DNA of 64,000 nt from Phycisphaerales bacterium (lineage in GTDB: Bacteria > Planctomycetota > Phycisphaerae > Phycisphaerales > UBA1924). Position numbers and translations under genes: made by a program. Shown piece by piece: positions 1 through 64,000 of this stretch (the stretch's first letter is position 1; the number at the start of each line of letters is the position of its first letter). The notes beneath the pieces are model-generated. The model did no database searches. It had not been told where the DNA came from and worked only from the letters and a program-made list of their open reading frames with translations. The stretch lies in assembly GCA_030149165.1 (NCBI GenBank), contig JASBRY010000009.1, forward strand, positions 496,001 through 560,000. Reading direction: 5' to 3'.

Positions 1-1
1 G

Positions 2-1039
2 CGGACCTTCGCGTGGGCCGCGAGCGATGCGTTCATGTGGGATGCGTGTCGTGCGACGATTACGGATGAGAACGGCATGGAGAGGGATGTCCGATGCCAA
101 TCCTTCTTCCCGGTTGAAGCGAAGGTCTGGGGCAACGACCACGAGGACGGCGGTTCGACTCGATACATCAAGCACTCGATCGAGTATTACTCGGAGTGGT
201 TGTCGCCGTATCCGTATCCGGTGATGAGCAACATCAATGGTCCTGAGGGTGGCATGGAGTATCCTGGGATTATCTTCTGCGGTGCGCGGACGAATCCGGA
301 GGGGTTGTTCGGCGTGACGGATCACGAGATCGGTCACATCTGGTTCCCGATGATCGTCAACTCTGATGAGCGACGGTTCATGTGGCAGGACGAGGGGTTC
401 AACACCTTTATCAACATTTACTCGAAAGCCGCATGGTACGGGAAGCGTCCTGATATCAAGCGTCACATGGAGCAAACGACTGAGATTTGCTCGGCGATCC
501 ATCAGCAACCAATCGTCACAGCGCCGGATCGAGCTTGGCCTCGCTGGGTTGGACGCTTGATGTACCGCAAGACGGGCTACGGCTTGTACCTGCTGCGTGA
601 GTTTATCTTGGGACGCGAGCGGTTCGATGATGCGTTTGCGCAGTACATCGAGTGGTGGTCGTTCAAGCATCCGCAGCCGAGTGATTTCTTCCGCACGATC
701 GAGGATGCGGCGGGGACTGATCTCTCGTGGTTCTGGCGCGGATGGTTCCTCGAACCGACCTCATTGGATCTTGCGGTGGTCAAGGTCGCGCAGGAAGAAG
801 GGGATACCGCGATCGTGGTGCTCGATTCGCTTGGGGATATGGTGATGCCGGTCCCGATGCAGATCATTTATACGGACGGCACGGCGGAGAGCCGAACGCT
901 TCCGGTGGAGATCTGGCACACAAGCACGCGATGGAATGCCGGGATCCAGACGGGTGGTCGGAAGATCGATTCGGTGACGATCGATCCGGATGAGATGCTC
1001 CCTGATACCAATCGCAAGAACAATCGCTGGGAGCGTTAA
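2..1039 (+). CDS. M1-family zinc aminopeptidase, C-terminal part (5' end outside window)
   Basis: The reading frame is already open at base 2 with no start, so the gene begins upstream of the window. The visible 345 residues hold the gluzincin zinc site: HEIGH at bases 323-337, followed 18 residues later by the third ligand in a DEG context, which is the HExxH-18-E pattern of M1 peptidases. A GGMEYPG stretch ahead of it matches the substrate-binding GxMEN-type motif, with Tyr in place of Asn. Family knowledge suggests removal of N-terminal residues from peptides. Whether the protein is exported cannot be judged without the N-terminus. It is followed 32 bases later by the ABC permease gene on the same strand. 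Confidence 0.85.
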   Translation, partial: RTFAWAASDAFMWDACRATITDENGMERDVRCQSFFPVEAKVWGNDHEDGGSTRYIKHSIEYYSEWLSPYPYPVMSNINGPEGGMEYPGIIFCGARTNPEGLFGVTDHEIGHIWFPMIVNSDERRFMWQDEGFNTFINIYSKAAWYGKRPDIKRHMEQTTEICSAIHQQPIVTAPDRAWPRWVGRLMYRKTGYGLYLLREFILGRERFDDAFAQYIEWWSFKHPQPSDFFRTIEDAAGTDLSWFWRGWFLEPTSLDLAVVKVAQEEGDTAIVVLDSLGDMVMPVPMQIIYTDGTAESRTLPVEIWHTSTRWNAGIQTGGRKIDSVTIDPDEMLPDTNRKNNRWER

Positions 1040-1071
1040 GAACGATTGGTTTGGGTGCAACCTGAGGGCGC

Positions 1072-2658
1072 GTGATCGTCTACACTCGCTCTGTGTACCA
1101 AGCGCTGCTGACCAAGAAGTATTTGACAAGCAAACTGATGCCGATCCTCGCGATGCTCGCGGTGATGCTGTCGGTCGCGACGATCCTGATCACCTGGTCG
1201 GTGATGGGTGGGTTCCTCAAAACGCTGGTGAACTCGGGGAGATCGCTGATCGGTGATGTGACTGTGTCGTGGCCCAATGTCGGGTTTGCGCACTACGACG
1301 AGTTGATCGGGATGCTTGAAGAGGATGAGCTGGTTGAGGGTGCGACGCCGATTATCGAGACCTTTGGGTTGATCCAGCTCCCGGATGATCGGATCGAGCT
1401 GATCACGATCAAGGGGATCGATGTCCAGAGCTACAACAGGGTCACGAACTACGAGGACACGATCTGGTGGAAACCGATCGATGAACCCACGGCGAAGGAC
1501 AAGGACGCTTCCGATGTGAGACTCGAACCTGACTACACGCAAGCGATGGAGATGTTCAGATCCAACGCGATGACGCTGACTCGCAGGAATCCCGAATCAG
1601 GGATCACGGAGCAAGCGGGGGTGCTTGGGGTTGAAGTGACGGGACTCAATGTTCGGACACACGATGGGATTTACGATCCACGCAGCTTCGGATTCCGCGC
1701 GCTCCCGGACGGCGGCGTCGAGCGCGTTCCGGGATTCATGCCTGCGGGTGGTTCGGTTGGGCTGACGGTACTGTCGCTGGATTCGACGGGGAAGCCTGTT
1801 GATCCGGTGACGCGGACGATCCCGATCGCCAACGAGTTTCAGTCGGGGATCTACGAGATCGACACATCGACGATCTTTGTGCCTTTGGATGTGATGCAGG
1901 AGATGCTGCGGCTCGACGAGGCACGCAAGGTCGAGGTGGTCGAGAATCCGTTCGCGACGGAGATCGATCCGGAGACAGGGCAGCGGCGTCCCAAACGCAG
2001 TGAGGTCATCGGGATCGATCCGGCTCGCGTGACCACAGTGCTCGTCAAAGCAAAGGAGGGCGCGAATCTTCAGCAGGTCCGTGATCGAGTGTACGCGATA
2101 TACCAGTTGTTCGAGGATAAACACAAGGGAGAGGTCCCCAGTTCGTTCTCCATGGATAACCAGATCCGTACCTGGGAAGAGATGAACGCGACGATGATCA
2201 ACGCCGTGAAGAAAGAGACGGGGTTGGTGCTGTTCATCTTCGGCATCGTGTCATTCACGAGCGTGTTTCTTGTGCTCGCGATCTTCTGGTCAATGGTGAG
2301 CGAGAAGACCAAGGACATCGGAATCTTGCGGGCGCTCGGTGCTTCGACTCCAGGCGTTGCGTGGTTGTGGATCCGCTACGGCACCGCGATCGGGCTCATC
2401 GGCGCGACGGTGGGGACGGCGGTTGGGATTGCCGTGGTTCGGAATATTAATGGGATTCACGATTGGTTGGGTGAGACCTTCAACCTCGTGATCTGGGATC
2501 CGCGGACTTACTACTTTATTGAGATCCCGCATGAGGTGGAGATCCCCAAAGCGGTCATCGTCTTTGTCGTCGGCGTGCTGACCTGCGTGCTCGGATCGCT
2601 CATCCCGGCGTTCCGATCCGCTCGCATGGATCCTGTGAAAGCGTTGAGGTTCGAGTAA
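1072..2658 (+). CDS. FtsX/LolC-type ABC transporter permease
   Basis: A 528-residue membrane protein with the MacB/LolCE layout. One transmembrane helix lies near residues 20-45, then a large periplasmic domain, then three helices in the last 160 residues (about 380-405, 435-460 and 495-518). It ends SARMDPVKALRFE, matching the DPxxALR C-terminus common in FtsX-domain permeases. The GTG start is chosen; a second in-frame GTG lies at 1093. Its stop codon abuts the ATG of the ATPase gene, so the two form an operon and one transporter. Known relatives extract lipoproteins from the inner membrane or export peptides. The substrate here is not shown by sequence. Confidence 0.85.
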   Translation: MIVYTRSVYQALLTKKYLTSKLMPILAMLAVMLSVATILITWSVMGGFLKTLVNSGRSLIGDVTVSWPNVGFAHYDELIGMLEEDELVEGATPIIETFGLIQLPDDRIELITIKGIDVQSYNRVTNYEDTIWWKPIDEPTAKDKDASDVRLEPDYTQAMEMFRSNAMTLTRRNPESGITEQAGVLGVEVTGLNVRTHDGIYDPRSFGFRALPDGGVERVPGFMPAGGSVGLTVLSLDSTGKPVDPVTRTIPIANEFQSGIYEIDTSTIFVPLDVMQEMLRLDEARKVEVVENPFATEIDPETGQRRPKRSEVIGIDPARVTTVLVKAKEGANLQQVRDRVYAIYQLFEDKHKGEVPSSFSMDNQIRTWEEMNATMINAVKKETGLVLFIFGIVSFTSVFLVLAIFWSMVSEKTKDIGILRALGASTPGVAWLWIRYGTAIGLIGATVGTAVGIAVVRNINGIHDWLGETFNLVIWDPRTYYFIEIPHEVEIPKAVIVFVVGVLTCVLGSLIPAFRSARMDPVKALRFE

Positions 2659-3405
2659 ATGGGCGATCAAAGCACTCAATCCTCGATTCTTGAAGTCAAA
2701 AGTGTCCGCAAGACTTACAAGCTCGGGCGCGTCAAGGTCCCTGTGCTGCACGGCGTGGACCTGACGGTCCATCATAAGGAATGGATCACGATTCTCGGCG
2801 CTTCGGGATCGGGGAAGAGCACGCTCATGCATCTGATTGGCGGTCTCGATCGTCCCGATCGCTATCCCGAAGATCCAGCATCGATTGTCTACGGCGATCG
2901 TGTGATCACGAGTCTGGGTGCGAAGGCGCTGGACAGGTACCGATCGACTGAGGTTGGGTTCGTGTTCCAGTTCTATCACCTACTCCCTGAGCTCGATGTC
3001 CTCGGGAATGTGTGCATCGGCGCGATGATCCGGCACGGGCGATGGGGGTATGTCTCCAATCGAAGATCAGTCGAGAAACGCGCCAAGGAGTTGCTTGAGC
3101 GATTCGGACTCAGCGAACGGATCAAGCATCGTCCGGCGGAACTCTCCGGCGGTGAACGCCAGCGTGTTGCGATTGCGAGAGCATTGATCAACGAGCCGGC
3201 GATGTTGCTCGCCGATGAGCCGACGGGGAATCTGGATCTCAAGACGGGCGAATCGATTCTGGAAGTCCTCGCGGAGCTTCAGCGGGACTCGGGATTGACG
3301 ATGGTCATGGTGACGCACGACGAGCGGATCGCGGCTCGTGCGGATCGGGTGATCCGGCTGTTGGATGGGCGCGTGCAGGAGCAAACCGCTCCCCAGAGTG
3401 TTTAA
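2659..3405 (+). CDS. ABC transporter ATPase, LolD/MacB type
   Basis: A 248-residue nucleotide-binding subunit. It has Walker A GASGSGKST (about residues 49-57), an ABC signature LSGGERQR (about 164-171), Walker B MLLADEPTGNLD and the switch His in MVTHDE. The sequence following Walker A (MHLIGGLDRP) and the TGNLD after Walker B are typical of the LolD/MacB/FtsE branch. It starts on the base after the permease stop and so is translationally coupled to it. A weak terminator-like hairpin follows, suggesting the end of this operon. Confidence in the family is high; lipoprotein export is an inference. Confidence 0.92.
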   Translation: MGDQSTQSSILEVKSVRKTYKLGRVKVPVLHGVDLTVHHKEWITILGASGSGKSTLMHLIGGLDRPDRYPEDPASIVYGDRVITSLGAKALDRYRSTEVGFVFQFYHLLPELDVLGNVCIGAMIRHGRWGYVSNRRSVEKRAKELLERFGLSERIKHRPAELSGGERQRVAIARALINEPAMLLADEPTGNLDLKTGESILEVLAELQRDSGLTMVMVTHDERIAARADRVIRLLDGRVQEQTAPQSV

Positions 3406-3414
3406 ATACGGCTT

Positions 3415-3437
3415 GGAATCGCTGATTCTGCTTTTTT
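3415..3437 (+). terminator. possible rho-independent terminator after ABC transporter operon
   Basis: A short hairpin (six pairs including one G-T wobble, GGAATC with GATTCT, 3-base loop) is followed by a run of six T. It lies ten bases past the ATPase stop codon. The stem is short, so efficiency is doubtful. Confidence 0.4.
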
Positions 3438-3529
3438 GTTTGGTTTGGGGTGACCAAGGTTCTACGATTGCATGACAAAGCAAGTGTTTCCTAACAAGGA
3501 ACATGAGCGTGATCATCCGTTGAAGCGGA

Positions 3530-4408
3530 TTGATCACAGTGTCAGTGGAGAACAGCGCTTTGAGCACCGCACATGCCAATCCATCGGGATCGACTCCCAA
3601 GACGGAGTTTTCCAAATCGCAGGTGACGCTGACAGGGATGAGCGGCAAGCAGATCGTGGCGGATGTTGTCGAGTGCGGATCGGGAATGCCGGTCGTGTTC
3701 CTGCATGGCTTGGTGGGGCTCAATGAGCACTGGGAGCATGTCGTCCGCTCAATCTCGGATCGGGCGCGATGTGTCACGCTTGAACTCCCTTTGCTTTCGC
3801 TTCGCAAGTCGGACTGCTGTATCCAAGCGGTGTCGGCGATGACGATGCAGTTCATCGATAAGCACTTCGATGAGCCGGTCGTTTTGGTGGGCAACTCGTT
3901 TGGTGGTCATGTAGCGCTGCGCGTCACACACGAGCGTCCTGAACTGGTCCGCTCGCTGATCCTCGCGGGATCGAGCGGGTTGATCGAACGGACTGTGGTC
4001 AAGGGCGCGCCGGTGCGTCCGACACGCGAGTGGCTTGTTGAAAAAATCGGTGAACTCTTCTACGACAAATCGTTCATGTCAGAAGCGGATGTCGAGCGTG
4101 CGCACAAGCTGCTCAATGAGCGCGGCGGGGCGCGGGCGATGGTCAAGCTCTCCAAGAGTGCTCGCCGAGACAACATGACGGATGATCTTGGTGAGATCGA
4201 GCATCCGACGCTGCTGATTTGGGGGAAAGAAGATGTGGTCACCCCTCCGAGTGCGGGACAGGGATTCAGCGAACTGATGCCCAACGCGGAACTCTTTTGG
4301 ATCAACGATTGTGGTCACGCGCCGATGATCGAAGCGCCTGGACCATTCGCAGAAGCGATGCACGCGTTCTTTGATAAGCACGGCTTCACTTCAGACAGCA
4401 ACTCATAA
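3530..4408 (+). CDS. alpha/beta-hydrolase fold protein
   Basis: About 292 residues with the full alpha/beta-hydrolase signature. An oxyanion-hole HG motif (VVFLHGLVG) is followed by the nucleophile elbow GNSFGG (Ser), an acid in WGKEDVV, and the catalytic His in CGHAPMIE near the C-terminus. Relatives hydrolyse esters, C-C bonds or lipids, and substrate cannot be read from sequence. The start is uncertain: TTG at 3530 gives the listed length, GTG at 3539 is possible, and ATG at 3636 would still keep the whole fold. It runs into the GH3-family gene 14 bases downstream. Confidence 0.85.
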   Translation: MITVSVENSALSTAHANPSGSTPKTEFSKSQVTLTGMSGKQIVADVVECGSGMPVVFLHGLVGLNEHWEHVVRSISDRARCVTLELPLLSLRKSDCCIQAVSAMTMQFIDKHFDEPVVLVGNSFGGHVALRVTHERPELVRSLILAGSSGLIERTVVKGAPVRPTREWLVEKIGELFYDKSFMSEADVERAHKLLNERGGARAMVKLSKSARRDNMTDDLGEIEHPTLLIWGKEDVVTPPSAGQGFSELMPNAELFWINDCGHAPMIEAPGPFAEAMHAFFDKHGFTSDSNS

Positions 4409-4422
4409 AGCGAACCATACTC

Positions 4423-6087
4423 ATGCGTGCACCCACCCCCAATGCCGGGTATTCCGTGACGAGTCTTGTAGGTGCGGCGCTGCGTGCTCGTGTGGAGCTT
4501 CGTCGACGCAAGCTCAATGACTTGGACTATTGGAAGCATTCGACCTGCTCGATCCAAGCGGCGCAGCTGCGCAAGAACCTCAGTCTCTGTGTTCGCACGG
4601 ACTTCGGGAAGAAGCACGGCTTTGGATCGATCGTCAAGATCGAAGATGACGCCGAGATGATCCGTGCGTATCGCAAGGCGCTCCCGATCAACGATTGGTA
4701 TGTGTTCCAGGATTCGATCACTCGCATGCGAGATCAAGGTGAGTCCGATGTACTCTGGCCGGGACGCGTGGATCACTTTGCGCAGACTTCGGGGACGACG
4801 GCGGGGGATAAGTACATCCCGGTCACGAAGGAGATGTTCCGTTCGAACTACCTCGCTTCATTGGACATCTTCGCGCATCTGATCAATCGGGGAGTGCATC
4901 CAGAGCGGATGATGGGTGGACGATGCTTGTTTCTTGGTGGTTCGACGGATCTGGAATACAACGAGCACGGCATCGCGACGGGGGACCTGTCGGGATTGGT
5001 AACGCCTTTGATTAAGTGGCCGCTGTCAACGATCTATTCGCCTGGACCTGAGGTGGCGCTCATGAGTCATTGGCCTGACAAGATCGAAGCGATGGCGCAG
5101 CTCGCGATCGATCAGGACATTCGCTTTATATCAGGAATGCCGAGCTGGGCACTGGTGCTGATTGATCGAGTGATCGAACTCGCGAACGAGCGCGGGATGA
5201 ACGCGAAGTGCGCGAGAGATGTTTGGCCAAACCTCGAGGTCTTCGTGCACGGCGGGGTGAACTACCGACCATTCATCGAGCGGATGAGCATCGCGTATTC
5301 TGGAGATCCGGAGATGGATTTCCCGTGCCGACACGAGTTGTATCCCGCTTCGGAGGGGTTCCTCGCGATGCAGGATCGCGATGACGATCTAGGAATGCGG
5401 CTGCTGAGTGACAACGGGATCTTCTTCGAGTTTGTCCCACGCGAGCAGATCGATGATGAGAATCCTGAGGTCTTCTCGTGCTGGGAGGTCGAGAGGGGGC
5501 AGCAGTATGTGGTGGTCATGAGCACCAACGCGGGACTCTGGCGCTACATCATCGGCGATGTCGTCGAGTTCGACACCATTCCCGATGGGTTTGATGGGAA
5601 GGGTGGCGATGGGCCTGCACGGCTGCGGATCGTGGGTCGGCATCGGCACTTCATCAACGCGTTCGGAGAGAACCTGATCGGCGAGCACATCGAGGAAGGC
5701 GTCAGCGCCGCATCACGCGCGATCGGCGCGACGATTGGTGAGTTCACGGCAGCGCCTGTGTATCCATCGCAGACGACACGCGCTGGACTCGAGGTTGCTG
5801 TGGAGTTTGCGATCGCGCCGAGCACGGATCAGTTGATCCGGTTCCGCGATGCGTTCGATGAACATGTGCGTTCGATCAATGTGGATTACAACACGAAGAG
5901 ATCGGATTCGGTTGGGATGAGTGAGCCGACGATTACCGTCCTGCCGGACGGGACATTCCATCGCTGGCTTGATATGAAGGGCAAGCTCGGTGGTCAGCAC
6001 AAGTGTCCGCGCTGCGCGAATCATCGAGAAATACTGTCTGAGGTGCTCCAAGCGGCGCACTTTGAGACTGTTTCGTGCGTTGAATAG
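4423..6087 (+). CDS. GH3-family acyl-adenylate-forming protein
   Basis: A 554-residue member of the GH3 auxin-responsive promoter family. It carries the ATP-binding loop TSGTTAGDK (about residues 121-129) and the downstream YPASEGF and LWRYIIGDVVEF segments typical of the fold. Plant members conjugate amino acids to hormone acids through an acyl-adenylate. Bacterial members are common but largely uncharacterised, so the substrate is unknown. It ends with a Cys pair (CPRC) in a C-terminal extension, which could bind metal. It closely follows the hydrolase gene, so the two may act on a shared acyl substrate; that is inference. Confidence 0.85.
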   Translation: MRAPTPNAGYSVTSLVGAALRARVELRRRKLNDLDYWKHSTCSIQAAQLRKNLSLCVRTDFGKKHGFGSIVKIEDDAEMIRAYRKALPINDWYVFQDSITRMRDQGESDVLWPGRVDHFAQTSGTTAGDKYIPVTKEMFRSNYLASLDIFAHLINRGVHPERMMGGRCLFLGGSTDLEYNEHGIATGDLSGLVTPLIKWPLSTIYSPGPEVALMSHWPDKIEAMAQLAIDQDIRFISGMPSWALVLIDRVIELANERGMNAKCARDVWPNLEVFVHGGVNYRPFIERMSIAYSGDPEMDFPCRHELYPASEGFLAMQDRDDDLGMRLLSDNGIFFEFVPREQIDDENPEVFSCWEVERGQQYVVVMSTNAGLWRYIIGDVVEFDTIPDGFDGKGGDGPARLRIVGRHRHFINAFGENLIGEHIEEGVSAASRAIGATIGEFTAAPVYPSQTTRAGLEVAVEFAIAPSTDQLIRFRDAFDEHVRSINVDYNTKRSDSVGMSEPTITVLPDGTFHRWLDMKGKLGGQHKCPRCANHREILSEVLQAAHFETVSCVE

Positions 6088-6111
6088 AAAGCGATCAATG
6101 GGTCTTCTATA

Positions 6112-6137
6112 GTGTCTACAGCGGAAATTTTAGACAC
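6112..6137. promoter_or_regulatory. inverted repeat in leader of DinB-like gene
   Basis: A perfect 7-base inverted repeat (GTGTCTA / TAGACAC, 12-base spacer) lies 15 bases before the downstream ATG. It could be an operator or an RNA hairpin near the ribosome-binding site. A TATAGT hexamer overlaps its left arm. Confidence 0.35.
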
Positions 6138-6152
6138 AAGCGGGAGAATTCA

Positions 6153-6674
6153 ATGTCAGTACTCAATGTCGTCCATGCCGCGGACGCGATTCTTGAACAA
6201 CTGAGCGACTACATCACTCTGGTCGATGAAGAGAAGTACACCAAAACTTCCACAATCTTTCCTTCGGGAACGGTCGGCAAACACATCCGACATACGCTCG
6301 ATCACTTCCGGTGCTCGATCAAAACTCCTGCTTGTGACATGATCGATTACGATCATCGCGCCAGGGGCGTGAGCGTGGAGACTGATCGCGAGGCAGCGCT
6401 CAACGAGATTACTCAACTCCGCGGAGCGTTGGGTTCCTTTGATGTTGATGGTCTTAACGAGACAGTCACCGCTCAGGTCATGTGCGCTGGGGATGGGTGC
6501 TGTGCTGAGCTCCGATCGACACGCGGGCGTGAGATCTTCTTCGCGCTGCATCACGCGATCCACCACAACGCGATCCTCAAAGCGATCGCTGCGGAGTTTG
6601 ATATTGAGCTGGATGCCGCTTTCGGGACGGCACCTTCGACGCTCAACTACGAATCCGGATTGGCGTCCAACTGA
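6153..6674 (+). CDS. DinB-like metal-binding four-helix protein
   Basis: A 173-residue protein with the DinB/YfiT layout. A His within the HTLDHF segment (about residue 48) and HHAIHH (about residues 131-136) supply the three-His metal site of this four-helix-bundle superfamily. A GDGCC stretch lies between them. Superfamily members include thiol transferases and many uncharacterised enzymes, so no reaction is assigned. The ATG follows a purine-rich GGGAGAA. Its stop codon is one base from the next gene's ATG, so the two are coupled. Confidence 0.7.
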   Translation: MSVLNVVHAADAILEQLSDYITLVDEEKYTKTSTIFPSGTVGKHIRHTLDHFRCSIKTPACDMIDYDHRARGVSVETDREAALNEITQLRGALGSFDVDGLNETVTAQVMCAGDGCCAELRSTRGREIFFALHHAIHHNAILKAIAAEFDIELDAAFGTAPSTLNYESGLASN

Positions 6675-6675
6675 T

Positions 6676-7425
6676 ATGTGCACTCTCAGCGTGATTCAGC
6701 TGCCCGGGAACGGGTACAGGGTTGTCCATAGCCGCGATGAGCAGCGGACTCGTGGTAGTGCGTATCCGCCGGCTCAGCGGATGATCAACGGCAAGCGGGT
6801 CTGGTATCCCACAGACAGCGACACAGGAGGGACCTGGGTCGTGTGCGATGAGCACGGCGTCACGGCGGGGGTGCTCAACTTCAACAACACTGAACGGTGC
6901 AATCCGAACCCAACGCAGTCACGAGGTGAGATCCCGCTCATGATGATTGAGCACTCGGATCTCGATTCGATGCTCGAGCTGCTCCAGGGGATGGATCTGT
7001 CTGTGTACGCGACATTTACCGCGTTTGCGATCAAACCAACGGAAACGGGGATTGATGTGCTGATCGTCGAATGGGACGCGAGCAAACTGACGGTCGTGCG
7101 GACTCCGGATGAACCATTTGCGCCTGTGGTCGTCGCTTCATCGGGGTTGGGTGACGAGCTTGTGCAGGTGCGTGTGCCGTTGTTTGAGGAGATGGTTGCG
7201 TCGAATCCGACTCCAGAAAGACAGGACGCGTATACCTGGCATCGATGGGACGATCGACCTGAATATTCTGTGCTGATGTCCAGAAAGGACGCTCGTACAG
7301 TGAGTATCACGACCATCGAGGTCGGAGGGGATGAAGGCGGGTCTGGGATCCCTGAAATGACCTACGAAGAGCTTGCGGAGAATGTCCCGGCGCATGACCC
7401 AGTCGGGGCGGGGATGCTACAGTAG
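6676..7425 (+). CDS. TANGO2/NRDE-family protein
   Basis: A 249-residue protein starting MCTLSVI and carrying SRDEQR at about residues 21-26, the position of the NRDE motif that names the family. The later GGTWVVCDEHGVTAGVLNFNN matches the conserved GGTWxGvn.G segment. The N-terminal Cys after Met suggests an Ntn-hydrolase-like fold, which is known for the family but not tested here. The biochemical role is unsettled; TANGO2 has been linked to lipid or haem handling. It starts one base after the DinB-like stop and ends eight bases before nuoH, so the three may be one transcript. Confidence 0.75.
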   Translation: MCTLSVIQLPGNGYRVVHSRDEQRTRGSAYPPAQRMINGKRVWYPTDSDTGGTWVVCDEHGVTAGVLNFNNTERCNPNPTQSRGEIPLMMIEHSDLDSMLELLQGMDLSVYATFTAFAIKPTETGIDVLIVEWDASKLTVVRTPDEPFAPVVVASSGLGDELVQVRVPLFEEMVASNPTPERQDAYTWHRWDDRPEYSVLMSRKDARTVSITTIEVGGDEGGSGIPEMTYEELAENVPAHDPVGAGMLQ

Positions 7426-7432
7426 TGGCATC

Positions 7433-8758
7433 ATGAGCGAGTTCTTCAGCGACCTTATCACCAGTCAGTTCATTGTTTCGGCACTTGCGATGGCGATTGG
7501 CGTCCACATCATCCTTGGATGTGCCGCGCTCTCCATCTGGATCGAGCGGAAACTGTCGTCGTATATCCAGGACCGCATCGGTCCGAACCGTGCGGGGTTT
7601 GACTTTGGACTCCCGTTCCTGTCGTTCCTCAAGGGGATGCTTGGTCTGGGTCAGGTGCTTGCTGACGGCATCAAAGCGGTGACCAAGGAAGACTACACCC
7701 CTCCGAATGTGGACAAGATCCTGTTCACGCTCGCGCCGATGCTCTCTGTGATTCCCGCGCTCATGGCGTTCCTGATTCTCCCATTGGGTGGGTACTGGTT
7801 GATGCCTGAGATGACGCTGCCTGTGATCGGGACGATCGGTGGTGAGGTGGTCTCGGTTGCTGGGGCGGAAGTCTCGATCGGGATCATCTATCTGCTCGCG
7901 ATCGCATCGGTCGGCGCGTACGGCATCACGATCGGTGGTTGGGCATCGAACAACAAGTACTCCATGCTCGGCGGTCTTCGCGCTACGGCTCAGATGATCT
8001 CGTACGAAATCCCGATGGGATTGGCGCTGCTCTGCTGCTTGCTGATCGCGGGATCGTTCATGCCCAACGACATCATCATGCACCAACGCGAGCACGGCTG
8101 GTTGATCCTCTCGCTCCCGCTCCCGGCGATCCTGTACTACATCTGTGTGCTCGCTGAAGCGGGACGCGCACCGTTTGATAACGCGGAAGCGGAGCAGGAG
8201 TTGGTGGGTGGATACCACACGGAATACTCCTCGATGCGATTCCTGCTCTTCCCGCTCGCGGAATACCTGCACATGGTGACCGGCAGCGCGTTCTTTGTGC
8301 TGTTGTTCCTTGGTGGGTACGACCTGCCGTTCGTTGGGGCATTGGGAACCGATGCGACTGGAGCGCTCGCGGTGCTGCTTAAGCTTGGTGTGTTTGTCGG
8401 CAAGACCATGCTGCTCGTGTGCTTCACGATCGCGCTGCGTTGGACGATCCCTCGCGTGCGTTATGACCAGGTCATGATGCTCGGATGGGGCGCGATGATC
8501 CCTGCTGGGATGCTGATGATCGTGGTGACCTCGATCATGGTGTACATGGGATGGACGACTGTGGTCCCGATGCTCGGTGCCAACGCGTTGATGCTTGTGG
8601 TGATCATGATCGGTCGTGCCGTGCTCGCGAAGATGTTCGGTCGTGCGGTGGTCAACCACAAGGTGCCGTTGTATGGCTCACGCTACTCGCCGGTCGAGGG
8701 TGAGACGGTCATCACAGGACCATCGCATCCGATGGCGCGTCAGGACGCTCCGGCGTAA
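7433..8758 (+). CDS. nuoH: NADH-quinone oxidoreductase subunit H (NuoH)
   Basis: A 441-residue polytopic membrane protein with the NuoH/ND1 hallmarks. WIERKLSSYIQDRIGPNRAG near the N-terminus is the conserved first loop. EIPMGLAL and the AEAGRAPFDNAEAEQELVGGYHTEYS loop carry the acidic residues that couple quinone reduction to proton movement. The chain is longer than the roughly 325 residues of E. coli NuoH, with insertions between helices and a soluble C-terminal tail. NuoH is the membrane subunit closest to the quinone site of complex I. No other nuo gene is in the window, so it is encoded apart from its partners. Confidence 0.95.
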   Translation: MSEFFSDLITSQFIVSALAMAIGVHIILGCAALSIWIERKLSSYIQDRIGPNRAGFDFGLPFLSFLKGMLGLGQVLADGIKAVTKEDYTPPNVDKILFTLAPMLSVIPALMAFLILPLGGYWLMPEMTLPVIGTIGGEVVSVAGAEVSIGIIYLLAIASVGAYGITIGGWASNNKYSMLGGLRATAQMISYEIPMGLALLCCLLIAGSFMPNDIIMHQREHGWLILSLPLPAILYYICVLAEAGRAPFDNAEAEQELVGGYHTEYSSMRFLLFPLAEYLHMVTGSAFFVLLFLGGYDLPFVGALGTDATGALAVLLKLGVFVGKTMLLVCFTIALRWTIPRVRYDQVMMLGWGAMIPAGMLMIVVTSIMVYMGWTTVVPMLGANALMLVVIMIGRAVLAKMFGRAVVNHKVPLYGSRYSPVEGETVITGPSHPMARQDAPA

Positions 8759-8771
8759 AGCGAATCAAAGT

Positions 8772-9830
8772 TCACTGCCAGGGTTTGATGTCGGATTCAC
8801 GCAGGCGCTGATAGAAGGTCGGCAGCAGGTATCCGCGGTTGTTGTGGACATACACGCGACCTGATACAACGAATCGTGCTGAGTCTCCGAACGCGAGCGC
8901 TTGGTTTTCCATTGTCATGAGCAATGAGCAAGGCTGGAGCGTGAGTTCGATCCCCAGAGGTGCGTTCTCGTCATCGTTGTCGAAGATCACTCTCCACGAT
9001 CCATCCGGAGCACGGTCGATGCGTGCTGGTCGGCGGATCATGAGATCGCCTTCACGGATTCCAGATGCGAGTTCTGCTGGCGCCACCTGCAGCTGAGAGG
9101 ATTGCGGCGTTGGGCGCTGCATGCTCGCAAAGCGATCATCAATTGGATTGTTCAGAGAAGCGCCGGACGGCACACCACTTTCCTCATCGAGTTCACGCAG
9201 CAGATCGAGCACATCGGGATCCTCGTCGAGTTCTGTAGGGGGAGTCTCCGGTTGTTCTTGCGGCTCTTGAACTTGTTCGGTCGGTGCTTCGATGATGTCG
9301 GAGAGTCCGAGGTTGAAGTCGGAGATCAGCAGATGGTTTCGGCCGTGGTAGGTGAGGATCTCTCCTGAAACGGTGACGGGCTGGTTTGCCCAAATATTCT
9401 CCAGTCGCTCAAGGGCCGCACATGGGAGCAGAAGTACCGGGCCTTCTCCAGGGAGTCGCTGTTCGGGATCGGGAACGAAGATCAGTCGATCGTTGGGTGC
9501 GGGAACGAGTCGGCCTCTACGCGAGAGGATGAAAGATCCCTCGGCGAGCGTGGATGGCTTTTCGATCGATCCGATCGAGTTGTTGACGACCTGCATCCAG
9601 TCTTGACCTTTGGTCAGTCCGGTCTCGTGGGGCTCAGAGGTGCGAGGCTCGGTCGGCTCGATCGGGGTCTCGTCGGTCCCGACACGAGGTATGGAATCCT
9701 TGAGGATCTCGATGCGTTGGTGTTGATTCTCTGGTTCCTGCGATTGGGGGTCATCGGGGGTGCTCGTCTGAGCGACAGCGGTCGCGCCAGCGAGGAGAAG
9801 CAAGAGGGTTGCGGGAGTGATGGTTCGCAT
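8772..9830 (-). CDS. exported protein of unknown function
   Basis: I do not recognise this 352-residue protein. The chosen ATG gives a clear signal peptide (MRTITPATLLLLLAGATAVAQ). A Pro/Glu/Gln-rich linker follows, then two related modules, at about residues 80-185 and 235-350. Each contains an RRxGRL or RRPARI-type strand, a LxPC Cys near the middle, and a closing V-x-G-x-(I/V)-x-(T/V)-x-x-x-R-(N/G) segment with LL. The internal duplication suggests two small beta-barrel (OB-like) domains. It faces the nuoH gene tail to tail, 13 bases away, and is probably envelope-located. Confidence 0.7.
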   Translation of the reverse strand: MRTITPATLLLLLAGATAVAQTSTPDDPQSQEPENQHQRIEILKDSIPRVGTDETPIEPTEPRTSEPHETGLTKGQDWMQVVNNSIGSIEKPSTLAEGSFILSRRGRLVPAPNDRLIFVPDPEQRLPGEGPVLLLPCAALERLENIWANQPVTVSGEILTYHGRNHLLISDFNLGLSDIIEAPTEQVQEPQEQPETPPTELDEDPDVLDLLRELDEESGVPSGASLNNPIDDRFASMQRPTPQSSQLQVAPAELASGIREGDLMIRRPARIDRAPDGSWRVIFDNDDENAPLGIELTLQPCSLLMTMENQALAFGDSARFVVSGRVYVHNNRGYLLPTFYQRLRESDIKPWQ

Positions 9831-9898
9831 TGTCGTCCTGATTGGGTGAGAATTGCGTGCTTGCACCTGTATCCTATCGTGCTTTCGGGGTCGAGTTG

Positions 9899-9927
9899 TT
9901 GACCTTTGGAGGGGGGCGTTCTAGCGT
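9899..9927 (+). promoter_or_regulatory. sigma-70-like promoter of tRNA-Cys
   Basis: TTGACC and TAGCGT hexamers are separated by 17 bases and end 34 bases before the tRNA. A small hairpin (CGGCAC/GTGCCG) lies in the leader between promoter and tRNA. Confidence 0.5.
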
Positions 9928-9961
9928 CACCCCCGGCACTTGGTGCCGAGGAGCACATATT

Positions 9962-10046
9962 GGCCGTGTGCCCGAGTGGACTAAGGGAGCGGATTGCAAA
10001 TCCGCTGTGCGAAAGCCAATCGTGGGTTCGAATCCCACCGCGGCCT
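9962..10046 (+). tRNA. tRNA-Cys (anticodon GCA) with long variable arm
   Basis: The cloverleaf reads: 7-bp acceptor (GGCCGTG with CGCGGCC, one G-T wobble), D stem CCC/GGG, and anticodon stem GCGGA/TCCGC around loop TTGCAAA with anticodon GCA at 9996-9998. The T arm is GTGGG-TTCGAAT-CCCAC. The discriminator is T at 10046, the base expected for tRNA-Cys. The CCA end is not encoded. The odd part is the variable region of 16 bases (10006-10021), which can form a GAAA-capped stem of four pairs with one bulge. Canonical bacterial tRNA-Cys has a 4-5 base variable loop. The overall shape is class II (Ser/Leu-like) but anticodon and discriminator say Cys. Confidence 0.9.
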
Positions 10047-10056
10047 TTACGGAGAG

Positions 10057-10085
10057 CCGACCTCACGGATCGAGGTCGGTTTTTT
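10057..10085 (+). terminator. rho-independent terminator of tRNA-Cys
   Basis: A perfect 8-bp stem (CCGACCTC / GAGGTCGG, 7-base loop) is directly followed by six T. It begins 11 bases after the tRNA discriminator, as expected for a single-gene tRNA transcript. Confidence 0.88.
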
Positions 10086-10121
10086 CGTGCGCCTCGCGCT
10101 CAGAACCACTAGGATCGGGTC

Positions 10122-11174
10122 ATGAGTGATGCATCAGTTGACAATATCGAGCAGACCAAGCAAGCCGCAGACGCGTTCCGGAGGGACTTCTTGGGAGTCC
10201 GGGAGCAGGTCGGTCGAGCGGTGGTGGGGCAGCGTGAGACGGTCGAGGATCTGCTGACCTGTCTGTTTGCAGGAGGTCACGCGCTGCTCGAGGGTGTGCC
10301 TGGGATCGGGAAGACGCTGCTTGTGCGGACGATTTCGCAAGCCGTGGATCTGAGCTTTGGTCGCGTGCAGTTCACTCCGGACTTGATGCCGGCGGATATC
10401 ACTGGGACGACGATCGTTGATGAGATCGAGGACGACTCGGGGCATGTGCGGAGAGGATTCAGGTTCCAGCCGGGACCGATCTTTGCGAACATCGTGCTCG
10501 CGGATGAGATCAATCGCGCGACTCCCAAGACACAGTCGGCGCTGCTCGAAGCGATGCAGGAGCATTCTGTGACGATCGGTGGCGTGACTGGCGCGACGCA
10601 TGAACTTCCCAAGCCGTTCTTCGTACTCGCGACGCAGAACCCTGTCGAGCAGGAGGGAACCTATCCGCTTCCTGAAGCACAGCTCGATCGGTTCTTCTTC
10701 AAACTCCGTGTGGGGTACGCATCGCGCGAGGAGATGGGACGGATTGTGGAACTGACGACTGGATCAGAGCACGCGAAGATTGAAAAGGTTCTTGACGGCG
10801 AACAACTCATCGCGCATCAACAACTCGTTCGGCGAGTCCCTGTGTCGGCGCATGTGCAGGACTACGCGATCCGCTGTGTGCTTGCGACGCATCCGAGTGG
10901 TGAGCTTTCCGATGGTCGCTTTGCGACTCCGATGGTGTCGCGCTTTGTGCAACTCGGCGCGTCACCTCGCGCGGCTCAGGCGTTGATGCTCGCGGGCAAA
11001 TGTCGAGCGCTGCTCGATGGACGCGCGGCGGTTTCGATCGAGGACATCCAGCGTGCGGCGCTCCCAGCACTCCGACATCGGATCATGCTCAACTTTGAAG
11101 CGACGGCGGAGCAGGTGGATGCGGACGCCGTGGTGCGGAACATTGTCGAAACGCTTCCTCGGGACGCTCAATGA
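10122..11174 (+). CDS. MoxR-type AAA+ ATPase
   Basis: A 350-residue MoxR ATPase. It has Walker A GVPGIGKT (about residues 59-66), the FTPDLMPADITG segment typical of MoxR, Walker B IVLADEIN (about 125-132), sensor 1 in LATQNP and a C-terminal lid domain. MoxR proteins are chaperone-like and usually work with VWA-domain partners in metal insertion or complex assembly. The usual DUF58 and VWA genes do not follow it here. A BatA-like VWA membrane protein is encoded 7.5 kb away (18735-20501), and their cooperation is only a guess. Start is ATG, 36 bases after the tRNA terminator. Confidence 0.93.
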   Translation: MSDASVDNIEQTKQAADAFRRDFLGVREQVGRAVVGQRETVEDLLTCLFAGGHALLEGVPGIGKTLLVRTISQAVDLSFGRVQFTPDLMPADITGTTIVDEIEDDSGHVRRGFRFQPGPIFANIVLADEINRATPKTQSALLEAMQEHSVTIGGVTGATHELPKPFFVLATQNPVEQEGTYPLPEAQLDRFFFKLRVGYASREEMGRIVELTTGSEHAKIEKVLDGEQLIAHQQLVRRVPVSAHVQDYAIRCVLATHPSGELSDGRFATPMVSRFVQLGASPRAAQALMLAGKCRALLDGRAAVSIEDIQRAALPALRHRIMLNFEATAEQVDADAVVRNIVETLPRDAQ

Positions 11175-11384
11175 TGTTTTCTGGGTTTTTTTGCCCAGGG
11201 TTTGGGCAGGAAGACCAGTTGTGATTTGAAATCAAAGATTCTCTGGAACAGAGTTCTCATATTGTCGGATATCCCGCGTCGATCGGTGTGATTGTGTGGT
11301 CGCCGACGGCGTGATGGTGTGACATCAACGGTCTTGCGCACAGAAGACTGAACAGGGACAGAGCCGCACTTACTGGAGAAAAGC

Positions 11385-12188
11385 ATGAAAGATATGTGCG
11401 CGATCGCTGCGCTCATGCTGGCGGGGACATCAGCATGGGGCGGCGTGAATGACGACTTTGAAAGCTATGAACTCGGAGGATTGCCTGGAGGGGATTGGCA
11501 GGATTTCTCAGATTGGGTATCGAATCCGACGATTCCGAGTCCCAGCGCGAATGTGGTCCAGACTACAGATGCACATGGGAATCAGACACAAGCGGTACAG
11601 ATCGATGGGGACGGGATTGGGACATCTGGAGGGATCGGGGCGCTAGTTGAGCACTCGCGTGTCCAGCGCTTTGAAGCGGACATCCGTATTGATCAACGCG
11701 GTGATGGGAACTATCCCAACTGGACATATGCCGCGGGATTCTTCCAAGTGACGGATCAGACCGATCCGATTCGCATGCCTCAGGCGCTGGTGTACTCTCT
11801 GAACACCTCTCGCGCGTTCCGTTTGTACATCCACAACGCGGACGGCAATGGGGGGTTGACCAATGATTTCGCGCTCGATGGAGCACTGTATGAGCTCGAC
11901 ACCTGGTATCGCATCGCGATCGAGGTGGACACGGCGACTGGAGAGTTTGAGACGTCCATCATCAATCTGGAAACTGGGGAGCAGGTTGTTGACCACGCGC
12001 ATTCAGTCACAAACTGGAACAGCGACTTTGGTCAGTACAACATGATCTCGGTCAACGACGGCGAGTACGGCTCGCGTCCCGGTACTCTCGGGAACATCAC
12101 CACAATCGACAATGTCACTCATGTACCAGCTCCCGCAGGGGTTGGTCTACTTGGACTTGGAGCGCTGTGCGTGCAGCGCCGACGCTGA
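11385..12188 (+). CDS. secreted PEP-CTERM-like protein, first of a tandem pair
   Basis: 267 residues: signal peptide (MKDMCAIAALMLAGTSAWGG), a beta-rich domain (about residues 20-245), and a C-terminus VPAPAGVGLLGLGALCVQRRR. That tail has the VPxPA, short hydrophobic helix and basic end of PEP-CTERM sorting signals. The domain starts with DDFESYELG and has repeated short aromatic strands with Asn/Asp-rich turns, resembling concanavalin/LamG-type jelly rolls. By family logic it would be exported and anchored or released at the cell surface. A GGAGAAA precedes the ATG. The next gene is its paralogue of identical length, 16 bases downstream. Confidence 0.75.
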   Translation: MKDMCAIAALMLAGTSAWGGVNDDFESYELGGLPGGDWQDFSDWVSNPTIPSPSANVVQTTDAHGNQTQAVQIDGDGIGTSGGIGALVEHSRVQRFEADIRIDQRGDGNYPNWTYAAGFFQVTDQTDPIRMPQALVYSLNTSRAFRLYIHNADGNGGLTNDFALDGALYELDTWYRIAIEVDTATGEFETSIINLETGEQVVDHAHSVTNWNSDFGQYNMISVNDGEYGSRPGTLGNITTIDNVTHVPAPAGVGLLGLGALCVQRRR

Positions 12189-12204
12189 TTTAGAGGAGAA
12201 ATTT

Positions 12205-13008
12205 ATGAAAGCAGGATGGAGTGTAGCATTTCTCTCAGTGTGCTCATCTCTCGCGCTCGCGGGCGTGACTGAGGACTTCGAGGGATACAGCATTGGGGAT
12301 TCTCCGGCTGGGATCTGGCACGACGCCGCGGACTTCATCACGAATCCCACGAACGCATCGCCAACAGTGCAGGTCATCGGGACGACTGATGCGAACGGCA
12401 ACGCGACCAACGCGATGCAGATCCAAAATGGTCTGGGAACATCAGGTGGTCTGATCGCAGAGGTTGGGCACGATCGTGTCCAGCGATTCGAGACTGATCT
12501 GCGTTTGGATCAAGCCGGGAACGGAAGCAATCCAAACTGGATTTCTGCAGCGGGTTTGTTCCAGCAGACAGTGCAGGATGATTTCAACTGGATGCCGCAG
12601 GCGTTTGTGTACGCGACGCGGAACTCGAATCGTTTCCGTTTGTTTGTGCAGAACGCGGACGGGCGAGGCGGAGCGTTCCGAGACTTCGGACTCGGGATTC
12701 ATAGCTGGGAGTTCGACACTTGGTATCGTGTCGTGCTCGAAGCGGATACGCAGACTGGTCAGTTCGATGTCGCGATCATCAATCAGGAGACTGGAGAGGT
12801 CCTGGTTGATGCAACACGGACCTATTTGAACTGGAACAGCGCGTTTGGTCAGTACGATCACATCACTGTCAATGATGGTGAGTACGGCACCAACACCGGA
12901 ACGATTGGGAATATGGCGACAATCGATAACATCGGTTATGTCCCGAGTCCCGCTTCGGTGATGGGGCTGGTTGGTGGTGGATTGATCGGTATGCGCCGTC
13001 GGCGCTGA
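12205..13008 (+). CDS. secreted PEP-CTERM-like protein, second of a tandem pair
   Basis: 267 residues, clearly paralogous to the preceding gene. Signal peptide, then EDFEGYSIGDSPAG..., the shared HxRVQRFE segment, ...NGxxGT(I/L)GN(M/I)(A/T)TIDN near the end, and the C-terminus VPSPASVMGLVGGGLIGMRRRR. Shared order of motifs and equal length point to a local duplication followed by divergence. Start ATG is preceded by an AGAGGAG ribosome-binding site. A strong terminator lies 50 bases past the stop, so the pair is one transcript. Function unknown; the fold looks like a carbohydrate-binding-type jelly roll, which is inference. Confidence 0.75.
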   Translation: MKAGWSVAFLSVCSSLALAGVTEDFEGYSIGDSPAGIWHDAADFITNPTNASPTVQVIGTTDANGNATNAMQIQNGLGTSGGLIAEVGHDRVQRFETDLRLDQAGNGSNPNWISAAGLFQQTVQDDFNWMPQAFVYATRNSNRFRLFVQNADGRGGAFRDFGLGIHSWEFDTWYRVVLEADTQTGQFDVAIINQETGEVLVDATRTYLNWNSAFGQYDHITVNDGEYGTNTGTIGNMATIDNIGYVPSPASVMGLVGGGLIGMRRRR

Positions 13009-13031
13009 TCGGTACCGATCTGGCCAATGTG

Positions 13032-13748
13032 TCAGAACGAGTACGGATCGTTGACCAACGCCCGTCTCCGCACGATCGTGGGGACGGGCATTTTTGTTGC
13101 TTCTTCGCACGCTTGAGCGAGCGCCATCATGAACTTCTCGTGCTCGGGGCACGCGTCGATGCGGTCGAGGAAATCATCGACGCGCCACGCGGCGGGATCG
13201 TCTGATTCTCCCGCGTTCATCGCGTCCTGGATTGCTTGGTCTCCGAGCTGTTCGCTTGCGTAGTTGAACCATTGGGGATCGATGATGTCGGTGTTGTTGG
13301 GCGGATCGATGCGGATGCGGACGACGCGTTCTCCGACGCCGACGATTGGCCAGAGACCATTGGACATCTGGGGTTCGCGAGTGAGCACGAAGACGGCGAC
13401 TCCCGCGGCGTTGGCAGCGGTACGGAATTGACGAGCATCAGCGCCAACAAGATTGGGCGCGAACAGGTAGCACCCCATCTCTGGGAGTCCTTGGATGTCT
13501 TCGCCTTTCGAGATGACTTGTGCTGGACCTCGTTCGAGTGCATCGAAACGGATCGCGCGTTGTGCTTCGAGCAGTGGCATGCAGATGCGCGCCATGCGGT
13601 TGAAATCGCCTCTCGTGCGTGCGAGTTGGAGCGCATCACGGCAGAGCATCGCGGCGTGGAGTGACATCCCCGATGCGAGCGCATCGCTTGCGTGACCCAT
13701 CATGGTGTCGATCTGGTTGGACTCGGCGGCTGCCTGCGTCTGAGACAC
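13032..13748 (-). CDS. conserved hypothetical protein
   Basis: About 238 residues, not recognised. No signal peptide or membrane segment. The N-terminal third (MGHASDALASGMSLHAAMLCRDALQLARTRGD-like) is helical with a TPR-like look. The middle contains beta strands around VFVLTREPQ and VVRIRIDPP, and the C-terminal part is acidic and helical (DDFLDRIDACPEHEKF). Start is uncertain: GTG at 13748 gives a natural N-terminus and no overlap with the upstream gene, GTG at 13844 would overlap it by 49 bases, and ATG at 13703 is also possible. It lies downstream of, and is probably co-transcribed with, the gene at 13796-14398. Confidence 0.6.
   Translation of the reverse strand: MSQTQAAAESNQIDTMMGHASDALASGMSLHAAMLCRDALQLARTRGDFNRMARICMPLLEAQRAIRFDALERGPAQVISKGEDIQGLPEMGCYLFAPNLVGADARQFRTAANAAGVAVFVLTREPQMSNGLWPIVGVGERVVRIRIDPPNNTDIIDPQWFNYASEQLGDQAIQDAMNAGESDDPAAWRVDDFLDRIDACPEHEKFMMALAQACEEATKMPVPTIVRRRALVNDPYSF
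13060..13096 (+). terminator. strong rho-independent terminator inside the antisense gene's 3' end
   Basis: A stem of ten positions (GCCCGTCTCC with GGGGACGGGC, one T-G wobble, 10-base loop) is followed by ATTTTTG. It sits 52 bases after the tandem PEP-CTERM-like gene pair on the plus strand. It overlaps the last codons of the convergent hypothetical gene. Confidence 0.75.
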
Positions 13749-13795
13749 GGGGGAGATATCCTCACAAAAGCCCACCCAGAGCGGCGTGTTCCGGG

Positions 13796-14398
13796 TCAGG
13801 CGGGTGTGGTGCTTGATTTCATAGCCGAGAGCAGCGTTGACCACTCATCAGCCAGTTCATTGAGATCATACTCGATCGTGTCTCCAAGCAAAGACCAATC
13901 TTCGTTTTTGAGCGTTTCTCGGACATCTTCGAGCGACTTTGACAGTTTGTTGATGATCTCGATCGCGGGCTGCTGATTCACAGTGAGGGTGTTGATGTCA
14001 AGATTGGTAATCTGGGTAATCTGGTCAACGATGTCGCGCATCGCTTGCCAGCCTTCCATGATCGCGCGGAGCGACTGCATCGCGTTGTCCATATCCCCTT
14101 CGCGGATCTGCTGAGCGCCGGCTTGCTGATCGGCTTTGAGTAGTTCGATGGATTCGATCGCGGTATCGATGGTGTCGTTCACCAGAGCCGCGGTGTTGGC
14201 GGTGGTGAAGCGGAGCTCGGAGATTGGTGGGAGGTCGCTCGCGTCCTCGTCGAACAGCGCATCGGTCGCGGGTTGTCCATCGACGAGGATGTCGACGATG
14301 AGTCTCCCTTGGGATTCAGCGTGGAGGCGAGCTTGTTCTAGCGCGGTATCGAGGTCAGGGGCGGCTTCGAGCTGTGTGTCATCGATCCAGATGTTCAT
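13796..14398 (-). CDS. hypothetical helical protein
   Basis: 200 residues starting MNIWIDDTQLEA. An N-terminal ubiquitin-like or scaffold-like stretch (ILVDGQPATDALFDED) is followed by a long all-helical region (about residues 70-195) rich in Asp, Leu and Gln with spacing that suggests a coiled coil. No signal peptide or Cys motif. Not recognised as a named family. It sits between the LAB_N/GT2 pair and another hypothetical gene on the same strand; 25 bases separate it from the LAB_N stop, so it may be the third gene of that operon. The flagellar assembly protein context elsewhere in the window gives no direct link. Confidence 0.6.
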   Translation of the reverse strand: MNIWIDDTQLEAAPDLDTALEQARLHAESQGRLIVDILVDGQPATDALFDEDASDLPPISELRFTTANTAALVNDTIDTAIESIELLKADQQAGAQQIREGDMDNAMQSLRAIMEGWQAMRDIVDQITQITNLDINTLTVNQQPAIEIINKLSKSLEDVRETLKNEDWSLLGDTIEYDLNELADEWSTLLSAMKSSTTPA

Positions 14399-14423
14399 GT
14401 GTGTTCCGTTCAGTGTGTTCTGT

Positions 14424-15038
14424 TCAGGTAGTCGGTTGGGTCGAGGATTGGGTTTCGAGTTGTGGTTCGGTTCTGTGTTTTTGTTTGTGGAGCAGTCGGA
14501 GGTTGCGAGCGTAGATGACGATCCCTGTGGATTGTCCCATGACGCCGACGATGTCGACGCGCCAGACGAAGTAGGTGAAGAGGCAGATGCCTCCGATGAA
14601 ACTGAACCACCAGAAGATTTCAGGGACCGTCGAGACCTGCGAGCGTTCGGAGACGATCCACTGGATAAACATGCGTCCGAAGAACGCGGTCTGTCCGATG
14701 AGTCCGACGGCGACGAATCCGAAGGTGCCCCAGCTGGTGATGTTGAAGAATCCGAGCAGGTGCCTTTCGAGTGCTGGTCGTGCGTTCCAGTGTTCGACCT
14801 GCGACGAGATAAACGCGTCAAGCTCTGCAGGGGTCAGCATCTCGTCGGAACGCAGTGATGCGGGCGCGATGATCTTGTACTGCACCTGCTCTCCGGTGTG
14901 GGAGCGCATGAGCATGATCTCATGAGCGCCAACGGAGACGGTGAGATCGGTCGCGGAGCGTGAGAGTGCTGGTTGGAGGACCAGCCACATCCCAAGAAAC
15001 ACAAGGAGGATCATCGCGATGATTGGGCCTGACTTCAT
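14424..15038 (-). CDS. LAB_N-domain membrane protein (lipid-A-disaccharide synthase N-terminal domain-like)
   Basis: 204 residues: an N-terminal transmembrane helix (about 5-25), a periplasmic insert of about 65 residues with a GEQVQYKI strand, and a C-terminal membrane domain. That domain carries the LAB_N signature GQTAFFGRMFIQWIVSERSQVSTVPEIFWWFS. The family occurs alone or fused to LpxB and is thought to act in lipid-linked sugar metabolism, but its reaction is not established. The start codon overlaps the GT2 stop by four bases (ATGA), so the two genes are translationally coupled. The pairing suggests a glycolipid modification step. Confidence 0.85.
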   Translation of the reverse strand: MKSGPIIAMILLVFLGMWLVLQPALSRSATDLTVSVGAHEIMLMRSHTGEQVQYKIIAPASLRSDEMLTPAELDAFISSQVEHWNARPALERHLLGFFNITSWGTFGFVAVGLIGQTAFFGRMFIQWIVSERSQVSTVPEIFWWFSFIGGICLFTYFVWRVDIVGVMGQSTGIVIYARNLRLLHKQKHRTEPQLETQSSTQPTT

Positions 15039-15907
15039 GCGTTGATGGTTTCTGAGCTCTCGGTGTTTGTTTCGTTCTTAGAGTCTGTCGTGTGTATCTC
15101 TGGTATCGGCTCGATGGTCGCTTCCACAGAAGTGACTGGACGACGACGATTGCGCATCCATCGCATCGCGAAGAGATCGACAAGGCCTGGGAGGGCGCGT
15201 TTGGTGATCCCCATGCCGTATTTGGGCTGACCGGCGTGTCGGTTTCGATGGTTGACGGGCATCTCGATCACGGTGTATCCGAGATGACGCGCTGTGACGG
15301 GGATGAATCGGTGCGCTCCTTTGAACTCGAGCGGGAGTTGGAGCGCGATCTCGCGCTTCATGATGCGGAGCGAGCATCCGGTATCGGTGATCGAATCTCC
15401 GAGGACCCAGAGTCTGAACTTGCGTCCGACCCACGATCCGAACTGACGGATCTTCGCGTCGCCTTGCTTGCGGACGGCGGAGCGATCGCCTTGCACGAAG
15501 TCGGCGTCGCTCGATGCGAGCAGTTCGAGCATCTTGGGTATGTCCGCGGGATCGTTCTGGAGGTCGGCGTCGAGGGTCGCGATCAGGTGGCCTTGTGCGG
15601 CGCGGAATCCGGCGTGGAACGCGGCGGATTGGCCGTTGCCTGATCCTTTGGGGGTGTTGGTCATGGAGACGCAGCGGACCCACGGGCGATTGGGTTGGTG
15701 CGCGATCGCTTTGTCGCGTGTCGTGTCTGTGGATCCGTCATCGACGACGATGAACTCGTAGGTGATCGAGAGGGGCTCGCACGCGGCTTCGATCTCCTCG
15801 ATGAGCTTATCGATGTTGTCCTCTTCGTTGTGCGCCGGCGCGAGGACAGTGAGCTCGATATTCGAGACGGGAAGGTCTTGATTGGTGGAGGGAGAATGCG
15901 TGTCCAT
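15035..15907 (-). CDS. GT2 glycosyltransferase, polyprenyl-phosphate mannose/aminoarabinose transferase type
   Basis: 290 residues with the GT2 A fold: nucleotide-binding VLAPAHNEEDNI near the start, VVDDGSTD, and the metal-binding DADLQND (about residues 112-118). FGSWVGRKFRLWVLGDSITDTGCSLRIMKRE is typical of the DPM1/ArnC/GtrB branch, which loads sugars on polyprenyl phosphate. The C-terminus has no transmembrane pair, unlike ArnC/GtrB, so it resembles soluble DPM1. The RNRHAGQPKYG segment is the conserved acceptor-side loop. Coupled to the LAB_N gene downstream, it probably supplies lipid-linked sugar for envelope glycan modification. Confidence 0.88.
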   Translation of the reverse strand: MDTHSPSTNQDLPVSNIELTVLAPAHNEEDNIDKLIEEIEAACEPLSITYEFIVVDDGSTDTTRDKAIAHQPNRPWVRCVSMTNTPKGSGNGQSAAFHAGFRAAQGHLIATLDADLQNDPADIPKMLELLASSDADFVQGDRSAVRKQGDAKIRQFGSWVGRKFRLWVLGDSITDTGCSLRIMKREIALQLPLEFKGAHRFIPVTARHLGYTVIEMPVNHRNRHAGQPKYGMGITKRALPGLVDLFAMRWMRNRRRPVTSVEATIEPIPEIHTTDSKNETNTESSETINA

Positions 15908-15982
15908 TGAGGTTCCTGCGCGGGCCGTCTATCCTAGAGTCTCTTCCCCGATTTGGCAGGAAAAACACGGAGACTCCTCGAT

Positions 15983-16384
15983 ATGCACTTCCACGAAGAA
16001 GAGAATGTTGGCCCTCAGACTGTTCCCGTCCGGATTATCCTTGAGAATCCGGAGGAACTCAACGAGGACGGCTCTGACAAAGCGGAGCATGAGTTGATGG
16101 CAGCAAAGGGTGAGCACCTGCTGAATCTGGCGCTGCGCAACCACATCAACATCGAGCACTCCTGCGGCGGGGTCTGCGCGTGCTCAACCTGTCATGTCTA
16201 CATCGAGCAGGGTATGGACTCGCTGACTGAAGCGGAAGAGGAAGAGGATGATCGGGTCGAGGAAGCGCCTGGACTCCAGATCAACTCGCGTCTTGCGTGT
16301 CAGTGCGAGATCGAGGGTGAAGGACCGATCGTGGTACGCGTCCCGGCGTGGAATCGCAACGCGATCAAAGAAGTCCCTCACTAG
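15983..16384 (+). CDS. 2Fe-2S ferredoxin, ISC/adrenodoxin type
   Basis: 133 residues. The cluster ligands are in CGGVCACSTCH with a fourth Cys in RLACQCEI, giving the C-x5-C-x2-C-x(~37)-C spacing of ISC ferredoxins. The acidic stretch EAEEEEDDRVEEAPGL between them matches the family's partner-binding helix. These ferredoxins feed electrons to Fe-S cluster assembly and P450-type enzymes. A histidine-containing short N-terminal extension (MHFHEEE) is unusual. ATG at 15983 is preferred over an upstream in-frame TTG. No isc genes are nearby. A plant-type ferredoxin reductase is encoded at 55360-56334 and could be a partner; that is a guess. Confidence 0.9.
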   Translation: MHFHEEENVGPQTVPVRIILENPEELNEDGSDKAEHELMAAKGEHLLNLALRNHINIEHSCGGVCACSTCHVYIEQGMDSLTEAEEEEDDRVEEAPGLQINSRLACQCEIEGEGPIVVRVPAWNRNAIKEVPH

Positions 16385-16429
16385 GTCCGATCTGATGCGC
16401 CGAGTGGGTGGATGCTCTATCCTATCGGT

Positions 16430-18001
16430 ATGAAGAATCAAACTAAGATCCTGTTTGCCGCGTTTGCTCTGCTGGCGCTGTTATTCGTTGCACCTTGCTC
16501 AGCATCATCAACTGATGATGTGGAGATCAAAAAGAAACACAACTGGATCATGAATCCTGTGTGGGCGTTCATGCGTGTCGAGGTTCCCAAACCAGAGGAC
16601 CTTGACGGCGCGAAGGGATTCGGACTGGTCATCACCAACTCGGACTTTGACGATCCGGGCGAGGGGTTCTCGTGGGATGAACCGAACCATGCCAATGCGA
16701 TCGGGATTGGGTTTGATGTGCACAATCCTCCTCCGACGGATATTGAGCCGGATGAGAACGGGCGCGTGATGGGGTGGTTCGATGAGTTCGGGAACTGGTA
16801 CGATCGTCCGCAGCGGGAAGTGTCTGTGCATGTGGATGGTCAGGAGCGGATCAATGTTCTGTCTCCTGTGGAGTTCCGGACAGGGGAGCAGGTCGATATC
16901 GCGGTCCAGCTCAACTATGTCACGGGCGGGGCGCACATCGTTGTGCTGATCAACGGCGAGGTGGTGATCGACGACATGCTCTGGGGGGTGCGTGCCGGGT
17001 TGTGCACACTGACGAGCGGCACGATCGGGGATTCGATCAAGATCAAGTCCATGCGCATCATGGATCACGAGCTCAAGAAGGGTGACTATCAGGAGCCGGT
17101 GCGTGTGTCGGTATTCGATAAGGAACTGCTTACCAACGCGGCTTGGCTCAAGTCTAATGTTGATTTTTCAGAGATCCCTGAGAATGTCGGGCGTGTGATC
17201 GCGACGCTGACACTGAGTGAACCTGAGGTTGGGTACGACCACTGGGACAAGAAGGGGACGATCGGGATCCGTGTTCCTTCTGGGGGTGATGGGGAAGCGG
17301 AGCGGTTCGAGGTCTTCCGGTTTATTACGCCCTATCGGCGTGGATGGACCTGGTACATGGATGTGACGGATCTACTGCCGTTGTTCAAGAACGCACGCGA
17401 GTTCGATGCGAACATCGGGACCTACATGAAGGGTTGGCTGGTGAGCTTTGATCTGGATTTCTATCCGGGAGAGCTTGAGCGTGAGCCCATAAAGGTCGTG
17501 AACCTGTGGAACGGGAACGCGGATATCGGTGATCCTGAGAAACCGGTCGAGGATTTTTATATCGATCGCGTGGTTGAGGTCCCTGAGGGCACGACGCACG
17601 CACGCGTCCGAGCGACGGTCACGGGGCACGGCATGTTCCCCAACTCCAAGAACGCGGGGGAGTTCATGCCGATCTGGAGGACACTCACGATCAGCAGCGA
17701 AGCGAACGAGGGGGATGTGCTCGAGCAGGACTTCATCAGCATGTCGGAGCGGAATCATCTGTGGAAGACGGATGTGTATCTCAATCCGTGCAGGCCGCAG
17801 GGCGGGACATGGAAGTTTGATCGTTCGGGATGGGCGCCTGGCGATAAGGTCGAGCCTTGGAAAGTGGATGTGCAGAGCGAGTTCATGTTCGGCGAAACGA
17901 TTACGATTGAGTACGATCTCGACGAGTACCTCAACGAGGGACGAGGCGAGACCTGGGCGCCGCACCACTGGACCGATGCCGTGGTGGTCTTCTACAAGTG
18001 A
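16430..18001 (+). CDS. secreted peptide-N-glycosidase F-like protein
   Basis: 523 residues with a signal peptide (FAAFALLALLFVAPCSA). The C-terminal 300 residues match the two jelly-roll PNGase F layout: ITPYRRGWTWYMDVTDLLPL and a FDLDFYPGE...LWNGN segment (first domain), then VTGHGMFP, NAGEFMPI and PQGGTWKFDRSGWAPG (second domain). In Flavobacterium PNGase F these domains remove N-glycans from glycoproteins. I cannot confirm the catalytic acidic residues by eye, so activity is not claimed. The N-terminal 200 residues are a separate beta-rich (LamG-like) domain including the VWAFMRVEVP and VLINGEVVIDD strands. rlmE follows 20 bases later. Confidence 0.65.
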   Translation: MKNQTKILFAAFALLALLFVAPCSASSTDDVEIKKKHNWIMNPVWAFMRVEVPKPEDLDGAKGFGLVITNSDFDDPGEGFSWDEPNHANAIGIGFDVHNPPPTDIEPDENGRVMGWFDEFGNWYDRPQREVSVHVDGQERINVLSPVEFRTGEQVDIAVQLNYVTGGAHIVVLINGEVVIDDMLWGVRAGLCTLTSGTIGDSIKIKSMRIMDHELKKGDYQEPVRVSVFDKELLTNAAWLKSNVDFSEIPENVGRVIATLTLSEPEVGYDHWDKKGTIGIRVPSGGDGEAERFEVFRFITPYRRGWTWYMDVTDLLPLFKNAREFDANIGTYMKGWLVSFDLDFYPGELEREPIKVVNLWNGNADIGDPEKPVEDFYIDRVVEVPEGTTHARVRATVTGHGMFPNSKNAGEFMPIWRTLTISSEANEGDVLEQDFISMSERNHLWKTDVYLNPCRPQGGTWKFDRSGWAPGDKVEPWKVDVQSEFMFGETITIEYDLDEYLNEGRGETWAPHHWTDAVVVFYK

Positions 18002-18021
18002 TCAAAAAGTAACGAGAACTG

Positions 18022-18738
18022 ATGGCACAACGCAAGCTCCATGACAAGTACTTCAAGCAAGCGAAACGCGAGGGGTATGTCGCGCGCTCCGCGTACAAGC
18101 TGCTGGAGATCCAGAAACGGCGCAAGCTGATCCGCAAGGGAGATCGCGTGCTCGATCTTGGATGCGCGCCTGGATCGTGGATGCAGGTCGCGGAGAAGCT
18201 TGTGGGACCTGATGGTTTGGTCGTGGGGATTGATCTGCAGCATGTGTCTACGCCGTTCGGAGACAATGTCCGGATCGTGCGTGGGGATTTTACGAAGATC
18301 GACATCGCGGAGCTCCTCCCCCCCAAAGAGATGCAGCAGAAGAAGGTGTTTGATAAACCTGAGGATGAGCAACCTGAACCTGAGTTGGTGCAGCCGTTGT
18401 TCGATGTGGTGATGTCGGACATGGCGCCATCGACGACAGGGCACGGCGATCACTTCTTCTCTGAACGATTGTGTCAGGTGATTGTTGATGAACTCCCGAA
18501 CCTGCTCAAGAAAAACGGCAACTGCACGATGAAGGTGCTCGAAGGGGAGACCTTTCCTGACCTGCTCAATCGTGTGAAGAAGGCGTTCCGAGTTGCGGGA
18601 GCGATCAAACCCGACGCGTGCCGAGATGTGTCGCGTGAGACTTATATCTTCGGTATTGGGTTCAATCCATCGAAGGTGCGCGTGCGTGGTGATCAGGGGC
18701 CGAAGGGTCTGCAAGCACCGCCGGGTTGGGGATCGTGA
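18022..18738 (+). CDS. rlmE: 23S rRNA (uridine-2'-O-)-methyltransferase RlmE (FtsJ)
   Basis: 238 residues. SAM site VLDLGCAPGSWMQ (about residues 44-56), with the K-D-K-E catalytic tetrad visible in SAYKL, MSDMAPSTTG, CTMKVLEGE and SRETY. It is known to methylate U2552 in the A loop of 23S rRNA in late 50S assembly. About 30 residues longer than E. coli RlmE, through a Lys/Glu/Pro-rich insert (about residues 108-128: PKEMQQKKVFDKPEDEQPE) before the catalytic Asp and a short basic tail. It overlaps the next gene by four bases. Confidence 0.95.
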   Translation: MAQRKLHDKYFKQAKREGYVARSAYKLLEIQKRRKLIRKGDRVLDLGCAPGSWMQVAEKLVGPDGLVVGIDLQHVSTPFGDNVRIVRGDFTKIDIAELLPPKEMQQKKVFDKPEDEQPEPELVQPLFDVVMSDMAPSTTGHGDHFFSERLCQVIVDELPNLLKKNGNCTMKVLEGETFPDLLNRVKKAFRVAGAIKPDACRDVSRETYIFGIGFNPSKVRVRGDQGPKGLQAPPGWGS

Positions 18739-20501
18739 GTTTTTTAGTGCCCATCGCGGGACTGGTCGCGGCTGGGATCGGCTCGACGCTCGTGGTCTTG
18801 TTCTGGATGCTCAAACTGCGGCGCAAACCAGTGCGGGTGTCATCCACACTGCTCTGGAAGAAATCGGTGCGTGATCTTGAAGGGAATATTCCTTGGCAGC
18901 GTGTGCGTCCTTCGTTCCTGTTGTTCTTGCAGCTGCTCGCGGTGTTGCTGCTGTCTCTTGCGATCGCGCGTCCTGTGCGAGATGCGGGGTTGGTGGTGAG
19001 CAGCGAGGTGATTGTTGTGATCGATGCGGGCGCTTCGATGGGGGCGATCGGGGATCTGGATGGTTCGACGCGTCTGGACATCGCGAAGCGTAATGCGAAC
19101 GGGCTTGTTCGACAGCTCGGGAGCCGATCATCGTCTACGCGCTTTCGTGTTGTGAGAGCCGGAACGCAAGCTCGGCTCGTGAGCGGACGCGCCGGGACCT
19201 GGCGACAAGCGATCGCGGCGATCAACAGCATCGTACAGTCTGAATCGCCGTCCGATCTTGTCAGCGCGATGGAACTGGTCGATTCCATGCAGTCTGAGGA
19301 CATCAGCGAAGAGGAGACTTCAGCTGAAAGCGCCTCGGTGTATGTGTTCAGCGATGATCAAGAGACTGCTTGGGGGGGTGCGGAAATTCGCGTTCCGATT
19401 TCAAACAATCCTGAAACGCTCGGGAATCTTGGATTGGTTGTGCTCTCGGCGCAGCGGGATCAAGCGGATCCCAACACCTGTAGAGTGTTTGTCACGATCG
19501 CTGGAACGATTCGTCTGAAGACTGGGGTGGTCGTGCAGGCGCGGGATGGGGAAGCCGTGCTCGCGAGTCGGGCGATGGAGCTCGTTCCTGATGAGGTGGG
19601 GGTCGCGGAGTCCACGGCGACGCTCGTGTTTGAACTGGATCGCGCGGCATTAATCGAGGTTGGATTTGCGCGCAACGATGCGCTGTCGAGTGATCAGATC
19701 GGATGGGTGTCGCTCCCTGATCCATCCCCGATCGTGACGACGGTGATCGCGCCTGATGGGATCGCGGATCCGCTGCTGGTTGATGTGCTCGGCGCGTCGA
19801 CTGGTGGTCGGGTTGATGTGGTTGGCCCGGGGGAATCGGTCTCGGGAATGACTGGGTTGATGGTGTATGACCGAATCGAGCGGGACGCGTTGGTGCAGAT
19901 CCCTTCGATCGCGTTTGTTCAATCCGAGGAGCAGCGAGCAACGCTTGATCGTGTGCTGAGTTGGGAGCGTGGGCATCCAACGATGCGTGATGTGGATCTG
20001 GGTTCGCTCAGGTACATCGGCGCTGATGGACTCAGAGGGGATGTGCTCGCGACAGGAACACGCGGGGCGCTGATCGCTGAATCTGCGGATCGTGGTGTTC
20101 GGCATCTGCAGATCGGGTTCGCGCTCGCGGATTCGAACTGGGGTGTGCAGATCTCGATGCCGATGTTCATGTCCAACACGATTTCGTATTTACTGCCTGG
20201 GACCAGTGGTTCTGGGCGCGTGTACAAGACCGGAGATCCGATCGGGGAATCCAACACTTTGGTCGAACAAGTGGGGGTCACGGAAGTCGATCGTGAACAG
20301 ATCGGCGTGTCGTTGTTGGATCGTGAGCAATCGATCCGCGCCGGCCGAGAGCTGGTGGTGGGGGAGACGGACACGACGCGTCAGGCAACAGCAAATCAAT
20401 CCAGCGGGCGCGTGGAACTCTGGAGGTGGTTCGTGCTCGCGGGGCTCGGCGTGCTGATGCTCGAATGGGTGATCGACTTGTCACGCCGGCGCGTTGCGTG
20501 A
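18735..20501 (+). CDS. BatA-like membrane protein with VWA domain
   Basis: About 588 residues. The N-terminal domain has two transmembrane helices around residues 5-25 and 57-75, with the LRRKPVRVSSTLLWKK and PRxRPSFLLFLQLLAVLLLSLAIARP segments typical of BatA N-terminal domains. A VWA-like domain starts at VIVVIDAGASMG, where the MIDAS DxSxS reads DAGAS. The middle is beta-rich and a final transmembrane helix precedes the basic C-terminus (WFVLAGLGVLMLEWVIDLSRR). GTG at 18735 overlapping the rlmE stop is preferred; TTG at 18726 is possible. Such proteins often partner with MoxR ATPases such as the one at 10122-11174. Confidence 0.8.
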   Translation: MSFLVPIAGLVAAGIGSTLVVLFWMLKLRRKPVRVSSTLLWKKSVRDLEGNIPWQRVRPSFLLFLQLLAVLLLSLAIARPVRDAGLVVSSEVIVVIDAGASMGAIGDLDGSTRLDIAKRNANGLVRQLGSRSSSTRFRVVRAGTQARLVSGRAGTWRQAIAAINSIVQSESPSDLVSAMELVDSMQSEDISEEETSAESASVYVFSDDQETAWGGAEIRVPISNNPETLGNLGLVVLSAQRDQADPNTCRVFVTIAGTIRLKTGVVVQARDGEAVLASRAMELVPDEVGVAESTATLVFELDRAALIEVGFARNDALSSDQIGWVSLPDPSPIVTTVIAPDGIADPLLVDVLGASTGGRVDVVGPGESVSGMTGLMVYDRIERDALVQIPSIAFVQSEEQRATLDRVLSWERGHPTMRDVDLGSLRYIGADGLRGDVLATGTRGALIAESADRGVRHLQIGFALADSNWGVQISMPMFMSNTISYLLPGTSGSGRVYKTGDPIGESNTLVEQVGVTEVDREQIGVSLLDREQSIRAGRELVVGETDTTRQATANQSSGRVELWRWFVLAGLGVLMLEWVIDLSRRRVA

Positions 20502-22280
20502 TTAAGGATTCGGATTGGTTCCGGTCCAGTTGGTCGTGTCGATGACGAATCGTCCCGGCTCGGATTGCCAAGGCATCATGCGCCGCGGCCAAGCGGTTCG
20601 GGTGTTCTGATCGATGCGTTCGAGTCCGATGAGCAGGAAGCCGTCGATCGTGAGGACTTGAGGGGGCAGGTCGATCTGGACGATCCAACGGTCTTTGTCT
20701 GTGGTGGAGATGATGCGTGTTTCTTCAGGGACATCGTGGTCAGAGCGGAACTCGATCATCCCGAGCTCGCGTGAGATGGTCCATGAGGCACGCGAGTCGT
20801 CCATCGGTCCGGTCCAGACTCTGATCTGCGTGTCGATGTCTGATTTGGGATCGATGGCGCACTCGAGGTAGAGCCGCCAACCCTCGTTGGTATTGGATGA
20901 GATGATCGGCGCGTCGCGCATGATCAATCCCGCGATTTGTTTATCGTTGGGGGGGAGGAGTCTGAGTCCGGAGTTGCGTGAGCTCAGCGCGTTGAGTGTC
21001 CAGTCGTTGAGCATCGGTCCCACGATAATCCCGGGCGGCGATCCGAGGGGGATGCTCCCAAGCGATTGGAGTTCGATCCGATCGTGTCCGATTTGCGTGC
21101 GGATTGTGCGGGGTTGTGTCACCTGTCCCGCTTTGGTGTCGATCGGGGTGGACACGGCGATGGTTCGTGAGGTCATCTGCGCGTGCGGGAGCTGATCGAC
21201 GAGCGGCTCGATCCCTCGGCTCTGGATGCGCAGGAGCTGAGCGGTCTCTTGGTGGTTGATGCTCAGGACCCCAACAGCGGGGGAGGTCACGAGCGGATGA
21301 CGCGAGGGGTGTCCCGCGTCGTCGATGATCCACGACATCGCGGCGGGTTGGATCGCGAGCCAGCCCGTGACGCGCTCGACGCGGAGCTCGTCGTTGACAA
21401 ATGGAGAGAGCAGATCGTGCGCCAGCGCGGAGAGTTGGGTGGTGTCGTTGGTCCACATCGGGATGAGCAGCTTGTCAGCGGTCGCGGTGCGGGTGAGCTG
21501 GTGCTTGAGTCGATGCGCGACGCTCGGATCGATGAGCCAGATGCGTCCGAGGATGATCTGCCAACGCGCGGTGAAATGATCCGCGATCTGGTCGAGGACC
21601 GAGACGCTGTCGGTCTGGAGGAGTTCGGTATGGATCGCTGTGAGGTCACGATCGGTGGTGGAGGGTCCGGTGCGTTCGTTGGAGTTCGGATTGAATCCTT
21701 CGCTCATGAGCCTGGCGCGCCAGCGATTGAACGGATCGGCGCGGAGACTGGTGAGCGCATCGCGGATGTATGGAGAGGATTGTTGTTGTGGTGTCAACGC
21801 GGCGTCCCAGAATCCATCGTTGCTGCGCGCGCTGGATTCGAGGATCACGCGGAGCGGAGAGGGGAGCCAGTTGGGTTCGTAGCGTGTCTCGTCGATCCAG
21901 AGGCCTTGTCCGACGGCGTCGATCGGGAGGTCGATGAGCGCGATCCATGTGCCTGGGGAGTTGGGTTTGGATTTGAGGTACTCGCTCGGCGTGATGCTCG
22001 TCCAGTTCGGAGTGCCTCGCGTCCAGTTGGTGGTGATGTTGGTAAAGCTCGCGTAGACGAAGTGGGCGCTGGACTCGACGGGTCGGCCATCGTCGATGCG
22101 GACGCGGAGTCCCGATCTGAGTTGTTTGGGGTCCTCGACTTTAATCGGGAGCACGAGGGGATGCGCGACGATCGCGTCTACGCGATCGCTGAGGGGGGTC
22201 ACATTCTGAGCGTGGGAAATCGTGCTCAGGAGCGCCAGGAGGGTGATGAGGGACCGAAAAAAGTGTGGAAAGTGGCGCAT
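20502..22280 (-). CDS. large exported protein of unknown function
   Basis: 592 residues with a signal peptide (MRHFPHFFRSLITLLALLSTISHAQ). I do not recognise the rest. Residues about 30-150 contain short beta strands with LRSGLRVRIDDGRPV and an RYEPNWLPSPLRV segment. A helical middle (about 190-300) precedes a beta-rich C-terminal half with LYLECAIDP...IRVWTG and MIEFRSDHDVPEET, resembling a carbohydrate-binding or DOMON-like sandwich. The chosen ATG fits the signal peptide; an upstream GTG-type start would add 13 residues. It converges with the BatA-like gene, stop beside stop, and no partner is suggested. Confidence 0.65.
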   Translation of the reverse strand: MRHFPHFFRSLITLLALLSTISHAQNVTPLSDRVDAIVAHPLVLPIKVEDPKQLRSGLRVRIDDGRPVESSAHFVYASFTNITTNWTRGTPNWTSITPSEYLKSKPNSPGTWIALIDLPIDAVGQGLWIDETRYEPNWLPSPLRVILESSARSNDGFWDAALTPQQQSSPYIRDALTSLRADPFNRWRARLMSEGFNPNSNERTGPSTTDRDLTAIHTELLQTDSVSVLDQIADHFTARWQIILGRIWLIDPSVAHRLKHQLTRTATADKLLIPMWTNDTTQLSALAHDLLSPFVNDELRVERVTGWLAIQPAAMSWIIDDAGHPSRHPLVTSPAVGVLSINHQETAQLLRIQSRGIEPLVDQLPHAQMTSRTIAVSTPIDTKAGQVTQPRTIRTQIGHDRIELQSLGSIPLGSPPGIIVGPMLNDWTLNALSSRNSGLRLLPPNDKQIAGLIMRDAPIISSNTNEGWRLYLECAIDPKSDIDTQIRVWTGPMDDSRASWTISRELGMIEFRSDHDVPEETRIISTTDKDRWIVQIDLPPQVLTIDGFLLIGLERIDQNTRTAWPRRMMPWQSEPGRFVIDTTNWTGTNPNP

Positions 22281-22342
22281 TACACAAAAATACGCACGGA
22301 ATGGGGAATTGTGTTGCAACCGAAGCGAGGATTCGGCATTAT

Positions 22343-22360
22343 AGTAAGTGAGTGCTTACT
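22343..22360. promoter_or_regulatory. candidate TetR-type operator overlapping a promoter -10
   Basis: AGTAAG and CTTACT arms with a six-base spacer form an inverted repeat. A TATAGT hexamer (22340-22345) overlaps its left edge. The site lies about 100 bases before the glycine-zipper protein gene. No regulator gene is nearby. Confidence 0.35.
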
Positions 22361-22458
22361 TAGTGAGCCGCATGATTTGAGGGATTCTGCCGGAATTGCT
22401 GTCAGGATCTGGGATCGGGAGCGGTTCGTGGGTGAGACAGTCTCTAAGGAGGTTCACG

Positions 22459-22824
22459 ATGAAAGCTCGAAACTCGAAACGAAACAAGCTCGCGATCACA
22501 GGCGCTCTGGCGCTCGGTGTCGTCACGCTCGGCGGGTGTGACAACGCGGGACAGGGCATGTTCTCTGGCGCCGCGTTGGGTGCATTGACCGGCCTTGCTC
22601 TGGGATCCCTGGACGGCAACGCCGGTGAAGGCGCTGTTGCTGGGACGATCATCGGAGCCGCGGGCGGCGCGATCCTCGGAGACATCAACGAGCGCGAGCG
22701 TGAGAACGCACGCTATCGTGGATCGGACCATCGGTATGACAGCCGATACGATCGGCGTCATCGCTCAAGCCGTTCACATCACGGTCACTACGATCCATGG
22801 TGGGAAGAGGACTGGTGCGATTGA
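22459..22824 (+). CDS. glycine-zipper envelope lipoprotein
   Basis: 121 residues. A signal peptide ends in a lipobox-like TLGGC (Cys about residue 27). A glycine zipper of about 55 residues follows (GAALGALTGLALGSL...AVAGTIIGAAGGAILGDI), of the YmgG/SlyB 2TM type. It closes with a charged, Tyr/Arg/His-rich tail ending in a DPWWEEDW segment. Relatives are outer-membrane or periplasmic stress-related lipoproteins. An ideal AAGGAGG ribosome-binding site precedes the ATG, implying high expression. A candidate operator lies upstream. Confidence 0.8.
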   Translation: MKARNSKRNKLAITGALALGVVTLGGCDNAGQGMFSGAALGALTGLALGSLDGNAGEGAVAGTIIGAAGGAILGDINERERENARYRGSDHRYDSRYDRRHRSSRSHHGHYDPWWEEDWCD

Positions 22825-22906
22825 TTCGCGCGTCTAAGCGACTTCAAATCCCATTCTGTCAAACGCTTTGCGTATCATGCACAGCTCCCTTGAAAGGCTG
22901 ATTCCT

Positions 22907-24718
22907 GTGCAGATACGCAATTTTTCTATCATCGCTCATATCGACCACGGCAAGTCCACGCTTGCGGATCGTCTGCTGCAAGCAACCAATGCGGTGAGCG
23001 ATCGCGAAGCGAAGCAGCAGCTGCTTGATTCGATGGATCTGGAGCGTGAGCGTGGGATCACGATCAAAGCATCCGCCGTGACAGTCATGCACCATCACAA
23101 CGGCGAAGACTTCATGCTCAACTTCATCGATACGCCGGGGCATGTGGACTTCGGATACGAGGTCTCGCGGGCGCTCAAAGCGTGTGAGGGGGCGCTGCTG
23201 ATCGTCGATGCGTCCCAAGGCGTCGAAGCGCAGACTGTGGTGAATACCTACCTCGCTGTCGAACAGGACCTTGAGATTGTCCCTGTGCTCAACAAGATCG
23301 ATCTTCCTGGCGCTCGTCCCGATGAGATCGCGGAGGAAGTCGAGCAGGTGCTCGGGATCGACGCGACGGAATGTATTCCTGTGAGTGCAAAGACTGGAGA
23401 AGGCATCCCTGAACTGCTCGATGCGATCTGTGATCGCTTCCCAGCGCCGGCGCCTCCGACGACGCAGAAAACACGCGCGTTGATCTTTGATGCCGTGTAC
23501 GACGACTATCGCGGCGTGATCGTGTACTGCCGAGTGTTTGACGGCAAGCTCAAGGTCGGTGACAAGATCCTGATGATGGGGCTCGAGCGGACTTTCACGA
23601 TCACGGAACTCGGGAAGTACACACCCAAAGCTGAGAAGCACAAGGAGATCGGTCCCGGCGAGACTTGCTATCTCGTCGCCGCGATTAAAACGCTCGGCGA
23701 TGTGCGTGTTGGTGACACGATCACGATTGACCATGATCGCGCCGAGCAGCCGCTCGCGGGGTATGAACCTCCGGCGCAGATGGTGTTCTGCGACTTCTAT
23801 CCATCGACGAGTGAGAAGAAGGGCAACGACTTCGAGGAACTCCGCGAGGGGATGGAGAAGCTCGCGCTCAACGACTCGTCGTTCTCGTACCAAGCGGTGC
23901 ACAGCGAGGCGCTGGGATTCGGATTCCGCTGTGGATTCCTTGGTCTGCTGCATATGGACATCATCCAGGAGCGCCTTGAGCGCGAAGCGGGGGTCGAGGT
24001 TGTGCAGACAGCGCCGACGGTGTCCTACAAGATCAAAATGCGCGGCAAAGGAAACGAGATCTTCGAGAAGGAAGTCCACAACCCTGCGGATCTTCCCGAT
24101 GCGGGATTGATTACGGAGTTTTCGGAACCGATCTGCAAGGTTGAGATCATGACTCCCGGCGAGTACATCGGCGACATCATGAAGCTCTGCATGGATCGGC
24201 GCGGGTTGTTCAAGAACCAGACCTTCGTCAGTCATGGACGCGACATGCTGACCTTCCAGATCCCGCTCGCTGAGATCATCTTCGACTTCTACGACAAACT
24301 CAAAGGCATCAGTCAGGGATACGCGACGATGGACTACGAGGTCGATCACTACGCGAAGGACGATCTCGTGAAGGTCTCGATCCTGATCAACGGTGATCCT
24401 GTCGAAGCGTTGTCATTGATCTGTCACAGGGATCGAGCCGTGGCGCGTGGGAAGCTGCTGCTGAGCAAGCTCAAGAAGCAGATCGATCGTCACCAGTTCG
24501 AGATCCCGTTGCAAGCCGCGATCGGTGGGAAGATCATCGCACGCGAGACGATCAAGGGATTCCGCAAGGATGTCACGGCGAAATGCTACGGCGGCGATGT
24601 CTCGCGTAAACGCAAACTCCTCGAAGCACAGAAGAAGGGCAAGAGCAAGATGAAATCCATCGGCTCGGTCAACATCCCACAGAAGGCGTTCATGGCGGTG
24701 CTGGACACGGGGGAGTAA
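22907..24718 (+). CDS. lepA: translation elongation factor 4 (LepA)
   Basis: 603 residues. GTPase G1 AHIDHGKST, G2/G3 around RGITIKAS and DTPGHVDFG, and G4 NKIDLP. EF4-specific features are the missing EF-G domain IV and the C-terminal domain with RKRKLLEAQKKGKSKMK. LepA is a ribosome-bound GTPase with roles in initiation and translocation under stress. The GTG at 22907, preceded by GAAAGG, starts exactly where family members begin (xIRNFSIIAHIDHG); ATG at 22877 would add ten residues without a ribosome-binding site. The next ORF begins one base after its stop. Confidence 0.96.
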   Translation: MQIRNFSIIAHIDHGKSTLADRLLQATNAVSDREAKQQLLDSMDLERERGITIKASAVTVMHHHNGEDFMLNFIDTPGHVDFGYEVSRALKACEGALLIVDASQGVEAQTVVNTYLAVEQDLEIVPVLNKIDLPGARPDEIAEEVEQVLGIDATECIPVSAKTGEGIPELLDAICDRFPAPAPPTTQKTRALIFDAVYDDYRGVIVYCRVFDGKLKVGDKILMMGLERTFTITELGKYTPKAEKHKEIGPGETCYLVAAIKTLGDVRVGDTITIDHDRAEQPLAGYEPPAQMVFCDFYPSTSEKKGNDFEELREGMEKLALNDSSFSYQAVHSEALGFGFRCGFLGLLHMDIIQERLEREAGVEVVQTAPTVSYKIKMRGKGNEIFEKEVHNPADLPDAGLITEFSEPICKVEIMTPGEYIGDIMKLCMDRRGLFKNQTFVSHGRDMLTFQIPLAEIIFDFYDKLKGISQGYATMDYEVDHYAKDDLVKVSILINGDPVEALSLICHRDRAVARGKLLLSKLKKQIDRHQFEIPLQAAIGGKIIARETIKGFRKDVTAKCYGGDVSRKRKLLEAQKKGKSKMKSIGSVNIPQKAFMAVLDTGE

Positions 24719-24719
24719 A

Positions 24720-25388
24720 TTGACGAATTCTGATGAACTAAATGATATCGTTCTAAATACATCTGAGGCTATAACCGGTGCGCTATCTAGGAGTAAGCAG
24801 GATAATGCCGCTGCTTTTGGTAGAGGGGTACAGGGGTTAATTAAAGATCGTTCGTTCAAGCAGTTTGTTGATGAGTGGTATCGGCTTCGGAATGAAGGAA
24901 AAGTGTCAGCGGAATATATAAAAAGCGAAGCATGTCAAGATCGATTTGCAAGAGTGTGTCGCTACTACGATAGTGATTTTGTCGATCAACAAGCCTTGGA
25001 AGCAATGCGTAGAATTTTTATTCGATCAGCCAGACTAGAAGATCTCGATAGCTTACTTCCCGGACAGTTTATTGATATTGTTTCAAGCCTTGAAGTTGGT
25101 CAAATTCAAGTGCTATCTGCTTGCTATAAGACATATCTAGAAAATGGATTTGTTCGAGACAAGACAGATGTGTACTCTTTTAAGATTTTTGTAAAGCGGA
25201 TCGCAGAAATTTCAAAGTTAAATTATATATCTCTAGCTGAACATCATATTGAACATTTGATTTCTTTGAAACTATTGAATCCCAGAATCTACGCCGATAA
25301 TAGCGGTTTTTCAGAGCAATCTAGATGTGGTTTGTCGGATGTCGGATTTGCAATGATGGAGTACATTCACTCCGAAGATAACTCCTGA
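24720..25388 (+). CDS. unknown AT-rich gene downstream of lepA, possibly acquired
   Basis: 222 residues, not recognised. Start is TTG, preceded by the GGGGGAG at the end of lepA. The protein is mostly helical, with a Tyr/Arg-rich central stretch (YRLRNEG, RVCRYYDSDFVD) and LSSLEVGQIQVLSACYKTYLENG. The C-terminal segment (IEHLISLKLLN...LSDVGFAMMEYI) looks like a small winged-helix ending. GC is about 40% by eye and codons favour A/T (AAT, TAT, ATT, AAA), unlike every neighbour. That suggests recent horizontal gain. No signal peptide, no membrane helix. Its helical bundle plus winged-helix ending is reminiscent of abortive-infection proteins, but I cannot assign a family. Confidence 0.6.
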   Translation: MTNSDELNDIVLNTSEAITGALSRSKQDNAAAFGRGVQGLIKDRSFKQFVDEWYRLRNEGKVSAEYIKSEACQDRFARVCRYYDSDFVDQQALEAMRRIFIRSARLEDLDSLLPGQFIDIVSSLEVGQIQVLSACYKTYLENGFVRDKTDVYSFKIFVKRIAEISKLNYISLAEHHIEHLISLKLLNPRIYADNSGFSEQSRCGLSDVGFAMMEYIHSEDNS

Positions 25389-25432
25389 TCGTGCGGAAAC
25401 TGTTTAGTGCATTCCAAATTGTATAATACAGC

Positions 25433-25720
25433 ATGAAATCAGCAGTCCTCCTCGTCGTCGGTGCTTTGCTCATCATCACGCCTCAGATCATCATCGGAGT
25501 GATCGCGGCGAACTCGGCTTGGGTGCAGAGCTCGTTTATGCAATCCGTTGCACGGATCGAGTCAGCAGGGCAGATCCCGACGCTTGAGGTCAACGCGTAT
25601 CCACTGCCTTCGATGCCTGACTGGTTGATGTTTACGAGTGTTGGGTTGGGGGTGGTGTTGTGCGTGATGGGATTGGTGAGTGTGTTTAAACCAAGTCCCA
25701 AGAGCGATGAGTCAAGTTAA
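25433..25720 (+). CDS. small two-helix membrane protein
   Basis: 95 residues, unrecognised. Transmembrane helices at about 5-26 and 63-84 flank an extracytoplasmic loop (about 27-61) containing an SVARIES segment and a Pro-rich end (YPLPSMP). The C-terminus is short and charged (KPSPKSDESS). Base composition returns to the local norm. A TATAAT hexamer lies six bases before the ATG (25422-25427), which would give a nearly leaderless mRNA. Its stop codon overlaps that of the convergent nitroreductase gene (shared TTAA). Confidence 0.6.
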   Translation: MKSAVLLVVGALLIITPQIIIGVIAANSAWVQSSFMQSVARIESAGQIPTLEVNAYPLPSMPDWLMFTSVGLGVVLCVMGLVSVFKPSPKSDESS

Positions 25721-26481
25721 CACAGCTTCGCGCCTTTGGACTCGTAGAAATCCGCGAGCCCTTCGCGGGCGGCGTAGCTGTATTTCTTTGCGATCGACTC
25801 GGACCAGGTAGCGGGATTGGCGCCGCGGTCGGTGAGGTATTGTTTGTAGAGCTCGTCGTACTGATCGATGTGCGCGAGGTTCTGCTCGTCGTTTGGGTAC
25901 TCGTTCTCGAACAGCATCGCTTGGGGCGCGAGGCGTGGGCGATGTGATGGGGATTCGTCTGGGGTTCCGGCGCAGAGGCCGTAGAGGGGGAGGACGCCCT
26001 TGGGGAGGTTGAGGATGTCGTTGAGTTTGGGGAGGTCGTTGCGGATGCCTCCGATGTAGCAGGTGCCGTATCCGAGTGATTCGAGCGCGAGCGTGAAGTT
26101 CTGCGCAAACAACGACGCGTCCACGGCTCCGACGAGGAACGCTTCCAGTCCGGTTTTGTACTCATTCTCGCTGCGCTCAGTGATGAGCATGTGCTTGCGG
26201 AGGTCGGCGCAGATGACGAAGAACGCGCCGCAGTCGCGGACTTTCTGTTGTGGTCCGGCGAGGTCGGCGATCTGCTGGCGCTTGTCGTTGTCGGTGATGT
26301 GGAGGATGCAGTAGGGCTGGACGGCGGAGGAGGTCGCCGCGGATTGTCCGGCGATCATCGCGGTGTGGATGTGTTCTTGCGGGATTGGATCGGGGGTGTA
26401 CTTGCGGATCGATCGGTGCGCGAGCATCGTACTGATCGTCGGATTTGTTGATTCGGTCTGTGTTTGAGCGCTGTTATTCAT
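25717..26481 (-). CDS. NfsA-type FMN nitroreductase
   Basis: 254 residues. The N-terminal HRSIRKYTPDPIP and QSAATSSAVQPY segments are the FMN-phosphate-binding motif of oxygen-insensitive NAD(P)H nitroreductases, and GYGTCYIGGIRND and GLCAGTPDE follow in the expected order. The C-terminal extension of about 80 residues is the NfsA/FRP-type excursion. Family members reduce flavins, nitroaromatics or quinones with NADPH as a flavoprotein dimer. ATG at 26481 removes a basic 30-residue extension that looks non-coding. It is transcribed alone. Confidence 0.9.
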   Translation of the reverse strand: MNNSAQTQTESTNPTISTMLAHRSIRKYTPDPIPQEHIHTAMIAGQSAATSSAVQPYCILHITDNDKRQQIADLAGPQQKVRDCGAFFVICADLRKHMLITERSENEYKTGLEAFLVGAVDASLFAQNFTLALESLGYGTCYIGGIRNDLPKLNDILNLPKGVLPLYGLCAGTPDESPSHRPRLAPQAMLFENEYPNDEQNLAHIDQYDELYKQYLTDRGANPATWSESIAKKYSYAAREGLADFYESKGAKLC

Positions 26482-26585
26482 AAATGAGGATAGTTCTGAA
26501 TATCGTGACGGGCACGCACTTGCGGCGCATCCAGTGGGTTTATAGACGGCGGGTTGTGCCGTTGTACACAAGCAGGAGATACAGG

Positions 26586-27395
26586 ATGGACTGGCACACG
26601 AATGCGCGAGGCGGCGCGGATATCAAGACCATTATCGCGGTTTTGTTCGCGGTCGGAGGACTCTCATGGGCGGCGGTTTCGATCATGAGCAGCGGGAAAA
26701 CCGAAGCGGAGCCTCAGGGACCTCGGATTGTCGACGCGGTGATCGATGACGATGGCAACGAGATCGACGCGAGCTACACCAAAGCGAGCAACACCAAGCA
26801 GATCGATGCGGTCAAAGGCGAGATCGAACAAGCGATCCAGAAGCAAGCGCAAGCAGCACTGGCGCAGATCAACGCTCCGAAGGGGCTCCCTGATGGACTG
26901 AGTGATGCGACACTCAACGCGTTCATTCCAGTTTTGAGCGGCGATCACGATTCGTTCATCGACGCAATCATCGCGATGGGTGGGAAGGTCCCAGGGGATC
27001 TGGAAGAAGATCATCCGATGTTTACGCACCTGACCAAGGTGTTCAAGGAAGCGAAGGTGGATCTCTCGCGGATCACTGTGGAACGATTTGTGTCTCCTGA
27101 AGGCGGGCGCATGCAGATGCGCCGTGAGGCGGAGACGGATGATGTTGATATCGAACCAGGCGAAGGCGGTGGCGGTGTGAGCACGCAAGTCATGGAGATG
27201 CAGCCGGCCTCATTGTTCCCGGATGCGCCATCAAAGCAAGATGCGACAGCGGTGCAGATCAAGATACCTGTCCAACCCAAGGGTGACAAAAACGAATCGA
27301 TCTTCGCGCTGATCCTGACCTGGAACAAAGACGCGAAGCTCTGGCAGCCCGCGGCGTATCAGGTCATCAAGAACCGATTGATGGAGGATGGATAA
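26586..27395 (+). CDS. membrane-anchored hypothetical protein in pseudopilin operon
   Basis: 269 residues. The start ATG follows AGGAGATACAGG. A single transmembrane helix (about residues 14-33, IKTIIAVLFAVGGLSWAAVSI) anchors an extracytoplasmic region: a short linker, a helical QAQAALAQIN stretch, an acidic segment (DVDIEPGEGGGG), and a beta-rich end with ALILTWNKDAKLWQPAAYQ, a typical NTF2/lumazine-like final strand. I cannot name the family. The pseudopilin gene starts directly at its stop codon, so the two are co-translated and probably sit together in the envelope. Confidence 0.65.
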   Translation: MDWHTNARGGADIKTIIAVLFAVGGLSWAAVSIMSSGKTEAEPQGPRIVDAVIDDDGNEIDASYTKASNTKQIDAVKGEIEQAIQKQAQAALAQINAPKGLPDGLSDATLNAFIPVLSGDHDSFIDAIIAMGGKVPGDLEEDHPMFTHLTKVFKEAKVDLSRITVERFVSPEGGRMQMRREAETDDVDIEPGEGGGGVSTQVMEMQPASLFPDAPSKQDATAVQIKIPVQPKGDKNESIFALILTWNKDAKLWQPAAYQVIKNRLMEDG

Positions 27396-28214
27396 ATGAA
27401 GACTCGCACGAATCCATCACGCGGCTTTACGCTTATTGAACTCATGGTTGTGATCGGGATCATCGGAATCCTGATCGGGATTCTGCTCCCAGCGCTCTCC
27501 GGAGCACGCGGCTCGGCGTTGCAAACCGTCGCGCTGAGCAATGTGCGATCGGTCGGAACACAGTTCCAGCAGTTCGCGGATCAGCACGGCAAGTATCCAC
27601 AACAGAATCCTGGAGAGGTCCCATCGAGTCTGGATCTTGGGCCGGACTTTCAACCGGTTGGTGATGAGATCATCATCGAGTGGTATCCGGGAGGCATGGT
27701 GATCGCGACGACGGACTATTTCAGTCACAGCTGGATGTGGCCTGCGATGTTGGCGCCGATTGATGAATGGCCCAACTACTGGGAGACATGGATCTCTCCG
27801 CGCAAGGATCAGGATCTCCCAAAGCTTGAGGACTTTGATTTTCAGCAGAGCATTAATGAGCGTGAAATGATCTCGCTCGCGTATTCCAACTCGTTTGTCG
27901 CTCGTCCAGAGTTCTGGGATGGTGAGTCGCACGCTGGGGATTTATCGCTGCTGCGATCGACAAGACCGCATGATGTGAAGTACGCGTCGGGGAAAGTAAT
28001 GCTCTGGGATGACGATCTGTCGTATCTCACAGGGAAGAAACTCCCTGAGCGCGTCGATGGATTGCTCGACGCGAAAACTCCCATGGTCTTCGCGGATGGG
28101 CACGCGGAAGCATTGCTCCCGAGCGATGCGAGCGAGGGGGTCGAGAACTCCATGAACGGCGAATCCACAAAGCTGCACAACACAGCCGATGGTGTGCACG
28201 GGCGGGATTATTAA
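27396..28214 (+). CDS. pseudopilin-like protein with prepilin N-terminus
   Basis: 272 residues. [26 protein letters not shown] at residues about 9-34 is a type IV prepilin signal: cleavage after Gly, methylation of Phe, Glu at +5, then a hydrophobic helix. The C-terminal body has the loop-and-strand layout common in planctomycete DUF1559-like pseudopilins, ending near [11 protein letters not shown] and FADGHAE. It starts immediately after the preceding stop. Role is probably in an extracellular pseudopilus or as a surface protein released by a prepilin peptidase, neither of which is encoded here. Confidence 0.8.
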
Positions 28215-28229
28215 AGCGGGATTACTAAA
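28202..28229. repeat. 14-base tandem duplication across a stop codon
   Basis: GCGGGATTATTAAA is followed directly by GCGGGATTACTAAA (one mismatch). The first copy contains the pseudopilin stop codon. Confidence 0.6.
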
Positions 28230-28244
28230 GCTGACTCTGTCGAG

Positions 28245-29063
28245 TTACTTCCAGCGTTCCGGTGATTCGATGTAGTGCGGATTGTTGACTGAACTGATCG
28301 ATCCGATCGCGTGCTCTGGGAGATTTCGGCTGCTCGGATCGTGCGAGCTCCTCTGCACCGATCCATCCACGCGTGCGTTGATCGCTTGTCCGAATCCGGT
28401 CGAGCGGTCGATGCCGTGTCTGAACGCGGTGGTGGGGGAGAAGTTTTCGTACCAGAATCCGTTCCCGGCGTACAGGTTGGGGGGGTCAAGCAACGCGCTG
28501 CTCGATGGGAGATCGCCGTAGAACGCAATGAGAGCATCAGCGAAGACGATGAGCTGGCTCGGTTTTTGGATCTGATGGATCTTGATTGAGCGTTGGTTGA
28601 TGATGGAGTGGTATCCGGTCGAGTTGGGTGCGAGTCCGTACGCGTTGTAGCCGTAGGTCGAGGTGAAGGTGTTGAACTGACCTTGGTGTTTGTAGGTGTC
28701 TTCGGGTTGGTCTGGACATTCATAAACGGAGCGATCTCCGAGCGCCGCGCTGAGGTATGGGGAGAGTGTCCCGCTTGTGTGGTCGAGTGTGTGGGACGAT
28801 GCGCGTTCGGTGCCGTACCAGTAGGTGCGATCCGCTGAGTGTGTCTGGAGGTGGGGCATCGGGGCGCCGCGGTTTTCATCGCTGTACATCGTCCATCCGA
28901 GCACGAGTTGACGGAGGTTGGACTCGCACTTGATCGCGCGGGCGCTGTTTCGCGTGGTGCTGAGTGATGGGAGCAGCATTCCGATGAGCAGCGCGATGAT
29001 CGCGATGACGACCAGCAGCTCGATGAGTGTGAAACCATGATGTGTATTTCGTGTGTTCATCAT
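28245..29063 (-). CDS. pseudopilin-like protein, last gene of the cobalamin-riboswitch operon
   Basis: 272 residues. HGFTLIELLVVIAIIALLIGMLLPSL at about residues 9-34 is a prepilin leader. The body shows the DUF1559/H-X9-DG-like layout: ESNLRQLVLGWTMYSDENRGAPMP, YECPDQPED, TYGYNAYGL, VFADALIAFYGD and RHG...INARVDG. Its first codon overlaps the stop of the upstream beta-propeller gene by four bases (ATGA), so it belongs to the operon led by the cobalamin riboswitch. Its link to B12 is only by position. Confidence 0.8.
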   Translation of the reverse strand: MMNTRNTHHGFTLIELLVVIAIIALLIGMLLPSLSTTRNSARAIKCESNLRQLVLGWTMYSDENRGAPMPHLQTHSADRTYWYGTERASSHTLDHTSGTLSPYLSAALGDRSVYECPDQPEDTYKHQGQFNTFTSTYGYNAYGLAPNSTGYHSIINQRSIKIHQIQKPSQLIVFADALIAFYGDLPSSSALLDPPNLYAGNGFWYENFSPTTAFRHGIDRSTGFGQAINARVDGSVQRSSHDPSSRNLPEHAIGSISSVNNPHYIESPERWK

Positions 29064-30586
29064 GGCTTTGGTTCGAGTGATGAGATCGGTTTGTGTCCAT
29101 CAACAATCGCGCGGATGTGTGATCGCAGGGAAGGGACTGACGGCGTGTTGATCAGTTCGATCGCGCTGAGTCCAGAGTTTGAGGTTGAGAACAATCGATT
29201 CCCGATGATCGCAGGCGAGGTTCCGGTGTTATCCTGCGTTGAGATGATGAACGCTGGATCGCTGGGATGCTTGGAGAGGTCGATGGTGTGCAGCGACTGG
29301 GCGTGTGTGAATGGATCGAACGCTGTTGGGGGTGACATCGTCGCGACGAGCAAGCGTGATTTGCGATCCGCGTTGATTGCGATGGGATGGTGTCCCCAAC
29401 CTCCAATGGAGAGGTAGGGTTCTCCTTGGTCCCATGAGCCGGACATGTTGAGATCCTGGTGGGTTGTTTCGAAGGTGTCCCAGAGGACGGTTGCGGAGTT
29501 GCCTTGATCTTGAATGAGTTCGATCGCTGGGAGTGATCCGGTGAAGATGGTTGAGGGGGAGGTGGGGACCCCGCCTGAGACAATGATCCTGTTGGTATCG
29601 AGAATGATCGGGGTCGCGTTGGTGCGGACTGTCGGGACGGACCATTGCAAAGCGCCTGTCATTGCGTCGAGTTTGATCGTGTTGGCGCTGCGTTGTCCGC
29701 CTTGGAAGTTGTAGCTTGATGCGTAGATGAAGCCGTCGTGGTAGGTCACACCTCCGAAGAATCCGAGTTGTTCTGGGTTGGGTGTGTTCCAAAGCGGTGT
29801 TGGAGCGGTGTTGCTCGTCGCATCGAACGCGAGGACATGTCCTTCGCCTCCACTCCCATCATCCGCGGTCGCGACATAGACGACGCCGTTGTGGTATGCC
29901 GGTGTGTTCCCGGAGCAATCTCCTGGGAGCGTCGCGGTCCAGACAACCTCGCCCGGCTCGTAGGGATTGGTTGTGGACATCGGATCGATGTTGATGCAGA
30001 TGAGTGATCCTGTTGCTCCTGCGGCGAAGGTGTAATCGGTGATGAAGACGCGGTTGGTTCCGTCGAAATCATCGGTCACACAAGGCGACGCGTTGACGAT
30101 GGGTAAACTCGTTGGCGTGCTCCAAAGTTCATCCCCTGAGAACCGATCGAACGCGGAGATGGAGAATCCCGATGCGGCGATCACGCTGTGGTTGTTGGGA
30201 TCAATCGCCGACGATGACCACGAATCGAGGATCGCGAACGAGATCTCGCTGGACCAGATCAGCTCTCCAGACTCTTGATCAAACGCGGCAAGGTGACGCG
30301 TGAAGCTCTGATCGAGTCCGATCGCGTACACATGCACTTCGTCGGCAACGACTCCTGCTTGCGGGACGAAACTCAGTTCGATGGACTTGTCGCCGGTCGT
30401 TGTCCAGTTCGGACTATCGAGCACGGCGCCTTGGGTGTATGTGATCGTTGAGTGTGTGCTTGAGCCACCAAGCTGCGACCACCAGGGCTGTTCGATGAGC
30501 ACCGGTCCTTTAGGGAACGCGATCGGCTGTGCACTGGAAATCGTGCAGGTCAGCAGGGCACACAGGATGGAGGCGGCTTTGTTCAT
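29060..30586 (-). CDS. secreted PQQ/WD40-like beta-propeller protein in cobalamin-riboswitch operon
   Basis: 508 residues with a signal peptide (MNKAASILCALLTCTISSAQ). Repeated four-strand blades follow, with PQQ-like endings: HLAAFDQESGELIWSS, ISAFDRFSGDELWST, LICINIDP...GEVVWTATL, VLAFDATSN and IKLDAMTGALQWSV. Five to seven blades are plausible. No catalytic or quinone site is evident. It is the second gene under a cobalamin riboswitch; Bacteroides BtuG, a secreted beta-propeller that binds B12 at the cell surface, offers a possible functional parallel, which is inference. A very stable hairpin lies 10 bases upstream of its ATG. Confidence 0.75.
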   Translation of the reverse strand: MNKAASILCALLTCTISSAQPIAFPKGPVLIEQPWWSQLGGSSTHSTITYTQGAVLDSPNWTTTGDKSIELSFVPQAGVVADEVHVYAIGLDQSFTRHLAAFDQESGELIWSSEISFAILDSWSSSAIDPNNHSVIAASGFSISAFDRFSGDELWSTPTSLPIVNASPCVTDDFDGTNRVFITDYTFAAGATGSLICINIDPMSTTNPYEPGEVVWTATLPGDCSGNTPAYHNGVVYVATADDGSGGEGHVLAFDATSNTAPTPLWNTPNPEQLGFFGGVTYHDGFIYASSYNFQGGQRSANTIKLDAMTGALQWSVPTVRTNATPIILDTNRIIVSGGVPTSPSTIFTGSLPAIELIQDQGNSATVLWDTFETTHQDLNMSGSWDQGEPYLSIGGWGHHPIAINADRKSRLLVATMSPPTAFDPFTHAQSLHTIDLSKHPSDPAFIISTQDNTGTSPAIIGNRLFSTSNSGLSAIELINTPSVPSLRSHIRAIVDGHKPISSLEPKP

Positions 30587-30595
30587 GGTTTGAAT

Positions 30596-30625
30596 CCGTC
30601 TCGCTGTGTTTCCACAACGAGACGG
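30596..30625 (-). promoter_or_regulatory. 13-bp intercistronic hairpin with GAAA tetraloop
   Basis: On the minus strand the 30 bases form 13 consecutive pairs (one G-T wobble) capped by GAAA. It ends 10 bases before the beta-propeller start codon and is not followed by a T run, so it is not a normal terminator. The upstream GAGAC could pair with the hairpin's GTCTC instead, offering an alternative fold. The GAAA cap reads correctly only in minus-strand RNA. Confidence 0.7.
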
Positions 30626-30659
30626 GTCTCTCTCCACCAGCGGGGTGGAATGTGGTCAG

Positions 30660-31505
30660 TTAGCGTCTGCGGCTGCGCGATGAGATCAGTCCAGAGACAC
30701 AAAGCAGCGCGATCGCGCCCGGAGCTGGAACCACCGCGACGGCGTCGATCTCAAAGGCGCTCCCCGATTCATTCAGGAATCGGACAAAGTTTGCGGACTC
30801 GAGTCCTGTAGAAGCGATGTCGATGCCAATGCCACCTCCTGAGCCGTTGTAGAGATCACGGATCTGCTCGAAGGTCATATTCGCAAAGTCCGCGGCGGAG
30901 AGTGTTGGGTCGAGCGCTTGTGTGAAATCGGTTTCGATCAGTCCCGGTGCGCTTGGTGCTGATTCGGTGAAATCACTGAAACCGAGCGTTGGGAAAAGAT
31001 CAAGGGTGGTGGTGGTCGCGGTGATCCAGTTGACGCCGTCGTTGGAGACTTGGATGGTCGCAGCACCACCAACGCCGAAGATGAATGGGTTGTCGCCTGT
31101 GTATCCCGTTCCGTCGTTCTTGGGATCGGCATCGGTCCATGTGGCATCACTGAATCCGGCATTGGAGAACACGATGAGGTCAACACCGAACGCGTGGTTG
31201 GCGCTGTTGGTGATCGCGGTGTCGAATCCGAGTGTCAGGTGTCCTCCTGCGCCGATGGAGACGAGTTCGTCGTCGCCGAATGCGGGGCTGAACGGGGTGA
31301 CTCCTGTCGCGAAGAGTCCGTCAAAGACATTCTCGCCTGAGAAGCGTTCGGCGCTCCCCAGCGCGGTAGACGGATCAGTGAAACCTGGGAATGGGTCGAT
31401 CCCGCTGTCGTATGACAGCACTGATGTCGCGAACGGGGATGCAAACGCAGCCATGCTGGTGGCGGCGGTAGTGAGCGCGAGCGCTCCGGTGGTGATGATG
31501 TTCAT
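30660..31505 (-). CDS. PEP-CTERM-like surface protein, first gene under the cobalamin riboswitch
   Basis: 281 residues: signal peptide (ALALTTAATSMAAFAS), a beta-rich body and a C-terminus VVPAPGAIALLCVSGLISSRSRRR, a PEP-CTERM-like sorting tail. Body landmarks are PGFTDPSTALG, SGENVFDG, a GAGGHLTLGFDTAI strand, FGVDLIVFSNAGF and ATIQVSNDGVNWI, typical of a jelly-roll or galactose-binding-like surface domain. I know of no enzyme activity for this domain. It is the first gene downstream of the cobalamin riboswitch. Its expression should be repressed by adenosylcobalamin or methylcobalamin if the riboswitch is of the usual off type. Confidence 0.75.
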   Translation of the reverse strand: MNIITTGALALTTAATSMAAFASPFATSVLSYDSGIDPFPGFTDPSTALGSAERFSGENVFDGLFATGVTPFSPAFGDDELVSIGAGGHLTLGFDTAITNSANHAFGVDLIVFSNAGFSDATWTDADPKNDGTGYTGDNPFIFGVGGAATIQVSNDGVNWITATTTTLDLFPTLGFSDFTESAPSAPGLIETDFTQALDPTLSAADFANMTFEQIRDLYNGSGGGIGIDIASTGLESANFVRFLNESGSAFEIDAVAVVPAPGAIALLCVSGLISSRSRRR

Positions 31506-31683
31506 AGAACTTCAAACTCTCTGCCCAAACTCTGGGCGCCTGTGTGCTGTCCTGTTTGCGCGCAGGACACTCCCTTGGATCAACATCCGGAGCTGCGCGT
31601 GTGGAGTGGGGGCGGGAGCTGCGAGCAGGGAGAGCGCACAACCGATCCGCCGACCCATATCGCGAGGTCCGGCACATCTGTTG

Positions 31684-31880
31684 AGGCAGGTCTTCCGGCT
31701 TGGGGCTCTGAGTCGCTCGTGCCTTCCCGGTGTGCTCTCATTTGAAAGAGCGTTTCCCAGTGGCTGCCGATCTGATCGGCGGAGCGGTCATCGTTGCCCG
31801 TTACGGCGGCGCGTCCGCGGTGGAGTCTCACCACACTTCCCTATTCACCGAGCTAGATACATCACGCTCGGCACCTTCAA
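31684..31880 (-). promoter_or_regulatory. cobalamin (B12) riboswitch
   Basis: Read on the minus strand, the conserved cobalamin-aptamer blocks appear in order: GTGGTGAGACTCCAC near the 5' side, the B12 box AGCCACTGGGAAACGC (rc of about 31752-31767), GGGAAGGCACGAG, and the terminal AAGCCGGAAGACCTGCC. A promoter-like pair lies directly upstream and a leader of about 180 bases with two small hairpins follows before the first gene. No terminator with a T run is seen, so control is probably translational. Boundaries are approximate. Confidence 0.93.
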
Positions 31881-31887
31881 CGACAAG

Positions 31888-31916
31888 ACTGTACCAGCGC
31901 GAGGGGGATTGAGCAA
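31888..31916 (-). promoter_or_regulatory. promoter of the cobalamin-riboswitch operon
   Basis: On the minus strand TTGCTC and TACAGT are separated by exactly 17 bases. Transcription would begin around 31881, just at the 5' edge of the aptamer. Confidence 0.6.
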
Positions 31917-31923
31917 ACGCGCA

Positions 31924-32190
31924 TCACGCGAGCTTTGCGAGAAGCTGCGCCAGTTGCTTGGGATCGCGGTTCTCGACAATCTTTTTCCAGGATTCTGGTT
32001 TGAGATTGGTCTTGGCGAGCGTTTGCTCGGCTCGTTTCCAGAGCCGATCGAGTTTTTTCTGGTCGTCTTGAGCGAGCGCGATATCGGTCACGATCTCGCC
32101 GAGCCGGGTCGCGAGGATGGTGTCCTGGTTGTCGTAGTAGCGATTGATGACCTTGCGTTGGTAGCTGGAATATTCTCGACCGCCGGCCAT
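31924..32190 (-). CDS. small conserved hypothetical protein
   Basis: 88 residues starting MAGGREYSSYQRKVINRYYDN. It is highly charged and helical, with TRLGEIVTDIALAQDDQKKLDRLWKRAEQTLAK and a Leu-rich end (LAQLLAKLA). No membrane segment or Cys. The basic N-terminus with YQRKVINRYY suggests nucleic-acid or ribosome contact, but no function is known to me. It lies upstream of the cobalamin-riboswitch operon; that operon's promoter starts in the few bases after its stop. Confidence 0.7.
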   Translation of the reverse strand: MAGGREYSSYQRKVINRYYDNQDTILATRLGEIVTDIALAQDDQKKLDRLWKRAEQTLAKTNLKPESWKKIVENRDPKQLAQLLAKLA

Positions 32191-32289
32191 GATGCTGCTC
32201 GCTTGGGGAGTGCTTGAGATTGGTGTCTAGACCCGATCGGAGTCCGATAATCGGGATTCCTTAAGTGGATAGGGTCCAAAAATGAAAAA

Positions 32290-32362
<73 letters not shown>

Positions 32363-32383
32363 TTCGATCTATTGACCGAGCAG

Positions 32384-32413
32384 ATGATAGACCGCACCTA
32401 TCTGATTTGTCCA
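32384..32413 (-). promoter_or_regulatory. promoter of tRNA-Lys
   Basis: TGGACA and TATCAT hexamers on the minus strand, 18-base spacer, ending 21 bases before the tRNA. Confidence 0.45.
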
Positions 32414-32433
32414 GCCGAGGACGAGCGGATTGA

Positions 32434-32462
32434 TTGACGCTGGAGGGGGAGGGGGCTATTGT
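32434..32462 (+). promoter_or_regulatory. promoter of the rpmF-plsX-fab operon
   Basis: TTGACG and TATTGT hexamers with a 17-base spacer, about 90 bases ahead of rpmF. The leader contains a GGG-TTCTTA-CCC-like hairpin just before the ribosome-binding site. Confidence 0.5.
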
Positions 32463-32552
32463 TCCCGTCCAAATGCGACCTCTCTGGATGGTTCTTGAGG
32501 TGGTCATGAAGAAGGTCTATCACGGGTTCTTAGCCCGATTTAGGAGAGCGAC

Positions 32553-32750
32553 ATGCTTCCAGCACAACGACAGAGCCGAGGACGAAGCAAGCGTCGCCGT
32601 TCGCACGATGCGATCACTGGTGTCAAGCCAACCATTTGCCCATTGTCTGGTATGCCGAAGCTGCATCACCGTGCATGCACCGAGTCTGGGTATGTTCGTC
32701 CGGGACTCCGCATCAAGGTCCGCAAGCTCGGCATCGGCGTCAACGCGTAA
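32553..32750 (+). CDS. rpmF: 50S ribosomal protein L32
   Basis: 65 residues. The basic N-terminus with SRGRSKRRRSHDAI and the CPLSGMPKLHHRACTESGY block correspond to L32's KxRRxxRRAH and CPxCGxPKLPHRVCPxCGYY. Only the first Cys of each zinc pair is kept (C..S / C..S), so this is a version that probably does not bind zinc. Preceded by a TAGGAG ribosome-binding site. Its place directly before plsX is the widely conserved rpmF-plsX-fab order, which supports the call despite the divergence. Confidence 0.85.
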   Translation: MLPAQRQSRGRSKRRRSHDAITGVKPTICPLSGMPKLHHRACTESGYVRPGLRIKVRKLGIGVNA

Positions 32751-32772
32751 ACCAGATTCATCGAGGTAAGCC

Positions 32773-33807
32773 GTGGCGGTTCGAGTTGGGATCGATGTCA
32801 TGGGTGGGGACCATGCACCGGATGCGGTGTTGCGTGGTTGTATCGAAGCACTCCCAGTGATGGGTGATGATGTCACGCTTGTGCTGATCGGACCACAAGA
32901 TCGCATCGAGCAGTATCTCAAGGAAAACAATATTGATGACGATCGTCTTGTGATCGAGCACACGACGGACGCGATCGCGATGGATGCGTCGCCGATGGAA
33001 GCGGTGCGTAACCAGAAGGACTCGTCAATTGTTCGCATGTCGGTGCTCGGATCGAAGAAAGCGGATGTTGCTTGTGACGCCGTGATCTCTGCTGGGAACA
33101 CTGGCGCGTGTGTCGCGGCGGGACAAATGAACATGCGTCGTCTCCCTGGTGTGCATCGTCCTGGGATTGCGGTGACCATCCCTTCGTTCCATGGGCCGGT
33201 CACTCTGTGTGACGCTGGAGCGAATCCTGAACCGCGCGCGACCCACCTCTGGCAGTATGGCTTGATGGCTGAGGTCTACGCGAACAAGATCCATGGCGTT
33301 GAATCTCCACGCGTGGGTGTGATGAACATCGGATCGGAAGAATCCAAGGGGTCTGGACTCGCAAAGGGAGCCGCGGAACTGCTACGGAACTCTCCGGATA
33401 TCAACTTTGTCGGATTCGTCGAGGGTCGAGACTTCTTCGCGGGTAAAGCGGATGTCATCGTGACTGACGGCTTCCTCGGAAACACGCTGCTCAAGATGGC
33501 TGAAGGCATGGCGAAGAGCTTGTTCCAAGCGATCGCGACGGAGATCTACGAGCAGGATCCACAGCTCGCGCTCAAGTTTGAGCCGGTCGTCAAGACCATT
33601 TACGCAAAGAATGACTACCACGAGCACGGCGGAGCACCGCTTCTTGGTGTCAACGGCGTGATGATGATCGCGCACGGCTCGTCTGAGCCTCGTACAATCA
33701 AGAACGCGATTCTCAAGACTGTTGAGTATGTCAATGGTCACATCAACGACGCGATTGTTGAGCGTCTGGCGCAAGCAGAACGAGCGCTTCAAGGCGAACC
33801 TGCCTGA
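32773..33807 (+). CDS. plsX: phosphate acyltransferase PlsX
   Basis: 344 residues. N-terminal VGIDVMGGDHAPDAVLRG, then SAGNTGACVAAG, LCDAGANPE, GSEESKG and DGFLGNTLLKMAEG are the conserved PlsX blocks in order. PlsX converts acyl-ACP to acyl-phosphate for phospholipid synthesis by PlsY/PlsC. Start is GTG at 32773, 22 bases after rpmF. A length of 344 is normal. fabH follows within the same operon. Confidence 0.96.
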   Translation: MAVRVGIDVMGGDHAPDAVLRGCIEALPVMGDDVTLVLIGPQDRIEQYLKENNIDDDRLVIEHTTDAIAMDASPMEAVRNQKDSSIVRMSVLGSKKADVACDAVISAGNTGACVAAGQMNMRRLPGVHRPGIAVTIPSFHGPVTLCDAGANPEPRATHLWQYGLMAEVYANKIHGVESPRVGVMNIGSEESKGSGLAKGAAELLRNSPDINFVGFVEGRDFFAGKADVIVTDGFLGNTLLKMAEGMAKSLFQAIATEIYEQDPQLALKFEPVVKTIYAKNDYHEHGGAPLLGVNGVMMIAHGSSEPRTIKNAILKTVEYVNGHINDAIVERLAQAERALQGEPA

Positions 33808-33837
33808 ATGAAGTTGCTTTGAGTAAGGGAACCCCGC

Positions 33838-34860
33838 ATGGAAAAACAAGCAGGCGGGCCCAATCGGGTCGGCGTTGAGATCATCGGATCCGCGACCCAC
33901 CTCCCGGAAGGGAAACTGACAAACCAAGACCTCGAGAAGCTCATGACCACTTCGGATGAGTGGATCACCAAGCGCACAGGGATTCATACCCGCCGGCGTG
34001 CGGATATGGCGAACGGCGAGAAGACTACGGATCTCGCGACTGCCGCGATGAGCAAAGCACTCAAGAACGCAGGGGTCGATGCGAAAGATCTGGATCTGCT
34101 GCTTGTTGCGACGATGACTCCCGATTCTCCGACCCCATCGGTTGGATGTGTGGTTGCGAGAGATCTGGGGTGCAATCAGATCGGCGCGATGGACATCAAC
34201 GCGGCGTGCTCCGGATATGTCTACACGATCTCGATCGCGGATGCTCTGATCCGATCAGGGTTGTACCGCACGATCGGAGTGATCGGCGCCGACACGGTGA
34301 CTCGTCACCTCGACTATTCGGACTACGGCAGAGGAGCCGCGATCCTGTTTGGTGACGGCGCCGCCGCGATGGTGCTCCGAGCGAGCGATGACGCATCCAA
34401 GGGGATGATCGCGCATCGTTTGCACGCGGATGGCGAGGGCGCGAAGCAGTTGTTTATCCCGTCGTGTAAGCACGACTTTGTGGATCAGGAACTGTTCGAT
34501 GAACGCAAGCTCGATAAGGTCCAAATGAACGGGCAAGCGGTGTTCAAGTTCGCCGTGAGCAAGTTCCAGGAGGTCATCGCGGACACGCTCGCGGATGCGG
34601 GAATCGGTGCGGACGATGTGGACCACTACATCTGTCACCAAGCGAACTCGCGGATTCTCGATGCGGCTCGTGACCGATTCGGGATTCCAGCGGAGAAACT
34701 GCTGGTCAATATTGACCGATTGGGCAACACGGTGGGGGCATCGGTGCCGTTGGTATTCGACGAGTTGGTCCAATCGGGTAAGATCAAGGAAGGTCAGAAG
34801 GTCATGTTCCTCGCGTTCGGCGCGGGATTGACCTGGGGCTCTTCGCTCTGGCAACTCTGA
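33838..34860 (+). CDS. fabH: 3-oxoacyl-ACP synthase III (FabH)
   Basis: 340 residues. The catalytic Cys is in DINAACSGYVYT, His in HQANSRILDAA, and Asn in RLGNTVGAS, the Cys-His-Asn triad of KAS III. WITKRTGI at about residues 40-47 is the CoA-binding motif. FabH condenses an acyl-CoA (usually acetyl-CoA) with malonyl-ACP to start fatty-acid synthesis. It sits between plsX and fabD with short gaps, as in the common fab cluster. Confidence 0.96.
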   Translation: MEKQAGGPNRVGVEIIGSATHLPEGKLTNQDLEKLMTTSDEWITKRTGIHTRRRADMANGEKTTDLATAAMSKALKNAGVDAKDLDLLLVATMTPDSPTPSVGCVVARDLGCNQIGAMDINAACSGYVYTISIADALIRSGLYRTIGVIGADTVTRHLDYSDYGRGAAILFGDGAAAMVLRASDDASKGMIAHRLHADGEGAKQLFIPSCKHDFVDQELFDERKLDKVQMNGQAVFKFAVSKFQEVIADTLADAGIGADDVDHYICHQANSRILDAARDRFGIPAEKLLVNIDRLGNTVGASVPLVFDELVQSGKIKEGQKVMFLAFGAGLTWGSSLWQL

Positions 34861-34894
34861 GCGACTTACTCAAGAACCTATAAGGGTATCAACA

Positions 34895-35836
34895 ATGAAC
34901 AACATCATTCTTTGTCCAGGTCAAGGTGCTCAGGTTGTCGGGATGGGCAAGCTCTGGAGCGAGACCTCCGAAGCCGCTCGTTCGATCTTTCAGCAAGCGG
35001 ATGCGGTGCTTGGTGACACGCTTGGCGCGCCGCTCTCGACACTGTGCTTTGAAGGTCCTGCGGACACGCTCAATCGGACTGATGTTTCTCAACCAGCGAT
35101 CTACACCGCGTCCATCGCGTGCCTCGCGGGTTGGCTCGACGGCGAGAACATGACCAAAGCGGAACTCAACATCTCAGCGACCGCTGGACTTTCGCTGGGA
35201 GAGTACACGGCGTTGCACATCGCTGAGGCGTTCAGCTTCGAGGATGGATTGAAACTCGTCGCGCTGCGTGGGAAAGCAATGCAGGAAGCCGCGGAAGCCG
35301 CGGATTCTTCGATGGTGGCGCTCATCGGCGCGGATGAAGCACAAGCGAACGAGGTCTGCGACAAAGCACGCGAGGGCGACATACTCGTCGCTGCGAACTT
35401 CAACGCGCCGGGACAGGTCGTGATCTCCGGATCATCGGCGGCGTGCGATCGTGCAGAAACAGTCGCTAGCGAGATAAAACTTCGTGCGACGCGATTGAGC
35501 GTCGCCGGCGCGTTCCACTCGCCGTATATGAAACCTGCTGCGGAGCAGCTCGCCGAAGCACTCGCGGCGACGAAGATCAACACTCCAAGCTGCACTGTGA
35601 TGTCCAATGTCACAGCGCAGGCGCATGACAGCGATCCCGATTCGATCCGTCAGCGTTTGGTCGATCAGTTGACCTCACCAGTCCGATGGGCGGCGTGCTG
35701 CGAGTACCTCGTTGAGCACAACGCGGATGCGGAGTTTCACGAGCTCGCGCCAGGCAAGACACTCGGCGGCATGATGCGCCGGATCAACAAAGGGACCAAG
35801 GTCCAAGCACACAATGAACCCGAAGCCGTCTCTTGA
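34895..35836 (+). CDS. fabD: malonyl-CoA:ACP transacylase (FabD)
   Basis: 313 residues. LCPGQGAQVVGMGK near the start, the nucleophile motif GLSLGEYTAL (Ser about residue 93) and the catalytic His in GAFHSPYM are diagnostic. FabD loads malonate onto ACP for FabH/FabF. The terminal HELAPGKTLGGMMRRI matches the family end. Its 3' end runs past the first possible start of the next small gene (DUF2185), whose likely ATG is ten bases after the fabD stop. Confidence 0.95.
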   Translation: MNNIILCPGQGAQVVGMGKLWSETSEAARSIFQQADAVLGDTLGAPLSTLCFEGPADTLNRTDVSQPAIYTASIACLAGWLDGENMTKAELNISATAGLSLGEYTALHIAEAFSFEDGLKLVALRGKAMQEAAEAADSSMVALIGADEAQANEVCDKAREGDILVAANFNAPGQVVISGSSAACDRAETVASEIKLRATRLSVAGAFHSPYMKPAAEQLAEALAATKINTPSCTVMSNVTAQAHDSDPDSIRQRLVDQLTSPVRWAACCEYLVEHNADAEFHELAPGKTLGGMMRRINKGTKVQAHNEPEAVS

Positions 35837-35846
35837 GGAAATCACA

Positions 35847-36146
35847 ATGAGCGCTGATGGATATGCATTCGTGTCAAAGCGTGTGAGTGAAGATCGACAA
35901 CCTGTTCGCTTCATGTATCGCGAGCAACCTGATCAGCATGAAGATTCTGGCTGGCGTTTTTTCTCAGGTGATGAATCTGAAGAGTTCGCAAATAACCCAG
36001 ATAACATCACAATCAACGCACTCTCGACTGTGACTATGATTGACCCCGATGTCGCAAAACACCTCGATGCACCATACGGATCTGCGTTTGAACGAAATAC
36101 GGCTACTGACCCATTTGTCAAATCTGACTGGACGACACCTGAATAG
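35847..36146 (+). CDS. DUF2185 (Imm33-like) protein inserted in the fab operon
   Basis: 99 residues. The sequence VSKRVSEDRQPVRFMYRE, DSGWRFFSGDESEEF, NPDNITINALSTVTMIDPDV and LDAPYGSAFER matches DUF2185, a family also listed among predicted immunity proteins. ATG at 35847 follows TTGAGGAA. An upstream in-frame ATG at 35814 would overlap fabD. Base composition is more AT-rich than the flanking fab genes. No toxin gene is next to it, so an immunity role is not supported here; it may be a recent insertion riding on the operon. Confidence 0.75.
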   Translation: MSADGYAFVSKRVSEDRQPVRFMYREQPDQHEDSGWRFFSGDESEEFANNPDNITINALSTVTMIDPDVAKHLDAPYGSAFERNTATDPFVKSDWTTPE

Positions 36147-36155
36147 GAACAAGAT

Positions 36156-36896
36156 ATGACCGATCAACGAGTCGCTATTGTCACCGGAGCATCACGAGGG
36201 ATCGGACGCGCGATCGCGACGCGTCTTGCCGCTGATGGTCGCCATGTGGTGTGCGTTTCGCGTTCACAGGGACCGCTCGATGAACTCGCCAAAGAGATCC
36301 AGGATGCCGGAGGGAGCGCGAGCGTCAAGACTTGCGACATGTCGGACTTTGATGCCGTCGCGAAGATGGTCGAGGAAGTCGCGGACGAACAAGGACGCTT
36401 GGACATCCTTGTGAACAACGCCGGGATCACGAAGGACAACCTGATCCTGCGGATGAGTGACGACGAGTGGGACGATGTAATCAACACGAATCTCAAGAGT
36501 GTGTTTGTCGCGTGTCGAGCCGCGGCTCGTCCGATGATGCGCGGGAAGTTCGGTCGCATCTGCAATATCGCATCAACCTCGGGACTCGTCGGGAATGCGG
36601 GACAAGCGAACTACGCGGCCGCGAAGTCGGGATTGACAGGATTCACCAAAACCATTGCTCGCGAGCTCGGGAAGAAGAACATCACCGCCAACTGCATCGC
36701 GCCGGGATTCATCGAGACCGACATGACCAAGGATCTTCCCGCGGCGGTGACCGATCACATCAAGGGTGTAGTCTCGACACGCGATCTCGGGAAACCCAAC
36801 GACATCGCGGCGGCGGTTGCGTATGTCACGAGTGATGATGCTGGATTCCTGACCGGCCAGACCATCGCCGTCGATGGCGGCATGACCATGTGCTAA
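36156..36896 (+). CDS. fabG: 3-oxoacyl-ACP reductase (FabG)
   Basis: 246 residues, a classical SDR: TGASRGIG cofactor motif (about residues 12-19), NNAG, catalytic Ser in CNIASTSG, and YAAAK (Tyr, Lys), with PGFIETDMT and the final GQTIAVDGGMTM. It reduces 3-oxoacyl-ACP with NADPH. Nine bases after the DUF2185 stop, in the same operon. acpP, which often follows fabG, is instead located at 48463-48711 with fabF. Confidence 0.95.
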   Translation: MTDQRVAIVTGASRGIGRAIATRLAADGRHVVCVSRSQGPLDELAKEIQDAGGSASVKTCDMSDFDAVAKMVEEVADEQGRLDILVNNAGITKDNLILRMSDDEWDDVINTNLKSVFVACRAAARPMMRGKFGRICNIASTSGLVGNAGQANYAAAKSGLTGFTKTIARELGKKNITANCIAPGFIETDMTKDLPAAVTDHIKGVVSTRDLGKPNDIAAAVAYVTSDDAGFLTGQTIAVDGGMTMC

Positions 36897-36928
36897 AGAT
36901 CAACTTGATTCGCTGAAGAGGCTGTTGC

Positions 36929-37417
36929 TCAGTACACCAGATACCCAAAGTGCATCCGGCAGTGGTTCAGGTGCAGGTTCACCCATTGATCATGGCTGAG
37001 CTTCCCGAGCAGTGGGCTCGGTGCGGTCATCTGCTGACCCGATTCAATCCTTGCGAGTTGTTCCCGCATCATCGAGAGTCCCTGCTCGACGCTGACCTCG
37101 TCTTCTGGGAGAAGCTCTTTCGCTTTTTCAGGGAGTTTGATCCCCGGCTTCATCTGTGAGGTCGGTTTGGTCGCGATCGGTTTGAGCAGGAGCGTACAAG
37201 GGATGCGGATAAACCACGGCGCTTTCATGTCGAATCCGTCGTATGAGCTTTTGATGAAAGTGGCGCAGTGCGCGAGGTTTTGTCCGACGCTCCATCCGCC
37301 GCTGGTGCTCAGTGTGCCGTCGTTGTGCGCGGATTCGATCTTGTTCAGATCCGCTTTGAGCTCATCAATCGTGTGGAATGACTTGGGAGACCATTTCGAT
37401 TTGTCAGCGACTTTCAT
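36929..37417 (-). CDS. DUF1569 (DinB-like) protein
   Basis: 162 residues. WSVGQNLAHCATFIKSSYDGF near residue 45 and the C-terminal PSPLLGKLSHDQWVNLHLNHCRMHFGYL are the two DUF1569 blocks, which supply His residues in the same places as DinB-type metal sites. Function unknown. ATG at 37417 with an upstream GGAAAGG is preferred over a start 14 codons earlier. It is convergent with fabG and divergent from the VOC-family gene, so it is expressed alone. Confidence 0.75.
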   Translation of the reverse strand: MKVADKSKWSPKSFHTIDELKADLNKIESAHNDGTLSTSGGWSVGQNLAHCATFIKSSYDGFDMKAPWFIRIPCTLLLKPIATKPTSQMKPGIKLPEKAKELLPEDEVSVEQGLSMMREQLARIESGQQMTAPSPLLGKLSHDQWVNLHLNHCRMHFGYLVY

Positions 37418-37496
37418 ATGAACCTTTCCAGACCCAACTATTTGACCCCTCTTGATCACGAACTCGTCATGGTAGACTCAGCCGTATACTCTCGTT

Positions 37497-37919
37497 ATGA
37501 AACCATATTCAATTCTCGAAACAGTGCTCTATGCAGATGATCTCGAACGCGCTTCTTGGTTCTACGGCGAGGTGCTGAACCTCGAACAGCCCGGCGGTGT
37601 GTCTGAACTCATGACGCACTTCCGTGTTGATGAGAATCATGTGCTATTGATCTTCAATCCGCAGATGTCGGATCGTCCCGGACGAGATGTCCCGAGCCAT
37701 GGACCACGAGGTGCGGGGCACATCGCATTGCGGATCGAGGAGCCGGAATACGACGCGTGGTTGGATCGGTTGAGTTCCTTCGGGATCGGGATCGAGCAGG
37801 AAATCGCTTGGGGGGATGACGACGGCTTCGATCGTGGACGTTCGATTTACTGCCGGGATCCCTATGGAAACTCGATCGAGCTGATCACGGCGGATATTTG
37901 GCGTGGTCCACGCGGCTAG
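37497..37919 (+). CDS. VOC-family (glyoxalase/bleomycin-resistance fold) protein
   Basis: 140 residues. Two beta-alpha-beta-beta-beta modules: residues about 4-60 (ILETVLYADDLERASWFYGEVLNLE) and about 75-130 (GHIALRIEEPEYDAWLDRL...SIYCRDPYGNSIELIT). The end DPYGNSIEL is the classic VOC signature. Metal ligands are plausible at Glu/His positions on strands 1 and 4 but not certain. Substrate unknown. The ATG has little ribosome-binding sequence upstream. Confidence 0.85.
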   Translation: MKPYSILETVLYADDLERASWFYGEVLNLEQPGGVSELMTHFRVDENHVLLIFNPQMSDRPGRDVPSHGPRGAGHIALRIEEPEYDAWLDRLSSFGIGIEQEIAWGDDDGFDRGRSIYCRDPYGNSIELITADIWRGPRG

Positions 37920-37959
37920 TTCCCTGAAACCAGAGCGTGGGTTGTCCCTACACTTCGGT

Positions 37960-38802
37960 ATGCTGAATCACAGAGAACTGACCATCATCGCTGGCTCCAC
38001 TTTCCTCGCATGCTCACTCTTACTTGGAGGCTGCTCGGATTCGAGCGATTCCAAAGCCGAGGAGACTGCGGTCGCGGAACCCAAAGCGGACACAAGCTAC
38101 CTCGACCAACTCGCCGCGGAGCAAGGGATTGAGCTGGATCAGGATGATGACCAGGCTGAAGCCGAGCAAGATTCCGGCACTGATCGCGTTGGAGACACTG
38201 ATTCGAGCAGCGATCAGCAAGAGCGTGAGTGGGTCGAAGATGAAGGGTCCAAGTCGCTCTTCGGGCGCTCACGCGACAAAGCGAAGGATCTCCAGAACCA
38301 GATCCAAGGCGGGACAAGTCCGGAAGACGGGCTCGCGAACACACTGCTCGATGAGGAGTACGCGGCGAGTTCTGGATACCGCTGGGAGATGCCTGAGGAT
38401 TGGCGGATGGCGATGCCGGCGCGTGACCAGTTCGCGCAGATGTACATCATGAATGCGCTCGGGAACGCATCGGTCTCGTTCACTGACGAGGACGCGAGTG
38501 TCAATGCGTTGGTGCGGAGCATGCAGGAGCAGATCATCGATCCGATGGGTGGGCGCAGCAGAGCCCGAACATCTGAGAAAACAGTACTCGGCAAATCGGT
38601 CACGATGGTGGATCTCACAGGGACCTATCTCGATCCCGGCGCGAAGGGCGGAACGAACGAACAGATTTTCTACGCGATCCACGCCGCGATCTTTGATCTT
38701 GGAGACTCGCGTGTGCTGATCAAGATGTGGGGCCCTGAGGATACGGTGAACCTCAGCAAAGTCCTATTTGACAAAATGATCAACGAGACCAGTGCTGAGT
38801 GA
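37960..38802 (+). CDS. lipoprotein of unknown function
   Basis: 280 residues. Signal peptide with lipobox LLLGGC (Cys about residue 26), then an acidic, Asp/Gln/Ser-rich low-complexity linker (about 27-110). A folded C-terminal domain (about 140-278) contains YRWEMPEDWRMAMPARDQFAQMYI, VDLTGTYLD and VLIKMWGPEDTVN. The domain resembles exported proteins annotated only as hypothetical. The next gene starts with GTG overlapping its TGA stop, giving translational coupling to a methyltransferase. Confidence 0.7.
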   Translation: MLNHRELTIIAGSTFLACSLLLGGCSDSSDSKAEETAVAEPKADTSYLDQLAAEQGIELDQDDDQAEAEQDSGTDRVGDTDSSSDQQEREWVEDEGSKSLFGRSRDKAKDLQNQIQGGTSPEDGLANTLLDEEYAASSGYRWEMPEDWRMAMPARDQFAQMYIMNALGNASVSFTDEDASVNALVRSMQEQIIDPMGGRSRARTSEKTVLGKSVTMVDLTGTYLDPGAKGGTNEQIFYAIHAAIFDLGDSRVLIKMWGPEDTVNLSKVLFDKMINETSAE

Positions 38803-39671
38803 ACAGCGTCGACTGTCCAATCTGTCATGAGCAGTCCCCCAAGTGCGGTCGCGTGGTGCATAACAGTCCCGCGATGGTTGCTGGGGTGGAGATCGATCTG
38901 TCTGGGATCGAGTTCGTGATGCATTGCTGTGAACGCTGCGGCTTGCAGTTTAAGCACCCATTCATCCCTGAGGATCGTTTGATCGCGTGCTACGAGCAGG
39001 CATCAGGGGATCAATGGGAAGAGTCTCCGGATCCACGCAAGCGGCGGTTTGATGACATCGAGCGTGTGATCCACGCGCACGCGAGTGGTCCGAGGGTATT
39101 GGATATTGGGTGTTCCAATGGGGCGCTGCTTGGTTATATGGGGCAATCGTGGGATCGATTCGGGATCGAGCCGGGACAACAAGCCGCTCAGCAAGCCGAG
39201 GAGCGGGGGGTGCGTGTGGTGGCGCCGATGCTGGAGAGTTGCCAAACTGATGAACGATTCGATGTGATCCTCGCGATCGATGTGCTCGAGCATCTGCTTG
39301 ATCCAAGCGATTTCATCCAACGCGTGCGTGGGATGCTTTCCAAAGATGGCATCTTTGTCGGACTCACGGGCAACACGGACGCTCGCTCCTGGAAGTGGCA
39401 CGGCTCACGCTACTGGTACGCCTCGCTTCCAGAGCATCAAGTCTTCTACAACAGATCGACCATTGATCGACTCGCAGAAATACACGGCTTCGAAGTCGTG
39501 CACTACGAGCGAACGAGCCATGCTCGTTTCAAAGTAACCCGAAAGGCGCGCGATGATGTTCGAGGAGCACTCTGGGGACTCATGATGCGACTCAGGTTGT
39601 TCAAACACACCGCTCCTCCGGGCTGGCTCCCTGCGAAAGACCACATGCTCTTCGCGCTCAAGATCCGGTAG
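38799..39671 (+). CDS. class I SAM methyltransferase with N-terminal zinc ribbon
   Basis: 290 residues. The N-terminus has two Cys pairs, CPICHE and CCERCGLQF, with another Cys in between (KCGR). The methyltransferase domain shows VLDIGCSNGALLGYM (motif I, about residues 98-112), a FGIEP acidic loop and VILAIDVLEHLLDP, the UbiE/Coq5-type post-II segment. This zinc-ribbon plus Methyltransf_23 layout is common in glycan-biosynthesis clusters. GTG start overlaps the preceding stop. The GT2 gene converges on it with a 14-base overlap. Confidence 0.85.
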   Translation: MNSVDCPICHEQSPKCGRVVHNSPAMVAGVEIDLSGIEFVMHCCERCGLQFKHPFIPEDRLIACYEQASGDQWEESPDPRKRRFDDIERVIHAHASGPRVLDIGCSNGALLGYMGQSWDRFGIEPGQQAAQQAEERGVRVVAPMLESCQTDERFDVILAIDVLEHLLDPSDFIQRVRGMLSKDGIFVGLTGNTDARSWKWHGSRYWYASLPEHQVFYNRSTIDRLAEIHGFEVVHYERTSHARFKVTRKARDDVRGALWGLMMRLRLFKHTAPPGWLPAKDHMLFALKIR

Positions 39672-40500
39672 TGTGCTCTTCAAAGAGTTCTCTGAGCTGC
39701 TTGCCTTTGAATCGAGCGATGTCTCTGCGTTCTTGGAGTCCACGAGCGTTGATGACACGGTCCGCGTAGTACGCGATCCGGCCGAGCTGGTAACGGATAC
39801 GGTTGTTGCGATAGTGGGGGTATCGCTCGTCGAGGATGGCGCGTTCTTTGTCGTACTGCGCTCTCCAACGCTCGTTCTCGCCTTTGGCATCGGTGTGGAT
39901 TCGGTGGACCCCGATGTACTTGTTGATCCGTCGCGCATTGGCGGTTGGGAGCATCCGGTACCAGAGGTCGGTGTCCATCGTGCAGTGCATGGATCGGTCG
40001 AGTCCGCCGACGCTTTCATATAGTGATCGTCGAAAGAAGGTGCTGGGTTGATGGGTGCGCATGTATCCGAATCTCGCCCAGCGGTGGGAGGGGCCGGCTC
40101 TGCGGTCGCAGCGGATGACCTCGGAGCGTTCGTTGACGACGATCGTGTTGCCTTCAAAGAGACCGGTGTTTGCACAGCACGAGAACCAGTCGCGCATCTC
40201 TTTGACCGCGCCGGGAAAGAGCGCATCGTCGGAGTTGACCCATGCGAGGATGTCACCGGTCGCTCGTTTGAATCCATTGATGATCGCGTCGGATTGGCCG
40301 TTGTCTGGTTGCGATTGCCAATGAGTCAGATCGCTCTGATATTGCTCGATGATGTTCTTTGAGCCGTCGTCGGAGCCACCGTCCATGACGATGAGCTCGT
40401 GGATCTGATCGCGTTGATTGCACAACGATGCCAGCGCCTCGTCGAGGTATCGCGCCTGGTTGTATGAAGGCACAACGATCGAGACAGTTGGGAGCGACAT
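39658..40500 (-). CDS. GT2 glycosyltransferase
   Basis: 280 residues. SIVVPSYNQARYLDEAL, LIVMDGGSDDGS, the QPDNGQSDAINGF-like segment and AWVNSDDALFPGAV (metal-binding NSDD in place of DxD) are GT2 marks. MDTDLWYRM and GVHRIHTDAK close the catalytic part. A single-domain soluble enzyme, probably adding a sugar to a surface polysaccharide. Its 3' end overlaps that of the methyltransferase gene on the other strand by 14 bases. Confidence 0.88.
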   Translation of the reverse strand: MSLPTVSIVVPSYNQARYLDEALASLCNQRDQIHELIVMDGGSDDGSKNIIEQYQSDLTHWQSQPDNGQSDAIINGFKRATGDILAWVNSDDALFPGAVKEMRDWFSCCANTGLFEGNTIVVNERSEVIRCDRRAGPSHRWARFGYMRTHQPSTFFRRSLYESVGGLDRSMHCTMDTDLWYRMLPTANARRINKYIGVHRIHTDAKGENERWRAQYDKERAILDERYPHYRNNRIRYQLGRIAYYADRVINARGLQERRDIARFKGKQLRELFEEHTTGS

Positions 40501-40527
40501 CTGTTGGTTGTCTTAGTTCGGGTGGAG

Positions 40528-40860
40528 TTAGCTGAGTCCGAGGAGTTCGATCTCGAAGACTAGGTCTGCTCGCGGCGGGATCGCCGGAGGTGCCCCATGC
40601 TCGCCGTACGCTTTGGAGTATGGGATGGTGAGCTTGCGCTTGCCGCCAACCTTCATGCCCGGGATGCCTTCTTGCCAGCCCTGAATGAGGTTGTTGAGCG
40701 GGAAGTTGATGGACTCTCCACGATCGTAGGAGGAGTCGAAGACCGTGCCGTCCATGAGTGTGCCTTTGTAGTGGACTTCGACCGTCGCGCTCTGTGGGCA
40801 TTCCATGCCATCGCCGGTGTTGATGTCTTCGATGATGATGTCTGTGATTGGTTCGCTCAT
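40528..40860 (-). CDS. FKBP-type peptidyl-prolyl isomerase
   Basis: 110 residues, a single FKBP domain: VEVHYKGTLMDGTVFDSSYDRG, the INFPLNNLIQGWQEGIPGMKVGG core and IPYSKAYGEHGAPPAIPPRADLVFEIELL. No signal peptide, so cytoplasmic. It catalyses cis-trans isomerisation of Xaa-Pro bonds. It lies between two GT2 genes on the same strand without obvious functional link; 27 bases separate its stop from the start of the next gene. Confidence 0.95.
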   Translation of the reverse strand: MSEPITDIIIEDINTGDGMECPQSATVEVHYKGTLMDGTVFDSSYDRGESINFPLNNLIQGWQEGIPGMKVGGKRKLTIPYSKAYGEHGAPPAIPPRADLVFEIELLGLS

Positions 40861-40931
40861 GAGTTAGTTTCCTTCCGTATAAGTCAGGAGATGGTAGACG
40901 CGGCTTGTGGGGTTCGTGGAACGAGACCGAG

Positions 40932-41717
40932 TTAGATTCCGAAGATCTTCTGGAATCGGACGATTATTCGGATCTTGAAAGTGTCGAACTTTGAAAAATA
41001 CTTGTTCCGAGCGTGGCTAAACTCATCGTGCATGGTTTCTCTGTGCGTATCAGTTGAGGAGAGTCCACCCAATTCGAACACAGTGAAACAGACAGGGATG
41101 ATCTGGAAGCGTAAATTAAACTCATGAAAGGCGCGGAGGGACCATTCGTAGTCCCCTCCGATCATGTAGGATTGTTCGTATTGACCAACTCTTTCAAAGG
41201 CACTCTTTCTGATTAGCATCGCTTGATGGCTCATAGCGCCACGAAACAGGTAGGTCCGATTCACTTCCTTCGCAGATTTATACGCGCTCTTTCCTGTACG
41301 AGGATCAAACCACACGATATCGCCGTGATAGATATCCGCTTCAGGCAATCGACTGATCGCGGCGATGATCGATTCGATCGTTTCTGGACGGAGAAGCGTA
41401 TCCCCGGCATTGAGATAGAGGAGAAACTCGCCTGATGCAATGCTCGCTCCTTTGTTCATTGCTTCGAAGATACCAGAGTCTTCTTCGCAGATGGAAATGT
41501 GGATAGTGTCGCTGTACTCTTCGATGATTTGCTGTGTGCCGTCTGTCGAAGCGCCATCAACAATGATGTATTCGATATTCGGATACCGTTGCGCTCGAAC
41601 AGACTCGATGGTATCGGGTATGGTGTGGCGTGCGTCTTTGCAGACCGTGATAATCGAGATCCGAGGCATTTCCTTATCAACAACACGACTTGTCTGGGTC
41701 GTAGATGGCTGATGCAT
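40932..41717 (-). CDS. GT2 glycosyltransferase (WcaE/Bme6-like)
   Basis: About 261 residues. RISIITVCKDARHTIPDTIES, YIIVDGASTDGT, the EEDSGIFEAMNKGASIASGE block and LYLNAGDTL (NAGD in the DxD position) define a GT2 subfamily seen in exopolysaccharide clusters. GAMSHQAMLIRKSAF and MIGGDYEWSLRAF close it. ATG at 41717 has a GAGGT seven bases upstream and is preferred; ATG at 41759 and 41669 are alternatives. Composition is slightly more AT-rich than neighbours, as often for glycan genes. Confidence 0.85.
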   Translation of the reverse strand: MHQPSTTQTSRVVDKEMPRISIITVCKDARHTIPDTIESVRAQRYPNIEYIIVDGASTDGTQQIIEEYSDTIHISICEEDSGIFEAMNKGASIASGEFLLYLNAGDTLLRPETIESIIAAISRLPEADIYHGDIVWFDPRTGKSAYKSAKEVNRTYLFRGAMSHQAMLIRKSAFERVGQYEQSYMIGGDYEWSLRAFHEFNLRFQIIPVCFTVFELGGLSSTDTHRETMHDEFSHARNKYFSKFDTFKIRIIVRFQKIFGI

Positions 41718-41788
41718 ACCCGCTACCTCTGGGACCTCAGTGAGCTCATACCGGATCATTCTATATGTGTTTATGGTACGAAACTTCC

Positions 41789-43258
41789 TTACGCTTCCAA
41801 GTCAAAATATTCACTGATATATGTTGGTATATGGGGTGCTTTGGTCATGTTCACGACATCGAGCAATCGCATCAGATCGCGTTTGAGCTTTTCTTCGATG
41901 TTCGATGCATCGATCTCCTCATCGTCGATGGTTCGGAGGTAGCGGTATCGACCTCTGCCACGCTCTTCGCCTTGGATGTTGGTGAGTTCGATCGCGCCAA
42001 GTTCTGCGAGTCGGATGAGGACATAATCCATGATGCCGCCGCCCATGCCGTGCGCGTGCCCCTTCCCGATGACATGGATGCGGAGGTCATCGCTGTCGAA
42101 GTCATCGTGCGTGAAGCGCGCCTCGATCGCGCTCATGGTTTGCATGATCAGATCTGGGGTGGGGTTCTGCCAGCGGATGAACTCTTGCTGGATTGTCAGA
42201 TCCGACTGCGCGTAGAGGATCTTGCACACAGAGGGCAAACCATCGCGTCCCGCGCGTCCAACCTCCTGGTGGTACGCTTCGACGGATCCCGGCAGTTGCG
42301 CATGGATCACCGCTCGCAGATCCGCTTTGTCCACACCCATCCCGAACGCATTGGTCGCGCATAGCAGGAGATTCTCATCAGGAGTCGCGTTGATGAACTG
42401 TTTGTAGACGCGTCGTCGTTCGTTGGGGGGGAGCCGACCGTGATAGATCTCGACCGGACGATCCATGGCGCGTTTGATCAGCGGCGCCATCCGATCGAGG
42501 TCCTTGATGAGCGTGAAGTAGACGATCGAAGTCCCATGGATATCTTTGAGTGTCTCTTGCAGTTTCTCGATCTTGTCGTCATCGTCCCAGACTTCGACGC
42601 ATGAGAGTTTCAGATTTGGTCGATCGACAGGAGCCGCGAACAACGGCATGCTCGATTCATCCGTCCCGAGCACCACACGCACATCCTCGCGCACGGCTCT
42701 GGTCGCCGTCGCGGTCAGCGCGATGGTGACCGGATCTCCAAGCTGCTTGCGGAACTCACCGATCTGCTGATACGCCGGACGCAGATCATGACCCCACTTG
42801 GTGACGCAGTGGCACTCGTCGATCGCGAGGAGATTGACTCCACCGGGACATTGGTCGAGTGCTTCGCGGAAGTCGTCCTTGGTCATCCGTTCGGGGGTCG
42901 CGTAGAAGAGTTCGTACTCTCCACGGGCGAGTTTTTGATATCGCTTTCGCCGTTCTTGTTTGGGAACAGTGGAGTTGACATACTCCGCTCGGATCCCTCG
43001 CTGTTTGAGCGCGTGGACCTGGTCCTCCATCAATGCGATCAACGGCGAAAACACAAGACCGATTCCCTCGTCACCACATTCCTGACGCATCGCGAGCGCG
43101 GGGAGCTGAAAGCAGAGCGATTTGCCTGATCCAGTAGGCATGACGACCAGCGCATCGCCGCCGTCCATGACCCGATCGATGATCTGCGCCTGGAGTGATC
43201 GAAGCTCGTCAAGACCGAAGCGGTCTTTGAGTGTGGATTGGATCAATGCCGAGTCCAT
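41789..43258 (-). CDS. recQ: RecQ-family ATP-dependent DNA helicase, short form
   Basis: 489 residues. RecQ motif 0 (FGLDELRSLQAQII), Walker A VMPTGSGKSLCFQLPAL, Walker B LLAIDECHCVTKWGHDLRPAY with DECH in place of DEAH, TALTATAT, and motifs V and VI (ATNAFGMGVDKADLRAVIH, QEVGRAGRDGLPS). After the helicase core the protein has a short winged-helix-like region only; the four-Cys zinc module and the HRDC domain are absent. It would unwind DNA 3' to 5'. ATG at 43258 gives MDSALIQS. Confidence 0.9.
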   Translation of the reverse strand: MDSALIQSTLKDRFGLDELRSLQAQIIDRVMDGGDALVVMPTGSGKSLCFQLPALAMRQECGDEGIGLVFSPLIALMEDQVHALKQRGIRAEYVNSTVPKQERRKRYQKLARGEYELFYATPERMTKDDFREALDQCPGGVNLLAIDECHCVTKWGHDLRPAYQQIGEFRKQLGDPVTIALTATATRAVREDVRVVLGTDESSMPLFAAPVDRPNLKLSCVEVWDDDDKIEKLQETLKDIHGTSIVYFTLIKDLDRMAPLIKRAMDRPVEIYHGRLPPNERRRVYKQFINATPDENLLLCATNAFGMGVDKADLRAVIHAQLPGSVEAYHQEVGRAGRDGLPSVCKILYAQSDLTIQQEFIRWQNPTPDLIMQTMSAIEARFTHDDFDSDDLRIHVIGKGHAHGMGGGIMDYVLIRLAELGAIELTNIQGEERGRGRYRYLRTIDDEEIDASNIEEKLKRDLMRLLDVVNMTKAPHIPTYISEYFDLEA

Positions 43259-43294
43259 CGGCAAGGGTATGGAGGGCTGCGTGCAATGTCTCAG

Positions 43295-45295
43295 TTAAAT
43301 CGCAGAATCCACAGAAGCGTTCTTGTTCGCTCTAAGCCATTCGAGTTTTTTCACATACATGACGCATGTGCTCACAAAGGTCGCGTGCGACCAAGTCAGC
43401 GGTGACACAGAGATCGGATCCCCAGAATACGGATCGAACTGCTCCGCGAGCACTCCCGATGGGCGCGTGCGTCGGTGGGTCCATTCGAGCAAACGCATCG
43501 CGGACTTAAGCTCGTCGATGCTCTCTGCTTTCTCGATCTGGTACTGCGCCTGCCAGAGTGTACAGATGACCCAAGGATTTCCGGGAACTTCGTCTGTGTT
43601 CTCGGTCTCGACCTGGTGGTAGTAGTCACGCTCGTAGCGAGCACATCCTCCCACATCGGTTTTGACCCAGAGTCGATCACGCATCGTTTCCATCTCGGAT
43701 TTGATGAGCGGATCGCTGGAACTGAACGCGTCGAACGCGAAGAGCGCGAAGTTGGCGCTGTCGCGGGTCATGTCCAGGCGGTAGCTGCCGTCTTCGAGCG
43801 GGACGGCCATGCGTGCGAAGTGTCCGCGTTCATCGTGCCAGAAGTGTCTGCGGAGAGCGCCCTTCATCCGCTCGGCGCCCTCTCGGAACGCTGCGGAGAG
43901 ATCCATCTCACCGAACTCGCTCGCGAACTCGGACGCGGCGTTGAGCGCTCCAATGGTCGCGGCGACTGTGAAAGTGTGAATCCCGCGTCGCTCTTCCCAG
44001 AGATCCCACGATGGGAGCGGGAGTCCGTTGTGGTCACGGTGCTCGAGCATCCACTTCGCGGGACGCAGCACGAGCTTGACATACAATGGCTTGATGAACT
44101 CTACATCACGGAACTCGTTGAAGTGCTGACGCAGCGCCCACAGTGTCAACGCGGTCTCGTCTTGTTGGATCGGGAGGACGGGCTTGCCGTCGATCATCCA
44201 GGGATGCCAAGAGCTTGCGAGATCACCCTCAGGATTGTACTTGTGCAAGAAGTATGGCTTGTCACCGATGCACTGCGCCGCGTAACGGAAGAAGTTTCTG
44301 CTCAGCTCGCTCTGTCCTGCAAGGATGAGCGAGTGAGCGACCAGAGCGCCGTCACGCATCCAGCAGTAGGAGTAGTGATCACCCGCGAAGTGGGTGATGT
44401 CGCTGTCGTTGGCGGCGATGATCGCTCCGCCGTTGTCGATCTGCGTGCGCAGGATCAGTTGCGAGCGGTAATACAGATCACGGATCGGTTCTGGGAGTAT
44501 CGAGACATCGAGCGGTTCTTTGCGTGACCAGAGCTTCCAGTATGCTTCGGTGCGTGTGATCAATCGGTCAGGGCCGATCTCCCAGACGCGTTGGTTGTGA
44601 TGCTTCGCTTGCTCGTACGTATCAGCACAGACGACCCAGAGGGTTGCGTCGGCTGCTCCGAACTCCGGAACCTGGACTTGCACGCCGACGGTTGCGTCTA
44701 CGGAACCTTGCGAGATTGCGTTGCGTCCGAGCTGTCCGTCTTCCGCGTCGCGCCAGGTTCCTTCAGCGCCACCAACGCGTTTGGCGCCGATCGCCCAGTG
44801 CTCGATGCCGCATTTGGTTGGATCGCTGCTTGCGTTGATGAGGAAGTACGAGTCGTCCTTGTACATGATGACCGCGTTGGTATTGGGGTCGTAGTTTGCG
44901 GTATCACCGACAGGAGAGCCGTTGATCGACAGGTCGAAGTGCATGAAAATCCGCACATCGCGTGTCGTGCCGCGGAGGTCGCGGACATTGATTTTGCGGA
45001 AGTAGACGGGCTTGTGATAGTCCACAAGGTCGTGACATGTGAGTTCGAGTCCGAGCTCGTGATTGGTCAGATGGACCTCAGTGGTCATGGAATCGGGTTT
45101 GTAGCGGAGTTCACGCTCCCAGGAGTCTTCCTCGATCCAGGAGAGCTTCCCGTCGGCCCAGACGCCGAAGCGCTGCACATGCCCGTCTGTGTGGTTGTAT
45201 CGGCCCACACGCGGCGAGTAGATATCGCGGATGCGATAGAAGTCATCGAAGGTGAACAGGAGTGAGCCGTTTCCGACTGGGATATCACGAGGCAT
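43295..45295 (-). CDS. GH15 glucoamylase-like glycoside hydrolase
   Basis: 666 residues. The N-terminal beta-sandwich (MPRDIPVGNGSLLFTFDDFYRIRDIYSP) is followed by the (alpha/alpha)6 barrel with SYCWMRDGAL, the first catalytic Glu in WDLWEERRG and the second in VLAEQFDPYSG. No signal peptide, so it is probably cytoplasmic and acts on glycogen, dextrins or a trehalose-like sugar. Bacterial GH15 members of this size often include trehalases, so glucoamylase is not the only option. Single gene, divergent from the pseudopilin gene. Confidence 0.9.
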   Translation of the reverse strand: MPRDIPVGNGSLLFTFDDFYRIRDIYSPRVGRYNHTDGHVQRFGVWADGKLSWIEEDSWERELRYKPDSMTTEVHLTNHELGLELTCHDLVDYHKPVYFRKINVRDLRGTTRDVRIFMHFDLSINGSPVGDTANYDPNTNAVIMYKDDSYFLINASSDPTKCGIEHWAIGAKRVGGAEGTWRDAEDGQLGRNAISQGSVDATVGVQVQVPEFGAADATLWVVCADTYEQAKHHNQRVWEIGPDRLITRTEAYWKLWSRKEPLDVSILPEPIRDLYYRSQLILRTQIDNGGAIIAANDSDITHFAGDHYSYCWMRDGALVAHSLILAGQSELSRNFFRYAAQCIGDKPYFLHKYNPEGDLASSWHPWMIDGKPVLPIQQDETALTLWALRQHFNEFRDVEFIKPLYVKLVLRPAKWMLEHRDHNGLPLPSWDLWEERRGIHTFTVAATIGALNAASEFASEFGEMDLSAAFREGAERMKGALRRHFWHDERGHFARMAVPLEDGSYRLDMTRDSANFALFAFDAFSSSDPLIKSEMETMRDRLWVKTDVGGCARYERDYYHQVETENTDEVPGNPWVICTLWQAQYQIEKAESIDELKSAMRLLEWTHRRTRPSGVLAEQFDPYSGDPISVSPLTWSHATFVSTCVMYVKKLEWLRANKNASVDSAI

Positions 45296-45513
45296 GGTGT
45301 GGGTCCTGACAAGGAATGAATCAGCTGAAATCTAGCACACTCATCGGCTCGATCTGCAGCAAACACCGATCAATTTGCTCAGAGAGTACCAGAATGTCCG
45401 ATCACCTGAGGGTTTTCACCCTGCAGAGCATCCAATCCGCGGTGAACGGCGTTTTTCCCTGTTTTTAGGGGCTGTTTGTGTTATGCTCAATGGAACTACG
45501 CATGGAGGACTGG

Positions 45514-46557
45514 ATGAAGTTCACAGATCGCTCAAAGTTTGGATTCACACTCATTGAACTGCTTGTCGTCATCGCGATTATCGCGCTCTTGCTTGGGATT
45601 CTGATCCCGGCCCTCGGCAAAGCGCGGCTGACGGCTCAAACAGTCAAAAGCAAAGCGAATCTCCGATCCCATGGTCAGGTCCAGTTCCTTTATGCGGGCG
45701 ATTTCAACGACAGTTTTATCAATCCATTCAATACCAAAAGGACTTCAGGAGGGGGGATCGGATCCCAAGGCTGGGCGGTCGCACGCAAGCCAGGTCTCGC
45801 GGGGCGATACGAGTTCGTGGGACCAGGACAGTGGTATTCAGAGATGTACGCGTTTCACTGGTACTCACTCGTGGGTGGTTGGCTCAACGAAGGGGATTAC
45901 ACCTCTGAGATTCAGTTCGCTCCAAGCGATGTCGTCCTGATCAACCGATTCAGGGATACCTTTATCGAGAATCAGAACCGATCGATCAACAGTTCGATCT
46001 GGGACTGCTCCTATGTGCTCTCACCAACAGTGTGGTTCAATCCCAAGCGCTACGAGGATAACATCCGGCCTGATTGTGTACGCAACAGCGGTCCAGCATC
46101 ACTCGCAAAGCGGAACAAGGTCTCGGACACAACATTCCCATCGAACAAAGTCATCATCTGGGAACGCTTTGATTGGACAAAGAACGAACGCAACGCGTCC
46201 CAACCCAATCCGTTTGATCCAACCGCACCGGTCATCGAACTGGGGTCGGAGAAGCAACACCCCCAATGGAACAATCCCGAGGCTGAACCAGCGGTGCTCA
46301 CCGCAGACGGCTCGGTCGTATCCACAAAGATCTCTGATATCCGCCAACTTGCAAGTGACGAGGACGAACGAGCGGCACGCGAGTTCACGCCGACAGATGT
46401 ATGGAATATGCCTGGATCGCTCTTGGAAGATTATCAGATGGATATGGACTGGTTTGAAGTCGGCTTGCTCGGTCAGGACGGCTTCGGAGCGGGACTCTAC
46501 CCCGCATACTTCTGGGCAACACGCGACGGGATCAAAGGGCGTGACATCACGCGTTGA
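45514..46557 (+). CDS. pseudopilin-like protein
   Basis: 347 residues. FGFTLIELLVVIAIIALLLGILIPALGKARL at about residues 8-38 is a prepilin leader. The rest (NLRSHGQVQFLYAGDFNDSFINPF, VIWERFDW, VLTADGSV) resembles the planctomycete DUF1559-like group but is longer and without a clear H-X9-DG end. ATG at 45514 has GGAGG eight bases upstream. The preceding 218 bases hold hairpin-forming repeats (AGGGT/ACCCT, CCCT/AGGG) but no sure promoter. It converges with fliN. Confidence 0.78.
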   Translation: MKFTDRSKFGFTLIELLVVIAIIALLLGILIPALGKARLTAQTVKSKANLRSHGQVQFLYAGDFNDSFINPFNTKRTSGGGIGSQGWAVARKPGLAGRYEFVGPGQWYSEMYAFHWYSLVGGWLNEGDYTSEIQFAPSDVVLINRFRDTFIENQNRSINSSIWDCSYVLSPTVWFNPKRYEDNIRPDCVRNSGPASLAKRNKVSDTTFPSNKVIIWERFDWTKNERNASQPNPFDPTAPVIELGSEKQHPQWNNPEAEPAVLTADGSVVSTKISDIRQLASDEDERAAREFTPTDVWNMPGSLLEDYQMDMDWFEVGLLGQDGFGAGLYPAYFWATRDGIKGRDITR

Positions 46558-46569
46558 ACCAGCATTCGA

Positions 46570-46908
46570 TTAGATTTGTCCTGCGAGCATCGCTGCGGCG
46601 ATCTCGTCCGGCGTCATCTCTGGTTCGTCGCTTGATGATTCCTCTGGACCCATCGCTTCAATCCGCTCCGTCGCGCCGAGCGTAGTGGTCATACGGATCC
46701 CGAAGTTTTCACCAATCTTCACAGCAGCACCTGACGCGATGCGTCGGTTGTTGATCCGGACCTCGAGGTCCTCCTCCGCATTGATTGGCAGTTCGATGAT
46801 CGATCCTGGTACCCACTGGCGCACTGTGTGTATATCGAGGTTGCGTTCGCCGAGAACTACGACGAGCGGGACTTCGATGCGCATGATTGACTTGAGATTC
46901 GACGACAT
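46570..46908 (-). CDS. fliN: flagellar motor switch protein FliN
   Basis: 112 residues. The SpoA/surface-presentation domain fills residues about 5-80: IMRIEVPLVVVLGERNLDIHTVRQWVPGSIIELPINAEEDLEVRINNRRIASGAAVKIGENFGIRM, matching FliN's V(x)LG...L..G.v..L(x)k.........vN. A tail of acidic residues ends in MTPDEIAAAMLAGQI. FliN forms the C-ring rim of the flagellar motor with FliM and FliG. ATG at 46908 has GAGGAG close upstream. No fliM or fliG is adjacent. Chemotaxis genes at 59.3-64 kb show the organism is likely motile. Confidence 0.88.
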   Translation of the reverse strand: MSSNLKSIMRIEVPLVVVLGERNLDIHTVRQWVPGSIIELPINAEEDLEVRINNRRIASGAAVKIGENFGIRMTTTLGATERIEAMGPEESSSDEPEMTPDEIAAAMLAGQI

Positions 46909-47052
46909 GAGCTCCTCATCGGCACGAACTGCGCCCCGCTGGAGCAAACGCGCTCTCAGCAAGGATCTATCGCAATAATCGCAACCGATGTGCCAGAACG
47001 CAAGGTCTGGATAACTCGTGTCTGATATTGAACTTTGAGCGGTAGGGCGTGA

Positions 47053-48327
47053 TTAGCAGTCGAAGCGACCCACGATCAAGCTGACATTGTGTCCGCCGAA
47101 TCCGAAGGTGTTGTTCATCGCATAGTTCACAGGCATCTCACGCGCGGTATTCGCGACGATATCAACACCTGAGCATTCTGGATCGATGTTGTCCAGATTG
47201 ATCGTCGGGGCGACGATGCCATCTGTGACCGCGTGGATACACGCGATGAGTTCGACCGCTCCGGAAGCTCCCAAACAGTGGCCGTGCATGGATTTGGTGG
47301 AGTTCATGACGAGCCCACACGATCCGGTCGCGTGATCGGCAAAGACATTCTTGACCGCGATGATCTCGGCTTTGTCACCGAGCGGTGTGGAGGTGCCGTG
47401 CGCGTTGATGTAGTTGATCGAGGTTGGATCCATTCCCGCGTCTTTGAGCGCCCACTTCATCGCGTTAGTCGCGCCGCGTCCTTCCGGATGCGGAGCCGTG
47501 ATGTGTCCCGCGTCGCAGGAGTTCGCAGCACCACAGAGCTCGGCGTAGATCGTGGCGCCGCGAGCTTGCGCATGCTCGAGTGATTCGAGCACATACACCG
47601 CGGCGCCCTCGCTGAGGATGAAACCATCTCGATCGATGTCGAACGGACGTGATGCTTTCTCTGGAGCATCGTTGCGTGTCGAGAGCGCTTTCATGGTCAT
47701 GAACGCGCCCAAGCACAGCGGGGTCAGCGCGGCTTCCGCGCCGCCGGCGATCATGACATCCGCTTTCCCTGATCGGATCGCTTCCATCGCGTCTGCGATC
47801 GCGTGACCTGATGAAGCACACGCCGTCGCGTGGGTCGATGCGTATCCCTGCAGATTGAATCGGATCGAGATATTCCCGGTGACCGCGTTGGCCATGAGTT
47901 TGGGTACTGTGAATGGGGAGATCCGAGATGGGCCCTTGTCTTCCAGGATCTGGACACTGGTTTCGATGGTGTAGATCCCACCAATTCCGGATCCCATGAC
48001 GATCCCGCGTCGTTCTGGATCGCCGGTTGTGAAATCCATCCCTGAGTGATCCACGGCTTCCTGTGCGGCGGCGAGTCCAAGCAGCGAGACGCGATCGACA
48101 CGCTTCGCTTCACGCTTGTCCATGATCGCATCGGGAGTCCAGTCGCGGACCTGTCCGCCGATGGTGACGGTCCAGTCGTTGTACTGATCAAACTCCGGCG
48201 AGTCGATCGTTTTGATCCCTGAGCGACCAGACTTCATCGCGTCCCAAGTATCCGCGGCGTTGTGTCCCACATTGGTGAGAGCACCCATTCCGGTGATGAC
48301 GACACGATGACGATTGTTGGAACTCAT
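47053..48327 (-). CDS. fabF: 3-oxoacyl-ACP synthase II (FabF)
   Basis: 424 residues. The KAS I/II triad is visible: Cys in ATACASSGHAIADAM, His in YINAHGTSTPLGDKAE, His in STKSMHGHCLGASG. The N-terminal RVVITGMGALTNVGH and C-terminal NNTFGFGGHNVSLI are typical. It extends acyl-ACP with malonyl-ACP during elongation. ATG at 48327 is the natural start. The acyl carrier protein gene is 135 bases upstream on the same strand, so acpP-fabF is probably one transcript separated by a hairpin. Confidence 0.96.
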   Translation of the reverse strand: MSSNNRHRVVITGMGALTNVGHNAADTWDAMKSGRSGIKTIDSPEFDQYNDWTVTIGGQVRDWTPDAIMDKREAKRVDRVSLLGLAAAQEAVDHSGMDFTTGDPERRGIVMGSGIGGIYTIETSVQILEDKGPSRISPFTVPKLMANAVTGNISIRFNLQGYASTHATACASSGHAIADAMEAIRSGKADVMIAGGAEAALTPLCLGAFMTMKALSTRNDAPEKASRPFDIDRDGFILSEGAAVYVLESLEHAQARGATIYAELCGAANSCDAGHITAPHPEGRGATNAMKWALKDAGMDPTSINYINAHGTSTPLGDKAEIIAVKNVFADHATGSCGLVMNSTKSMHGHCLGASGAVELIACIHAVTDGIVAPTINLDNIDPECSGVDIVANTAREMPVNYAMNNTFGFGGHNVSLIVGRFDC

Positions 48328-48409
48328 GAGCGTTGTTGATCCTGAAAGAGGGTTCACTGATCCATCGTATGGCGCTTGTGTTGATCAATCCGCGAGATGA
48401 CCAATGCAT

Positions 48410-48438
48410 AAGCCCCTCCGATATGAACCGGGGGGCTT
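48410..48438 (-). promoter_or_regulatory. hairpin between acpP and fabF
   Basis: A 9-bp GC-rich stem (AAGCCCCTC with the GGGGGCTT side, one T-G wobble) and an 11-base loop lie between the two genes, 25 bases after the acpP stop. There is no clear T run, so it may lower rather than stop read-through into fabF. That would fit the high demand for ACP. Confidence 0.45.
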
Positions 48439-48462
48439 GAAGATTTCTTCACAGTGCGTCGA

Positions 48463-48711
48463 TTATTCGGCGCCGTTTGCCTGCTTGATGAAGTCGATCG
48501 CATTGCCGACGGTCAGGATCTTTTCTGCCTGATCGTCTGGGATGGAGGTCTCGAACTCATCTTCGAACTCCATGACGAGCTCGACAGTGTCCAGACTGTC
48601 CGCGTTCAGATCTTCCATGAAGCTGGTCTCGCGGGTGATTTTGTCCTTGTCGGCACCCATCTGCTCGGCCACGATTTCGATCACCTTTGATTCAATTTCC
48701 TGTTCGGTCAC
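48463..48711 (-). CDS. acpP: acyl carrier protein (ACP)
   Basis: 82 residues. The phosphopantetheine attachment Ser is in the invariant DSL motif ([20 protein letters not shown], about residue 39). Acidic helix II, strong acidic bias and length are all standard. It carries acyl chains for FabD/FabH/FabF/FabG. Start is GTG at 48711. A good promoter lies about 85 bases upstream. Placed before fabF, away from the plsX-fabH-fabD-fabG operon. Confidence 0.97.
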
Positions 48712-49039
48712 AGCGTATCTCCGCTCAAACTGATGGGGTCCCTATCTCAGACGCTCCAAACGCCCGAGAATCTCGTCCCCGATCTTGGCCTCGATTGTAT
48801 CCGCTCAGTGTAGCATTTGCCAAACCCTGAATCGATCTGCTCGATGGAACTTTGTTCGGGATTTGAGAGCGTCCCCAGATTATCGTCCCCTCCTATCCAG
48901 AATCATCCGGTCCAAACGGTTCAACTAGGTCCTAGAGCCTAACTCGATCCCGCTCAGGGTTCATGTTTCCCATGAAGTCGTCGAAACAGTCACCAGCAGC
49001 ACGCGGCGTATCCGCACAAGCTGGCTGGAGGAGATCGTC
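48712..49039. other. intergenic region, 328 bases, divergent
   Basis: Contains the acpP promoter on the minus strand (48794-48823). On the other side, the leader of the DUF1444 gene contains GGAGGAG just before its ATG. No RNA gene, repeat or convincing small ORF was seen in the rest. Confidence 0.5.
48794..48823 (-). promoter_or_regulatory. promoter of acpP-fabF
   Basis: TTGGCA and TACAAT hexamers on the minus strand with an 18-base spacer, ending 83 bases ahead of the acpP GTG. Confidence 0.6.
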
Positions 49040-49855
49040 ATGGGAGCAATGCCCAAGGAACCCGATGCGTTTGTCGAGCATGTGGTCAAGCTGATCAAAC
49101 GCATGCAGCCCGAGTTCAATATCGATCGGGTCAATCCCAACGAGCTCCATGTCAATGGTCGTCGTCTCGATCTCGAGAATCTCTATCGGATGGTGGCGCA
49201 CGAGCCGGATCGTGGGACCGACATCGTTGAGCATTTCCTCGATCAACTCTTCATGGGAGACCATGTCGAGGTCAACGACATCCCGCTTGAGCAAGCGAAG
49301 GCGCGGATCATGCCTCGCATCCAGCCGACATCGATCTTCGAGCATTTGACCGAATCGCTCGTGGCGCATGTGCCGTTCGTCAATGACACCGTGATCGTGT
49401 TCGTGCTGGATATGCCTCACATGACTGTGAGCATCACGATGGATCAGGTCGTGCGTTGGGGGATCACCATCGAGGAGCTGGATGATCTCGCACGCGAAAA
49501 CCTCGATCTGTACGCGCCGGAGCTTGAGATGCAGGTCATCGAGAGCGCCGAGGGTGGCAAAGCGGTCATCGTCGCTGAGCAAGACGGCTACGACGCGGCA
49601 CGCTTGCTGATGGGTGATCTGCACAGCAAACTCGCGGGACATCTGGGTGCAGACTTCTATGTTGCGACCCCTGCTCGTGATATGTTCATCGCGCTGAGCT
49701 GTGATCCTGACGCGTTTGTGACTCGATTGTGCGATCGTGTGAACGAGGATTTCACGCGTCTGCCGTATCCGATCACCAAGGACCTGTTCCTAGTGACTCA
49801 GGACGGCATCGCGGGAACGACCTGGATGCACAACGACGCGTCGGACGCTGCTTGA
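49040..49855 (+). CDS. DUF1444 (YtpQ-like) protein
   Basis: 271 residues, soluble. AFVEHVVKLIKRMQPEF, LDLENLYRMVAHEPDRG, IMPRIQP, LVAHVPFVNDTVIVFVLDMPHMTVSIT, WGITIEELDDLARENLDLYAPELE, and AARLLMGDLHSKLAGHLGADFYVATPARDMFIALS match the DUF1444 family in order. No biochemical function is established for the family. ATG preceded by GGAGGAG. The TrpG/PabA gene follows 27 bases later and may be co-transcribed. Confidence 0.8.
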   Translation: MGAMPKEPDAFVEHVVKLIKRMQPEFNIDRVNPNELHVNGRRLDLENLYRMVAHEPDRGTDIVEHFLDQLFMGDHVEVNDIPLEQAKARIMPRIQPTSIFEHLTESLVAHVPFVNDTVIVFVLDMPHMTVSITMDQVVRWGITIEELDDLARENLDLYAPELEMQVIESAEGGKAVIVAEQDGYDAARLLMGDLHSKLAGHLGADFYVATPARDMFIALSCDPDAFVTRLCDRVNEDFTRLPYPITKDLFLVTQDGIAGTTWMHNDASDAA

Positions 49856-49882
49856 TCCGCTCGGATCGACCTACACTCTCGC

Positions 49883-50593
49883 GTGATCTTGCTCATCGAC
49901 AACTACGACTCCTTCACATGGAACCTCGTCCAGCGATTGGGTGAGATCGACCGGACGCTCGAGCCGGATCGTGATCTCGTGGTCAAGCGCCACGACGAGA
50001 TCACCCCAGAGCAGGCGGATTCGCTCAATGATGGCGCTGGTCCGACGCATGTCATCATCTCCCCAGGTCCCTGCACTCCCAAAGAAGCGGGGGTGTCGGG
50101 AGACATGATCAAGCACTTTGGTGGACGCGTCCCTGTGCTGGGAGTCTGTCTGGGACATCAGTGCATGGCGGACAACAACGGCATGGTCGTTGCTCGTCAC
50201 AAGCTCCTGATGCACGGCAAGACCTCAGCGATCAACCACGATGGACGAGGGATCTACGACTCGATCCCAGCGCCAACGACGGTCGCTCGCTACCACTCGC
50301 TGATCGTGGAACCCTCGACGATCCCAGCGCTCAAGCCGGGTGAGGACGGCTGGGAGATCTCCGCATCGTGCCCAGACGATATCGATGGACAGCAGATCCA
50401 GGTGGTCATGGGATTGAGAAGAGTCTGGACCGATCAATCCAAAGCTCCGCTCGAAGGGGTCCAGTTCCATCCCGAGTCGTTCATGACTCCAGCGGGATCG
50501 ATCATGCTCTGGAACTTCCTGAGGATGGGAGACGCCGGGAGGGACCTCCCCAAGCCCGCGATGGGGACGGAGATGGGTGAGCTCGCCCGCTGA
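49883..50593 (+). CDS. anthranilate/aminodeoxychorismate synthase glutamine amidotransferase subunit (TrpG/PabA)
   Basis: 236 residues, class I glutamine amidotransferase. LIDNYDSFTWNLVQ at the N-terminus, ISPGPCTPKEAG, the catalytic Cys in GVCLGHQC (about residue 90) and His-Glu in GVQFHPES. It releases ammonia from glutamine for TrpE or PabB. One gene of this type often serves both tryptophan and folate pathways, and no trpE or pabB is adjacent to decide. A 30-residue insert with GEDGWEISASCPDDIDGQQ precedes the His-Glu motif. Start is GTG. Confidence 0.93.
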   Translation: MILLIDNYDSFTWNLVQRLGEIDRTLEPDRDLVVKRHDEITPEQADSLNDGAGPTHVIISPGPCTPKEAGVSGDMIKHFGGRVPVLGVCLGHQCMADNNGMVVARHKLLMHGKTSAINHDGRGIYDSIPAPTTVARYHSLIVEPSTIPALKPGEDGWEISASCPDDIDGQQIQVVMGLRRVWTDQSKAPLEGVQFHPESFMTPAGSIMLWNFLRMGDAGRDLPKPAMGTEMGELAR

Positions 50594-50625
50594 CAAGTTG
50601 GTCCATCCTCGGCTATCCTTATCCC

Positions 50626-51090
50626 ATGCTTCATCCCGCACCAACCACCAAGATTGATCCGACCCTGACACGCGCCATCATCGATGAAGTCATCGATGAA
50701 ACCCACGCGAGTCCCGCGATGGTCGTGCTCAGTTTCTCGAACACGAACTACAAGACGCACCTCGTCGCGAAGGATGACCTCGATCAGCTCCGCTCGAAGA
50801 TCGGGAAGACAGTCCTCGGCACGATGCACGCAACCGCGCGTCGTATTGATCCAGCAGGAGCGGGGGGACGCTGCATCGATCCGTGTGTCGGCAAACCCCG
50901 GCGTGTGATGGGAACCATTGTCGGGATCGACGATCGCAACAACGGCATGGTCGTCAATGTCGGACCCAACATGTCGATGTGGCTCACACTCAGCGCTCCG
51001 GGACAGCGAGCGTCCGCACTTGCGAGTGCTGAGTTCCTGACTTGTGATATACTCCCAGGCGCTTCGTTCAAGTTCAAAGAACTCGCGTGA
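50626..51090 (+). CDS. hypothetical soluble protein
   Basis: 154 residues, not recognised. TLTRAIIDEVIDETHASPAMVVLSFSNTNYKTHLVA leads to a RCIDPCVGKPRRVMGTIVGIDDRNNGMVVNVG middle section and LTLSAPGQRASALASAEFLTCD near the end. The beta-strand pattern suggests a compact OB- or PilZ-like barrel, but this is a guess. Two Cys (CIDPC) could bind metal. Same strand and 32 bases after the amidotransferase gene; convergent with the ABC permease gene. Confidence 0.6.
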   Translation: MLHPAPTTKIDPTLTRAIIDEVIDETHASPAMVVLSFSNTNYKTHLVAKDDLDQLRSKIGKTVLGTMHATARRIDPAGAGGRCIDPCVGKPRRVMGTIVGIDDRNNGMVVNVGPNMSMWLTLSAPGQRASALASAEFLTCDILPGASFKFKELA

Positions 51091-51102
51091 TCAAGCCGAG
51101 CA

Positions 51103-52107
51103 TCAGCTGATCCGTGGATCGACCCAGCGGTAGAGCACATCCACAACCAGATTGAACAAGATCAGCATCGTCGCGAAGATCAGGACGACTCCCATGATGA
51201 GGAAAAGGTCCTTGTTCTGCACGCCGTTGACGAAGTGTTGACCCATCCCTGGGATGGTGAAGACCTGCTCGATGACGAATGAGCCGGTCATCGCGAGCGC
51301 TGTTGCTGGTCCAAGGAACGAGAGCACAGGAAGGAACGCGTTCTTGAGCGCGTGCTTGTAGAGCACGGCACGCTCTGAAGCACCTTTGGCGCGAGCGGTC
51401 CGCACATAGTCCGTCCCGAGCGCCTCGATCATTCCCATGCGTGTGAGCCGAGCGATATACGCCGCGAAGGGAAGCGAGAGCGTCACGGCTGGGAGGATCG
51501 CTTTGGTCGGACCTCCCCAACCCCCAACGGGGAACAAAGGCACAAGCACGGCGAACACTAGCAGCAACGCCGTCCCGATCACAAAGCTCGGGAGTGAGAT
51601 CCCGATCATCGCGATGGTGAGTGTAAATAAATCAGAGATCGAGTTGGGTTTGACAGCGCCGATGACTCCAGCGCCGACTCCAATCACCAGAGCAATCAGA
51701 ATCGCCGCCGCTCCGAGTGTGATGGAGACTGGGAGCGCTCCACCCACGATCTCATTGACCGTCCAATCGTCGTATTCGAGCGAAGGTCCTAGATCAAAAA
51801 CGGGACGCGCCGGCGGAGGGAATCCTGCTTGCTCGGAAGCGATGCGTTCGCGCTGTAGATCGCCGCTGATCCAGTCCTTTGCATATTCGAAACCTGTCGC
51901 GCTGCTGAGGTATGAGACATAGAACCTCGGGAACGAATCGAGGTTGTACTGCTTCTTCATCTGCTCGATGACCTCGGGTTTGGGTCGTTTCTCCGGATTC
52001 TCCAGCGGATTTCCAGGAACGGCCCACGCGAGTGTCAACGTGATCGTGTAGATGATGAGCAGGATGAAAGGCAGCGCCGCGAGACGACGCAGGATCATGG
52101 TCATCAT
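51103..52107 (-). CDS. peptide/oligopeptide ABC transporter permease (OppB/DppB type)
   Basis: 334 residues. The N-terminal RRLAALPFILLIIYTITLTLAWAVPGNP is the DppB-type start, with six transmembrane helices and the EAA loop (about residues 245-275: EALGTDYVRTARAKGASERAVLYKHALKNAFLPVL). Periplasmic loop 1 is unusually long (about 100 residues) with Pro and charged residues. Start overlaps the binding-protein stop by four bases. No OppC, OppD or OppF gene follows, so the remaining subunits are encoded elsewhere. Confidence 0.92.
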   Translation of the reverse strand: MMTMILRRLAALPFILLIIYTITLTLAWAVPGNPLENPEKRPKPEVIEQMKKQYNLDSFPRFYVSYLSSATGFEYAKDWISGDLQRERIASEQAGFPPPARPVFDLGPSLEYDDWTVNEIVGGALPVSITLGAAAILIALVIGVGAGVIGAVKPNSISDLFTLTIAMIGISLPSFVIGTALLLVFAVLVPLFPVGGWGGPTKAILPAVTLSLPFAAYIARLTRMGMIEALGTDYVRTARAKGASERAVLYKHALKNAFLPVLSFLGPATALAMTGSFVIEQVFTIPGMGQHFVNGVQNKDLFLIMGVVLIFATMLILFNLVVDVLYRWVDPRIS

Positions 52108-54050
52108 GGCGTCGCTCCTTGTGCGGTCTGTTGAGGTGCTTTGATCTTCTCAGGATTCATCGGACGCGGCTGATCAGGTCCTACGCCGTCTCCGAGCATG
52201 TCGATCAGGAACGCGTTCTGCTTCGTGCGTGGATGCGTCGAGAGACCGGTCAGCTTGTGCGCATCGAACATGTAAATGGTCGCGTAGTGGAAAATCGGGA
52301 CCATCGGGAGGTCCTCTTCCATGATGATCCGCTCCGCTTCACTCAGCAGCGTCATCCGTTTGAGCGGATCGAGTTCATCCGCGGCATCCGCGAGGAGCTG
52401 GTCATAGATCGGGTTGTTGTACGCACGATCGTTATTGCCGTCTTTGGAGTGGTTGATGTCGAGGAAGGTGGTCGGATCGCCGTAGTCCCCGAACCACCCC
52501 GCTCGAGCGGTCATGTACTGCTTGTTCTTGAGGTCCTCGCGGAAGATCTTGATTTCTTTCTGCGAGAGCGAGGTCTGCACGCCGAGCGATTTCTGCCAGC
52601 TCTTTGCGATTGCTTGCGCGATCAGATCGTGTCCCGCGTCTTTGTTGAATGCGAGATCGACGACGAAATCATCGGGGAAGTTTGCTTCTTCGAGCAGCGC
52701 CTTGGATCGTGCGATGATCGCTTGTCGTTCTTCCTCGTTCGCGGCGTCCCCGATGTTGGGGAGTCCCTTGGGGGAGGTGTATCCGCCGATCGATCCCGGC
52801 GGGATCAGCGTGTGGGCCGAGGGTTCTCCCAATCGACGGATCTCGCGTGCGATCGCGGGTTTGTCGATGCACATCGCGAACGCTCGGCGGACGCGTGCAT
52901 CCGCGAACGGATTCTCGCGTCCGTCCGGCAGACGAGGCTTGGTGTTGAAGTTGTAGAAGTAGGTCCCGAACGACGACACGGCGTGCGTGTGGGCGCGAGG
53001 GTCCTGCGGGAGCATCCGTGTGATCGAGAACTGGTCGTATCCGAGTGCTCGGAGTTCTTCGACGCGCTCTTTGTGTTCTTCGAGGAACTGGAGCTTCTGC
53101 GCGACCATGTCTCCTCGATAGGGACTCGTGACATCGGAGATCCAGTCGATCGATCCGGTCTGGTACGCGAGCACCCCAGCGTTTGGATCAGAGATCGATG
53201 GGATCGACACGCTGCGGATCGCGATGCTGTCGCGATCCCAGTAGTGGGGGTTCTGCTCCATCCGCATGTCACGCTTGAAGCGCCAAGAGGTGAGCTCGAA
53301 TGGGCCGTTGGAGATCAGCACCCCCCCTTTGGTCCATCCGGGACGGCGGACTAAGCGAGCGGTGATCGGATCGGGACGCTCGTACTGCGCCACGAGGGGC
53401 TCATAGACAGGAGCGAATACGGTGAATGCGCACAACTCCATGAAGTACGGCACTGGACGCTCGAGCGTCACAATCAGCGTGCGATCGTCGATCGCTTCGA
53501 GTCCGACCATCTCGTCAAATGTGGACTTGGTCAGCTCCCACAACGCGAACGCGGCATCTCGTTGTTGATCTTCGTCCTCGAAGTCCTGATCAACAAACGC
53601 ATCGAGTTGTTGCTGTCTCCAGTCGTAGAACGCTTGTGCCCCCTCGATATTCATGAACATAGCGACATAGTCAGAGACCAGATCGGGGAGCATCGCGCGG
53701 CGCCACGAGAACACAAAGTCATGCGCTGTGACTGGCTTGCCGTTGGACCACTTCGCGTCGGTGCGGATATGGAATGTGTAGGTCCGAGCGTCCTCTGAGA
53801 GCTCCCAGGATTCCGCGACGCCTGGGACGATGGTGAAATCGTCGCTCAGGACATCGTTCTTGACGAGTCCCTCAAAGAGCAGGCGAGCGGTCCGTAGATC
53901 GTGCATCCAGCTCATCCGCTGTGGATCGAGCGTGTTGACCTCTGAAGAGTTGATGAAGGTCAGGTCAGCGCGAGGCTGAGGACGATCACCAAAGATCGCA
54001 AACGCGACCAACGCGACCAGCACAACAACAGGGATCAGCATTCGGCTCAT
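52104..54050 (-). CDS. peptide ABC transporter substrate-binding protein (OppA-like, SBP_bac_5)
   Basis: 648 residues. A single N-terminal transmembrane helix without lipobox Cys (MSRMLIPVVVLVALVAFAIFGD) anchors or exports it. EVNTLDPQRMSWMHDLRTARLLFEGLV, SEDARTYTFHIRTDAKWSNGKPVTAHDFVFSWRRAM, SNGPFELTSWRF and DLNKDAG..IAQAI-type segments mark the cluster-C binding-protein fold. It captures peptides outside the cytoplasmic membrane for OppB-type permeases. Longer than E. coli OppA (about 540) through insertions, e.g. WRQQQLDAFVDQDFEDED. Confidence 0.92.
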   Translation of the reverse strand: MSRMLIPVVVLVALVAFAIFGDRPQPRADLTFINSSEVNTLDPQRMSWMHDLRTARLLFEGLVKNDVLSDDFTIVPGVAESWELSEDARTYTFHIRTDAKWSNGKPVTAHDFVFSWRRAMLPDLVSDYVAMFMNIEGAQAFYDWRQQQLDAFVDQDFEDEDQQRDAAFALWELTKSTFDEMVGLEAIDDRTLIVTLERPVPYFMELCAFTVFAPVYEPLVAQYERPDPITARLVRRPGWTKGGVLISNGPFELTSWRFKRDMRMEQNPHYWDRDSIAIRSVSIPSISDPNAGVLAYQTGSIDWISDVTSPYRGDMVAQKLQFLEEHKERVEELRALGYDQFSITRMLPQDPRAHTHAVSSFGTYFYNFNTKPRLPDGRENPFADARVRRAFAMCIDKPAIAREIRRLGEPSAHTLIPPGSIGGYTSPKGLPNIGDAANEEERQAIIARSKALLEEANFPDDFVVDLAFNKDAGHDLIAQAIAKSWQKSLGVQTSLSQKEIKIFREDLKNKQYMTARAGWFGDYGDPTTFLDINHSKDGNNDRAYNNPIYDQLLADAADELDPLKRMTLLSEAERIIMEEDLPMVPIFHYATIYMFDAHKLTGLSTHPRTKQNAFLIDMLGDGVGPDQPRPMNPEKIKAPQQTAQGATP

Positions 54051-54099
54051 AGAACCACTGTACCCGTTGATCTGCTCGGATGTTGCTTGAGGAGCGTGC

Positions 54100-55224
54100 T
54101 TAGTTGACGAATCGATCGTCCGCGAATCCGAACTCGGTCACGATCGGAGATCCAGGTCCCAGCAGCAGCGCCGCTTGATTGCGGAAGTCGCGGTCTTCGC
54201 CTTGTTCGAGCAGCTGCGCGAACTGGGTCTGCTGGACATTCCCGACTGGTCTTCGATTGAGTTCCGCGTATTCACGCAGCGCGAAGTACAGGAGCGATTC
54301 TCCCGAACGCACGAGCGCGACCTGCAAGTCACGATTGTCCACATCAGGCATCGAGCTAGAGATGACCTGCGAGAGCACGACGGCGATCATGTCAGCGCCC
54401 AGCGCGACCGCGGATTTGATGCCATCTTTCGTGGAGTCTTCTCCGACCTGGAGCAGCGAGTTGGTCGCGGCTCCCGATCCGAGCATCGCGATGCGGACGC
54501 GCGATTCGAGGTCCGAGTCGCTCCCGGTCAGTTGAGCCGCGGACGCATCACACATCGCGCTGATGCACGATGCACGCGCTTGGAGGAAGTCCTTCGATGG
54601 GAGCGAGCAGCCGTATCCGAGTGCTTGGATGCAGGCGCTGACGAGCGATTGGTCATCGCTGGAGTCTGCGAGTGAGTCGAGTTTCTGGATCAGCGAGGTC
54701 AGGTCACTCGCGGAGAGTGCTGGACCATTGGTCGCCGTGGTGCGGAAGGTGCGTCCGGCGCGACCAGCAGCGAAGATGCGTGTTCCCGCGTCGTCGCTGT
54801 TGAGTCCTGCGAGGATGATTTGGGTGCCGCGTGAGGTTCCCAGTTCTCCAGCGATTCGGAGCGCTGTGAATGTGGAGCTGATGTCGCCGTTGGATTCGAG
54901 TGCATCGAAGTATGATCCCAAAGCATCGGAGTACGCTCTGCGGAACGAGATCGAAACGCGTGCGTTGATCAGCGGCTCGATGAGCTTGGTCTGTGCTCTG
55001 GACGCGGCTTGGATATCCGCATCGCTCGCACGCTCTGTCCACTGGGTTGCATAGCTGGAGATCTGAGACTGCTGAGAGCCGTTGATCGACGCGGCTTCCA
55101 CAGTTGAGAGCGGGAGCGTCGCTTGCGCCATCGCAGTGCTGGTCATCGAGAACAGAGCGATCGCGAGGATCGGGTTCATGAACGAGCGGGTCAGGGAACG
55201 GCGTCGTGTGGATTCGGTCCGCAT
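54100..55224 (-). CDS. exported helical-repeat protein of unknown function
   Basis: 374 residues. Signal peptide (NPILAIALFSMTSTAMAQA) after a basic MRTESTRRRSLTRS start. The rest is alanine- and serine-rich with repeated helix pairs (ALRIAGELGTSRGTQIILAGL, RIFAAGRAGRTFR, VSACIQALGYGCS, ALVRSGESLLYFALREYAELN), consistent with HEAT-like repeats. Four Cys fall in pairs near the middle (YGCS...ARASCISAMCDAS). Likely a periplasmic scaffold, without named family. ATG at 55224 with GGAGG upstream. Confidence 0.65.
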   Translation of the reverse strand: MRTESTRRRSLTRSFMNPILAIALFSMTSTAMAQATLPLSTVEAASINGSQQSQISSYATQWTERASDADIQAASRAQTKLIEPLINARVSISFRRAYSDALGSYFDALESNGDISSTFTALRIAGELGTSRGTQIILAGLNSDDAGTRIFAAGRAGRTFRTTATNGPALSASDLTSLIQKLDSLADSSDDQSLVSACIQALGYGCSLPSKDFLQARASCISAMCDASAAQLTGSDSDLESRVRIAMLGSGAATNSLLQVGEDSTKDGIKSAVALGADMIAVVLSQVISSSMPDVDNRDLQVALVRSGESLLYFALREYAELNRRPVGNVQQTQFAQLLEQGEDRDFRNQAALLLGPGSPIVTEFGFADDRFVN

Positions 55225-55359
55225 GGGATCCTCCATCAGGTGCATTTCGTCGATCCGGGGCTCATTTCCGCTCCGGACACTGGTCAGAGTGTATGGCATT
55301 CAAGCGTCTTGTTCTGTCTCAGGAAGGTATCAAATCCGCCCAGTGGGGGATCTGAAGGA

Positions 55360-56334
55360 TTAGTAGACCTCAAGCATCATCCGTTTGGTGGGTTTGAGCT
55401 TCCTCGGGATCATCGATCGCTCCCACTGATCGGGATCGGTCCCGATCGATGGATCGATCTTGAGGTACTGTGCGAGTGATTCGGGATCGAGGATGCGTTT
55501 GAGCATCCGAAAGATCCCCATTTCCATCTTTGCGATGCCGCAGATGTAGATCAGCGTCCGCTCGCTCTTGAGGATCTCCGTGAGCACGGCTCGATCTTCC
55601 TCAAGCCGATGCTGGACATACATGTAGCGGGACTGGTTGTGCGTCAGATGACGCGAGATCGCGGGACGATAGAAGAAGCGATCGGGGTAATCCTCAGCGA
55701 GTTCCTTGAACTCGTTGTCGTAGAGCAGGTCCGTCTCGTATGAGACGCCCATGAACAGGTCCACGCGAGAGGGCATCCCGGCTTTGACGAGATCACCGAT
55801 CATCCCTCGGAATGGAGCGATCCCAGTCCCAGCCGCGAAAAAGATGAAGTTGTGATCCTCTGGATTCTCTGGGAGCAGGAATCGCTTCCCGGCTGGACCG
55901 GTCAGTTCGACCTTGTCGCCGACCTGCAGATCCGCGAGGTAGTTCGAGCACTCTCCGAGATAGAGCGTGTGGTCATCCCAGTGCTCGTCGATGAGTCGTT
56001 TGAGTGTCGTTGAGATGATCGTGCCGTCCCCTGTTTCGCCTCCAGTTGGACACGAGATGGAGTAGAGTCGCAGCTTGTGGGGTTTGCCGGACGGAGTTGT
56101 GCCGGGTGGGATGACTCCAAAGGATTGTCCGGCTCTCCACGATCCTTCAAGAGCGGTCCCAGCGACATCGATCTCGATGTGCCGGACATAACTCGCGGAA
56201 CGATCGGTCACAGTGCAGCGTTTGGTGGAGACGATGGTTCCGATGACTGGATCATTTGGGCGCACGAGATGCTGCTGAACCTCAGGGAGCTTCGGAGCGC
56301 CCTTGACGGTCGAGGATTTCTTCGCATCACTCAT
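55360..56334 (-). CDS. plant-type ferredoxin-NADP+ reductase
   Basis: 324 residues. FAD site RLYSISC (about residue 107), FFAAGTGIAPFRGM for NADP, a FMGVSYETDLLYDNEF segment and YICGIAKMEMGI. The C-terminus is LEVY: a terminal Tyr stacked on the flavin is the mark of plastidic-type FNR. It also has the RPNDPVIGTIVSTKRCT start and a PHKLRLYSIS block as in cyanobacterial and chloroplast enzymes. It exchanges electrons between ferredoxin and NADP(H). In a heterotroph the flow would be NADPH to ferredoxin. Confidence 0.93.
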   Translation of the reverse strand: MSDAKKSSTVKGAPKLPEVQQHLVRPNDPVIGTIVSTKRCTVTDRSASYVRHIEIDVAGTALEGSWRAGQSFGVIPPGTTPSGKPHKLRLYSISCPTGGETGDGTIISTTLKRLIDEHWDDHTLYLGECSNYLADLQVGDKVELTGPAGKRFLLPENPEDHNFIFFAAGTGIAPFRGMIGDLVKAGMPSRVDLFMGVSYETDLLYDNEFKELAEDYPDRFFYRPAISRHLTHNQSRYMYVQHRLEEDRAVLTEILKSERTLIYICGIAKMEMGIFRMLKRILDPESLAQYLKIDPSIGTDPDQWERSMIPRKLKPTKRMMLEVY

Positions 56335-56394
56335 GTTGGCACAGCTCGCGATGCCGAGTTGGGATGTTCAACGAACGAGGAGAGTGGTAAACGC

Positions 56395-57813
56395 TCAACC
56401 TTCCTCGTCAACATCCTCGGCTTCTGAATCAAACTCGCTGTCCTGGTAGGACTCCGAGTCATCGTACTGGGTTTCTTCGGAATCGTACTCTTCCGAGTAC
56501 TCTGGTTCGGGCTCGACCCCTCCGAGCAGGTCCAGACGAGTCGCGGCGGCTTCGAGCGCTTCGCCGCTCTCACCACGCACACGCACGCGACGCAGTGATG
56601 ACGCGGCGTCTTGGAAGGACTGCTGGGATTCCGCGTAGAGCTCGTCACGGCGAGCCGCGTGGGATTGCATGCTCGATTCCCATGATCCGGAGAGTCCGGA
56701 TTCCATGATTGATTGGTAGAGCATGGCCATCTCCGCTTCGCCTCGTGCTTGACGAGACAGGGCGCGAGCGAGCTGCTCTTGACCAGATGCTTTGGCGATC
56801 GCGCCGCTGGTCCTCGCGTTATCCGTCGCACCACCCGCGGCACGGATTGACTGTCGGATCACCGAAATCACGGATTCATTCGCAGGGATGACGGTTGAGT
56901 CGTGATAGTCCTCAAGTTCTTGAACGAGGGAAGTGATCGCAGATCGTGCTTGCTCTGCGTTGGCGCGAGCTTGAGCGGAGTCCGCCTTGGAGTCACGCAC
57001 GCGCTGTTCGAGCTCGTCGATCGAGAGTTGCAGCAGATCGATCTGATCCTTTGCTTTCTTCACCTGGAGTTCGACCTCGTGAGCACCTGGGAGGAGCTGA
57101 CCAACGATGCCTTGGATTCGTGTGGATTCAAGCTCGTATCCATCCGCACGCAGTGAATGCTCACGCACGCGTTCGGCGAGTTGCGCAGCTTGCGTGGCGC
57201 TGACGCTGGTCATCTGGAGTTCGAATCGAGCACTCTCGTTGCGTTCGCTCTGTGCTTTTGCGTCCAGATCCGCGATTTGAGCACGGTACGCTTCGATTTC
57301 TTCGTGGAGCGAATCCATGCGCTTGGTGTACTGGACGACATCGTTATTCCGAAGTTCGATGAGTTCTTCGAGCGCGGCTTTATCTTCGCTGATATCGAAG
57401 TTGGTTGATGCTTTCGCGACGGCGTTCATCGCGATCCACTCGCTGAGATGGCCTCGGATGATCCGGGATTGGTGCATCGCTTCGGTTTCTGCTGCAGATG
57501 CTTCATTCGCTGACAGGGTCGCGAGGCCGAGCTGAGCGAGCGATTGAGCGACCGCGGCGGCTTCGCCGTACGGAGCGTCACTGCCGGCGTGCTCTGCGGT
57601 CACTTCCGCGGCTTTGTTGTATGCCTGTTTGCTGTAAGCGTTGTCGTAGGTTGGATCCCCAATCGAGACATTCCGGAACTCAGAGCCGGCTTGAGCGGAT
57701 GCGGACTTCGCATCGTCCGATTTGGAGCAGCCGCTGATCATCAGAGCGGATCCGGCAAGGGCAATAAGAGCAGCTCGGCTTGTGGTGGACGAAATCATCA
57801 AGTTCTGTGTCAT
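56395..57813 (-). CDS. coiled-coil lipoprotein
   Basis: 472 residues. Signal peptide with lipobox LMISGC (Cys about residue 29). Most of the rest is helical with heptads and high Gln/Glu/Ala content (about residues 120-330), broken by short Ser/Thr stretches. The C-terminal 60 residues are extremely acidic (EPEPEYSEEYDSEETQYDDS...). Predicted to be an outer-membrane or periplasmic lipoprotein with a long coiled coil, similar in style to spacer proteins. No named family. It precedes the FNR gene on the same strand by 60 bases. Confidence 0.7.
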   Translation of the reverse strand: MTQNLMISSTTSRAALIALAGSALMISGCSKSDDAKSASAQAGSEFRNVSIGDPTYDNAYSKQAYNKAAEVTAEHAGSDAPYGEAAAVAQSLAQLGLATLSANEASAAETEAMHQSRIIRGHLSEWIAMNAVAKASTNFDISEDKAALEELIELRNNDVVQYTKRMDSLHEEIEAYRAQIADLDAKAQSERNESARFELQMTSVSATQAAQLAERVREHSLRADGYELESTRIQGIVGQLLPGAHEVELQVKKAKDQIDLLQLSIDELEQRVRDSKADSAQARANAEQARSAITSLVQELEDYHDSTVIPANESVISVIRQSIRAAGGATDNARTSGAIAKASGQEQLARALSRQARGEAEMAMLYQSIMESGLSGSWESSMQSHAARRDELYAESQQSFQDAASSLRRVRVRGESGEALEAAATRLDLLGGVEPEPEYSEEYDSEETQYDDSESYQDSEFDSEAEDVDEEG

Positions 57814-57925
57814 TGGTCTCGCATCCTTCGGATACCCCGCTCATTTGTCTCGGGAGCAGGGAGATGAGGTCTATGGTAGCGCGCCAGCGCTGGTGGTGGG
57901 GGGTTGGGAGTCGTCTGCTGGAAGG

Positions 57926-59245
57926 TCAGGGTTGTGAAGCGTTTTCGTCCGATTGTTCGTCCGATTGGGAACCCTCAGCATCAGGAGGGGGGTATTGGAA
58001 GCCGTAATCGGGACGAGGGGTATAGATCGAGCGGATCCAGTCTGTCGTCCGCTTGAAGTTGGTCGCTTTGGTGGATCGAAACACGGGTCTCCAATCGCGT
58101 CCGAACTTCTGAGCATCCACCTCAGGATGCGGATAGAGCGATCTGGATCGCACCAATCCCATATGCACAAGTGGGGAACGATCGGGATCCACATAATCAA
58201 TGAGCGGAGTCCCGTCAGCAAGCTCATATTGGTCCAGGATCACGAAGTTGGTGTAGAGCGCCTGCGTGGAGTTTGAGTGACGACCGACCAGTTGTAAATC
58301 CCCGGCTTCTGCTCCGCCGTGACAACGCGTGGTGGCGCAGCCGTTGATCAACCAGCCCGTGCGTCCAGCGATGTGCTTGTTGAAGTCCTTGAAGGATTGC
58401 GGATCTTCGAGCACTTGGACCTCGGAGTACAGATCGCGTGCTTTGTGCCGAAAGAGCAATCGGAGTTTGTCCAGATCATCGCTGTCCAGGATCGCTTCGC
58501 GTTCTTCTTCACCGACCGGGAACGCGCCAGGCATTTGGCTCATCAAGGCGCGGATGGTCTCGTTCTTGACCTTCAGATCAGGAGGATCCGACAGATCCAG
58601 TTCATACACACGCACGAGGTTTATTTGTTCCTCGCTCAGCAGTGGGATCGCGGACTGCTTGATGGTGCGTGTGGTTTTTGTTTTATCGCTCGTGTCAGAT
58701 TCTTTCGAGCGATTCTCGATCAGTTTGAGGTGCTGCTCGAGCCAGGTTTTGAGAATCTTTGCTTGGGGGTGGTTGGGTTCGACTTCGAGGATGGAAGCGA
58801 GTTCCTCGATCGCGAGCGCATAAGCGCGGCGGTCTCGCAACCAATCGACCAGCACCAAACGGCCCTCGATGTCGTTGTCCGGGATCGCGGCTCTGAAGCT
58901 CTTGAATCGCTCCTCAACTGGAGGGAGGAACTCGAGCTTTGAGATGCGTGCGCGTCGATAGGTCGTGTCGATGCCGTTGATGCGAAGGACGATTGCGTCC
59001 TCGTCGGACTCCATCATGATCCCAGTGAGCGTGCGGCCTGAAGTGAATGTGACCTCACACTCTTGGAGAGTGGTCTCGACCGATTCAGTACCCTGCGATT
59101 GCTCTGAATCCGTGACTTGCGTGGGTGTGGATTGCTCAGGTTGCTGCGCAAAGCCGATGAGCATGAGCGTGCAGAGTAATCCCGTCACGCTTGTGGCGCT
59201 TCGGAGTCGGAATCTGGATGCTTTGTTTGGTTGCCGTGCGGGCAT
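57926..59245 (-). CDS. exported TPR-like protein with a CxxxxCH motif
   Basis: 439 residues. Signal peptide (VTGLLCTLMLIGFAQQ). Residues about 50-110 form a beta region with LTGIMMESDEDAIVLRING. About 115-165 has two helices (RAYALAIEELASILEVEPNHPQAKILKTWLEQ) like a TPR. The C-terminal half contains NGCATTRCHGG, a Cys-x4-Cys-His sequence reminiscent of unusual haem c sites, and a run of Arg/His-rich segments (VHMGLVRSRSLYPHPEVDAQKFGRDWRPVF). The second half resembles planctomycete cytochrome-like domains, so an electron-transfer role is possible but unproven. ATG at 59245 with GAGGA upstream. Confidence 0.65.
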   Translation of the reverse strand: MPARQPNKASRFRLRSATSVTGLLCTLMLIGFAQQPEQSTPTQVTDSEQSQGTESVETTLQECEVTFTSGRTLTGIMMESDEDAIVLRINGIDTTYRRARISKLEFLPPVEERFKSFRAAIPDNDIEGRLVLVDWLRDRRAYALAIEELASILEVEPNHPQAKILKTWLEQHLKLIENRSKESDTSDKTKTTRTIKQSAIPLLSEEQINLVRVYELDLSDPPDLKVKNETIRALMSQMPGAFPVGEEEREAILDSDDLDKLRLLFRHKARDLYSEVQVLEDPQSFKDFNKHIAGRTGWLINGCATTRCHGGAEAGDLQLVGRHSNSTQALYTNFVILDQYELADGTPLIDYVDPDRSPLVHMGLVRSRSLYPHPEVDAQKFGRDWRPVFRSTKATNFKRTTDWIRSIYTPRPDYGFQYPPPDAEGSQSDEQSDENASQP

Positions 59246-59337
59246 GATGTCCTCTACCCATATTCTGATGGGTCTGCTGATAAGCATATACCACTCGGAG
59301 GCACGAGCGGTTCTGGTGTGTTATGAGGATGGTTCGC

Positions 59338-60930
59338 TTACGCCGCGGTCTTTTGTGCCGGAGCGTCTTCAATCACACGCAGGTATGTTTCATCAGGGAG
59401 CACACGCGCATGTTCACTGAGCGGCACAGTTTGTCCGCGGAAGGTGATGCTTGGTTGACCGACGCTGCCGAGCTCGATGATGGACTCTCCGACCAGATCT
59501 TGCTTGAACTCGACGCGGAATCCTGGGAGAAACAGGATGCTCTTTGCGTAGATTGCTTTGTTCACGACAAGCCGCTGAGTGGTGTTCTTCGAGAGTAACT
59601 CGCGGTGTATTTTGCACGCGTCATTCAGTTTCGTGAGTCGTGATTGATATTCCTGGAGTTCAAAGTCCATGCCCATCATCTCTTCGATCTGACTCGCCGT
59701 GGGTTTGGCGATCGATGCGGAGTAAGTCTCTTTTTTGGTGGTCATGGATTTGATCTGGGTCTCTAGTTTTGCGCTCAGTTCGTCGATGGAACGGAGTTCG
59801 ACTTCGAGTTCTTCGAGAACCCCGATCGCGATCGTGGTTTCCACGCCTTGCGGAGAACCGATGCTGTTGACCACGGCTTCTTTCGAGACGAGCACCTTGC
59901 CGCCTCGGATAACCGCTTGCTCGGCATTGAGTTTGCCTCGGACATTAATCGACGAGTTGGTGATTTCACTCTGGATCTGAGCGTTCCCGATGATGACCCC
60001 GATCGTGCTCTCGAGGTAGCGTGCGGAAAGATCTCCGACGCAGTGAATAGTGCCGGTATCTTTCCCGGCCATCCCACGGCTCAGCGTGATGTCCCTCAGC
60101 GATTCAATCTTGGCGCACTCGACCAATGCATGAATGGTGATGTCGTGGTCTGCACAGATGCTGAAGTGATCTTTGACACCACCGTTGACCGTCACCGATC
60201 CTGGGAAAGTGATCCGGCCGGTCTGGAAATCGACATCACCCTTGATCTCGAGGTTTTCGGAGATCGAGATTTTGAGGGGGCTGGCGCTGAGCACTCCTGA
60301 GATCGCGGCGGTGCAGAGTCCGTTCCCATCAACACGGATCGTTTGGTCGAGTACGTCATCGTTCGACTTACCATCGATCGCGGCGATGGTCGCTCCGAAG
60401 ACATCGCAGCCGTCGGTCCCCATGGAACTCTCGGTCTTGTACGCGATGGGGTCGCCCTTCTTGACGACGACGAACGCCATCTGGTCGTAGAAGTTCACTA
60501 CATCGGCATCATCCGGATCAGGAGACTTGAGAGGAGCATCCGTGCTTTCGGATTTGATTGCTTCCTTCCGCTTTTTGATCGCGTCGAGTTGCTCTTGGAT
60601 CGAATCAGTGAGTGTATAGATCGCGCTGGTACCGTTTTTCGCCGGTTCACCCTGAGCAACTGTCATTGCGTGCTCTTGCTTGGGGGTCTCGGTGATGTCA
60701 TCAATCAAGCGTTGAAGCGCCGCACGATCGATAAATCGCGCGAGGATATCGCGCCCGATCAGGAATGCCTCGAGCGCTGTCACATCCAGTCCCTTGATCG
60801 ATTCGACAGGGGCAACATGAAGCGTGCACCGGATCGACGAGGAGTCCGTGCTTATGCTGAGCAGGTGATCAAGATCGCATGTGCCGTGTGACAACGGAAT
60901 CTCATGAGGTTTCAGGACCCGATCGAGCAC
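59338..60930 (-). CDS. FapA/DUF342 protein (flagellar assembly protein A family)
   Basis: 530 residues. DUF342 landmarks: a beta-helix-like middle (about residues 215-330) with repeated strands such as LEIKGDVDFQTGRITFPGSVTVNGGVKDHFSI and VGDLSARYLESTIGVIIGNA, and a C-terminal coiled coil (LEELEVELRSIDELSAKLETQIKSMTTKKE) as in FapA family proteins. The function is poorly known; polymer-forming bactofilin-like activity and flagellar placement have been proposed. Start is GTG inside the cheY 3' end, so it is coupled to cheY. Its place after cheY suggests a flagellar role. Confidence 0.8.
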   Translation of the reverse strand: MLDRVLKPHEIPLSHGTCDLDHLLSISTDSSSIRCTLHVAPVESIKGLDVTALEAFLIGRDILARFIDRAALQRLIDDITETPKQEHAMTVAQGEPAKNGTSAIYTLTDSIQEQLDAIKKRKEAIKSESTDAPLKSPDPDDADVVNFYDQMAFVVVKKGDPIAYKTESSMGTDGCDVFGATIAAIDGKSNDDVLDQTIRVDGNGLCTAAISGVLSASPLKISISENLEIKGDVDFQTGRITFPGSVTVNGGVKDHFSICADHDITIHALVECAKIESLRDITLSRGMAGKDTGTIHCVGDLSARYLESTIGVIIGNAQIQSEITNSSINVRGKLNAEQAVIRGGKVLVSKEAVVNSIGSPQGVETTIAIGVLEELEVELRSIDELSAKLETQIKSMTTKKETYSASIAKPTASQIEEMMGMDFELQEYQSRLTKLNDACKIHRELLSKNTTQRLVVNKAIYAKSILFLPGFRVEFKQDLVGESIIELGSVGQPSITFRGQTVPLSEHARVLPDETYLRVIEDAPAQKTAA

Positions 60931-61286
60931 TTCGCGAGAGTTTCGGTGATGCGCTCGGAGAGTAGGTCCGGAGTGAATGGTTTGACGACATAGTTGTTGA
61001 CACCCGCTTTGATCGCTTCGATGACGCGCGATTTCTCGGCTTCGGTGGTCACCATGATCAGCGGAGTATTTTTATCGTTCTGACGGAAGTTCTTGACGAA
61101 GGTCAAGCCGTCCATCACGGGCATGTTCCAGTCGACCAAGCAAAGGTCAGGTTGGAAAGCGCCGACCTTGGACAGAGCGTCCTGGCCATCGCATGCTTCT
61201 TCGATCTCTGTGTATCCGAGCTGCTTGAGAACGGACTTCTGGATGTTGCGCATGGTCTTGGAATCGTCGATGAGCAAGATTTTCAT
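60912..61286 (-). CDS. cheY: CheY-type response regulator
   Basis: 124 residues, a receiver domain only. Acidic pair LLIDDSKTMR (Asp7, Asp8), phosphoacceptor Asp in LVDWNMPVMDG (about residue 52), Thr in MVTTEAEKS and Lys in VVKPFTPD. The NMPVMDG and the KPFT motif match CheY. It is phosphorylated by CheA and binds the flagellar switch. Placed between cheX and the DUF342 gene. Confidence 0.95.
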   Translation of the reverse strand: MKILLIDDSKTMRNIQKSVLKQLGYTEIEEACDGQDALSKVGAFQPDLCLVDWNMPVMDGLTFVKNFRQNDKNTPLIMVTTEAEKSRVIEAIKAGVNNYVVKPFTPDLLSERITETLAKCSIGS

Positions 61287-61336
61287 TGGGATATTCTCCT
61301 GCGATTGTGTGTTGTTGTTCTTTAGAGGGTTGAGTG

Positions 61337-61831
61337 TTAGGCTGCGGCGGTGGAGCTTTGTGTCGTTGCGGCTTCGGTCTCTCTGAGGGCAACTTCAAGG
61401 ACGACTTCACCACAGTCAGTGGTGCACGGGATCATGACACAAGGGGTTCCCGAAGGTACCGCGATGGTATGTCCAGAGCCGATCACGACCGATGGACACG
61501 AGATGGAAACATCCCGGCGTTGGAACTCCGCCTTTGCGTTTCCGGAGATCATGTTGACGAGTTCTCCGACCGCGTCTGCGAAGTCTGCGGACTCGACATC
61601 GAACTCCATACCAGCGAGCAGCGCCACGATGGACGAAGCCGCGTCTGAAGGCATCGATAGCACGATGGTTCCCGTCATCTCGCCGGAGACACCGATGATG
61701 CCTGAGACATCGTGGGTGGACTTGTGTCCGGATTTGATCTTGGGTTCACCCACCTCGACAGGCAGCTGGAACATGGTTGAGAATACATTCTGTATTGCGC
61801 TGACAAATGGGCTGATCATGCTGGCGTCCAT
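61337..61831 (-). CDS. cheX: CheX-type CheY-P phosphatase
   Basis: 164 residues. The catalytic E..N helix is visible in DAVGELVNMISGNAKAEF, preceded by GIIGVSGEMTGTIVLSM and followed by VIGSGHTIAVPSGTPCVMIPC, the CheC/CheX/FliY fold without the second active-site helix. CheX dephosphorylates CheY-P. ATG at 61831 is close to a GGAGAA. It lies between cheA and cheY with short gaps, so the operon order is cheA-cheX-cheY-fapA. Confidence 0.9.
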   Translation of the reverse strand: MDASMISPFVSAIQNVFSTMFQLPVEVGEPKIKSGHKSTHDVSGIIGVSGEMTGTIVLSMPSDAASSIVALLAGMEFDVESADFADAVGELVNMISGNAKAEFQRRDVSISCPSVVIGSGHTIAVPSGTPCVMIPCTTDCGEVVLEVALRETEAATTQSSTAAA

Positions 61832-61881
61832 TGGTTTCTCCTTGGCTGACTATCGAGCTCGGCATTCATGTTGGTATGCGA

Positions 61882-64000
61882 TCACACAGTGGCTGCGTAA
61901 TCTCGTTTGAGTGATGTGGGCTTGGTGTACTGCATGAGCTTTGTGATGTCCCAGATCAGACTGACCGATCCGTCATTGCGGATCGTGGCACCTGAGACTG
62001 GTCCCTCGCGCTGCACACCATCGAGTGGTTTGATAACGATTTCTTGCTGACCAATGACCGAGGACACTCGGACTCCGATCATGCGTTGGTTGTGACTGAT
62101 GACCACGACAAAGCTTTCGCTTGTGCGCTCAGATTCCGGCGTGTCGAAGACTTCCTGAGCACTGATGAGCGGATATACCTGACCTCTCAAGTGGATCACA
62201 GGATCCGATCCGATCTCAGAGATCTGGTTCTCTTCTGGACGCACGATCTCGGTGATATTGCTCAGCGGGATCGCAAAGACTTCATCAGCGACCGCGACCA
62301 TCATCGCGGGCATGATTGCTACAGTGAGCGGGATCGTGATGGTGAGTGTTGTGCCTTTGCCGGTCTCGGATTCGATCGAGAGCTCGCCCTTGAGTTTGGA
62401 CTCGATGTTCGTGCGGACAACATCCATCCCGACCCCTCGTCCGGACAGATCGGAGACCTGCGCCGCGGTCGAGAATCCGGCTTCGAGGATAAAGCGGAAG
62501 ACCTCTTCATCCGGCATAGTGCTCAGTTGCTCCTCCGTCACCAATCCACGCTCAATCGCTTTGGCGCCGATGACCTCTCGATCCAAGCCTTTTCCGTCGT
62601 CAATGATCTGCACGCGCACATGCGATCCGGCGTGTCCCGCGATCAGCTTGATCGTGCCCGTCTCGTCTTTCCCTGCCTTGATGCGATCTTCCGGCTTTTC
62701 AATCCCGTGATCTCCGGAGTTGCGGAGCAGGTGAACAAGCGGATCACCGAGTTCTTCGATGACGGACTTGTCGACCTCAGTGTCCGCACCCTCGATCACC
62801 AGGTTGATCTTCTTCTCGGTTTTGGATGCGAGATCACGGATCAGCCGTGGGTACTTGCCGAAGAGTTTTTCGAGCGGCTGCATGCGTGTGCGCATCACGG
62901 CCATCTGGATGTCGCCGGTCACGCGATCCAGCGTACCTGTAGTGGCGCTGATCTGCTCGATGAGTTCACTATCAACATTCGATTTTTCGATGTCTTCCGC
63001 GATCGCACCGATGCGGTTTTTCTGGAGCACCAGTTCGCCGACCAGGTTCATCAGAGATTCGAGTCTTCCCACCTCGACACGGATGGTCTGTTCGATCTGA
63101 CCGATCGCGGTTCGCTTGATGGTATTGCTTGCGTCTGAGGTTTGGGCTTGAGCCGGAGCCTCGATGCTCGGGAGTGCCGATTCAGTAGGATTGGTTGGGA
63201 TTGACTGTGTCTCTGGGAGGTCTCCGAACTTGATTCCGTCGGTGTGGAGTGCTGCGAATCCATCCGCATGGACATCAAGCACTGCGTCCTCATGGATGTT
63301 TCCTTCAAGGAGCTGGTTGATGCGATCCAGGATGGTCGAGGTGTCCCAGCTGATCAAGATCTGCTGTTCCAGATGCGATGTCTGTTCTGCGAGGAGCAGG
63401 CACAGTCCGGCGAGTCTCGGAGACAACTGATGGATGATCTCATCGCTGAGTGAATCGAGCTTGCCAACCGCGAGTCCGAGTTGGGACGCGAGGATCATGA
63501 TCTCTGAGATATCGAAGAAATCAACAGTTTTGATCAACTCTTCGCTCGCTTCAACAAGCGCATCAATCGTCGATTCACGAGTTTCTGGATTCTCAAGCTG
63601 ATCGAGGTTGCTCTGGATCTGCTTCAGTGAGTCACCGATGTCGCTCGTGAGCAGATCGATCAGGTCGAGCTTCGAGGAATCGAGTGAGAGTTGTAGGATT
63701 GTGCGTCCATCCGGATGCTGCTGTACATCAGCATCAGAGTCGGTGGCCGTTGCACATGGTTTGTTGGTATCAGCCGCTGATGCAGAGCCGTCTGCGAGCA
63801 CAGAGAGTGATTCGATGAGTTGCGAATCCGCTTTGGTGAGATCGGTGATTCCAGAGGTGATCTCATCGAACTGGATCTTGAGTACATCGATCGCCGCGAG
63901 CAGTAGGTCCATCTCGGCCGAGCCGATCACGATGTCACCGTTGCGTGCGGTATTGAGCGCCCCCTCGGCGACATGCGCGATCTCAACAAGATTGGTCATC
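61882..64000 (-). CDS. cheA: chemotaxis histidine kinase CheA, C-terminal part (5' end beyond window)
   Basis: At least 705 residues, truncated by the window edge. The first Met in frame is not the true start: the sequence there (TNLVEIAHVAEGALNTARNG) is the second half of an HPt domain whose phosphorylated His lies outside. Then come a middle helical region, the P3 dimerisation helices (IGQIEQTIRVEVGRLESLMNLVGELVLQKNRI), the HATPase domain (HLLRNSGDHGIE, DDGKGLD, GRGVGMDVVRTNIE) and the CheW-like P5 domain. A long Ser/Glu/Asp-rich stretch separates P1 from P3. It is the sensor kinase of the chemotaxis system. Confidence 0.95.
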   Translation of the reverse strand, partial: MTNLVEIAHVAEGALNTARNGDIVIGSAEMDLLLAAIDVLKIQFDEITSGITDLTKADSQLIESLSVLADGSASAADTNKPCATATDSDADVQQHPDGRTILQLSLDSSKLDLIDLLTSDIGDSLKQIQSNLDQLENPETRESTIDALVEASEELIKTVDFFDISEIMILASQLGLAVGKLDSLSDEIIHQLSPRLAGLCLLLAEQTSHLEQQILISWDTSTILDRINQLLEGNIHEDAVLDVHADGFAALHTDGIKFGDLPETQSIPTNPTESALPSIEAPAQAQTSDASNTIKRTAIGQIEQTIRVEVGRLESLMNLVGELVLQKNRIGAIAEDIEKSNVDSELIEQISATTGTLDRVTGDIQMAVMRTRMQPLEKLFGKYPRLIRDLASKTEKKINLVIEGADTEVDKSVIEELGDPLVHLLRNSGDHGIEKPEDRIKAGKDETGTIKLIAGHAGSHVRVQIIDDGKGLDREVIGAKAIERGLVTEEQLSTMPDEEVFRFILEAGFSTAAQVSDLSGRGVGMDVVRTNIESKLKGELSIESETGKGTTLTITIPLTVAIMPAMMVAVADEVFAIPLSNITEIVRPEENQISEIGSDPVIHLRGQVYPLISAQEVFDTPESERTSESFVVVISHNQRMIGVRVSSVIGQQEIVIKPLDGVQREGPVSGATIRNDGSVSLIWDITKLMQYTKPTSLKRDYAATV

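Follow-up and report, generated by a model that had tools for sequence, protein, structure and literature searches.

A conserved cobalamin-riboswitch operon of Phycisphaerales with a BtuH-family protein and a dedicated pseudopilin, a probable surface system for B12 scavenging

What do a sorting-tailed protein, a secreted propeller and a pseudopilin do behind a cobalamin riboswitch? The three genes lie in the window, the 64,000-nucleotide stretch of DNA analyzed here, which belongs to a genome of the order Phycisphaerales (2.84 Mb and 94% complete, so that absences in this genome alone are not firm). A first-pass annotation of the window had proposed a B12-responsive surface system in which the three proteins act together, and had thought a capture device parallel to the propeller BtuG conceivable. 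Our analysis points to an operon that is probably repressed by B12 and catches cobamides at the cell surface. On its best reading, the operon would be a BtuH-type scavenging system that has a dedicated pseudopilin and an end resembling a sorting tail but lacks BtuB. The features of the locus are:

31888-31916, minus strand: promoter, TTGCTC (31916-31911), 17-base spacer, TACAGT (31893-31888)
31668-31893, minus strand: cobalamin riboswitch aptamer (RF00174, full model 1-189, 81.5 bits, E=1.7e-18)
31809-31813, minus strand: CGCGC in an aptamer loop, within GGACGCGCC at 31808-31816, complementary to the GCGCG of the leader hairpin
31548-31569, minus strand: leader hairpin with a GCGCG loop, a possible regulatory P13-L13 element, 42 bases before the first gene
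30660-31505, minus strand: protein 1, BtuH-family putative B12-binding surface protein (281 aa, signal peptide-like start, PEP-CTERM-like tail)
29060-30586, minus strand: protein 2, secreted PQQ/BamB-like beta-propeller (open reading frame open to 30637; probable ATG at 30586)
28245-29063, minus strand: protein 3, dedicated pseudopilin (N_methyl, DUF1559; 272 aa)

The aptamer proposed in the first-pass annotation was recovered by Infernal over the whole RF00174 model, far above the gathering cut-off of 31.5 bits, and is the only cobalamin riboswitch found in the window's genome. The three co-oriented reading frames behind it were confirmed; those of proteins 2 and 3 overlap by four bases (29060-29063). 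The aptamer's first model positions share bases with the second hexamer of the promoter. The promoter matches the consensus at 3 + 4 of 12 bases, and a plain single-sequence consensus scan reported no promoter in the region. The reading as a chance match was nevertheless rejected, because TTG-N(16-18)-TAnnnT, positioned with the second hexamer where the aptamer begins, recurs in 65 of the 95 riboswitch loci, the window's family contributing 50 of its 57, where 0.1 were expected from ten shifted positions per locus. This recurrence supports the promoter with its 17-base spacer.

Of the 57 family loci, 51 have a leader hairpin whose loop reads GCGCG: 30 of 36 in which protein 1 comes first, and 21 of 21 in which an alternative first gene, F1, does. 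Shuffled leaders contained such a hairpin in 28% and 24% of cases, respectively, and on visual inspection some of those counted in the family are probably different hairpins. The CGCGC motif is present in all 57 family aptamers. Loop-loop contact is a feature of cobalamin riboswitches, and the conserved complementary loops fit it; the CGCGC loop of the aptamer may contact the hairpin's GCGCG loop. Terminator-like sites were about as frequent as in shuffled sequences (4 versus 3.1), with none on the transcribed strand of the leader. The cobalamin riboswitches of the order are otherwise orthodox: one precedes the large and small chains of a class I ribonucleotide reductase (locus L141, genome G064), and another a TonB receptor, ExbB, ExbD, and TonB (locus L156, genome G031).

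A riboswitch was detected at E<=0.001 in 188 of 201 genomes of the order and exceeded the cut-off in 184, mostly with one per genome; 138 of the 201 have a match to protein 1. We compared 100 fetched loci and the window. Six of these were chosen through protein 1 and 95 through the riboswitch, the latter a non-random pick from the higher-scoring rows listed. Linkage was counted over the 113 protein-1 matches that reached about 60 bits, weaker ones being excluded; 38 of them are in genomes without a listed riboswitch row, which leaves 75 testable. In 74 of these the riboswitch lies 56-331 bases upstream on the same strand, the exception being in genome G006. Among the six loci chosen through protein 1, RF00174 was above gathering upstream in four, below it in L118 (27.3), and absent in L117. 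In the 80 named-record loci, several of them on short contigs, we counted the pilin in 72, the BFD protein in 45, and protein 2 in 28; RF00174 was present in all ten that were tested.

The gene order downstream of the riboswitch is conserved in relatives. The 95 riboswitch-chosen loci contain a pilin on the operon strand in 90 cases, a member of the protein-1 family in 85, a Fer2_BFD-like gene in 51, the protein-2 propeller in 35, F1 in 23, the G49b family in 8, and a DUF4465 gene in 5. The pilin is missing from L078, L102 (contig end), L121, L123, and L141; protein 1 is missing from L102, L121, L123, L141, L145, L148, L150, L152, L153, and L156. L153 and L156 have no recognized gene behind the riboswitch other than the pilin. 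The 57 loci of the window's family are arranged as P1-P2-pilin(-BFD) in 35, F1-P1-pilin(-BFD) in 20, and P1-BFD in one, with one cut by a contig end. Family f2 (18 loci) has P1-pilin(-BFD) in 15, P1-pilin with G49b in one, and G49b alone in two; in families f5 and f6 (18 loci together) the DUF4465 gene joins the operon in five. The Fer2_BFD-like gene is a fourth operon member that the window's operon lacks; a single BFD gene lies elsewhere in the window's genome, on a different contig. The BFD protein of L061 passes PF04324 (27.0 bits, cut-off 26). The first-pass annotation had held that a missing cobalamin-model hit, or a gene order not kept in relatives, would count against it; given the strong RF00174 match and the conserved order, neither came about.

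Contrary to the first-pass statement that none of the three genes is a known btu gene, profiles and a fold search identify protein 1 as a BtuH relative. Protein 1 matched no Pfam family at E up to 1. A profile of nine homologues from F1-type (sister) operons, A8, matched 8blw_B (BtuG1, residues 393-541) at 1.8e-25 and 7biz_A (BtuH2) at 9.6e-18, the next match being at 0.22. The profile of 18 window-type homologues, A2, aligned to A8 at 99.6% (E=1.1e-24). A2 alone found no BtuH chain by sequence, which counts against the capture reading, while the mixed profile A1 matched 8blw_B at 6.2e-9. With the predicted structure of protein 1 (mean pLDDT 89.5) as query, Foldseek placed 8blw_B at rank 1 (1.7e-5) and 7biz_A at rank 5 (1.0e-3); the TM-scores by query are low (0.28 and 0.21, respectively) and also count against capture. 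The other top Foldseek matches are CBM32 domains. The chain of profiles from A2 through A8 to the BtuH domains, together with the fold match, places protein 1 in the BtuH family by homology. According to the available parts of PMC8941943 and PMC10404256, B12 is bound by BtuH2, and BtuG1 carries a BtuH domain as its extension; in the former, the B12-contact residues of BtuH2 are known. By this homology protein 1 is a putative B12 binder. The idea of B12 capture by the operon thus gains a candidate, but it is the sorting-tailed protein and not the propeller.

Membership of protein 1 in DUF4465 was rejected (PF14717, no match at E up to 1), and the window's genome has no DUF4465 match. DUF4465 genes, whose domain has been shown to bind B12 (PMC13398666), occur in 5 of the same 95 operons and were counted in support of B12 capture. 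The tail of protein 1 (about 30663-30731) matches PEP-CTERM, which we take to be IPR013424, at 12.6 bits, below the cut-off of 16; this counts against the capture reading. Of five L160 operon proteins tested, three passed PF07589; two other L160 operon proteins, searched singly, gave no solved relative at a useful E-value. The accessible text of PMC12751083 gives C-terminal extracellular targeting motifs for 38% of DUF4465 proteins, IPR013424 among the motifs. Among the papers listed, PEP-CTERM and cobalamin riboswitches come together in one on a denitrifying reactor.

Protein 2 is a PQQ-like beta-propeller, as annotated (PQQ_2, PF13360, 57.1 bits, cut-off 27.6), and resembles tetrathionate hydrolase, BamB, and PQQ enzymes in both sequence and fold searches. 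The parallel to BtuG was not borne out, as no BtuG was among the 11 sequence matches or the 50 fold matches listed. In the window's family, F1 stands in place of protein 2 in 21 of the 57 riboswitch loci, and the two never co-occur. Their profiles align at 3% and are unrelated. An identity of F1 with BtuG was likewise rejected, with no BtuG among its matches at E up to 1.

Protein 3 carries the prepilin N-terminal motif (PF07963, 35.6 bits, cut-off 21.2) and DUF1559 (29.6, cut-off 23.3), in agreement with its annotation as a pseudopilin. The window's genome has 35 pilin-like matches; the operon pilin, which was included in the profile, scored 299 bits and the next 120. The operon pilin of G052, which was excluded from the profile, scored 233 bits against 108 for the next in its genome, whereas in G049 other pilins come closer to the operon profile (192 bits). 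A tree built from 95 operon rows and 30 others places 28 of these others outside the operon groups; the remaining two (L160 at 6328, and L256) are themselves from a riboswitch operon. The operon label needs four changes on this tree; its root is weak, and it does not support a single clade. By sequence comparison, the pilins form a subfamily specific to riboswitch operons, not one proven clade. Of the proposed joint set of propeller and pseudopilin, the pilin stands as the most widely kept gene, but this propeller is found in only 35 of 95 loci. L078 (genome G176) has lost the operon pilin and kept protein 1, which counts against the capture reading.

CbiC was found in none of 101 sampled genomes of the order, and B12-binding domains in all 61 sampled. 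The window's genome has four of the latter; one such domain lies in a frame of 1199 residues, a size that would suit MetH. The TonB Plug domain (PF07715) was not found in the window's genome or in any of 29 sampled genomes of its family, while 39 of 101 sampled genomes, all in other families, have it. The BtuF-type domain (Peripla_BP_2) was detected in 92 of 101 genomes and not in that of the window. From the lack of CbiC and Plug domains and the presence of B12-binding domains, the window's family appears to depend on B12 without being self-sufficient for it, and to lack TonB receptors. The co-occurrence in G031 of the pilin operon and the riboswitch-controlled TonB receptor counts against the capture reading. 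The available portion of PMC7029141 describes B12 transport genes and outer membrane receptors in non-producing bins, including a Phycisphaera bin, and so argues against a receptor-free picture for all Phycisphaerae. A nitroreductase near the operon (25717-26571) was rejected as BluB: it scored 37.7 versus 150 for BluB, and 221 versus 223 for an NADPH nitroreductase family.

We propose that the operon would be on at low B12, and that B12 on the aptamer would lock its contact with the leader hairpin and shut the operon. Protein 1 would be exported, held by its sorting-type tail, and bind B12 through the BtuH domain; the propeller may serve as an accessory at the surface or in the periplasm. The pseudopilin would join the cell's secretin-based pseudopilus and may display or export the capture proteins, or help bring B12 inward. 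The cell, which apparently needs B12 and does not make the corrin ring, would use this operon instead of a BtuB receptor. The first-pass idea of a B12-responsive surface system is partly supported by the conserved operon and the strong riboswitch match, but not with the propeller as binder.

Four other explanations were weighed. It is extremely improbable that the genes stand behind the riboswitch by accident and outside its control, given the linkage in 74 of 75 testable cases and the conserved promoter (65 of 95 loci) and leader hairpin (51 of 57 family loci). The proteins might instead form a surface structure or a biofilm matrix that answers B12 as a signal from neighbors, such as algae or B12 producers, without binding it. 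That would fit the frequent use of sorting-tailed proteins and pilins in matrix and adhesion, and the CBM32-like fold of protein 1 would suit sugar binding; the specific BtuH homology of protein 1 and the B12-binding DUF4465 proteins in sister operons make this explanation improbable. A possible though somewhat doubtful alternative is that the pilin is only a cargo-specific type II pseudopilin that exports the capture proteins, with B12 entering through an unrecognized porin or receptor. In its favor, type II secretion uses pseudopilins to help export, the starts of proteins 1 and 2 are signal-like, and secretins are present; the pilin operons of L153 and L156, however, contain no recognized cargo gene.

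We consider it rather unlikely that the operon is a TonB-independent importer in which the pseudopilin polymerizes on a platform of the type II kind and, in place of BtuB-TonB, drives protein 1-bound B12 through a secretin. The missing Plug domain (0 of 29 family genomes) favors such import, as do the secretins (PF00263), found in 61 of 61 sampled genomes with three matches in the window's genome, and the retention of the pilin in 90 of 95 loci, in L153 and L156 as the sole recognized operon gene. The available text of PMC5394234 adds that pili-like fibers of other planctomycetes bind dextran, with a link to uptake speculated. Against it, G031 has the pilin as well as a riboswitch-controlled TonB receptor, G176 has no operon pilin, and pilus assembly of the pilin is putative. 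We also know of no pilus that imports a small molecule of the B12 kind. If import of this sort were true, the family would take up B12 without a TonB-dependent receptor, a new kind of pilin-driven small-molecule uptake.

Surface scavenging through protein 1 is the reading we carry into the comparison with known systems. The operon is kept through a planctomycete order whose genomes mostly hold one cobalamin riboswitch each. How a large vitamin crosses the outer membrane of a Gram-negative cell without TonB-dependent receptors becomes a testable question, for which the operon names candidate parts. BtuH-type capture would extend beyond the Bacteroidetes of the gut and the three Firmicutes that the available part of PMC8941943 names, and the abundant, poorly understood planctomycete pilin-like proteins (35 in the window's genome) would gain one nutrient-linked member. 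In a search of a limited literature library, no description of this operon was found among the titles and starts of abstracts listed, and no paper on a cobalamin riboswitch in planctomycetes.

The closest known systems are BtuH2 and the BtuH domain of BtuG1 from Bacteroides thetaiotaomicron (7biz, 8blw; PMC8941943, PMC10404256), which share with protein 1 a homologous domain, cobalamin-riboswitch control, and a surface location, predicted in the case of protein 1. In contrast to these, protein 1 has no evident lipoprotein anchor, a sorting-type tail, and a chain without PKD or propeller domain, and the window's operon has a pseudopilin and no btuB. The DUF4465/BtuJ proteins are likewise all-beta secreted proteins of B12-riboswitch operons (PMC12751083, PMC13398666, as far as their available text goes), and B12 binding has been reported for a DUF4465 protein from the planctomycete Mucisphaera calidilacus (PMC13398666); protein 1, however, has no DUF4465 match. 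The BtuG propeller is, like protein 2, a secreted beta-propeller in a B12-riboswitch operon, but the matches of protein 2 are to tetrathionate hydrolase, BamB, and PQQ enzymes, with no BtuG among those listed. G031, of the same order, has BtuB-TonB-ExbBD downstream of a cobalamin riboswitch, whereas no Plug domain was found in the window's genome or the 29 sampled family genomes. The pili-like fibers of planctomycete crateriform structures are also pilin-type appendages proposed to act in uptake, although the available text of PMC5394234 concerns dextran and other planctomycetes and names no pilin gene. We infer that the operon works like the surface B12 scavenging of Bacteroides and differs from it in its anchor, its propeller, its pilin partner, and the absence of a BtuB neighbor.

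A gene for a small Fer2_BFD-like protein was found in 51 of the 95 loci of the order picked by their cobalamin riboswitch. This fourth gene usually lies directly after the pilin gene (at a distance of at most 450 bases in 48 of 50). One example of the protein is:

L061, 4935-5177, minus strand: small Fer2_BFD-like protein

For a ferredoxin-like protein in a putative B12 capture operon, we would guess that its role is perhaps cobalt reduction. Locus L078 (genome G176, same genus as the window's genome) is devoid of the propeller and the operon pilin; here the BFD gene directly follows that of protein 1, the BtuH-family putative surface protein. In locus L153, a pyridine-nucleotide-disulphide oxidoreductase gene comes after the pilin; judged by eye, protein starts in L150, L152, and L156 resemble that of this oxidoreductase.

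Two prepilin-type genes converge in the window, the operon pilin and a second one outside riboswitch control; a nitroreductase, scoring slightly below the cut-off of an NADPH nitroreductase family, has weak similarity to BluB:

Window 27396-28214, plus strand: second prepilin-type protein
Window 25717-26571, minus strand: nitroreductase

Weak matches to the LIC_13355 lipoprotein family were present in 12 of the 67 protein-1 homologues in alignment A6 (best value 0.00064). The operon also occurs in eight records (L185, L202, L208, L209, L211, L213, L216, and L232) whose titles give the names Leptolyngbya, Kuenenia, Singulisphaera, Limnohabitans, or Bacteroidia; these records are probably wrongly labelled bins.

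Other genes downstream of cobalamin riboswitches encode ribonucleotide reductase (L141, genome G064), a TonB receptor with ExbB, ExbD, and TonB (L156, genome G031), and, in eight loci, the G49b-type family:

L160, 2792-3538, plus strand: G49b-type secreted protein

The L160 protein matched no Pfam domain apart from its C-terminal PEP-CTERM tail, and no related solved structure was found for it. The family is a further candidate B12 surface protein.
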